Shown here piece by piece: positions 1 to 31,686 of a DNA stretch of 31,686 nucleotides (positions within the stretch are counted from its first letter, which is position 1; each line of letters begins with the position of its first letter). The notes beneath the pieces were generated by a model. The model was not told where the DNA came from. It did no database searches and worked only from the letters and a program-made list of their open reading frames with translations. Made by a program: the position numbers and the translations under genes. Origin of the DNA: a virus; the IMG/VR virus record IMGVR_UViG_3300027865_000028, positions 1 through 31,686 of that record; one strand, given 5' to 3'.

Positions 1-279
1 AAGTACTCTACGACTAGTATTACCTATGAATACTGATCGAATATCTTCAAACCTTTTAATGATCTCTGTGAGATCAGTAGTAACTACTCCAGTAGAGCCA
101 TCTAGTGTATAAGTAGACCATAGATTATACTTCGGCCACCAATACTCATCAAAGAGTATATCAAACTTATGTTGTAGCATCTCTGCTACTCTATCTTCTG
201 CATAAGTTTGTGTAGCTGCCCCAGGAACCTGAGACATCCGCAGTATTGTTCTGTCTATTAACTCACGAAATACTGTCAT
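1..279 (-). CDS. Head-tail connector/adaptor-like protein, 3' end cut by window
   Basis: The first 93 codons of a gene that runs off the left edge. It begins MTVFRELIDRTILRMSQVPG and continues with an Asp/Trp-rich stretch (DEYWWPKYNLW near residues 49-59) and no stop. A GAGGAAATAG ribosome site lies directly before the ATG. Small proteins after the capsid gene in podovirus-like head modules are often adaptor or tail-tube proteins, and that guess rests mainly on position. No catalytic motif is visible. It is the last gene of the minus-strand block inside this window. Confidence 0.6.
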   Translation of the reverse strand, partial: MTVFRELIDRTILRMSQVPGAATQTYAEDRVAEMLQHKFDILFDEYWWPKYNLWSTYTLDGSTGVVTTDLTEIIKRFEDIRSVFIGNTSRRVL

Positions 280-298
280 CTATTTCCTCAGTAGAGGG

Positions 299-328
299 GG
301 AGGAGTAAAAGGGATTAAAACCTCCTCC
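299..328 (-). other. Intergenic hairpin inside the structural operon
   Basis: GGAGGAG (299-305) and CTCCTCC (322-328) are perfect 7-base arms around a 16-base AT-rich loop, in the 82-base gap between two minus-strand genes. There is no T-run after it on the minus strand, so it looks more like an RNA processing or stability hairpin or an attenuator than a full terminator. Confidence 0.4.
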
Positions 329-361
329 ACCCTCCAAAGCCTGAGACACTTCTTTACCAAA

Positions 362-1057
362 TTAGCTACTATACGCGGCTAACCCATGCAAGTCAGAAGT
401 ATAACAGGAATACGCTACTTCATATTCTCGTGAACCATTCGTAGCAGTTGCAGGAACGATACTTCCACGAGCATCTGTAGAAGTTGCTGTGCCAGTAGAC
501 CTATTTGCTACAACAGTAGTTGGTGAACCTGTTACTCCATCTTCTAGAAAACGAGTAACGACCTGAAGGGAATAAGGTACTCCCAACTTGTCATTCCAAC
601 CAAGGTCAAAAGTATCACCAGAGGCACCTACCGCAGCAGATACAGTATCAACATACTTAAATGCTTTTACTCCAACTTGTGCAACAGTACCAGAAAGTGT
701 AAATGCTTCTGACATAAGCTGACCAAGATAGTCTTTACCTGTTACAGTAACAACATGATCAGCACCAGCCGTACCAGTCATAGTAAGGCATCGACCATAC
801 TTACCACTAATACTACCAGCAGCAGATTCACCTAGATGAGTTGCACTACCATCAAATGTAGTAGCCCAATCTGCACTAGTATATGTCTGCACAGAAGTTG
901 TTGCAGAGGCACCAACTAGAATGCCATTAAGGTCTAGAGCCTGAGGTGCTCCCAAGCTTCCAAACCATTGCCCCTGAATAACATCAGCAGCGAATTCCAT
1001 AAGTGGAACATACTGACTGATATTACGAGGGAAGTAGTCTTGTCCGACTCTACTCAT
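362..1057 (-). CDS. Putative virion structural protein downstream of capsid gene
   Basis: 231 residues, rich in Thr, Ser, Gly, Ala and Val, with alternating beta-like segments (for example TMTGTAGADHVVTVTGKDYL) and no catalytic motif. The start is backed by GGAG nine bases before the ATG. Composition and position two genes after the major capsid protein fit a capsid decoration or minor head protein, but I do not recognise a family. The start is 12 bases beyond the stop of the preceding 116-codon gene, so both are probably on one mRNA. Confidence 0.75.
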   Translation of the reverse strand: MSRVGQDYFPRNISQYVPLMEFAADVIQGQWFGSLGAPQALDLNGILVGASATTSVQTYTSADWATTFDGSATHLGESAAGSISGKYGRCLTMTGTAGADHVVTVTGKDYLGQLMSEAFTLSGTVAQVGVKAFKYVDTVSAAVGASGDTFDLGWNDKLGVPYSLQVVTRFLEDGVTGSPTTVVANRSTGTATSTDARGSIVPATATNGSREYEVAYSCYTSDLHGLAAYSS

Positions 1058-1069
1058 AATCTATTTCTC

Positions 1070-1420
1070 CTATAGAGCAGCCTGAAGGGTCTTGGGCTTA
1101 CTTTTATGAGTAACTCGTTCAGAGTGAGACTTAAGACTAGTATCAGCCGGTCCCACTACATCACCAGTTTCCATATCAATAAGATCAGGATTACCTCCAA
1201 AACCTAATCGATGAAGTTCACTTTTATTCTTAATACGAACACTGTTGCCTCCAGGTGTATAAACCATAAAACCAGCATCTTCTTTAACTGTACTAGTCTT
1301 AAAACACCTATCTTTTGCATCAAAGGTATGAACAGTACGTTGTACCTTTCGATCTTCATCGACATCAGGTCCATCATAAGGATGAACTTCAAACTTTTTC
1401 TTAATATTCTGTCCAGACAT
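1070..1420 (-). CDS. Small hypothetical protein of the head operon
   Basis: 116 residues, basic and hydrophilic, with one short hydrophobic patch (AGFMVYTPGG) and a Lys/Ser-rich C-terminus. AGGG precedes the ATG. It sits 18 bases after the capsid gene and 12 before the next one. No family recognised. By context it may be a small head protein or head-completion factor. Two shorter reading frames within it on either strand are treated as shadows. Confidence 0.7.
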   Translation of the reverse strand: MSGQNIKKKFEVHPYDGPDVDEDRKVQRTVHTFDAKDRCFKTSTVKEDAGFMVYTPGGNSVRIKNKSELHRLGFGGNPDLIDMETGDVVGPADTSLKSHSERVTHKSKPKTLQAAL

Positions 1421-1438
1421 TATCCCTTAATCTCCTGT

Positions 1439-2398
1439 CTATTCATCAATCACAACAGCGTGAGTACGGAAAGCCTTCCATAAGCACCACTGACCCTGCC
1501 AAACGATCCTACGACCATGAGCATCGATAGTCCAAGGAGCAACAAGCTCTTTGACTTTCATATTAACATGACGAAGAATGTGGAGGCGAAGGAATTGGCT
1601 GTTAATGAAGTATGCCTTATTAACCGGACAATCTTCATCATACAACATGGGAATATTCTGATGCTTAACACCAGCAAACCCTAGATCCATCATCTTCTTA
1701 CCTGAATTAGATTCAGACAAGTTAATGACAACCTTATCACGTACTGCTGTGCGATAAGTACGATAAAGATTACGACCTGTAAGAATGATATCAGGCTTAT
1801 TCGACTTCATAGTAAGGTCGAGTAAGACATCATCAAATACTTCTTCAATGTTAGTTGAATCAATATTACCATCGAAGTCGTAAGCAGACGATCTCCATTG
1901 GGACTCAGAAGCACGGTTAATACCACCAAGCGTACCAGTAGTAGGATCATCTGGAATTAGATCACCAAGACCTTGGGGATCAGTACCAGACGAAACTGCA
2001 TAGAGGTAGCTAGAGAACTTCTCTTTAATTGATTCTTCCAAGACTTCCATCTTAGCTTTCATCAACTTAAAGATCTGTGCTGTACCTTGGTTTTCGTCTT
2101 CTTCTTGATCGGAAATAACAACAGTACCACCAACACGCGACCAGTTGTAACTTACTGTATCGAATTCATTGGTCTGAGTAATCTGTTGTTCATCGAAGTA
2201 CTCATAAGACGAAATATTTGGATTACGTCCTAGAGTAAGTGGGTTTGTAATTTCGTGACCACCATCTTCAAACTCTACACGGTTAGTTGCAAAAGCCCAT
2301 GCTTGCAATGCATTAGACTTAATAGAAGCCATTATCAGCTTCTTACGCGACTTAGTAAGTGTAGAGTTGAGAACCGTGGCAATAGGTGAACTTGCCAT
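1439..2398 (-). CDS. Major capsid protein
   Basis: 319 residues. The order portal, acidic scaffold-like protein, this gene is the classical head module, and the length fits an HK97-fold coat protein. Features include a long helical segment near residues 110-135 (AQIFKLMKAKMEVLEESIKEK), a mid-region with DIILTGRNLYRTYR, and a C-terminal beta-rich part ending near RIVWQGQWCLWKAFRTHAVV. I chose the start at 2398 because GGAG lies seven bases upstream. An in-frame ATG at 2332 (MASIKSNALQ) has a weaker site and is the alternative. The coat-protein call is strong by context and moderate by sequence. Confidence 0.85.
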   Translation of the reverse strand: MASSPIATVLNSTLTKSRKKLIMASIKSNALQAWAFATNRVEFEDGGHEITNPLTLGRNPNISSYEYFDEQQITQTNEFDTVSYNWSRVGGTVVISDQEEDENQGTAQIFKLMKAKMEVLEESIKEKFSSYLYAVSSGTDPQGLGDLIPDDPTTGTLGGINRASESQWRSSAYDFDGNIDSTNIEEVFDDVLLDLTMKSNKPDIILTGRNLYRTYRTAVRDKVVINLSESNSGKKMMDLGFAGVKHQNIPMLYDEDCPVNKAYFINSQFLRLHILRHVNMKVKELVAPWTIDAHGRRIVWQGQWCLWKAFRTHAVVIDE

Positions 2399-2426
2399 TT
2401 CTATGCTCCAAAGTTACTATCAATCA

Positions 2427-3416
2427 TTACGTTGCGTATCCTGCTTCCTTCATGGATGATTTAATTATATCATCTAAAGGAGTATCTACTGCTACTGCTC
2501 CTGAATTATCAGATAGATTATTCGATCCTGTATTACCGCCGGAAGGAATAGTACTAATCTGTTCATTCGGGTTTGTATTTGTAGCATTCTCTCTAGCAGC
2601 AGCTTCATTTCGAAGTTGTTCTAAAGGTTTGCTCCAATCAAGTCCACGTTGGTGATACATAGACTGGAGCTTGTAGTACGCAGCAGAAAGAGATAACGTA
2701 GGATCTTCTCTTAGTAACTGGGCAATAGAATCAGTATGTACTGTCGCATCTGGATTAGCTGTTTGAAAGTCTGTCCAGAGTTTAGTTGCTTCTATTTGTC
2801 TATCTGTAGCTTCTTGTTCCGAATTAAACCGATCTGTCATCGGTTTTACTGCATCTTCTACCATCTTCTTGATAGAGTTCATATCGACAGCAGACCCGCC
2901 GACATCCTCGATATTATGCCCTGCTGATTGGGTCTGTGTCAAGAGGTGTTTCATAGTAGCAACAGGGTCACTCTTATACGCTGCGGCTAGCTGTGCCCCC
3001 CATGTGAGTTCTTCAGCAGACAGATTATACTGTGTACCTAATGTATTTGTACCTTCTAAAGCAGTTAACTTAACTGTAGCTTCTGCAAGCTGATTTGTTA
3101 GAGTTGTATTCTGTCCTTGTAGTTTAACACCCTTATCATATAGACGACGTTCAGCACCACCTTTAATAATAGTCCCATCATTTAGCTTTAAGTCTTGGGG
3201 ATTATTACCTTGTTGTGTGTTTGGCTTAGTTCCATCGCTAGAGCTAGTTGCTTGGTCTGTTGTGGTTGCCTCATTTGTCGTTGTCGCCGCATTCGTCGTA
3301 TCATTTGTAGCTTCTTGAGTTTGTTCTGAGGCAGTCGTATCTGTGGCCGTATCATCAACTTCTCCTATACTACTAAGAATAGCATCTTCAGTTGACTCTT
3401 GTACTTCATCTGGCAT
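2427..3416 (-). CDS. Scaffold-like head assembly protein
   Basis: 329 residues, acidic, with a low-complexity Thr/Asn/Gln/Ala-rich N-terminal 80 residues, then predicted helical/coiled segments (DKGVKLQGQNTTLTNQLAEA) and a polar C-terminus. It lies between portal and capsid genes, where tailed phages carry their scaffold. AGGG is found just before the ATG. Scaffold proteins diverge fast, so the call relies on composition and gene order. I see no protease motif. Confidence 0.75.
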   Translation of the reverse strand: MPDEVQESTEDAILSSIGEVDDTATDTTASEQTQEATNDTTNAATTTNEATTTDQATSSSDGTKPNTQQGNNPQDLKLNDGTIIKGGAERRLYDKGVKLQGQNTTLTNQLAEATVKLTALEGTNTLGTQYNLSAEELTWGAQLAAAYKSDPVATMKHLLTQTQSAGHNIEDVGGSAVDMNSIKKMVEDAVKPMTDRFNSEQEATDRQIEATKLWTDFQTANPDATVHTDSIAQLLREDPTLSLSAAYYKLQSMYHQRGLDWSKPLEQLRNEAAARENATNTNPNEQISTIPSGGNTGSNNLSDNSGAVAVDTPLDDIIKSSMKEAGYAT

Positions 3417-3429
3417 AGTAATCCCTTTA

Positions 3430-5604
3430 CTACTGTTGTGTTTGAGTAGCTGTTACTTGCTGAACAGCCTGAATTGGCTGTACACCTTCTTGAATCAGAG
3501 CCGCTACTTGTTGCTTCTGTTCAGGTGTTAGTGTGTCTAATGTAGCCTTTAGTTCTGCTGCTTGTGCGGCTGCTTGCTCATCCCCACCTTCTGTAACTCC
3601 TGGACTATTTGGTCCTGGTTCTGATGCAGCATCTTGAGGAGAACCTCCGGGAGCTGCTGGTTGTGACAGACTGTCAATGATACTCTGCCATTGTTCTTCA
3701 GTAATTGTGACTTCATCAAATGCTTCTTTCAGTACTTCAAGCATAACAATGACTACTTGTGGAGAAGCTTGTACAAACTGTCCTAGTACCTGTCCAAGTT
3801 CTAAGGCTTCTTCTTTCTTAGCTTTAGAAGTAGGCTTCTTAGATGTACCAGAAACAACTCTAGGAGTAAATGAAGACCGAATCTCTTCTGGAGATAAGTT
3901 AACCCAATCTACCGCAGCTTCTTGTCCAATAATACCAGCAACAGTTTCCTTGTCCCAATTCATAAGACATAACTGTGCTATTGCCCAACCAACACAACCA
4001 ACATGATCTTCTATAGCATCTGACTTCTCATCTAGTCTCATATTAGATGAAGATACATTAGCATCGACAGCACGGTTAGTTGTATTCGTTTTAAATTGAG
4101 CACCTCTTAGCACTTCACTAACACTAGAGATACGATCTACAGCTTTATACTCTTCTTCCTTATCAAATAGCTCAGCAAATTGCATAGAAGGAGTAGGCAT
4201 AGAAAAGATAAGATCAGTAATCTTCATACCTTCTGGTACATCAACACCTTTAGCTGTACCATCATCTCCATTAAGTACTGCTGCTGCATCATCTGCATTG
4301 ATTCTATTACTATCAAAGAAGATGTTACGTCTAGCCCAACGTCTAGCTCTACGCTTCTCATCTGTTATTTCATTAATAGCATCTGCTTGATCTAAGTAGT
4401 AAGACACTTCACCCTTAGTATTCGGACCTGATGGGCCTTCAAAGAATGTAAGTGGAAAGGCTGGAAAGAAAGTATCTAATCTAAGTGGATCGTCCCATAC
4501 CCAAATAGGCCATGTCCAATCTTTATGATTAAACATAAGTACACGACGAGTTACTTTATCCCAGACAAAGACAACCTTAGTCATTTGAGCTTTTTCAAAT
4601 GAGTTGTCATCTTCAAATCCAAAGTCTTTCGCTAAATCATTCTCGTCAAAGAGACTGAAGTCTACTTCTTGTCCTGTATGAGCTTCTCCATCCTTCTCAC
4701 CTAACTTCATTATATGACTAGGTTTGAATAGAGACTTAAAGTCTGCTCCCTTCTTAGTAGCATACTTAGCTTTAATGAATGAAGTAGGTAAGTAATCTAT
4801 AATCATCATCCATTGAGCATCATGTCCGGGTAGTTCAATAGATGCAGGATCAGTAATAACCTCACTAGGCAGTTTAAACTTTACATCTGGACCAGCAGGA
4901 TTCAATGCAGAGATTGTATCCTCCAATGCCATAATCTTACCTTCTATCTCAAGAATATCTTTAGGTTTCTTAGCCTTAACAAGTTGTTGAGCAAGATTTT
5001 GTAACTCTAATAGAGCTTGCTCACTACTCTCTTCTTTTTGAATCCAATTAACAACTAGCCAAGACCTATTAGTAAGCAAAGTAGTAACGACACTACGCTT
5101 AATCTTATTCTTAATTGCTACTCCTGGCTTACTCTTACGATTAAGTAAGTCATTAATAAGTCTTTCAGTTGCTGTAGCAAGCTTCTTTTTACTCTCATCT
5201 CTAGTAGTAAACTCTACTCTAGGATTTTGAGCATACAGTGCCGGAACCATTGTAGTAGTATTTGAGTAAATGATATTCTCAGTCTGAGTGATATTATCAT
5301 TAAGTCTCTGATTACCTACTAAGTTACCTGATACATCTTCATCTGTATCTGCTCTATGCCTTGTCTGATCATTATCATAATACCGCATGGCTTCATCCCA
5401 TGCTTTAGATACATTCTCAGTAGCTTTCTTACCCATACGAAAACGAGACTTCCAAGTATCACCTGTAACACTAGACACAGGTATCTTAGAATCACCTAAT
5501 ACTTGATAAGTAGGTTGAACCTTCTTCTTCTTTCTTGGTTCTTCGCCTAAAGACCTATCAATATTGTCTGATACTTCTGTAGGAATGTTGTCTTCTTCAG
5601 CCAT
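3430..5604 (-). CDS. Portal protein
   Basis: 724 residues, in the length range of the large P22/podovirus-type portals. It would form the dodecameric DNA channel at one capsid vertex and dock the terminase. Portal-like features are an N-terminal stem region, a segment with RISSVSEVLRGAQF and TTNRAVDANVSSSNMRLDEK (about residues 500-545), which resembles the conserved wing/stem part of portals, and a Gln/Ala/Pro-rich C-terminal tail. AGGA lies before the ATG. The 9-base gap to the upstream 721-codon gene and the scaffold gene 13 bases downstream suggest co-translation. Confidence 0.85.
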   Translation of the reverse strand: MAEEDNIPTEVSDNIDRSLGEEPRKKKKVQPTYQVLGDSKIPVSSVTGDTWKSRFRMGKKATENVSKAWDEAMRYYDNDQTRHRADTDEDVSGNLVGNQRLNDNITQTENIIYSNTTTMVPALYAQNPRVEFTTRDESKKKLATATERLINDLLNRKSKPGVAIKNKIKRSVVTTLLTNRSWLVVNWIQKEESSEQALLELQNLAQQLVKAKKPKDILEIEGKIMALEDTISALNPAGPDVKFKLPSEVITDPASIELPGHDAQWMMIIDYLPTSFIKAKYATKKGADFKSLFKPSHIMKLGEKDGEAHTGQEVDFSLFDENDLAKDFGFEDDNSFEKAQMTKVVFVWDKVTRRVLMFNHKDWTWPIWVWDDPLRLDTFFPAFPLTFFEGPSGPNTKGEVSYYLDQADAINEITDEKRRARRWARRNIFFDSNRINADDAAAVLNGDDGTAKGVDVPEGMKITDLIFSMPTPSMQFAELFDKEEEYKAVDRISSVSEVLRGAQFKTNTTNRAVDANVSSSNMRLDEKSDAIEDHVGCVGWAIAQLCLMNWDKETVAGIIGQEAAVDWVNLSPEEIRSSFTPRVVSGTSKKPTSKAKKEEALELGQVLGQFVQASPQVVIVMLEVLKEAFDEVTITEEQWQSIIDSLSQPAAPGGSPQDAASEPGPNSPGVTEGGDEQAAAQAAELKATLDTLTPEQKQQVAALIQEGVQPIQAVQQVTATQTQQ

Positions 5605-5613
5605 TATCTTGTC

Positions 5614-7779
5614 CTAAAATGGAATTTCATCTGGATCAGGAGTAAGTAACTTCATTATTCTATCTTGTAGAACTTCAAATCTCTGTGAGTACCTAGAAAC
5701 TTGCTTTTGTTGTTCCTTAATAGCTTGTATTCGCTGAGTTACTTTATGCTTTTTGGCGACTCTTTCCAGCCTTTCCAAGTGGAATGCCTTAGAATTATCA
5801 ATTGTATCTCTTGTACCAAATGCATCTAGAGCAGCTTCGCGTTCAATTGTTTTAGTAGTCTTAAACTTCTTAGGAGTTTCTGTCAAATTAGAACTTCCTG
5901 CTCGAAGCTCTTTAGGAAATGGTTTACGTAAACCTCCTAATGCCTCTATTATAGCAGAGAGGGTATCTCCCTCTAGTAGTTGTTTCTTAGCATCTTGACT
6001 CTCTACTGGCTCTGTTGGTGACTTAGTAGACTTCTGTCCGGTAGACTTCTTATTAATTGTTACTTCTTCAGGAGGTTTACCCTTCTTAGTAACTGCATCA
6101 GGCCTTACTTGTTGTTTAGGAACAGATTTATTTCCTAATGATCGATGTGATGGAGAGGCTTCATCAACTTGTTGCTCAACTGACTTACCTGTTGAAGGCT
6201 TTAGAGGATTTTCGCCTTGTACTGACTTGCCTGTTGAAGGTTCTAATGGCATAACCTTATCAGCATTAACTCTCTTTGCATTTGGATTAACTGACTTACC
6301 TTCATTTAATAGTCCAGCCTTCTTACCCGCTTTGTTACGGGCTTTTCTCTGTTCATTTGATACAGTAGGAGCTTTAGGTGGATCAACAAAGTCTGATCCT
6401 TTAGGAAGTTTTACTTCCATCTTACCTTTCAAGGCATCCATAGCTTCTTCAATAGTAAGTCCTAACTCTTCCGCAGCTTCTTCTAATGTAGGAGCACTTA
6501 GTCTATCATTACCTGCTGCAAATGTACGTTGATCATCTGTTGCACCACTACTAGGTCTATCTTCTACTCTATCAAATGTATCCTCCAGTTTCTTAGGGCC
6601 TGGAGGAACATCTTCTATTCCATGAAAACCTGGGTGTACAGGTACAGAGCTGTTCCACTCATAGAGATCATCAACGACATTCCCACCTCTAGACTGTCTA
6701 GTATGAGCGTTACGTTCTCTTAATTCCTTGAAAGCATCTTCTAGACCAAACTTGATTCTATCGTCAGGAAGCTTTATATCATCTCCTGGCTTAGTAAGCT
6801 GTGATCGTGTACCAAATGCTTCAAATGAAGTAGGTGGTCCTTCTCTACTAAATTTAAGTGCATTCATTATATCATCTAGAGACTTCGCACCATCCTTACC
6901 TGGACCTGTAGGATTAAGTAAACTAAAAGTATCTTGATCTAATCCCTTCTGTGCAGCAAAGTTACTAGAACTAGGTCCTAACTCTCTAGATCGTTGTATT
7001 GCTGGATTTAAGCCTGCATTCTTCTGAACCTTCTGCATGAAAGCCTGTAACATCTTATTAGCTTTAAAGAATACAGCTTGATCTATATGTTCAGTAGTAG
7101 GATCAAATGGATCAAATCCACCCTTACCAGCAGCAAAGCTTCTACCTATATTACTTAGTTGTTCAAAGTTAGCAGAAGAGTTTATTCCTCTAACAAGTTC
7201 AGGAGCATTCCCACCTTTCTTCTTTTGGAATTCGAGTATCCTTGCTCTAAGTACATCAAAGGTATTAGTAACTTCCTCTCCATTGGGATTAAAGTCTGCT
7301 CTAGGTAGATGACCTGCTCCAGTAATACCTTGTCGCTCAGTAGAATCTAAACCTTGTCCTCCAAGATTAATTAATCTACCTTCAAAGTTTTTAAACTCAT
7401 TAGCCCCAGGGAATATATTCTCTAGTTCTAGTAATTTATCACTAATAGGAACTCCTGAATCATGAAAATCAAATCTAGGAGTAATCAGTGGATTCTGTGC
7501 TCCAATCGTTTGGTTCTGTATCTCTGCGGCACCTCTTGCAAGTACAGCATTCTGTTCATCTTGTGATAACCTAAAGAGTGCTTCATCGATATCTACACTA
7601 GAACTCTTAGGAGTAATGATGTTACTACCCGGTACAGGTCCAGGAGCTTCTTGTAAGTTGCCTTTAGGTCTTGGAACATTGACTGCCTTACCTGTCTCTT
7701 TATGTACATTAGGGCGAATACTTACATTATCCTTAGTAAATGCCTCTAACATCCTTATAAATGCTCTAGGATCAGCCAT
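5614..7779 (-). CDS. Large hypothetical virion-associated protein between terminase and portal
   Basis: 721 residues, hydrophilic, Pro/Gly/Lys-rich and probably largely disordered. I recognise no domain. Within residues 490-554 a short motif recurs: GKSV at about 494, 517 and 531, then NKSV at 550, two of them inside the longer PSTGKSV. The C-terminal 100 residues look helical and basic (HLERLERVAKKHKVTQRIQ). It overlaps the terminase gene by 8 bases and precedes the portal gene by 9. Position suggests a packaging- or head-associated protein, possibly internal or ejected (inference). Confidence 0.7.
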   Translation of the reverse strand: MADPRAFIRMLEAFTKDNVSIRPNVHKETGKAVNVPRPKGNLQEAPGPVPGSNIITPKSSSVDIDEALFRLSQDEQNAVLARGAAEIQNQTIGAQNPLITPRFDFHDSGVPISDKLLELENIFPGANEFKNFEGRLINLGGQGLDSTERQGITGAGHLPRADFNPNGEEVTNTFDVLRARILEFQKKKGGNAPELVRGINSSANFEQLSNIGRSFAAGKGGFDPFDPTTEHIDQAVFFKANKMLQAFMQKVQKNAGLNPAIQRSRELGPSSSNFAAQKGLDQDTFSLLNPTGPGKDGAKSLDDIMNALKFSREGPPTSFEAFGTRSQLTKPGDDIKLPDDRIKFGLEDAFKELRERNAHTRQSRGGNVVDDLYEWNSSVPVHPGFHGIEDVPPGPKKLEDTFDRVEDRPSSGATDDQRTFAAGNDRLSAPTLEEAAEELGLTIEEAMDALKGKMEVKLPKGSDFVDPPKAPTVSNEQRKARNKAGKKAGLLNEGKSVNPNAKRVNADKVMPLEPSTGKSVQGENPLKPSTGKSVEQQVDEASPSHRSLGNKSVPKQQVRPDAVTKKGKPPEEVTINKKSTGQKSTKSPTEPVESQDAKKQLLEGDTLSAIIEALGGLRKPFPKELRAGSSNLTETPKKFKTTKTIEREAALDAFGTRDTIDNSKAFHLERLERVAKKHKVTQRIQAIKEQQKQVSRYSQRFEVLQDRIMKLLTPDPDEIPF

Positions 7780-9340
7780 GTCTTGCTAACTTTCTAGTAG
7801 TGGCTTGAATATCCCTTTCACCCCACTTATACCAACCAACCTGCTTAGGCTTTTTAAACTCTAGTATCTTAGCCAATTCAGGTCTGCGAGACAACAGATA
7901 TTTGATTGTGTTCATTGCATGATCATTCTTATCTACTGGTATATCTTCAGTATCTCCTGAAGAATCTTTCCTCCAATAGTATCCATTGAATTCATCTTCA
8001 ACGAACTCTAGTTTATCGCTGAACATTATATAAGGAGCACCATCATTCCTAGTTATGGGATTACGATGGAAGCCTTGTATATGTAGATACTGATTTACTT
8101 TAACGATCCCATTGGCAATGTGGTTATTACCTCGTTGCGTTTTAATTCCTTTTTCGTTGAGCATTCCTGCAACAGTTTGTCCAACAACCTTTTTGCCTCC
8201 TGCTCCTCTTCGAAAGATGGCAGGGTCACAAAAGATGATACTACCTTCTGAATCATACTCTTCTCGAATAGATAGAATCGAACTAGCATGACTTGGATTA
8301 TCTGGTAAGTCTTGATCAACAGACGATTCAGATCTGTAATCACCGTCGAGGATGAGCACATTTCCATGAGGATCAACGAAACCAAATAAGTAGCAATAAG
8401 GAACAGCAAGTCCATAATCATATCCCTCTAAGATAGTTAGTGTTCCCGCATGTCTACACTTGTTATAGTAACTTAATATCTGTTCATGAGGTATCATATG
8501 AATTCCATCATCGAATGATGGATGTACTAGTCCTTCATAAGCAGCCCACTTACCATATAGGTATCTATCTTTCTGTTGTCCTTTATATGTAGATTCAAGT
8601 GTACGTATATAATCAGCTTCTAAGTTATCTTTATTCTCATAAGTAGATCCTTCAAAGATCTCTATGAGTGGAACAGGCTTACCTTCTTCATCTATTACAA
8701 TCGCACCATCGTCATCAGTTACACATAGTAAGTCATTAGATATACGACCATACTTAATGAAGTCATGTACTGGTTTAACTAACTTCTTATAAAACCAATT
8801 ACGTGTAGGATTGACTGTCATCATAAAGAAGCGAGGACCAGTCTTAGGCATTCTAGGGTCATCACCCTGATATCTCGTCATACCACGAAGACGACCTAAC
8901 AGATCTAGGAAGTCTTTGTGAACTATCTCTGGATCTTCCATCTGATCTACTATGATCCAATCGTATGTTGCTGATAATAGATTGGAGGTAGTTGACTCTT
9001 GATTGTTTTTTCCCTGTTGTGCGATATAGCGAAAATTTATAGTTGTACCATTCGTCATGGTGCATGTATTCGATGCGTTCTGACTCTTCGGAAATGATTT
9101 GATCCAATCTGGAGGACACCATTTAAGAAACTCCTTTCGAATAGTATCATTTAGTTTAGGATATGTACTACGAGCAATAAGACCATTACTCCCAGGATAA
9201 TCACGGGCCAACTCACATGCTCTAACACATGCAACAGAAGTCTTACCATTTGCAAATCCTCCTGCAAGTATTTGTATCTTAGCTACACATTGCAAGAATC
9301 TATCCTGAATACTATCATCTATGAGATTAAATACAGCCAT
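7772..9340 (-). CDS. Terminase large subunit (packaging ATPase/nuclease)
   Basis: 522 residues. The motor pumps DNA through the portal and cuts concatemers. Walker A is GGFANGKT (residues 27-34). Walker B is WIIVDQMED (128-136), with the acidic pair expected for ATP hydrolysis. A coupling-like motif follows in MMTVNPTRNW. The C-terminal half carries an RNase H-type nuclease signature beginning at EGYDYGLAVPY, with further acidic residues in ILDGDYR and IIFCDPAIF. The ATG shares its A with the stop of the upstream repeat gene (TAATG). The small subunit gene is about 5 kb upstream rather than adjacent. Confidence 0.95.
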   Translation of the reverse strand: MAVFNLIDDSIQDRFLQCVAKIQILAGGFANGKTSVACVRACELARDYPGSNGLIARSTYPKLNDTIRKEFLKWCPPDWIKSFPKSQNASNTCTMTNGTTINFRYIAQQGKNNQESTTSNLLSATYDWIIVDQMEDPEIVHKDFLDLLGRLRGMTRYQGDDPRMPKTGPRFFMMTVNPTRNWFYKKLVKPVHDFIKYGRISNDLLCVTDDDGAIVIDEEGKPVPLIEIFEGSTYENKDNLEADYIRTLESTYKGQQKDRYLYGKWAAYEGLVHPSFDDGIHMIPHEQILSYYNKCRHAGTLTILEGYDYGLAVPYCYLFGFVDPHGNVLILDGDYRSESSVDQDLPDNPSHASSILSIREEYDSEGSIIFCDPAIFRRGAGGKKVVGQTVAGMLNEKGIKTQRGNNHIANGIVKVNQYLHIQGFHRNPITRNDGAPYIMFSDKLEFVEDEFNGYYWRKDSSGDTEDIPVDKNDHAMNTIKYLLSRRPELAKILEFKKPKQVGWYKWGERDIQATTRKLARHG

Positions 9341-11358
9341 TATAATCCCATCCCTCTTTTTAGTCCCATTCCTAAACGAACATCAGGCTCTCTAGCACCT
9401 AAATTATTTCCTACTGATATTGGAGCATAAGTAATTAATCCCATAGATAGGCTGGGAATACTAACAACAACACCTGTACTTATAATAGGATCTTGATGTG
9501 AGATACTCATCTCTAAGCATGGAACATTAATTACAACATCTACAAGTCTACGAGGCTCATTATCTGTTTGAGTTAGTTCTAGTAAAGGTACATCTACACG
9601 AGCACCACTACCAACTGTTGGAGCATTATGAGATAATACAAGGTTATCTACTCCTACATCAACAGATGCTCCTGTAACAACTTCTGGAATGTTATCTGTC
9701 TGTATTAATGTATCTTCATCAGGATATACACGAGCATTAAACTTTACTTCAGGGGCGTTATCTACTAAAGTTAATGAATCGCTATTCTGATTAGTTAGTA
9801 CTCCTGTAGAAGCTGTAGGAGTATTATCTGTCTCAGTTAATGCATCAACTAGTCCTGCTATAGATGCACCAGTAAAAACTTCAGGAGCATTATCTACTTC
9901 TGTAGCTGAATCACTAGGACTAGAAACAGACTTCCCGCTAGCAACTGTTGGAATGTTATCTGCAACAACCAAGGAATCATTCGTTGGATTACTACTTGCT
10001 CCAGTACTAGCAGTAGGCACATTATCCGATACGGTAAGAGCATCAGCAGTCGGAGAACTAGAAGCTCCACTCCCAACTGTAGGAGAATTATGGGAAACAG
10101 TAAGACCATCTTCACCGGCTAAAGTAACTGTAGTAGTCCCTCCAGTTTTAGTTATATTAATAAGAGCGACTTGTGTTTGGGGACCTACTGGTGTGTTATC
10201 ACTATAATGAAGTAACAAATGTATAGTATCAGTATCAGCTAAGTCAGCACTAATTAATGTCCCAGATATCTCACATTCACCTTCTTCTGCTGTAGCTAGA
10301 GCAGCAGGAGTGAAAGTAGCTGAAGTATCTAAGATACCATTGTTATTTGCTTCAAAAGTGCCTGATCCAATTAACTGTACTGAATCTGCTCCATTAGTTA
10401 AATTACTATCATTAAATAACTGTACATTATTACTTACCCCAGTAATGTCTGCATAAGCTCCAGAGTTCTTACTGTACCGTACCTTCATAGTCGGAGTAAG
10501 TGGACTACCATCATTTTGATATAGTAGGATTACACGAAAGTTTACATTACCACTAGATACATCTGCTTCTAATGCTGTATTCAATGCAGTAGAGAAACTT
10601 GCTCCATTCTGTCCTGCATGTATCGGTACTTGGTCAGTTTGAGTAAGAGATGTAGATCCTGCAAGAGTAATAGTAACATCAGCTCCACCAGCAGGTTTTA
10701 ATGCTAATGTATATTGAGAACTTTCTGCGGTAAGAAGACTAGATGTATAAGCCGGAGCACCCGGAGTTTCTGCACCAGCAGTTGCAATCTCTCTATGCCA
10801 AGATTGTATTTGCCTGTGCTGATGACTAGTACCTACTAATCGAAATCCATTTGTATATCCTGATGGATCAGCATTACTTGTGATATCATCATGTGTAACC
10901 ATCTCAACAGCAACAACAAATGCACCATCTGTAACAGTAGTAATACTTTGAAATGCATCTACATTTGGAGATGCTTTATTAACTCGGTTTACTAAATGAC
11001 TACCCGCAGCGAATGTAACATCAAATGGCGTAGTACCATCTACCCCACGCCATGTTTCAATTTGTGCTGCATACTGTTCTGTGCCAGCATCAGTATGCCC
11101 ACAAGTTACTGCCCCCGGTGCATCCGCAGTTGCTATGCGATACCAAAGACCAGTACTTCTATCTTGTCCAGTAGTTGGATTTTGTTGATGAATTTCAGTG
11201 AAACCTGTAACTGCTTCGAACGTACCAAGTTCGTCGTTGCGATGCTGCGACAACAGCATGAAGTCACCAATTAAAGTACTTGCATGTGGTGTAGGAAACA
11301 CATCACCAGAAGTGTTTCTACTATCTGCGGTTCCTGCTCCTACATAAGTAATAGCCAT
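9340..11358 (-). CDS. Large repeat-containing virion protein (fibre or decoration type)
   Basis: 672 residues. The first 220 residues form a beta-rich, Trp/Gly/Thr-containing domain (WYRIATADAPGAVTCGHTD, then QIETWRGVDGTTPFDV), of a kind seen in phage surface proteins. The middle carries Ig-like Thr/Ser-rich segments. Residues 419-660 are eleven tandem 22-residue repeats (separate entry), and the tail is Gly/Arg/Leu-rich (RLGMGLKRGMGL). No enzyme motif. It is coupled by TAATG overlaps to genes on both sides. A virion surface or fibre role is inferred from composition and neighbours. Confidence 0.8.
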   Translation of the reverse strand: MAITYVGAGTADSRNTSGDVFPTPHASTLIGDFMLLSQHRNDELGTFEAVTGFTEIHQQNPTTGQDRSTGLWYRIATADAPGAVTCGHTDAGTEQYAAQIETWRGVDGTTPFDVTFAAGSHLVNRVNKASPNVDAFQSITTVTDGAFVVAVEMVTHDDITSNADPSGYTNGFRLVGTSHQHRQIQSWHREIATAGAETPGAPAYTSSLLTAESSQYTLALKPAGGADVTITLAGSTSLTQTDQVPIHAGQNGASFSTALNTALEADVSSGNVNFRVILLYQNDGSPLTPTMKVRYSKNSGAYADITGVSNNVQLFNDSNLTNGADSVQLIGSGTFEANNNGILDTSATFTPAALATAEEGECEISGTLISADLADTDTIHLLLHYSDNTPVGPQTQVALINITKTGGTTTVTLAGEDGLTVSHNSPTVGSGASSSPTADALTVSDNVPTASTGASSNPTNDSLVVADNIPTVASGKSVSSPSDSATEVDNAPEVFTGASIAGLVDALTETDNTPTASTGVLTNQNSDSLTLVDNAPEVKFNARVYPDEDTLIQTDNIPEVVTGASVDVGVDNLVLSHNAPTVGSGARVDVPLLELTQTDNEPRRLVDVVINVPCLEMSISHQDPIISTGVVVSIPSLSMGLITYAPISVGNNLGAREPDVRLGMGLKRGMGL
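9379..10104 (-). repeat. Eleven tandem 66-bp coding repeats (22 residues each)
   Basis: Reading from residue 419 of the 672-residue protein, eleven consecutive units are each exactly 22 residues long with no insertion or deletion. The consensus is about L-T-x-x-D/H-N-x-P-T/E-V-x-T/S-G-A-S, then a variable half ending in D-x. Examples of unit starts are LTVSDNVPTASTGA, LVVADNIPTVASGK and LTETDNTPTASTG. Later units (nine to eleven) are more diverged. Exact periodicity points to a stacked beta-type fibre or repeat scaffold. DNA identity between units looks low, so the array appears old. Confidence 0.85.
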
Positions 11359-12029
11359 TAGAACCTTGGTCCTTTGCCGCCATCAAGGTTTCTAAATCTA
11401 AAACCTTTAGCCTCTACCGCTCTAGCAGTAATAGTAGGCACTCCATGAGATACAGCTAAACTATCTGCACCAGCAAGTGTAATAGTAGTACTTGATTCTG
11501 TATAATGTATATTCATTTCTATAACATCAACAGAACCTTGTCCTCTATCAGCATCAGATGGAAATATTACTACCACTCCAAAACCAAAGTCTATATCTTC
11601 TACATCAGTATCTGAAAATGTACCTGACCATAAATCAGCAGCACCTCCATATGTTTTAGTAGTTACAGCAGCAGGCCAATCTGCTGTATCACTTTTATTA
11701 TCTCCTTCAACTACACCAGCTTCATTAAATATTCTAGCAGTTAGTTCAGCAACATATCTATTGCCACTACCCGGAGCATCAGAACTATTACATTGGAACC
11801 TTGCCTCAATTCCATCAATAGTTGCACCTGCTGGTAACGCGAAACCAAAGTTAGTACCTTTAAGATATTCACTATTAGTTCCTGGATCATCTCTCATATC
11901 AGTAGAAGATACTGCTACATCATCAGCAGTTACATTACCAGGAGTTGACCAATTAGGACTACTCTCCTGTGTAGCAGGACCAGTTACACTTGTTCCAGTT
12001 CCAGCAGTAGTGAAACCAGTTGTAGCCAT
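11358..12029 (-). CDS. Putative virion surface protein sharing a module with the repeat protein
   Basis: 223 residues, Thr/Ser/Gly/Ala-rich and beta-like, with no catalytic motif. The N-terminal 180 residues resemble a jelly-roll-type phage domain (GFALPAGATIDGIEARFQC, IDFGFGVVVIF). The C-terminal part (about 182-212, TITLAGADSLAVSHGVPT) matches the linker plus first repeat of the downstream 672-residue protein (TVTLAGEDGLTVSHNSPT), so the two genes share a module. The end is basic and Gly-rich (FRNLDGGKGPRF). Starts and stops share TAATG at both ends. Confidence 0.75.
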   Translation of the reverse strand: MATTGFTTAGTGTSVTGPATQESSPNWSTPGNVTADDVAVSSTDMRDDPGTNSEYLKGTNFGFALPAGATIDGIEARFQCNSSDAPGSGNRYVAELTARIFNEAGVVEGDNKSDTADWPAAVTTKTYGGAADLWSGTFSDTDVEDIDFGFGVVVIFPSDADRGQGSVDVIEMNIHYTESSTTITLAGADSLAVSHGVPTITARAVEAKGFRFRNLDGGKGPRF

Positions 12030-12484
12030 TAGTCGATAGTCGCTATAGCAGTAGTTAGATTAGTCTGGATAGATGCAGTCTCTAATGTAGTAAGTACTGA
12101 AAAGGTTTGAGCACCACTAGCATCAAGTAATCTTCCTAGTATATTACCTTCTACATCCTTTGGTAATGCTGCATTAATACTTGTAATAACATCAGTTAAT
12201 GCCGACACAGTTGCAGCTATCTCTACATTATAGTTTAATGTCTGATCATTGTAGATGTCTTTTGCGTAAGGAACTAGTCCTGCATGATTAGATGCATTGC
12301 CTAGAGCATTATTAACCCTACTACAACTTACTGCTAATCCAATTACTTGATTAGTAGATACAGGTCCAGCAGCCAAAGCACTCAAGGCATTAGACATAAT
12401 CCCTTTAATTTCAACTACATCTCGTTGAACAGATCCTAACCGCTCATTAAGAGATGGACGAACTCTATGTGTCGGAGTAGCCAT
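12029..12484 (-). CDS. Hypothetical structural-arm protein, helical
   Basis: 151 residues, mostly helical and Ala/Leu/Thr/Asn-rich (SALTDVITSINAALP, VLTTLETASIQTNLTTAIATI), which suggests a coiled or bundled oligomer. The N-terminus is basic (THRVRPSLNERLGSVQRD). No family recognised. The gene is locked between neighbours by TAATG overlaps at both ends, so it is almost surely translated with the other virion genes. Confidence 0.7.
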   Translation of the reverse strand: MATPTHRVRPSLNERLGSVQRDVVEIKGIMSNALSALAAGPVSTNQVIGLAVSCSRVNNALGNASNHAGLVPYAKDIYNDQTLNYNVEIAATVSALTDVITSINAALPKDVEGNILGRLLDASGAQTFSVLTTLETASIQTNLTTAIATID

Positions 12485-12945
12485 TACGTTATCCTAGCAA
12501 TACCATTAGCATGAAAGGCTATAATGAAGTCAGTACCAGCACCAGCAGTTTCAGAAGCTTCAAAGTCAATATCAATCATCAAAGCATTCAATGGAGTTGT
12601 AATAGAATCATTAAAGATAACTGCATCAGTAGCCGGACCAATACTACCTCCGCTAGCAGTCCAACTAGCATCAGCAGCATCCCACATCCAAACACCAGCA
12701 CTAGCCTGACTAGATGTCGTACTAGTTAAGACTTCACCAGCTCCAGCACCATCACTAATAGTATATCCACTACCAGTAGCTAGTTCATTTGCATTAACAT
12801 TAGTACGGAGAGTATTAGAAGTAGTACGCACATGAGAAGAGTTCATGAGCATTATTACTTGTGTATCACTATCTAGTCCTGTATAACCAGCAGCAACATC
12901 ACCCATTAACTCTACGAATTGGTCGTAGTGATCAATAGTAACCAT
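12484..12945 (-). CDS. Hypothetical virion protein
   Basis: 153 residues. The opening (FVELMGDVAAGYTGLDSDTQVIMLMNSSH) resembles a widespread group of small phage virion proteins that start with a helix and a DTxxxMLMNSSH-type strand, then a Ser/Thr/Ala-rich beta region. No catalytic residues. It lies 3 bases after the 123-codon gene and shares TAATG with the next gene. A surface or tail-associated role is an inference. Confidence 0.7.
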   Translation of the reverse strand: MVTIDHYDQFVELMGDVAAGYTGLDSDTQVIMLMNSSHVRTTSNTLRTNVNANELATGSGYTISDGAGAGEVLTSTTSSQASAGVWMWDAADASWTASGGSIGPATDAVIFNDSITTPLNALMIDIDFEASETAGAGTDFIIAFHANGIARIT

Positions 12946-12948
12946 TAG

Positions 12949-13320
12949 TTATATCTCCGTAGTAAGTTTCATTACATGAGCAGGAACTTCAATCTTAGTT
13001 GCATTAATCTGAGCTGCTCTAGGATTCTCTGTACCAAACTCTTTAATGTTATATAATGAACCTTGGTACTCATTGATTAGTCTTACAAACTTTTCTCTAT
13101 GTGGATGTTCTGGATTATCTTGTAGGATTGTCTGTAACTTCTCAATACTACCAATAAGAGTTTCAGATCGTAGCATGATCTTATCAGTTACAGGAGGATA
13201 CTCAATGCCTTCTCCTAACTCTTGAATCTGTTCTTCCATCCAAACACGTCTAGGGTGTTCAGGGTATAATGCAATACGTCTCTTATAGTATGCAACTTGT
13301 CTAAGTGTCTGGTCGTTCAT
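12949..13320 (-). CDS. Hypothetical protein, charged and helical
   Basis: 123 residues, charged, with two similar segments: ALYPEHPRRVWMEEQIQEL (about 17-35) and LQDNPEHPHREKFVRLINEY (about 65-84). Both carry a PEHPxR-type turn followed by a helix, so the protein may be an internal duplication. No known family. It overlaps the upstream zinc-binding gene by 20 bases. Role unknown. Confidence 0.7.
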   Translation of the reverse strand: MNDQTLRQVAYYKRRIALYPEHPRRVWMEEQIQELGEGIEYPPVTDKIMLRSETLIGSIEKLQTILQDNPEHPHREKFVRLINEYQGSLYNIKEFGTENPRAAQINATKIEVPAHVMKLTTEI

Positions 13321-13621
13321 TGATCATCTCTCTCTTCTTTGCATCTGCCTTCTCTTCTGTAATAGTAAACGATCCAGCTATATTTCCTTGATCATCAAAT
13401 GGGAATGTCCAATTACATAGAGAACAGCAAGCAGTAGTTATCTTTGCACCAGTCGCAAGGTTAGGTTTAATTAGAATAGTAAAGTCTGTCTTACCACAGT
13501 GTCCACACCGCATAAAGAGTTCACCATCTTTAGCATACCGCATATCACGTTTCTGTGATATAACTTTCTTATCTTCCCCCCATGGAAAGATAATAGTGTG
13601 GCTATGTTCAGTAAGAGCCAT
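13301..13621 (-). CDS. Small protein with a four-cysteine zinc-binding motif
   Basis: 106 residues. Two cysteine pairs, CGHCGKTDF and CCSLCNWTFPFDD, form a likely zinc ribbon (two CxxC knuckles about 25 residues apart). The N-terminus TIIFPWGEDKKVISQKRDMRY is beta-like and basic. Such small ribbons often bind nucleic acid or stabilise a protein partner, and I cannot tell which here. It shares TAATG with the coiled-coil gene before it and overlaps the next gene by 20 bases. Confidence 0.7.
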   Translation of the reverse strand: MALTEHSHTIIFPWGEDKKVISQKRDMRYAKDGELFMRCGHCGKTDFTILIKPNLATGAKITTACCSLCNWTFPFDDQGNIAGSFTITEEKADAKKREMINERPDT

Positions 13622-14124
13622 TACTTCTTATTAACTCCTAGTGAACGCATCTTCTTCTTCCATTCAACCATCTCTGCTTCACCAATGGCTACGGCTTTCT
13701 CACGTTCATCAAGTTCATCAGCTTTAATAGCTACAACTTTTTTAACATCTTCTACTTCAATTAGACCAGTACGTACATCACTACGTCCATTCTGCATCTC
13801 TCTACTAAGTCCATCTTGATCTCTCTTCAAGATTTCTTCACCAATTATTACTGCATCTTCTCGTTTCTTTAATTCTACGTTATCTTCATTAACAGTAATG
13901 ATCATACGTGCTAAAGCTTTTTCACGTACAGTAAGATCTGCACTCTTAGCTTCAAGTTCTGCTAACTTCTGATTTACTTCTTCAATTGTAGCATTAGCTT
14001 TCTTTCTGCTAGATTCAAAGTTCTTAGTAGCCGCAGTAAGCTTATCTTTGTTATTAATGATATCTAGTATTGTATGTAATTGGCTCATCCCAGGATCGGG
14101 AGGAAAGTGATTGAATCCATCCAT
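13621..14124 (-). CDS. Coiled-coil protein of the late arm
   Basis: 167 residues, almost wholly coiled coil from about residue 25 to 160 (for example KANATIEEVNQKLAELEAKSADL). The motif VREKALA / EREKAVAIGEAE occurs twice in the C-terminal half (LTVREKALARM and ELDEREKAVAIGEAE), hinting at internal repetition. GGAG lies six bases before the ATG. The N-terminus contains a Pro-rich NHFPPDPGM. Position next to small structural genes suggests a virion or assembly role. Confidence 0.75.
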   Translation of the reverse strand: MDGFNHFPPDPGMSQLHTILDIINNKDKLTAATKNFESSRKKANATIEEVNQKLAELEAKSADLTVREKALARMIITVNEDNVELKKREDAVIIGEEILKRDQDGLSREMQNGRSDVRTGLIEVEDVKKVVAIKADELDEREKAVAIGEAEMVEWKKKMRSLGVNKK

Positions 14125-14133
14125 GTCTATCTC

Positions 14134-14436
14134 CTAGAACAAAGGTGCGATGTTTGTAACAGTAGTACCAGCAGCAAGTGTACCTTTTCCTTGTACATCT
14201 AGTATAGTACCAGCAACTACTCCAGTAAACACAGTTGAGTTGTTTCGTTGATCAACTACTTCAATGTTTCCATTCGTACCAATGTAAATAGCACGAGCAA
14301 ACTTACTAAAGCTTCTATCAACTGAACTAGGATCAACTGCTGTCCCATACTCTACAGCAGGAGAGCTACGTAGTGTAGGCTTATCTAAGAAGTGGTGAGT
14401 AGGATTGTTCCCACTCAAGTCTCTATATGCAACCAT
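14134..14436 (-). CDS. Small virion protein of the spike-base/decoration type
   Basis: 100 residues. The segment FARAIYIGTNGNIEVVDQRN followed by STVFTGVVAGTILDVQGKG and a TTVTNIAPLF end matches the general pattern of a family of about 100-residue phage head or spike-base proteins (raIYvGt-G-i-v, vptGtilpv, GTtat-i-aL). This is recall from motif shape, not a search. It shares TAATG with the small terminase gene. Confidence 0.75.
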   Translation of the reverse strand: MVAYRDLSGNNPTHHFLDKPTLRSSPAVEYGTAVDPSSVDRSFSKFARAIYIGTNGNIEVVDQRNNSTVFTGVVAGTILDVQGKGTLAAGTTVTNIAPLF

Positions 14437-15038
14437 TAGACTGAATCTCCATCAGGTGTTAAATCAATAGTGATCTCTTCATCTTCAGACCTTCTTACAT
14501 GTCTAATGACTAGTCCACCTTCCATTTTATGATTGTGCTCTACTACATCAGCAGGTCTATGTCCTGCACGATCTAACACATCTTTAGCAGCACTCATAGC
14601 TACATGAGGACTAGCACTATTCAACATGCCTGTAATAGTCCTAGCAGCTAGAATACTTTGTTGGGAGAATAGACTTCTTACGTGATCACCATCTGTCTCT
14701 GCGATGTTAGTAATGAAACCTTCCATAAGTTCCTTATAACCATCAGACAGTTTCATGTTTTCGATATACTCTACAGAGATACCTAGGACTTCTGCAATGT
14801 CTTCATTAGGTAGTCCGAAGATAGTATAGCTAATCACTACACTAATTGCATTCATCTCTTTAATAGGTACAGGGATATCACTAATACGTTTTCTACGATC
14901 AGTGAAGTCTCTTTGTATATCTTGGTAGTTCGGAACCTCAGTCATACCAGCTTCTTGTACAGGTATAACTTCCCCATTATCAGGGTTAATTAATGTACCA
15001 TCAGCTAGTTTTAGAGGTTCAGTACCAATAGCAAGCAT
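14436..15038 (-). CDS. Terminase small subunit (DNA recognition)
   Basis: 200 residues. A helix-turn-helix lies at about residues 75-97 (LPNEDIAEVLGISVEYIENM), followed by a helical oligomerisation region (SQQSILAARTITGMLNSASP, AMSAAKDVLDRAG) and an acidic C-terminus (EDEEITIDLTPDGD). This layout (DNA-binding HTH, oligomerising helices, acidic tail that can contact the large subunit) fits small terminases. The ribosome site is AAGGTG before the ATG. Separation from the large subunit by ten genes is unusual. Confidence 0.75.
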   Translation of the reverse strand: MLAIGTEPLKLADGTLINPDNGEVIPVQEAGMTEVPNYQDIQRDFTDRRKRISDIPVPIKEMNAISVVISYTIFGLPNEDIAEVLGISVEYIENMKLSDGYKELMEGFITNIAETDGDHVRSLFSQQSILAARTITGMLNSASPHVAMSAAKDVLDRAGHRPADVVEHNHKMEGGLVIRHVRRSEDEEITIDLTPDGDSV

Positions 15039-15046
15039 CTTACACC

Positions 15047-15388
15047 TTACTGTGTAAACTGTTCCATTGTACGAATGAGTTCATCTATAATACTAATAGC
15101 TTCTGGATCACCTTGAGTAGCAGCATCTAGAAGTAGGCTAGTAGTTGGATGTAACTCTTGATTCATAGGTTCAAGACCTGGAGGAGTAGTCGTAACCCCC
15201 TCACCAGTACCGGGAGATAGTGAGGGATCAGGGAGTGTACTAGGTGAAGGGGCTACTGGGGAAGTAGGCTGACTACTTCCTTCTCCAAGCAAATCAATTG
15301 GAGCGTCAGTCCCTAATGGAACTTGTGCCCCTCCTGATTGCAATCTCTGTTGATCTTGTCCTGTAATACCAGATAATCTACTAGGCAT
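15047..15388 (-). CDS. Proline-rich small hypothetical protein
   Basis: 113 residues. The central 30-80 segment is Pro/Ser/Thr/Gly-rich and probably disordered (SQPTSPVAPSPSTLPDPSLS). The C-terminal third is a short amphipathic helix pair (TTSLLLDAATQGDPEAISIIDELIRTMEQF may bind a partner). No family recognised. It starts on the shared A of TAATG with the first gene of the arm and lies 8 bases before the small terminase. Confidence 0.65.
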   Translation of the reverse strand: MPSRLSGITGQDQQRLQSGGAQVPLGTDAPIDLLGEGSSQPTSPVAPSPSTLPDPSLSPGTGEGVTTTPPGLEPMNQELHPTTSLLLDAATQGDPEAISIIDELIRTMEQFTQ

Positions 15389-15861
15389 TATGCTTTACTC
15401 GCACCCTTACCACCACCACCATTACCTGATAGATCTACAGGATAAGTAACAACACCAGACCCATTAGTTGGGTTGCGTTTGTTCCTATCACCAGTAAGTG
15501 CTAGGTCTTCCTGTAGTTCGGTAATATCAGCAGCAGTAATAGCACGAGAAGTATTCGCACCTGTAGCATCGATATCAGTATTGTTCAGAGTAGGTCCAAA
15601 CTCTTGCTTAGTTTCAATAGTACGTGCACCACCTTGTACATTGGAACTTGTATTAGCAGCAGCAGCAACTCTTGAGTAACTAACTGAAGCTGTGGAGGCT
15701 GGAGTGCTATCTTCTAATGCAGTAGTAAGAACTTCCCGTACATTAGCCATACCACGTTTGCGAAGTATACGCATTAGGTGATATCTATTAGGGGCACGTC
15801 CTGAATTAAGAGAGTAGTCCTCTCCATGTATATGGTTGAATAATCCTGAGTAGTTAGCCAT
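15388..15861 (-). CDS. First gene of the late arm, hypothetical
   Basis: 157 residues, starting MANYSGLFNHIHGEDYSLNS. I chose this ATG over an in-frame one at 16023 because GGAG precedes it, because the best promoter of the arm has its predicted start site near 15903, and because the longer form would begin upstream of that promoter with a low-complexity Thr/Tyr stretch. The C-terminus is Gly-rich (DLSGNGGGGKGASKA). The helix RYHLMRILRKRGMANVREVL (about 23-42) is basic. Function unknown. Confidence 0.75.
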   Translation of the reverse strand: MANYSGLFNHIHGEDYSLNSGRAPNRYHLMRILRKRGMANVREVLTTALEDSTPASTASVSYSRVAAAANTSSNVQGGARTIETKQEFGPTLNNTDIDATGANTSRAITAADITELQEDLALTGDRNKRNPTNGSGVVTYPVDLSGNGGGGKGASKA

Positions 15862-15909
15862 CTCTTGTTTCTCCGTGTGTTTTGATGTGCTGTTATCAGT
15901 AGTATATAT

Positions 15910-15938
15910 AGTGTATGTAGTATATGTAGTAATGTCAA
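15910..15938 (-). promoter_or_regulatory. Sigma70-type promoter for the minus-strand late arm
   Basis: Read on the minus strand, TTGACA (15938-15933) is followed by exactly 17 bases and TACACT (15915-15910). The -35 box is a full consensus match and the -10 matches 4 of 6. Predicted start is near 15903, giving about a 40-base leader before the ATG at 15861 with its GGAG site. No other strong promoter was seen in the arm. Confidence 0.65.
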
Positions 15939-16067
15939 TATACCATTTCATACACCAATAGCATTCTGCTCTTGCTTCGCTTCGCTTTTCCCCCCGTGTT
16001 GTTGTTGTAGTAAGAAATACCATATTCCAAATATCGTGTCAAACCAATAATGCATTATTCTTCTGTA

Positions 16068-16107
16068 GTGTGTACTTTCCCGCACTCGGTTTAGAGGGCG
16101 GGCACAC
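16068..16107. other. GC-rich imperfect hairpin in the divergent region
   Basis: CCCGC (16079-16083) pairs with GCGGG (16098-16102). GTGT (16070-16073) and ACAC (16104-16107) can extend the stem across a bulge. It lies upstream of both divergent transcription units, so it is more likely a DNA-level site or a remnant than a terminator. No other gene is visible in 16024-16402. Confidence 0.3.
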
Positions 16108-16180
16108 CTTCACCCCGTAACACTCAGAACTACTCTTCAACTCCTCACCAAACATTGTAGTCCATTCAACATCTAGCATC

Positions 16181-16204
16181 TATTAGTATTAGTATTAGTA
16201 TTAG
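16181..16204. repeat. Four tandem TATTAG hexamers
   Basis: Four exact copies of TATTAG, followed by a related TTGTTATTGTTATTATAG run. It lies in the non-coding divergent region. Short AT-rich iterons of this kind can be binding sites or DNA-unwinding segments, but replication slippage alone would also make them. Confidence 0.6.
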
Positions 16205-16241
16205 TTGTTATTGTTATTATAGTAAGTAGTGGCATAGGAGC

Positions 16242-16365
16242 ATAGGGGTATGGTTGACATGAACTAACCCTCAAGCTGGACATCTAAAGACCCCTGTTTG
16301 GATTCGACGGGGGGAGTGCTATCCCCATCGAAAGTAAGTAAGTTCGGAGACACCCTCCCCCCTAT
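16242..16365 (+). ncRNA. Candidate structured RNA/leader with competing G/C pairings
   Basis: A GC-rich block in AT-rich surroundings with alternating G and C runs. ATAGGGG (16242-16248) can close with CCCCTAT (16359-16365). Inside, TTCGA-C-GGGG and CCCC-A-TCGAA (16303-16332) form a stem of nine pairs with one mismatch. The alternative GGGGGGAG (16309-16316) with CTCCCCCC (16355-16362) is mutually exclusive with it. The 13 bases TGGATTCGACGGG (16299-16311) match the 5' part of tmRNA, but no tRNA-like half is present. It lies just upstream of the first early gene and could be an untranslated leader switch. A TTGACA at 16254 lacks a good -10. Confidence 0.35.
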
Positions 16366-16368
16366 ACT

Positions 16369-16389
16369 TGTGTTGATTATTGGTTTAAA
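16369..16389 (+). promoter_or_regulatory. Early-gene element copy 1 (TGTG-N9-GGTTTAAA)
   Basis: TGTG, nine bases ending in ATT, then GGTTTAAA. It directly follows TATACT (16363-16368), a -10-like box. The loop sequence sits in a weak 5-pair hairpin. It ends 14 bases before the ATG of the first early gene, closer than the other copies. Confidence 0.5.
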
Positions 16390-16402
16390 ATAGGAATGAG
16401 TC

Positions 16403-16597
16403 ATGACACACATCGATACTAGTATATTAGAGAGAGAGCTTTGGGCTGAGTTAGAAGTAAGAACTAGAGCTTTGCAAGAGTCTGGTATTAGAGATATAGA
16501 GTGCCAGAGATTGCGAGGTTGGATAGATGATCCTATACTCTATGATCACTGTAGAAGATATGACGAGCTGATTACACTATTGTATCCTTGTTCTTAA
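16403..16597 (+). CDS. First early gene, small hypothetical protein
   Basis: 64 residues, acidic and helical (LERELWAELEVRTRALQESG, then DIECQRLRGWIDD). AGGA is found nine bases before the ATG. It lies under regulatory element copy 1 and is separated from the next gene by a 61-base gap holding copy 2. First genes of early arms often encode host-takeover proteins, which is only context here. Confidence 0.6.
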   Translation: MTHIDTSILERELWAELEVRTRALQESGIRDIECQRLRGWIDDPILYDHCRRYDELITLLYPCS

Positions 16598-16601
16598 TAT
16601 C

Positions 16602-16622
16602 TGTGAGGATTGTTGGTTTAAA
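16602..16622 (+). promoter_or_regulatory. Early-gene element copy 2
   Basis: TGTGAGGATTGTTGGTTTAAA, one base after the -10-like TAATAT (16595-16600). The copy lies in the best hairpin of the set: bases 16603-16614 pair with 16621-16632 (12 pairs including two G-T) around the loop GGTTTA. It is 36 bases before the ATG at 16659. No good -35 is seen at 17 bases. Confidence 0.55.
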
Positions 16623-16658
16623 TAGTCCTCACTAACCTTTCACCAATGGAGATGTAAC

Positions 16659-16931
16659 ATGTTCACTAAGACAGACACACCTACTAAGACCATTCATGTA
16701 ACTGACACAGTTTGGGGATCAGGATACAGCATTACTACTACACCAATAGGCAAGGATCACCATCGTATCGTAGTAGGCTTCGAGAATGGTAAGATGCATG
16801 AGAGTACAATGATATATACACCAGAGGAACGAGACAAAGCCATCGCATGGTTACAAAACTACACCAAACACAGTAACCTCTACACTCTACTGCATAAGTT
16901 CAGAGTTCATGTCCCCGATTCACCATTCTAA
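16659..16931 (+). CDS. Small hypothetical early protein
   Basis: 90 residues, beta-like N-terminal half (KTIHVTDTVWGSGYSITTTP, HHRIVVGFENGKMHESTM) and a helical end (ERDKAIAWLQNYTKHSNLY). GGAG lies seven bases before the ATG. Codon use is less AT-biased than in the genes after 17.6 kb. No family recognised. Confidence 0.65.
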   Translation: MFTKTDTPTKTIHVTDTVWGSGYSITTTPIGKDHHRIVVGFENGKMHESTMIYTPEERDKAIAWLQNYTKHSNLYTLLHKFRVHVPDSPF

Positions 16932-16953
16932 TCTAATCAGGAGTACACAGACC

Positions 16954-17145
16954 ATGACCACCATCGAGACCTTAGAGGACAAGGCTGAACGTCTTAACAA
17001 AAGGTTCAACGAAACTGATCCCGCCAGCGACAACTATAATGACCTGTTGGAAGAACTTGAAATGCTGGATCGTGAAATAGAGTTGGAGATGGCGTTAATC
17101 CTGGAAGATGAGGAATTCTTCGCCAATAATCCAGACCAATCTTAA
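16954..17145 (+). CDS. Small acidic coiled-coil early protein
   Basis: 63 residues, strongly acidic coiled coil (LEDKAERLNKRFNETD, then LLEELEMLDREIELEMALIL) with an EDEEFF tail. I start it at 16954 (MTTIETL) because AGGAG stands ten bases upstream. An in-frame ATG at 16909 would overlap the preceding gene and lacks such a site. Very acidic small phage proteins can mimic DNA, but that is speculation. Confidence 0.65.
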   Translation: MTTIETLEDKAERLNKRFNETDPASDNYNDLLEELEMLDREIELEMALILEDEEFFANNPDQS

Positions 17146-17162
17146 CCAATCTTAACTGAGAT

Positions 17163-17190
17163 AGGGAGTGTATGGAAACATGCACTCTCT
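17163..17190 (+). terminator. Terminator-like hairpin after the first early unit
   Basis: GAGTGTATG and CATGCACTC pair (one G-T) around a GAAA tetraloop, and can be extended by two or three outer pairs. The following TCTTCTCTATTTGT is pyrimidine-rich but not a clean T-run. It lies 18 bases after a stop codon and before a gene-free stretch, so termination or RNA 3'-end protection is plausible. Confidence 0.5.
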
Positions 17191-17416
17191 TCTCTATTTG
17201 TACCAACTTAAATGGTACTTCTAGCCTTGTAGTCGCCCTTAGTAATATAAATTCACAATAAGTATATAATTACACCACAATTGATGCAATAGTGTGCGTA
17301 TTCGGTATGATTCATAGCAACCCTATGCAAATCCCTCAGCACTCCCATGGTAACTGAGTACCTTATACTTATACTAATCCTAACTTATCAACTACTTAGC
17401 TACTAGTCTGTTAAAT

Positions 17417-17492
17417 GCACTATATACCACTCATATGTATTGTATGTATTATATATTGTATATCAATGAGTTAGAGATACTGCATATAGTGC
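17417..17492. repeat. Nested inverted repeat in gene-free AT-rich DNA
   Basis: The outer arms GCACTATAT (17417-17425) and ATATAGTGC (17484-17492) are perfect. The inner arms ACTCAT (17429-17434) and ATGAGT (17466-17471) are also perfect. The centre is TATGTATTGTATGTATTATA-like low-complexity sequence. It could be an operator pair, an origin-associated dyad or a cruciform. Confidence 0.6.
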
Positions 17493-17513
17493 TATTAGTT
17501 TGTCTTGGTGCAA

Positions 17514-17542
17514 TTGACAAAGAGAGGTTTTGTGTGTACTAT
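17514..17542 (+). promoter_or_regulatory. Sigma70-type early promoter
   Basis: TTGACA (17514-17519), 17 bases, TACTAT (17537-17542, 4 of 6). Predicted start is near 17549, inside early element copy 3, so the element would lie at the very 5' end of the transcript. The first gene downstream starts at 17597. Confidence 0.65.
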
Positions 17543-17543
17543 T

Positions 17544-17564
17544 TGTGAGTATGGTTGGTTTAAA
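17544..17564 (+). promoter_or_regulatory. Early-gene element copy 3
   Basis: TGTGAGTATGGTTGGTTTAAA, one base after the -10 box TACTAT. GAGTAT (17547-17552) and ATACTC (17564-17569) form a 6-pair stem with the conserved sequence in the loop. It ends 33 bases before the ATG at 17597. The strongest upstream promoter of the set belongs to this copy. Confidence 0.6.
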
Positions 17565-17596
17565 TACTCCTGTGCTGTTGCAATAAAGGAATAGAC

Positions 17597-17821
17597 ATGA
17601 CATATAGATCAATGAGATGGATAAGTGAAGAAGCTGAAGTACGATATACTAAAGCTATACAATTCATTCGACACTATGGAAATGAATGTACTCCAATAGG
17701 TAATGATGAACGACCATTCTATATCATCGAGAACTCACCTTACATACTATTGAATGGTTGTATGTTTAGGACTGCATTAACTGATGGTAAGATTGAATGT
17801 CTAGGAAGGATTGAGATATGA
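17597..17821 (+). CDS. Small hypothetical early protein
   Basis: 74 residues with alternating helix and beta (MRWISEEAEVRYTKAIQFIR, RPFYIIENSPYILLNG, IECLGRIEI). AAGGAA lies before the ATG. It overlaps the next gene by 4 bases (ATGA), so the two are translationally coupled. No family recognised. Confidence 0.65.
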   Translation: MTYRSMRWISEEAEVRYTKAIQFIRHYGNECTPIGNDERPFYIIENSPYILLNGCMFRTALTDGKIECLGRIEI

Positions 17822-18258
17822 GTAAACATATTATATATAAGGATGCACATAGAGCAACACTATCAGTAGGTTATAATCTACAAACAACTGAACTATATGT
17901 AATAGCTTACAATAGAGATAATATAAAAGGTGACATAGCACCTGATATTGATGAAAGATGGAAACTACTTCGTATTAATCAAAGTGAGATAGGTACTACA
18001 GCAGGTAAGATAGATGGACGTGTATTACCTACATCTATTGCATTACATATGCCTGAGATGTGGCATCTTGCTCGTGATGTATTCTTTGAAGCTACTGGCG
18101 AACAGATACCATCATCAATAATGGAGAGTATTACTCGTGCTATTATGGAAGAAATACGAACAGAAGATGATAACTTGTGTAAGAGAGAAGTAGATTGGAC
18201 CAATTGGATGCCAATAGAGGTTTATCAAGCTAATAACACACCAACTGAAGGGATATAA
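17818..18258 (+). CDS. Hypothetical early protein
   Basis: 146 residues. The N-terminal half looks beta-rich (ATLSVGYNLQTTELYVIAYN), and the C-terminal half helical and acidic (SSIMESITRAIMEEIRTEDDN). It starts on the ATGA overlap with the preceding gene and is 2 bases from the next. No motif lets me assign a role. Confidence 0.65.
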   Translation: MSKHIIYKDAHRATLSVGYNLQTTELYVIAYNRDNIKGDIAPDIDERWKLLRINQSEIGTTAGKIDGRVLPTSIALHMPEMWHLARDVFFEATGEQIPSSIMESITRAIMEEIRTEDDNLCKREVDWTNWMPIEVYQANNTPTEGI

Positions 18259-18260
18259 CA

Positions 18261-18617
18261 ATGCCATTAAATGGTGAAGAGTTAAGAGAATTAGAGATGA
18301 TGATCCAAATCATAGGTAATGATTATATTACAAAAGATTTAGAAAAAATTCCAGGAGATGCAAATGATATGATGTCTGAAGCTTTGAACAAAGTAATAGC
18401 TATTGAGTTTGTGCATAGTAACTTAGTATCTGTGTATATATTAAAAATAGTTTCATTTAAGCCTGATATAGAATTTACTGATGCAATTAAGTTGTGTGAT
18501 ACGCTAATAGATCAAGCCTTCAATGAAGTAAGGACTAATTGTTATAGTAACCTTCAAAAAGCTATGGATGATGCAAGGGCTAGTCGTGATAAAGTCCTTG
18601 GTCAACGTGATAAATAG
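18261..18617 (+). CDS. Hypothetical early protein, helical
   Basis: 118 residues, mostly helical and acidic (EELRELEMMIQIIGNDYITK, ALNKVIAIEFVHSNLVSVYI), ending in a charged helix (QKAMDDARASRDKVLGQRDK). GGG lies eight bases before the ATG. It is the last of three tightly packed genes, and the 61-base gap after it carries regulatory element copy 4. No known family. Confidence 0.65.
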   Translation: MPLNGEELRELEMMIQIIGNDYITKDLEKIPGDANDMMSEALNKVIAIEFVHSNLVSVYILKIVSFKPDIEFTDAIKLCDTLIDQAFNEVRTNCYSNLQKAMDDARASRDKVLGQRDK

Positions 18618-18622
18618 TTTGT

Positions 18623-18643
18623 TGTGTAAGATGTTGGGTTAAA
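18623..18643 (+). promoter_or_regulatory. Early-gene element copy 4
   Basis: TGTGTAAGATGTTGGGTTAAA, with the same TGTG-N9 spacing but GGGTTAAA instead of GGTTTAAA. GATGTT (18630-18635) and AACGTC (18642-18647) form a 6-pair stem around the 6-base loop GGGTTA, the same geometry as copy 2. It ends 35 bases before the ATG at 18679. No convincing -10 box precedes it, which argues that the element itself, perhaps as RNA, is what is kept. Confidence 0.5.
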
Positions 18644-18678
18644 CGTCCCTTGTCCGTGCAACTAATGGAGATGTAGAT

Positions 18679-18855
18679 ATGAATATCGGAGAGCTAGTAG
18701 ACATATTGAAGGAATTAGATCAAGAAAGTAATGTAAGGATAGTAATTGGAATGCATATACATGAGATTGTTGGAGTGTATTTAATACATGAACTTAATTC
18801 AAGTAAACCTAGTCTTATACGATTAAGGCATGAGCCTACTCATGAGACTGCATAA
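18679..18855 (+). CDS. 58-residue hypothetical early protein
   Basis: 58 residues: helix MNIGELVDILKELDQESNVR, then beta strands RIVIGMHIHEIVGVYLIHEL and a short tail. This general form (a short helix, then a small beta unit) is common among small phage proteins, but the role is unknown. GGAG stands eight bases before the ATG. Its stop shares the A of TAATG with the next gene. Confidence 0.65.
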   Translation: MNIGELVDILKELDQESNVRIVIGMHIHEIVGVYLIHELNSSKPSLIRLRHEPTHETA

Positions 18856-19079
18856 TGACAAATGATGATGTATGGCTACACTTACAAGAGTATAACGATG
18901 TAGGCTATCATGATATGCCTAAATGGCTACGTAATCATCTAGAAGCATATGATATACGATTCGATATACGACAACCTACACAACAGGAGATGATAGAAAC
19001 TGAACAAGATGCTAAAGATCATAGAATACTGAATAATGAACTCACAACTGATGACTTAATGGAGAAGTATAATGTTTGA
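18855..19079 (+). CDS. Small hypothetical early protein
   Basis: 74 residues, charged, helical (NDDVWLHLQEYNDVG, MPKWLRNHLEAYDIRFDIR, EMIETEQDAKDHR). It starts on the TAATG shared with the preceding gene and overlaps the next by 8 bases. No family recognised. Confidence 0.65.
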   Translation: MTNDDVWLHLQEYNDVGYHDMPKWLRNHLEAYDIRFDIRQPTQQEMIETEQDAKDHRILNNELTTDDLMEKYNV

Positions 19080-19566
19080 TACCAATGGTTATGTAAATGA
19101 ACTGTCCTTTGCATCTGATGATGAATATGTACAGCAGGCTAAGGATCAAGTTAAATTCTCAGAGACACTACTAGATGATGCTTACCTTGCACGAGCACAC
19201 CATTGGGGTGTAGCTGCTGCAATGGAGAATCAGATTAGTTACCTTGGAGGACAGCTACTTCCTAAAGCTGAACGTAGATTAAATAACTTAGCTAATCCAA
19301 GAGGTGTACTAGCTGAATCAGATCTACGTATATCATTTGTATCCAATGAAGATCAACGACATATCAATGAAGATACTACCATTGAAGATGATATCATGGA
19401 AGCTGAGCAATTCATCGATCAAGTTAAGGGTAAGATGGAACGAGCTGCTGTGTTGTATGCTATATTCGTACATGCACATGATGAACTGTCATATACATTG
19501 GAACAGATGACATATAGGCAGATCAAACAGAAGGCTGAAGCAAATAGAGCACGTAGGAGTGCGTGA
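19072..19566 (+). CDS. Hypothetical early protein, long helical
   Basis: 164 residues, helical through most of its length (QQAKDQVKFSETLLDDAYLA, EAEQFIDQVKGKMERAAVLY), with a basic C-terminus (KQKAEANRARRSA). This fits a coiled or bundled protein. It overlaps the gene before it by 8 bases, and its TGA overlaps the ATG of the 40-codon gene after it. Confidence 0.65.
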   Translation: MFDTNGYVNELSFASDDEYVQQAKDQVKFSETLLDDAYLARAHHWGVAAAMENQISYLGGQLLPKAERRLNNLANPRGVLAESDLRISFVSNEDQRHINEDTTIEDDIMEAEQFIDQVKGKMERAAVLYAIFVHAHDELSYTLEQMTYRQIKQKAEANRARRSA

Positions 19567-19688
19567 TGGATTGGATGATGTATGCTTGGATGGGATTAAC
19601 TGATGCATTGTTGATCTTAATATATTTAAAGATGAACCACATTGAGAAATGGTTGATGAACTTAACAAACGTCAATCAGAGAATGTAA
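19566..19688 (+). CDS. 40-residue predicted membrane peptide
   Basis: 40 residues with a hydrophobic span at about 5-22 (MYAWMGLTDALLILIYL) followed by a charged helix. It starts on TGATG overlapping the previous stop. Small single-span phage proteins can be holin- or spanin-like or act on the host membrane. With no lysis cassette beside it, only 'membrane peptide' can be supported. Confidence 0.5.
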   Translation: MDWMMYAWMGLTDALLILIYLKMNHIEKWLMNLTNVNQRM

Positions 19689-19703
19689 GTTGCACCAACG
19701 TCC

Positions 19704-19726
19704 TAGACATGACGTTAAACTGTCTA
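19704..19726 (+). promoter_or_regulatory. Possible diverged fifth copy of the early element hairpin
   Basis: TAGACA and TGTCTA form a 6-pair stem around an 11-base loop that contains ACGTTAAAC, close to the GGGTTAAAC of copy 4. It ends 25 bases before the ATG at 19752, in the same kind of gap. It lacks the TGTG part, so it is only tentatively a family member. Confidence 0.35.
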
Positions 19727-19751
19727 CCTTCTATTTTATGGAGACTTAAAC

Positions 19752-19949
19752 ATGCCAATCAAATCATTCCAAATACGTAAAGAAGTTCTAGTTAATACAG
19801 GCAACTATGAGAATACTAAGGTGTCACATGAGATTACTTATCAGATAGATGGTGAAGAGAGTATAAATGAAATAGATTATATAGAGTGCATAGTAACACA
19901 ACGTATTGATGCATATTTACAACGACAAATAAATAAACTCAAAAGGTAG
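19752..19949 (+). CDS. Small hypothetical early protein
   Basis: 65 residues. The middle is beta-like (KVSHEITYQIDGEESINEID) and the end helical and basic (CIVTQRIDAYLQRQINKLKR). GGAG lies nine bases before the ATG. The gene follows a 63-base gap with the possible fifth regulatory hairpin. No family recognised. Confidence 0.6.
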   Translation: MPIKSFQIRKEVLVNTGNYENTKVSHEITYQIDGEESINEIDYIECIVTQRIDAYLQRQINKLKR

Positions 19950-19952
19950 ATC

Positions 19953-20009
19953 ATGGCTGAAATTATTGGATGGATAGTAGCAATAGTAATGCAAACATTT
20001 GGAGAGTAA
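19953..20009 (+). CDS. 18-residue hydrophobic micro-ORF
   Basis: Encodes MAEIIGWIVAIVMQTFGE, a single hydrophobic helix. AAGG stands seven bases before the ATG. It fills the gap between two genes exactly (3 bases after one stop, 1 base before the next ATG). Translation is plausible from the ribosome site and packing, but its length alone cannot prove it. Confidence 0.35.
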   Translation: MAEIIGWIVAIVMQTFGE

Positions 20010-20010
20010 T

Positions 20011-20181
20011 ATGCTATATGACAAAGAATATGTAGTTATACTTAAGGTACAAATTCAGAATGATCATCCAGCAAAATTAGTATTAAGGATGGCAGAAGTA
20101 GTTACAGATAATTTAAATGATCATCCTAATATACATGTCAATAGTTATGATGTATGTCCTGTAATAGATAAGGATGGGTAA
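20011..20181 (+). CDS. 56-residue hypothetical early protein
   Basis: 56 residues with two beta strands and a helix (KEYVVILKVQIQNDHPAKLV, RMAEVVTDNLNDHPNIHVNS), a ferredoxin-like pattern typical of small phage proteins. I start at 20011 since GGAGAG lies just before this ATG. An in-frame ATG at 19999 would overlap the micro-ORF. Function unknown. Confidence 0.6.
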   Translation: MLYDKEYVVILKVQIQNDHPAKLVLRMAEVVTDNLNDHPNIHVNSYDVCPVIDKDG

Positions 20182-20214
20182 TTCCTGCCTTCGAGTTGCT
20201 ATGGAGATATAGAT

Positions 20215-20370
20215 ATGAATACACCAGCTACACCTGAAGACTTTCTAGTTGCTATAGGAATTGCTATAGTAATGATAGCTATACCTATATGTGTCGTGCA
20301 AATAACATTTTGGTTACGACGAAGAAAGAGATATAAAGAAGTTACATCTTCTTGGGATAGGTTCAAGTGA
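20215..20370 (+). CDS. 51-residue predicted membrane protein
   Basis: 51 residues with one clear membrane span (about 10-34, FLVAIGIAIVMIAIPICVV), then a strongly basic stretch (WLRRRKRYK) that predicts the C-terminus inside. GGAG lies ten bases before the ATG. Its stop overlaps a GTG start (GTGA) of the next gene. It could be a holin-like or host-membrane protein. No better evidence is visible. Confidence 0.6.
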   Translation: MNTPATPEDFLVAIGIAIVMIAIPICVVQITFWLRRRKRYKEVTSSWDRFK

Positions 20371-20603
20371 CTAGACCTATACCTAAACGTATACCATTAC
20401 AATCACCTATCAAGACATTACGTGTAGAACAAACATGTGAAGATGAAGCATATGGTATGCCTATGGTAGATTGGATCATATGGTTAACAGCTAACAAAGA
20501 CTTTACACTTGGATCATTCATCAAACTATGCTATGATGGTAAGATGTTATTATGCACAATACATCCAGATGGAAGTCAATCAGAAATGGAGATTAGTGAA
20601 TGA
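20367..20603 (+). CDS. Small hypothetical protein with a GTG start
   Basis: 78 residues, starting on GTG inside the GTGA overlap with the membrane-protein gene. It has a basic Pro-rich N-terminus (TRPIPKRIPLQSPIK) and a mixed second half (VDWIIWLTANKDFTLGSFIK, LLCTIHPDGSQSEMEI). No family recognised. It ends 1 base before the ATG of the HNH gene. Confidence 0.55.
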   Translation: MTRPIPKRIPLQSPIKTLRVEQTCEDEAYGMPMVDWIIWLTANKDFTLGSFIKLCYDGKMLLCTIHPDGSQSEMEISE

Positions 20604-20604
20604 A

Positions 20605-21075
20605 ATGACTAAGAACGTTCCTACTGATGTATTCAAACGTGTCAACATGCATGGAGGTGATAAAGATGTCTGTTGGGAATGGGAAGGTACAGTTAACAAG
20701 TCCGATGGACGACCTTACATCACAATCGAGGGAAAAAGAAGACCTACGTATGTTGTTGTACTCGAACTCTCTTCAGGTGAGACACAAGAAGAAGCATCAA
20801 AGAGATTGGGTAAAAAGGCATTGGCATGTCATAAGTGTGATAACAAGATATGTAATAATCCCAGTGATCTTTACTGGGGTACTCATCAAGATAACATGGA
20901 TGATATGGTAGAGAGAGATAGACATGGCTTATCTAAAGTTATTATTAGAAATATACGAAAACTTTTGTCAGAAGGCAGAAGTCACTCTAACATTGCCGAG
21001 CTTTATGGAATTTCTAGAGAAAATGTCACGGCAATTAACAACAACAGAACACGAAAGTATCGAGAGACTGAATAA
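20605..21075 (+). CDS. HNH endonuclease with C-terminal helix-turn-helix
   Basis: 156 residues. The nuclease core is CHKCDNKICNNPSDLYWGTH with downstream Asn/Asp (QDNMDDMVERDRHG), the HNH_3-type pattern (residues 75-107), which cuts DNA using one metal ion. C-terminal residues 111-152 hold a DNA-binding HTH (EGRSHSNIAELYGISRENVT). Such standalone genes are usually homing endonucleases. I begin at 20605 (MTKNVPTDV). A longer frame from 20509 would overlap the preceding gene. The base composition here is richer in G and C. Confidence 0.85.
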   Translation: MTKNVPTDVFKRVNMHGGDKDVCWEWEGTVNKSDGRPYITIEGKRRPTYVVVLELSSGETQEEASKRLGKKALACHKCDNKICNNPSDLYWGTHQDNMDDMVERDRHGLSKVIIRNIRKLLSEGRSHSNIAELYGISRENVTAINNNRTRKYRETE

Positions 21076-21128
21076 TAAGATACATAGTATATATAATCTA
21101 TGGCAGAGAGATAATCCTTAATACACAC

Positions 21129-21157
21129 TTGACAATGTGTACTACTTATGTTATACA
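21129..21157 (+). promoter_or_regulatory. Sigma70-type promoter of the DUF932 gene
   Basis: TTGACA (21129-21134), exactly 17 bases, TATACA (21152-21157). Predicted start is near 21164, leaving about 33 bases of leader with a strong AGGAG site before the ATG at 21197. This is one of the best promoters in the window. Confidence 0.75.
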
Positions 21158-21196
21158 TAACAAGTTAGATCAATAAAGATTAACTAGGAGAAAGAA

Positions 21197-22093
21197 ATGA
21201 ATACTGTAGTACCACTACACAATAAAGCCAACTACTTCCCCCAAGATTCAGAACTATACTTCGATACCTTCGAACGTCCTCTTGCATTCTTAGGAGGACA
21301 TGAAGGACAGTACAAACTTAACTCACACAAAGCTATTGTTCGTATGGTTCAAGGCACTCATGCACAAGAACCTAAAGCTATTGGTATCGTAGGTAAGAAT
21401 TATAAAGTACTACCTATGAAAGACCTATGCCAACATGTAGAAGATACATTCTGTTCAGTAATGACAAAGGAGCAACTAGAAGGTGCCCAAACCATCGATG
21501 GTGCGTCATACAATGGAGGCATCTGTATGCGGCAGTATATATTCCCAAACATTACTGAAGACATCGGATCAACTTCTAGCAAAGTGGGTTTTCGGACAAT
21601 CATTACTAATGGGTATGATGGTTCATCCCCAATCAAGTTTTACAGTGGGGCGATTGACTTCTTCTGTACGAATGGAATGGTATCAGGCGTATACGATCTA
21701 GTATCTAAGAAGCATACATCAGGTCTTACTATTACTGGATTAACAAGTAAGTTAGAGAAGTCTATTGAAATCTTCTACAAACAATCGAAAGTATTCAAGC
21801 ATTGGGTTGGAAAGTCTATTACAGACGAAGAAGCTTTATCATTCTTTAAATCAACCAGTACCTCTGAACGACGAGCGGTACAGCTCTATGACCAGTACCA
21901 GTATGAGAAGCTTACTCATGGGCCGACAGTCTGGGCCTTGTACAGTGCGGCTACCTACTATGCAACTCACGACATTGATCAGTTCAAAGTACGTGACACT
22001 GGCAATGACAATAAAGTTATAACACTATTAAATAGAGAACGACAAGTTAGGTCATGGCTGAATACACCTGAGTTTGAGAAGTTAGCAGCATGA
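21197..22093 (+). CDS. DUF932-type phage/plasmid protein
   Basis: 298 residues. The pattern AIGIVGKNYKVLP (about 60-72), YNGGICMRQYIFP and GFRTIITNGYDGSSPIKFYS with CTNGMVSG is typical of DUF932, which is found in many phages and plasmids and has no settled role. It is the first gene after a strong promoter with a clean AGGAG site, so it should be well expressed early. Codon use is less AT-biased than in the small genes around it. Confidence 0.8.
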   Translation: MNTVVPLHNKANYFPQDSELYFDTFERPLAFLGGHEGQYKLNSHKAIVRMVQGTHAQEPKAIGIVGKNYKVLPMKDLCQHVEDTFCSVMTKEQLEGAQTIDGASYNGGICMRQYIFPNITEDIGSTSSKVGFRTIITNGYDGSSPIKFYSGAIDFFCTNGMVSGVYDLVSKKHTSGLTITGLTSKLEKSIEIFYKQSKVFKHWVGKSITDEEALSFFKSTSTSERRAVQLYDQYQYEKLTHGPTVWALYSAATYYATHDIDQFKVRDTGNDNKVITLLNRERQVRSWLNTPEFEKLAA

Positions 22094-22165
22094 AAGCTTG
22101 TAACACTTGGTAAATGCTGTCTTGTGCTTGTTATATACTAGAAAGGGATAAAGGAAAATAAACAT

Positions 22166-22372
22166 ATGATAACTAAGGAAGCGATCATCAATTCTATTCC
22201 TGAAGAATGTAATAAAACACTTGAACATGTACAAATACATTTGGACAGTGCAATAGAAGCAAGAAACAATGAGAATATGGATCAATACGCTCATGATGCA
22301 GATTTAGCTGCACGATTACTGCTTTGCATCGTTTGGGATATTGATAAAACTATAAAGATAGAAAAGGGATAA
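22166..22372 (+). CDS. Small hypothetical protein, helical
   Basis: 68 residues, helical and acidic (AIINSIPEECNKTLEHVQIH, AARLLLCIVWDIDKTIKIEK). AAAGGA stands about eleven bases before the ATG, and a TTATATACT box lies about 40 bases upstream, though it lacks a good -35. Role unknown. Confidence 0.6.
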   Translation: MITKEAIINSIPEECNKTLEHVQIHLDSAIEARNNENMDQYAHDADLAARLLLCIVWDIDKTIKIEKG

Positions 22373-22376
22373 GTTA

Positions 22377-22703
22377 ATGAGTGATGAACATACAGTAGCT
22401 ATCGTATCAGAGCATGGTGCTTTTATGCGTATGGCTGATAGAATTCGTAAGAAGTTTGCCGCAGCAGACTTAGGCTATATGTCTTTAGAAATAAAGATCA
22501 AAGGTAAGCCTGATGGAAAGCCTACTATGTCATATGAAGTTTCTCATGAACAGTATGGTGCTCCTGTTAAAGGTAATGACTTGGATGAAACAGTACGTGA
22601 ATGTCTACGTAGACAAGGTTGGACTGAAGTTAATAAACCATTAGAAATAACCTTCGAACCTACTGGAGATAATCCAACAACTGATATGCGTAAGGAAGAA
22701 TAA
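22377..22703 (+). CDS. Hypothetical protein
   Basis: 108 residues: helix (HGAFMRMADRIRKKFAAADL), a beta segment (YMSLEIKIKGKPDGKPTMSY), then a helix (DLDETVRECLRRQGWTEV). No active-site pattern. Four bases separate it from the preceding stop, and AAGGG lies before the ATG. Not recognised. Confidence 0.6.
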   Translation: MSDEHTVAIVSEHGAFMRMADRIRKKFAAADLGYMSLEIKIKGKPDGKPTMSYEVSHEQYGAPVKGNDLDETVRECLRRQGWTEVNKPLEITFEPTGDNPTTDMRKEE

Positions 22704-22713
22704 GGATAGAAAT

Positions 22714-23190
22714 ATGAAGAAGTCTACTGTTGCCCAAGTATTAAGTAAACTTGATGAATCAGTTGAAGCATTTATAGCTGTAGCATCTACTGAACTATGT
22801 AATGAGTTTGAATCATCTGATCAAGAAAGTAATACAGTTACTGAAGAAGAGTACGCAATGCATAAGACTATGGTTTCTTACTTATGCAATTCAATGCTTA
22901 CTAGTAAATTTAAGAAAGCATATGATGGTGACAAACGTATGATTGATCTACAACTTGGCTCTATGCTTAAGAAAGTTGAAGTAGATTCAGGACTACAAGA
23001 GGTATTACATGAAGACAATGTATACTCATTCAGTAAGAAAAGGAATGTAGATACTACAAGTGTATCAGCTAAGGATCTTACTCTAGAACTACAGAAACTT
23101 GGAGTAAGTCAAGATGATATTAATCAAGCAACAAAGAATGCTACTAAAAGTAAGAGAGGGAATTCTTATTACATAGTAGATATAGTATAA
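22714..23190 (+). CDS. Hypothetical protein
   Basis: 158 residues, acidic N-terminal helix bundle (VAQVLSKLDESVEAFIAVAS), then a helical segment (KKAYDGDKRMIDLQLGSMLK) and a C-terminal piece (LELQKLGVSQDDINQATKNA). No catalytic motif. Its TAATG stop overlaps the start of the next gene, so the two are coupled. Not recognised. Confidence 0.65.
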   Translation: MKKSTVAQVLSKLDESVEAFIAVASTELCNEFESSDQESNTVTEEEYAMHKTMVSYLCNSMLTSKFKKAYDGDKRMIDLQLGSMLKKVEVDSGLQEVLHEDNVYSFSKKRNVDTTSVSAKDLTLELQKLGVSQDDINQATKNATKSKRGNSYYIVDIV

Positions 23191-23480
23191 TGGAAGCTAA
23201 AGCTGATACTCCCATAGAACTTGCATCAATGGATAAGCTCACTGATGATGAGTTAGATATACTACTCACACAAATGAGAGAACGAAGACTTCGGCCTGTT
23301 CGTGAGTATGAAGAAATGCTTGCTTTACGTGGTGAAGCATTAAAGGAACAACTTGAAACCCAATACGATAAGCAACTAGCAATGTTTAAGAAAGAACTTG
23401 ATCGTGTTGACAAGGCACTAGATAAGATAGAAGCTAGAGCTATTAATTTAAAGGCACTAAAGATGCAGATGGGACAATGA
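23190..23480 (+). CDS. Coiled-coil hypothetical protein
   Basis: 96 residues, nearly all one coiled coil (LDILLTQMRERRLRPVREYE, EALKEQLETQYDKQLAMFKK). It begins on a TAATG overlap and ends on an ATGA overlap with an 18-codon reading frame. Function unknown. Its charge pattern suggests an oligomeric partner protein. Confidence 0.6.
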   Translation: MEAKADTPIELASMDKLTDDELDILLTQMRERRLRPVREYEEMLALRGEALKEQLETQYDKQLAMFKKELDRVDKALDKIEARAINLKALKMQMGQ

Positions 23481-23533
23481 AGAGAACATCTTCCGAGAAT
23501 ATGCGTGAACCAAACGAGCGAAGAGAGCTATGA
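23477..23533 (+). CDS. 18-residue micro-ORF linking two genes
   Basis: Encodes MKRTSSENMREPNERREL and overlaps its neighbours by 4 bases (ATGA) at both ends, so ribosomes leaving the coiled-coil gene could be carried into the peptidase gene. It may be a coupling device rather than a functional peptide. Low confidence as a protein, higher as a coupling feature. Confidence 0.3.
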   Translation: MKRTSSENMREPNERREL

Positions 23534-23901
23534 AATTCAAACAAGGCGTATCAATACGGGGTTTACGAGAAGAAATGCACTTCGCCTTACGGCAGATAGA
23601 CGTGGCCGCAACTTACATGCCGATCGCTTACGAGGCGACATGTACCAGTGCGGTGGACGGGAAACATAGCTCCACCTCACTACACTATGACGGGCGGGCA
23701 TTGGATATCAGAACAAGAGACCTAAAGCCTGTGGTCATCCGAGACGAACGATGGGACGCTAACGATTTAAAGAACTGTTTCGTCGAGCACATCAAGATCC
23801 GGCTATCCACCGATTACGACGTGGTGCTTGAAGACGATCACATCCATATTGAGTGGCAACCCAAACGCACTGCATATAACGAACGGAATAAAAGATTATG
23901 A
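23530..23901 (+). CDS. M15-type peptidoglycan peptidase (putative endolysin)
   Basis: 123 residues. The M15/VanY signature SxHxxGxAxD is seen as S50-L-H52-Y-D-G55-R-A57-L-D59, and the second zinc motif is DDHIHIEW (103-110), giving His52, Asp59 and His104/106 as ligands. Such enzymes cut L-Ala-D-Glu or D-Ala-D-Ala bonds in the cell wall. The length fits the compact endolysin or carboxypeptidase type. It lacks a signal peptide and membrane span. It is much richer in G and C than its neighbours and lies in the early arm, not in a lysis cassette. Confidence 0.85.
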   Translation: MKFKQGVSIRGLREEMHFALRQIDVAATYMPIAYEATCTSAVDGKHSSTSLHYDGRALDIRTRDLKPVVIRDERWDANDLKNCFVEHIKIRLSTDYDVVLEDDHIHIEWQPKRTAYNERNKRL

Positions 23902-24134
23902 CTTGGAGTGCTACAGTAAATGGAATTAAAGTTTCGACACAAGCAGAAGACAAAGGAGAATTACTACGACTACTTAAGAGTGCAGGAATTCTATCTAACT
24001 ACTGGTATGGGCCTAAGATACGTAGACCTATAGCATTCTGGAGCAGTCCTCACATTGTAGATCTATATGAGAATGGAGTATGTACTCATGACAACCCTTA
24101 TACCCCTGAAGATAGTACTAGAAGCAGCGAATAA
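23898..24134 (+). CDS. Small hypothetical protein
   Basis: 78 residues: beta start (TWSATVNGIKVSTQAEDKGE), a short helix (LLRLLKSAGILSNYW) and a Pro/Trp-rich middle (YGPKIRRPIAFWSSPHIVDL). It overlaps the peptidase gene by 4 bases (ATGA). Not recognised. The next gene starts 47 bases before its end in another frame. Confidence 0.55.
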   Translation: MTWSATVNGIKVSTQAEDKGELLRLLKSAGILSNYWYGPKIRRPIAFWSSPHIVDLYENGVCTHDNPYTPEDSTRSSE

Positions 24135-24273
24135 GGCTGCTGCATCAAACAATCCTGACTTCTCACAATTTGAAATCTTTGCTAATTGCCTTGCAGAATC
24201 AATACATATATTAGAAGAATCAACACAATTGACAGAAGTTAGACAACATCAAGATGGATTATCAGATAAATGA
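24088..24273 (+). CDS. Small hypothetical protein, helical
   Basis: 61 residues starting MTTLIPLKIVLEAANKAAAS, helical to the end (IFANCLAESIHILEESTQLT). I start at 24088 because GGAG lies nine bases upstream. An in-frame ATG at 24067 is possible. It overlaps the 78-codon gene for 47 bases in a different frame, and its TGA overlaps the next ATG. Confidence 0.55.
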   Translation: MTTLIPLKIVLEAANKAAASNNPDFSQFEIFANCLAESIHILEESTQLTEVRQHQDGLSDK

Positions 24274-24515
24274 AAGCTAGAGAAATACGTGAACGTCTCA
24301 AAGGCAAGTTAGACTTTGAAGTCTTATATGTCCTTGAAGAGTTAGTAGAGCAGAACAATGTACTGCATGAACAGATGTTAACACTTGCACAGTATGTTGA
24401 TCAAGTAATTAACATTACAACAGATCTAACAGATGTTGCTGCGAATATGAAACAGCAATCAATAACAGATCAAATCAAAGGAAAGAATCATGGAACAGAC
24501 GAATTCGACAACTAG
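24270..24515 (+). CDS. Coiled-coil small hypothetical protein
   Basis: 81 residues, helical (AREIRERLKGKLDFEVLYVL, VDQVINITTDLTDVAANMKQ). It starts on an ATGA overlap. No family recognised. It is the last small gene before the recombination and replication genes, and a 17-codon ORF overlaps its end. Confidence 0.6.
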   Translation: MKAREIRERLKGKLDFEVLYVLEELVEQNNVLHEQMLTLAQYVDQVINITTDLTDVAANMKQQSITDQIKGKNHGTDEFDN

Positions 24516-24543
24516 TTTAATGGCAAGACTAGAATTTCTATGA
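24490..24543 (+). CDS. 17-residue micro-ORF before the nuclease gene
   Basis: Encodes MEQTNSTTSLMARLEFL, preceded by AAGGAAAG at normal spacing and ending in an ATGA overlap with the nuclease start. The arrangement matches the one before the peptidase gene, so it may exist to deliver ribosomes to the nuclease start. Confidence 0.3.
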   Translation: MEQTNSTTSLMARLEFL

Positions 24544-25634
24544 GTAACTTTAAACTTATCTCTCTTAATACTAGAATGGCAACTACTGAAGAGGATAACT
24601 TACTACCTGCTTTTGATCATACAGCATTATCAGCAGTCAATACCTGCCCTACTTGGGGAGTAATACGTTATCGTAAACACAAAAAGATGCCAGGAAGTGA
24701 AAGACAAATGGCATTAGAAGCAGGAGGAGCAGCACATGAATGTTTCGCAGCAATCAAGTGGTGGCAGTTTTATTCTAGACAATGCAGAGATAATGAAATA
24801 CTCAATCGAGTTGCGAACACCCACGGTATTCGACTCTTTGGGACGGATCGATTTAACCAAATGCTTGCATCGACGTCTAATAGTGCGACAGATAGAACAA
24901 ACCTTATTAACTTTTCCACCACGGCTCTTGAACTTTCAGACTTCTATGATGATATTAATGACACTAGACGAACTATCTCGAATATCAGTGAGTCTATCGT
25001 GTACTACATTGATAGATACGACATGGATAGATGTACAATTTGGATTAGAGATGAGTCAGACCCACTGTCCGATGTTGGCATTGAGATACCCTATAACATT
25101 GTGGCCCGATTCGAATATGGAACAGATCTATCTGAACCTAATGAAACATGCATACTTACATGTAGGTTCACAGGAGTTCTCGACGGTCTACTTATCAAAA
25201 ATAAAAGACTTCGAGTTAGAGAAGAAAAAACTGCTGCAAGACCAGACGAAGCATGGTTAGCTCAATGGATTACTAGTCATCAGATAACAGGCTATACAGT
25301 AGCAGCTAGTACCTTTACACAGGAGGAATGCTTTGATGCTGAAGTTAGTGGTATGCGTATTCCAATTGGTCGTGATCCCAGTACTGGTATTCGAGTTGAT
25401 GATGTACGTCGCACGCCTTATATGGTTGAAAAGTGGGCCGAATGGTTTGTTCATTCTGCTGGCATTATGATCAAGTATCAAGATACACCACTAGAAGCTC
25501 CTATGTATACACACTCATGTAACAGATACTTTCGTAGTTGCTCATTCCTTCCTCTTTGTGCATCACCTACATTAAGTGAGAAAGAAGATGTGTTGGCTAT
25601 GATGGAAGAAGATGAATGGAATCCACTGACATGA
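24540..25634 (+). CDS. PD-(D/E)XK nuclease, Cas4/AddB-like with iron-sulphur cysteines
   Basis: 364 residues. RecB-family features: GGAAHECF (His66), GVLDG (Asp215), REEKT (Glu228, Lys230) and QITGY (Gln248, Tyr252), the metal-binding order of a PD-(D/E)XK nuclease. Cys36 plus Cys327, Cys334 and Cys340 form the one-plus-three arrangement of Cas4/AddB Fe-S clusters, with a slightly wider first spacing. It likely resects double-strand ends. The next gene is a RecA-like ATPase, so they probably act together in recombination. The centre (about 24790-25220) has different codon use from both ends. Confidence 0.85.
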   Translation: MSNFKLISLNTRMATTEEDNLLPAFDHTALSAVNTCPTWGVIRYRKHKKMPGSERQMALEAGGAAHECFAAIKWWQFYSRQCRDNEILNRVANTHGIRLFGTDRFNQMLASTSNSATDRTNLINFSTTALELSDFYDDINDTRRTISNISESIVYYIDRYDMDRCTIWIRDESDPLSDVGIEIPYNIVARFEYGTDLSEPNETCILTCRFTGVLDGLLIKNKRLRVREEKTAARPDEAWLAQWITSHQITGYTVAASTFTQEECFDAEVSGMRIPIGRDPSTGIRVDDVRRTPYMVEKWAEWFVHSAGIMIKYQDTPLEAPMYTHSCNRYFRSCSFLPLCASPTLSEKEDVLAMMEEDEWNPLT

Positions 25635-26458
25635 CTGATAAGCCTACAGAGTTAACACTAGGAGGTAAGACACTACAAACTCCACAGAATGCAGCAAGTA
25701 GATTCTCACTAATGCTATGGGGTTCTAGTGGATCAGGTAAAACGACCCTTGCAGCTACGGCTCCAGGAAAAAAGTTATGGATAAACTTTGATCCTGATGG
25801 CACTTCATCACTAACTAATAGAGATGATATACTAGTATTAGATCTATCAGATGAACCTAATAATATTGTAATGAAGTTTCGTGAAGAGAATCCTCTAAAG
25901 CTATCTAAAATGTTAGAAGATAATCCTGATATAGAGACAGTAGTGTTTGATAGTCTTACTACATTCGGAGAAAAAGCATTAGTACATGGTGTAGTAGAAG
26001 CTCGCAGAACTACTAAAGGTAAGAGTTCTACTCTAGAAGATCCTGGCTTCTCAGGATATGGTAATAAGAATACATGGACTACAGCAGCAGTACGAGAGAT
26101 ACTCAAGGTAACTGCTCAACATAATAGGCATGTAATCTTTATAGCACATGAAGATAAGCCAGTTACTAATGATCAAGGTATAGTAATGTATATCTCTATC
26201 ATGCTAGGATCATCTCTTAATGAGCAGTTACCTATTAAGATCTCAGAGATCTGGAACTTAACTGATACAGGTAGAGAGCGACGAATAGCTGTACGCAACT
26301 GTCGAGCACGTAAACCTATGAAGTCTCGAATGTTTATTACATCAGGTGATCCAGAATTTAATCTAGATTATAATGCTGATACCTTTGAAGGAGAAGGTAT
26401 TACAGAATGGTATCAAAGATGGATAGATAACGATAAGAGAAAGATAGGTTTACCATGA
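25616..26458 (+). CDS. Sak4-type RecA-like ATPase (single-strand annealing/recombination)
   Basis: 280 residues. Walker A is WGSSGSGKTT (35-44) and Walker B is ETVVFDS (107-113), followed by a sensor-like VIFIAHE and a basic C-terminal segment. Phage RecA-like Sak4 proteins have this core and length and support annealing or strand exchange, usually with an SSB partner. The genes upstream (Cas4-like nuclease) and downstream (138-residue protein) support that. An ATG at 25631 on the ATGA overlap is an equally possible start, five residues shorter. Confidence 0.85.
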   Translation: MESTDMTDKPTELTLGGKTLQTPQNAASRFSLMLWGSSGSGKTTLAATAPGKKLWINFDPDGTSSLTNRDDILVLDLSDEPNNIVMKFREENPLKLSKMLEDNPDIETVVFDSLTTFGEKALVHGVVEARRTTKGKSSTLEDPGFSGYGNKNTWTTAAVREILKVTAQHNRHVIFIAHEDKPVTNDQGIVMYISIMLGSSLNEQLPIKISEIWNLTDTGRERRIAVRNCRARKPMKSRMFITSGDPEFNLDYNADTFEGEGITEWYQRWIDNDKRKIGLP

Positions 26459-26604
26459 CTATAAAAGACGCAATAGAAATAGTATATGAATTAGCAGAAC
26501 AAAATGCTATAGATGATAACTTAGAATACTTAGAAAGTGCTTCAAAGCAGCAAGAGGCTTTAAAACTATTTCACGATCATTTCTTTCCTATTAATTCCAC
26601 TTGA
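26455..26604 (+). CDS. 49-residue hypothetical protein
   Basis: 49 residues, helical and acidic (IKDAIEIVYELAEQNAIDDN, SASKQQEALKLFHDHF). It starts on an ATGA overlap with the ATPase gene. Its stop codon lies inside a TTGACA (26601-26606). No family recognised. It could be a small accessory of the recombination proteins. Confidence 0.6.
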   Translation: MTIKDAIEIVYELAEQNAIDDNLEYLESASKQQEALKLFHDHFFPINST

Positions 26605-26651
26605 CACAGCATCTTGTGGTGTAAAGGCGTGTACATACAAGATAAAGGGAC

Positions 26652-26680
26652 TTGTAAGTATGCGTACTATCTGATATCAT
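26652..26680 (+). promoter_or_regulatory. Promoter candidate before the SSB-like gene
   Basis: TTGTAA (26652-26657), 17 bases, TATCAT (26675-26680, 5 of 6). Predicted start is near 26687 with a 36-base leader and an AGGAG site before the ATG at 26723. A full TTGACA at 26601 is nearby but lacks a good -10. Confidence 0.5.
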
Positions 26681-26722
26681 TCCCTTCTTTCCCTATCAAT
26701 ATCAACAAAGGAGATAACTAAT

Positions 26723-27139
26723 ATGTCTGATGACATTCCTAGTATTGTAGAATTTAGTGTTGATCTATCCAAACAAGAACAGCCACCGCCCTTACCACCT
26801 GCTGACTATTTAGGTACTATCCGTGAAGTAGAAGTAAAGATGTCTCAACGGGACACAAAGTATGCCGCGATTGCTTTCCATATTGGAGCCGATCAGTATC
26901 CAGCAGATTTTGAAGAGGGAAATCCTGATGGGACTACAATCATTTATCGTCGTGTATCACTAGAAGATAATCCAAATGCACGATTTGGATGTCGGAGATT
27001 CATTGAGGCTATCGGCGGAAAACTAAGCAAGAAAGTCGATACGTCCGAATGGGTCGGCATGGAATGCATTGTGGAAGTTGATACCTCAGAATATGAAGGT
27101 GTACAGCGTCCTGAGATCAAGAAGGTTCGTGAAGCATAG
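26723..27139 (+). CDS. Putative single-strand DNA-binding partner (DUF669-like)
   Basis: 138 residues. The order beta strands (ADYLGTIREVEVKMSQRDTK, YAAIAFHIG), a central loop with NPNARFGCRRFIEAIGGKL, and final strands (WVGMECIVEVDTSEYEGVQR) resembles the OB-fold-like proteins that accompany Sak4 ATPases, such as DUF669 types. That is by context and pattern, not a search. The N-terminus is Pro-rich (EQPPPLPPADY). Its GC content exceeds its neighbours. It has its own promoter and strong AGGAG, so high expression is likely. Confidence 0.65.
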   Translation: MSDDIPSIVEFSVDLSKQEQPPPLPPADYLGTIREVEVKMSQRDTKYAAIAFHIGADQYPADFEEGNPDGTTIIYRRVSLEDNPNARFGCRRFIEAIGGKLSKKVDTSEWVGMECIVEVDTSEYEGVQRPEIKKVREA

Positions 27140-27217
27140 GCACGCAATGCTTCATGATAGGGAGAGGGTTTGAATTTATTATTTGTTGAGATCTAATAAA
27201 TCTATTGACCCTCTCCC
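27131..27217 (+). terminator. Two-stage hairpin region after the SSB-like gene
   Basis: First, GAAGCAT (27131-27137) pairs with ATGCTTC (27147-27153), overlapping the stop codon. Then GGGAGAGGGT (27160-27169) pairs perfectly with ACCCTCTCCC (27208-27217), and the inner arms ATTTATTA (27174-27181) and TAATAAAT (27194-27201) also pair. The sequence ACTATTTTAG follows. This may terminate, or shield a 3' end, and its right arm contains the -35 of the next promoter. Confidence 0.55.
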
Positions 27218-27233
27218 ACTATTTTAGTATAGT
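27205..27233 (+). promoter_or_regulatory. Sigma70-type promoter of the 73-residue gene
   Basis: TTGACC (27205-27210), 17 bases, TATAGT (27228-27233), each 5 of 6 to consensus. The -35 overlaps the right arm of the 10-base inverted repeat, so the two could interfere. Predicted start is near 27240, about 44 bases before the ATG at 27284. Confidence 0.7.
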
Positions 27234-27283
27234 AAATGCGTTAAGTGAGTTGACTTTAACCCCAACAAAGGGAATTATGCAAA

Positions 27284-27505
27284 ATGGCTGATGATAAGAC
27301 TGAAGGTAAAGCTTCAGGTAAAGGCGGTAAAGGAGTTTCCCGCCCCCTACTCGTAGTGTTTCAAGTCCTCGATGCTGATGGAAATCCCATGGACATCAAA
27401 AAGGAACAGTTCGTTTGCCTAGCGGCTACTCGCGATGGTGGCAAGGCTCTAGAGGCTATGGAGGGTGCAGAATCCGCGACTTACACCCGTGTAACCGTCG
27501 CCTAA
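27284..27505 (+). CDS. 73-residue hypothetical protein in its own transcription unit
   Basis: 73 residues. The N-terminus is basic and Gly-rich (KTEGKASGKGGKGVSRP), then a beta segment (LLVVFQVLDADGNPMDI) and an end like AATRDGGKALEAMEGAESAT. The gene has its own promoter and, 27 bases after its stop, a strong intrinsic terminator. GC content exceeds that of its neighbours. This framing suggests an abundant small protein, perhaps a nucleic acid-binding or host-modifying one. I recognise no family. The ribosome site (AAAGGG) is unusually far from the ATG. Confidence 0.7.
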   Translation: MADDKTEGKASGKGGKGVSRPLLVVFQVLDADGNPMDIKKEQFVCLAATRDGGKALEAMEGAESATYTRVTVA

Positions 27506-27532
27506 CTATCACGTCAGACCGTGAGGATGGAA

Positions 27533-27563
27533 GAGGGGAGCTGAAAGGCTCCTCTCTTTTTTT
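27533..27563 (+). terminator. Intrinsic terminator
   Basis: GAGGGGAGC (27533-27541) pairs with GCTCCTCTC (27548-27556) with one G-T, around a TGAAAG loop, followed by seven T residues (27557-27563). This is the clearest rho-independent terminator in the window and lies just before the next promoter. Confidence 0.85.
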
Positions 27564-27567
27564 GTGC

Positions 27568-27596
27568 TTGACACACAATGGAATGTGTGCTATATG
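27568..27596 (+). promoter_or_regulatory. Sigma70-type promoter of the replication block
   Basis: TTGACA (27568-27573), 17 bases, TATATG (27591-27596). It starts five bases after the terminator T-run. The predicted start, about 27603, coincides with the ATG of the next gene. It would drive the helicase, kinase and polymerase genes. Confidence 0.65.
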
Positions 27597-27602
27597 TTAT
27601 CA

Positions 27603-27809
27603 ATGGAACATAGTATAGATCTAGTTACACAGTTCTGCATTCATTGTGGAGCTAGTGAAGTTGATATTACTAACAGACAGTTTACTTGTACTGATGCAGT
27701 TATAGCTATATCACATATACGAGCTAAGAAAATCAAAGATGAACAAGCACGGAAACCATTGAATGACATATGTCCCCCCGATATTAATAACGATCCCAAT
27801 ACCCCTTGA
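27603..27809 (+). CDS. Small Cys-containing hypothetical protein, possibly leaderless mRNA
   Basis: 68 residues. The motif FCIHCGASEVDITNRQFTC has a CxxC and a third Cys, suggesting a partial zinc site. Then a helix (AVIAISHIRAKKIKDEQARK) and a Pro-rich end. I start at 27603 because in-frame ATGs further upstream (27564, 27594) lie inside or before the promoter. There is no ribosome site before 27603. Its 3' end overlaps the next gene by 47 bases. Confidence 0.55.
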   Translation: MEHSIDLVTQFCIHCGASEVDITNRQFTCTDAVIAISHIRAKKIKDEQARKPLNDICPPDINNDPNTP

Positions 27810-28023
27810 AGATTCAAAAAAACGTAGACTAGGACCATTCTCAACAACATCAGGTGCCAACTTCCGTCTCAGATGCTCACAAGATGAATACAATCTAATA
27901 CATGATGAAGCAAAACAACTAGGCATTACTGGCTCACTCTTTGCCAGATGTATAATCGTGAGTGTTGCTCAAGTTATGAAGAAACATAGGGAGTCGCACT
28001 CTACAAATGATGAGGCAAGTTAA
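27763..28023 (+). CDS. Ribbon-helix-helix DNA-binding protein (putative regulator)
   Basis: 86 residues. The core FRLRCSQDEYNLIHDEAKQL followed by GITGSLFARCIIVSVAQVM is the beta-strand, helix A, helix B pattern of CopG/Arc-type RHH repressors. The N-terminus is a basic extension (LEDSKKRRLGPF). The start at 27763 overlaps the preceding gene by 47 bases, and its stop shares TAATG with the helicase gene. RHH dimers usually repress their own promoter. The promoter at 27568 is a candidate target. Confidence 0.7.
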   Translation: MTYVPPILITIPIPLEDSKKRRLGPFSTTSGANFRLRCSQDEYNLIHDEAKQLGITGSLFARCIIVSVAQVMKKHRESHSTNDEAS

Positions 28024-29276
28024 TGGAATGGGATGAAGACCAACTAAAAGCAATTGAATCATGTGTTGATAGAGAGAAGCGAATAGTTCCTATTAGTGGG
28101 ACTGCTGGCACAGGTAAAACCTCTATCATGAAGACTGCTTATGAGGAACTAACTGATAGTGGTGCCAGAGTAGTTATGTGTGCACCAACAGGTAAGGCTG
28201 CTAAAAGGATAACAGAAGCTACTGGTATCCAGGCGATGACACAGCATAGATTACTAGAATACCCACACCCAGGAGAGCTAGACGAGAAGACAGGTAAACC
28301 ATTACGTACTACTGAACCTAAGAGAGACAAGTTTAATCCAATTGAATTCGATGTAGTATTAGGTGATGAGTATGCTATGTGCAATCATGAAGTACATAGA
28401 AACTTACTAGATGCACTACCGCGTAGTGGATGTATTCGTATGTTTGGGGATGTCAATCAACTACAACCAATTGAATCTAGTAAGAGACTAAGAGAACAGC
28501 CATCTCCTTTCCAAGAAATGCTTGCACGATTCGATGGTATCATTCTAAATAAGATACATCGACAAGCTGAAGGAAGTAATATCATTACGAATGGCCGGCT
28601 CATTACACAAGGCCAGATGCCTAGACGTACTGAAGACTTTCAAATGAAGATAACAGAGAAGCCTGTTGAAGAAGTAACTGGCATTGTAATGGATAGCTTA
28701 GAAGAAGGCATTGACTTTGCTACTATACAACATCAGATCATATCACCTACTAACATAGGTTGGATTGGTACTCAAGCATTGAACATGCAGATTCAATCCT
28801 TTCTACAGCCTGCTGATAAACCATATATAGAACTTGAGAGACAGAAGTGGGTGAAGGATATGGAATTCCTTCGTGTATATCAAGGTGATAAAGTTATCTT
28901 CACTGTAAACAACTATGATCTAGGTATCTTCAATGGAGAATCTGGTGTAGTTAAAGAAGCTAGTGATCTAGGAGTAGTAGTTGTAGACTTTGGAGATAAA
29001 GTAGTAGATATTCCTATGGCTATGGAAGTAGATACTACTAGAGGCACAGCAATTATTAATCCTCAGAAGGATCTAGATCTAGCTTATGTAATTACAACTC
29101 ATAAGTCTCAAGGATCTGAATACGATACAGTAGTGTATGTAATGAACAAGTCTAGAGCATTCAACTTGAATAGGAAGAACTTGTACACTGGTATATCGAG
29201 AGCTAAGAAGAAAGTGATACTAGTAACTGATCAGCGTGCATTGAGTCTTAGTTTATATAAGAAGGGAGATAGCTAA
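28023..29276 (+). CDS. Dda/RecD-like superfamily 1 DNA helicase
   Basis: 417 residues. Walker A is SGTAGTGKTS (25-34). APTGKAAKR is motif Ia and DVVLGDEYAM the DE-box. MFGDVNQLQPIE is motif III. The C-terminal half has TTHKSQGSEYDTVVYV and YTGISRAKKKVILV, motifs V and VI. The layout matches T4 Dda and RecD2 5'-3' helicases that remove proteins ahead of the fork. It is coupled to the preceding and following genes by TAATG overlaps. The length fits the Dda type. Confidence 0.9.
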   Translation: MEWDEDQLKAIESCVDREKRIVPISGTAGTGKTSIMKTAYEELTDSGARVVMCAPTGKAAKRITEATGIQAMTQHRLLEYPHPGELDEKTGKPLRTTEPKRDKFNPIEFDVVLGDEYAMCNHEVHRNLLDALPRSGCIRMFGDVNQLQPIESSKRLREQPSPFQEMLARFDGIILNKIHRQAEGSNIITNGRLITQGQMPRRTEDFQMKITEKPVEEVTGIVMDSLEEGIDFATIQHQIISPTNIGWIGTQALNMQIQSFLQPADKPYIELERQKWVKDMEFLRVYQGDKVIFTVNNYDLGIFNGESGVVKEASDLGVVVVDFGDKVVDIPMAMEVDTTRGTAIINPQKDLDLAYVITTHKSQGSEYDTVVYVMNKSRAFNLNRKNLYTGISRAKKKVILVTDQRALSLSLYKKGDS

Positions 29277-29491
29277 TGACAGAAATATACCCCACAAAAG
29301 TATTTGGACTAATTGATTGTAGAACTAGAGATATTATAGATATAACAGCTATTCACTTAACAGAAAAAGAGTCTGATATATGGGACTGGATACTAGATGA
29401 CAGAGCCTTAGCAATTAAAATCATAAAACGGTACTGTGCACTTAAGGAATTAAAGGTAACTCTTGTAGATGAAGACAGTAATAATTCTTAA
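29276..29491 (+). CDS. Small hypothetical protein
   Basis: 71 residues: beta strands (TKVFGLIDCRTRDIIDITAI) then an acidic helix (TEKESDIWDWILDDRALAIK). It starts on a TAATG overlap with the helicase gene and overlaps the kinase gene by 23 bases. No family recognised. Sandwiched between replication genes, it may be an accessory. Confidence 0.6.
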   Translation: MTEIYPTKVFGLIDCRTRDIIDITAIHLTEKESDIWDWILDDRALAIKIIKRYCALKELKVTLVDEDSNNS

Positions 29492-30038
29492 TGGTCCTCC
29501 TGGGTGTGGCAAGGATACTGCTGCAAAGATTATATGTGATCAATACAATGCAGTACATATGAAGTTCTCTGCTCCATTGAAATCTATCTTTGATCCTATA
29601 TTTAAGGTAGGTATAAATACTCAGAAGAAAATGGTTACTGATGGAAGAGACACACCACAACCATTACTAAGAGGACTGACACCTAGAACGGTACAGATTA
29701 GTTGTTACAAATGGCTAGCTGATCTATTTGGTGATGACATTATGGGAGAGATAGCAGTAAGATCTATGTCAGATAATATAGCACCTACTGTAGTATTCTC
29801 AGATGGTTACGGTCCTGAGATACCTTACATGATTAAGGCTGTTGGCAGGCAGAACTGTTTTGGCATACATATTATAAGAGAGGGGTATAACTATGGTGAT
29901 CATGGAGACTATCGAGTTCCTATACCATTTAATGAACTAGGTATAGAGCATACTGAGATAGATAACAAGTTCGATATGGAGATGTACACTTTACAAGTAG
30001 AAAGGACAATGAATACATGGCAGATACCAAGGAGGTAA
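29469..30038 (+). CDS. Deoxynucleoside monophosphate kinase
   Basis: 189 residues. The P-loop is LNGPPGCGKDTAAK (7-20), and the enzyme phosphorylates dNMPs to dNDPs to feed replication, as T4 gp1 does. Other kinase features are MKFSAPLKSIF (substrate region), a lid-like basic stretch around DGRDTPQPLLRGLTPRT, and VVFSDGYGPEIPYMIKAVG with the second acidic motif. Overlaps the previous gene by 23 bases and the polymerase by 22. The length matches the T4-like family (about 190-240). Confidence 0.85.
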   Translation: MKTVIILNGPPGCGKDTAAKIICDQYNAVHMKFSAPLKSIFDPIFKVGINTQKKMVTDGRDTPQPLLRGLTPRTVQISCYKWLADLFGDDIMGEIAVRSMSDNIAPTVVFSDGYGPEIPYMIKAVGRQNCFGIHIIREGYNYGDHGDYRVPIPFNELGIEHTEIDNKFDMEMYTLQVERTMNTWQIPRR

Positions 30039-31686
30039 AAGAATCATGGTTACTTGGAGAGTTCTCAAAGAAAGCATCTGCCGCAGGACTTAAAGTAGAC
30101 TGCCCCTCTAGTGGTAATCCTAACTCAGAACTAGTTATCTTATCAGAAGCTCCTGGTGATCGAGAAGCTACTATGAAGATGCCTATGGTAGGAGGAGCAG
30201 GCCAGAAGTTATGGACAACACTACGTGGCGAAGATATAACTAGAAAGGACTGCTATGTTACTAACGTTATTAAACGGCAAGTCTCTCTCAGTTCTAAGAC
30301 AGAAGCTCGTAGACCTGTGCCAGCAGCAGAACTTGATCATTGGGAAGGATTACTTGATTGGGAACTTGATCAACTTCCTAATGTCAAATGGATACTCTGT
30401 CTCGGTAACTATGCCCTTCATGCCTTACTCGGAGAATGGGGAATCACCAATTGGAGAGGCAGTGTTATCGATTGTAAAGTCGGACACCAACGACGAGATG
30501 TTAAGGTCATCTTTGCCTTTAACCCTGCTCTTATCTTGCGGGATCTCCGAAACGAACCAATGTTTAAGTATGACATTAACAAACTACGAAGGGTAATAGA
30601 TGGAAACTTCGAACCTCATATCATCGTTCCGAGAACTAACCCCAGTCCAGATGAAGCTATTCACTTTATCGATATGCTTTCTGATGAAAAGAAACCAATC
30701 GCATTCGATATTGAGACGATTGCAGGAGAGACTGCTTGTATTGGTTTTGCAAACAATGCTCACGAAGGAATATGCATCAATTTTCGAGATGAGAAACAGA
30801 ATAGATTTAGCTTGGCAGAAGAAAAGAAGCTTCGCGTCAAGATCCAACAATTCTTATCTACATCTGAGTTGAATCTAATAGCACAGAACGGAACCTTTGA
30901 TTCCTACTGGCTCTGGTATAAGGATAGGATACGTGTACATAAGATTTGGTTCGATACGTTGCTTGCTCACCACACTCTCTACCCAACAATGCCGCATAAC
31001 TTGGGGTATCTCACCGCACAATATACGAACCATCCATATTACAAAGACGAAGGAAAGACATGGAGAGAGGATGGTAACATCAACCAGTTTTGGGAATACA
31101 ATGTTAAGGACTGTTGTATCACTTGGGCAGCTCACGATAAGTTACATAAGGAGTTACAAGATCAAAAGCTAGATGACTTCTTCTTTAATCATGTAATGAG
31201 ATTACAACCACACCTTATACGTATGACAGTATCAGGTGTATTACGTGATGTAAGTATGAAGGATCGTGTCAATGAAGATCTACTCAAAGATATAGATCAA
31301 TTAATGCAGAAGTTCTATGCACAAGTAGCACTTGTTACTGGTGACCCTGATCTTGAACCTAACATCAATTCATATAAGCAGATGAAGGACTTATACTTTA
31401 ACAAGCTGAAGCTAGTTGGTAGAGGAGTAAAGACTGACGAATACAACAGGAAGAGAATGAAAGATCATCCTGGTACGTCTCCTGAATGTATTGATATGCT
31501 TAACATGATTGATAAGTTAAAGGAAGAAATGAAGTTTCAATCTACTTATACATCATCAATAGTAGATCCTGATGGTAAGTCTAGATCAGAGTATAAACAA
31601 TACGGTACGCAGAAAGCTCCAGGCAGATTATCATCTGCATCTAATATGTGGAAGAGTGGAGAGAACTTACAGAACCAACCACATCG
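30017..31686 (+). CDS. UDG-like domain fused to family A DNA polymerase (3' end missing)
   Basis: 556 codons, open to the window end. Residues 28-190 look like a family 4/5 uracil-DNA glycosylase fold: SEAPGDREATMKMPMVGGAG (43-62) matches the GEAPG and PFVG-AG motifs, and AFNPALIL (167-174) is at the place of the catalytic HPS motif, with Asn for His. Then come exonuclease motifs FDIET (230-234), NGTFD (291-295) and YNVKD (361-365), giving the 3'-5' proofreader. KAPGRLSSASNMW with ENLQNQPHR (533-557) is the start of the family A palm. The start at 30017 overlaps the kinase gene. SPO1 polymerase has a comparable fusion. Confidence 0.9.
   Translation, partial: MADTKEVKESWLLGEFSKKASAAGLKVDCPSSGNPNSELVILSEAPGDREATMKMPMVGGAGQKLWTTLRGEDITRKDCYVTNVIKRQVSLSSKTEARRPVPAAELDHWEGLLDWELDQLPNVKWILCLGNYALHALLGEWGITNWRGSVIDCKVGHQRRDVKVIFAFNPALILRDLRNEPMFKYDINKLRRVIDGNFEPHIIVPRTNPSPDEAIHFIDMLSDEKKPIAFDIETIAGETACIGFANNAHEGICINFRDEKQNRFSLAEEKKLRVKIQQFLSTSELNLIAQNGTFDSYWLWYKDRIRVHKIWFDTLLAHHTLYPTMPHNLGYLTAQYTNHPYYKDEGKTWREDGNINQFWEYNVKDCCITWAAHDKLHKELQDQKLDDFFFNHVMRLQPHLIRMTVSGVLRDVSMKDRVNEDLLKDIDQLMQKFYAQVALVTGDPDLEPNINSYKQMKDLYFNKLKLVGRGVKTDEYNRKRMKDHPGTSPECIDMLNMIDKLKEEMKFQSTYTSSIVDPDGKSRSEYKQYGTQKAPGRLSSASNMWKSGENLQNQPH

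Follow-up and report, generated by a model that had tools for sequence, protein, structure and literature searches.

In the leader of T7 gene 10, a stem-loop at the 5' end is followed by an UUAACUUUA-like sequence and then by the Shine-Dalgarno sequence. In phage HK022, putL lies just downstream of PL, and the put RNAs (putL and putR) act in cis as nascent RNA structures near the early promoters (PMC9378689). In the Cluster K mycobacteriophages, the SAS and ESAS elements, whose function is unknown, are repeated before several genes and conserved across subclusters, and about half of them are accompanied by inverted repeats (PMC3203893). The translational operators of gene 43 and gene 32 in T4 and RB69 are hairpins or pseudoknots in the leader, upstream of the start codon; their loop is conserved, and a phage protein binds them (PMC3014915). 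The stabilising stem-loops of the ompA/papA type are located near the 5' end of the mRNA and are free in stem sequence (PMC3997798).

The element analysed here shares features with each of these systems and differs from all of them. As in put, the structure would form near early phage promoters; however, put comprises two stem-loops within about 70 bases and is present in two copies per genome, whereas here a single stem-loop is present in four copies per genome. put suppresses termination by binding the beta' zinc-binding domain of RNA polymerase, an interaction that would be putative for the present element; a location downstream of an early promoter is clear only for one copy (copy 3, see below). 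As with SAS/ESAS, the element is repeated before several phage genes, but in ESAS the 17-base arms are conserved, the spacer varies and there is a link to GGGATAGGAGCCC, whereas the present element has variable arms around a conserved core, which sets it apart from ESAS; furthermore, SAS is located immediately upstream of the start codon, in contrast to the 23-65 bases between the core and the start codon here. Like the T4/RB69 operators, the element is located in the leader before the start codon and has a conserved loop, but those operators are autoregulatory, with one gene each, whereas here one loop precedes several unrelated genes and its reader is putative. A stem of free sequence is shared with the ompA/papA type, as is a location near the 5' end where this is predicted (copy 3) or suggestive (copies 1 and 2); however, the loop core is conserved among the copies and among related phages, which a purely steric block does not need. 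Finally, TTAACTTTA, the counterpart of the T7 gene 10 sequence, is present in the leaders of two relatives (L183 and L209) but absent from the four leaders of the phage studied here. Searches with the Rfam 15 covariance models yielded no match at the gathering score, and a permissive search gave only chance-level matches elsewhere. No description matching the element was found in the literature searched; it may have been described elsewhere.

The early region of the window and the four copies

The window, i.e., the whole stretch of DNA analysed in this work, corresponds to a linear virus record in IMG/VR, 31,686 bases long (IMGVR_UViG_3300027865_000028). The minus strand encodes a portal protein, a terminase and a major-capsid-like protein, the latter assigned on the basis of matches to annotated capsid genes; on the same strand, a candidate promoter for the leftward late genes (TTGACA-17-TACACT) is located at 15910-15938. 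The plus strand carries small early genes from position 16403 onwards, followed by genes for a DUF932 protein, a PD-(D/E)XK-like nuclease, a Sak4-like ATPase and a Dda-like helicase. The copies of the element would serve nine small early genes (16403-16597, 16659-16931, 16954-17145, 17597-17821, 17818-18258, 18261-18617, 18679-18855, 18855-19079 and 19072-19566, all on the plus strand), the last two of which have homologues in L182 and L190, with a homologue of 18855-19079 also present in L012. No DNA similarity was detected between the early region and cultured phages. Because the capsid and terminase proteins match those of GenBank phages at only 20-32% identity, we name no host, although the promoter of copy 3 suggests a bacterial one. 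A search for a T7-type RNA polymerase in 18 records was negative, as was its positive control.

The original prediction that four copies of one motif start at 16369, 16602, 17544 and 18623 holds at each of these positions. The pattern TGTG-N7-TTGG-TTTAAA, which includes the TT before GG specified in that prediction, matches exactly at the first three positions and with one change at the fourth, so that the four copies can be summarized as TGTG-N7-TTGG(T/G)TTAAA. At one mismatch, these four matches are the only ones on either strand of the window, against a mean of 0.01 expected from 100 dinucleotide shuffles. The significance of the motif rests on this strict pattern, because a looser one (nine free bases, two mismatches) is expected 3.0 times and is not significant. 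All four copies are on the early (plus) strand, each just before a gene: copy 1 (TGTGTTGATTATTGGTTTAAA, 16369-16389) precedes gene 1 (ATG at 16403), copy 2 with its hairpin (16602-16632) directly follows the stop codon of gene 1 and precedes the gene at 16659, copy 3 with its hairpin (17544-17569) precedes the gene at 17597, and copy 4, the GGGTTAAA variant, with its hairpin (18623-18647) precedes the gene at 18679. The distance of 33-36 bases to the ATG that had been predicted for copies 2-4 applies to copies 2 (36) and 4 (35), and copy 3 falls just outside it (32); copy 1 ends only 13 bases before the ATG. A hairpin at 19704 (AACGTC/GACGTT), proposed as a possible fifth copy, does not contain the TTGG core and is not a copy.

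All four copies had been predicted to form hairpins, and the predicted loop sizes (7, 6, 11 and 6 bases for copies 1-4, respectively) are indeed seen, although the stems range from strong to marginal. Copy 2 forms a strong hairpin of 12 pairs (arms 16603-16614 and 16621-16632, loop GGTTTA at 16615-16620; -17.1 kcal/mol, p = 0.004 in arm shuffling). The hairpins of copies 3 and 4 are modest: the former has 6 pairs (GAGTAT 17547-17552, loop 17553-17563, ATACTC 17564-17569; -6.5 kcal/mol), and the latter also has 6 pairs (GATGTT 18630-18635, loop GGGTTA, AACGTC 18642-18647; -5.4 kcal/mol alone and -7.0 kcal/mol with flanking sequence) and is not significant in arm shuffling (p = 0.50). The hairpin of copy 1 is marginal, with 4 pairs (TATT 16378-16381/AATA 16389-16392) that do not constitute the minimum-energy fold. 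Pairing of the loop with the downstream leader, as in a pseudoknot, was not significant (p = 0.07).

The -10-like boxes that had been noted upstream of copies 1-3 are present, with TATACT (ending at 16368) directly adjacent to TGTG and TAATAT and TACTAT one base away. The gap between the end of the box and the stem, or the place where its base is expected, is about 4 bases in all three copies, and the -10-like boxes of the first two L012 sites likewise end a few bases 5' of the stem. A clear -35 box is found only at copy 3, where TTGACA (17514-17519) and TACTAT, separated by 17 bases, form a sigma-70-type promoter (17514-17542, plus strand); the stem starts 4 bases after the end of its -10 box (17542), and the usual transcription start is predicted to fall on the first stem bases (17547), at the base of the stem. 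At copies 1 and 2, the spacing of the -10-like box is the same but a clear -35 box is missing, and copy 4 lacks both boxes. Thus, as judged from these signals, the placement of the hairpin at the 5' end of the transcript appears well supported for copy 3 and is suggestive for copies 1 and 2. The first early block is closed by a hairpin resembling an intrinsic terminator (17163-17190, plus strand), followed by about 320 gene-free bases and the new promoter; terminator-like hairpins after the first early block are also found in L012, L183, L190, L182, L210 and L008. The gene-free stretch itself (17190-17513) has the same layout in L012, L182 and L190 and is a possible small RNA or control region.

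Variant copies in relatives and compensatory changes in the stems

In a near-identical record (G002), copies 1 and 2 are unchanged. More distant relatives, with about 60% identity in the terminase and syntenic early regions, carry variant copies, all of which are located in leaders on the early strand. L012 contains four TTGGTTAAAAA sites, all on the early strand and none elsewhere (0.28 expected), L183 two sites in the first two slots, L190 two TTGGGYTTATAAC sites, L204 one site and L210 one TTGGTTAAGAAGG; in addition, L182 carries a single TTGGTTTAGAC site and L008 an TTGGGTTTCG hairpin. Variants of the motif are present at matching positions in relatives, and the window and L012 share four slots. 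The first two precede gene 1 and directly follow its stop codon, the third comes after a terminator and some 250-400 gene-free bases, and the fourth precedes the block that contains the 18855-19079 homologue. The distance from the core to the start codon is 23-65 bases. Altogether, the sixteen hand-listed sites represent eight phages. The core is absent from the first-gene leaders of many further group members, which restricts the element to part of the group. A scan of the collection with the window pattern returned 119 stretches that, apart from the near-identical record, belong to apparently unrelated contigs, and a scan with the L190-type core gave 18 matches, mostly without the other landmarks of the group. 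The search of genome contigs with the capsid protein revealed no relative, and scans with L012 early proteins revealed no further ones.

Across the window and these relatives, completely different stems surround a loop core that is retained. The arms of copy 2 (GTGAGGATT/AGTCCTCAC) and copy 3 (GAGTAT/ATACTC) are unrelated in sequence, and different stems again are found at L012a (GATACTTT/AAAGTATC), L183b (AGGTAGTG/CACTACCT), L210 (GTGTTGTGG/CCGCAGCGC, with G-U pairs included) and L190a (CCTGTT/AACAGG). The stems are weak in copies 1 and 4, L012c, L012d, L183a and L182b.

To avoid choice by eye, the core served as the only criterion for picking sites, and an automatic gene caller then divided them into leader and other sites. 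For the resulting 14 leader sites, the summed energy of the arm duplexes was -128 kcal/mol, compared to -80 +/- 9 kcal/mol when the 3' arms were re-dealt among sites, and none of 20,000 re-deals was as good (p < 5e-5); 12 control core sites gave no signal (-65.8 vs -65.6 re-dealt). The gene caller made two kinds of error, namely the inclusion of L196, which is probably not an element, among the 14 sites and the placement of the leaders L183a and L190b among the controls, both of which should work against the result. The result holds for the hand-made list of 16 sites, one of which (L008) was found by eye, as well as without L008 and L204 (-121 vs -83 +/- 9), and when re-dealing is confined to each genome (p = 0.0004). 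By contrast, 33 GTGGTAAAA sites from the same phages, used as a control, display no such arm pairing (p = 0.97). The stems therefore change in a compensatory manner around a conserved loop, as had been predicted; however, this case rests on the relatives, because the four copies of the window alone give p = 0.13.

Proposed function of the leader hairpin and alternative explanations

We consider it about an even chance (probability near 0.5) that the element is a cis-acting leader RNA hairpin of successive early gene blocks, the loop of which is read by a putative trans-acting factor. Conservation of a loop on a stem that is free to vary characterises hairpins that present their loop, and the shared-loop hairpin apparently serves the early gene blocks as a common tag for control at the RNA level. 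The stem, free in sequence, would display the conserved loop UUGG(U/G)UU(A/U)A... to a phage or host RNA-binding protein, or to the ribosome, and this reader would jointly adjust the translation or stability of the early mRNAs; the conserved core, its matching positions in relatives, the compensating stems and the early-strand orientation are observed, and we infer both the loop-binding factor and this type of control. A bolder reading, which we regard as rather doubtful, is that the element represents a new class of phage leader RNA, in which a single displayed loop tags early gene blocks for joint control and would drift slowly between related phages together with its putative reader; in the strongest form, it would modify the host RNA polymerase or ribosome as RNA alone, with no need for a phage protein. 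If the leader-hairpin interpretation is true, a shared RNA tag would show how takeover genes are co-regulated after transcription initiation in an uncultured phage group, a level of control seldom mapped beyond T4, lambda-like phages and a handful of others; the loop would then be a ready bait for finding its reader, and the element would mark early leaders in metagenomic genomes of unculturable phages.

The original prediction of an RNA-level function, with an antitermination site, a translational control site and a regulator operator as candidates, is partly borne out: the kept core, the matching slots and the compensating stems support it, and translational or other RNA-level control appears to be the best fit, with the DNA operator disfavoured and the second stem of put not found. 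Two outcomes that would have spoken against the prediction, a motif missing at matching positions in relatives and stems that do not covary, were not observed. An antitermination mechanism like that of put, in which the host RNA polymerase, bound by the nascent hairpin, would ignore pauses and terminators without a phage protein, is in our view unlikely. The hairpins do lie near early promoters, as putL lies just downstream of PL (PMC9378689), terminator-like hairpins follow in the window and in relatives, and one L183 copy comes directly after a terminator. Nevertheless, no significant second hairpin was detected after the 16 sites, in contrast to the two stem-loops of put, and the terminator at 17163-17190, being followed by a new promoter, appears to be obeyed. 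Furthermore, the copies are repeated before successive gene blocks, and the arrangement in several copies, each of which precedes a gene or block of its own and has its core 23-65 bases from the start codon, favours control of individual mRNAs over an antiterminator that acts once per operon. Somewhat less probable still is a passive stabiliser, i.e., a hairpin at the very 5' end that hinders RppH and RNase E and the loop of which is not specifically read. Such a role would be in line with the stabilisation of E. coli mRNAs by 5' hairpins (PMC3997798), with the spacing of about 4 bases between -10-like box and stem (or expected stem base) in copies 1-3 and with the free variation of the stems, but it leaves the conservation of the loop core among copies and relatives unexplained, and some of the stems are too weak to protect.

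The possibility that the site functions as DNA, either as an operator of a regulator or with the core serving as a -10 promoter box, ranks lower again. It draws on the resemblance of TGGTTTAAA to an extended -10 box and on the spacing of GTGGTAAAA in relatives, which before the DUF932 gene is that of a -10 box relative to TTGACA. However, at the 16 sites no TTGACA-like hexamer is present 16-18 bases upstream of the core, in contrast to eight GTGGTAAAA sites behind TTGACA, and the core of copy 3 lies downstream of a complete promoter. Nor are the arms conserved among copies, as a dyad operator would imply; they vary freely yet pair, which those of the GTGGTAAAA sites do not. G-U pairs in a folding mRNA predict an asymmetry between strands that a symmetrical DNA site does not, and the mRNA strand indeed pairs more strongly than its complement (-145 vs -108), a difference that exceeds that of re-dealt arms (p = 0.016). 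This asymmetry, a single test, is moderate evidence and partly supports the mRNA strand as the folding strand. Together with the free variation of the arms, it speaks against a DNA operator. We consider it very improbable that the motif arose by chance, or that a short sequence was recently duplicated and the stems are an impression gained by eye. Although the stem test fails on the four window copies, the motif count is 4 against 0.01 expected, variants occupy matching slots in phages with about 60% identical terminases, and pairing across phages is significant (p < 5e-5); the flanks differ between copies, so recent duplication is not the explanation.

Neighbouring sites

Several further sites were noted in the early regions of this group. 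The sequence GGATTCGACGGGG upstream of copy 1 resembles the 5' end of a tmRNA, but the tRNA/tmRNA search found none, and this candidate was rejected. The GTGGTAAAA sequence was likewise rejected as a copy of the element, its arms being unpaired and its location before the DUF932 gene being at -10 distance from TTGACA. The combination TTGACACACA...GTGGTAAAA before this gene is conserved and promoter-like in L225, L228, L231, L234, L237, L238, L206 and L190, and its -10 box is unusual, the final T often being missing. Where no -35 box is present, GTGGTAAAA is also found before other early genes of relatives. Five relatives without the TTGGTTTAAA core (L209, L212, L215, L218 and L220) share TGCTTCTG(G)TGTT(G/A)GGTG in the leader or promoter region of the first gene. 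Finally, a G-run site located between the late and early genes (16246-16364), adjoining the first early leader, is common to all 23 relatives inspected. Its rough form is TGATCTGAnTATAG, about 35 bases and CACCnnTTTTTnnATCnnCGGGGGGAGTT (TTCGACGGGG/CCCCATCGAA in the window), often followed by a C-run, and an origin, a packaging site or an early control site are candidate roles.
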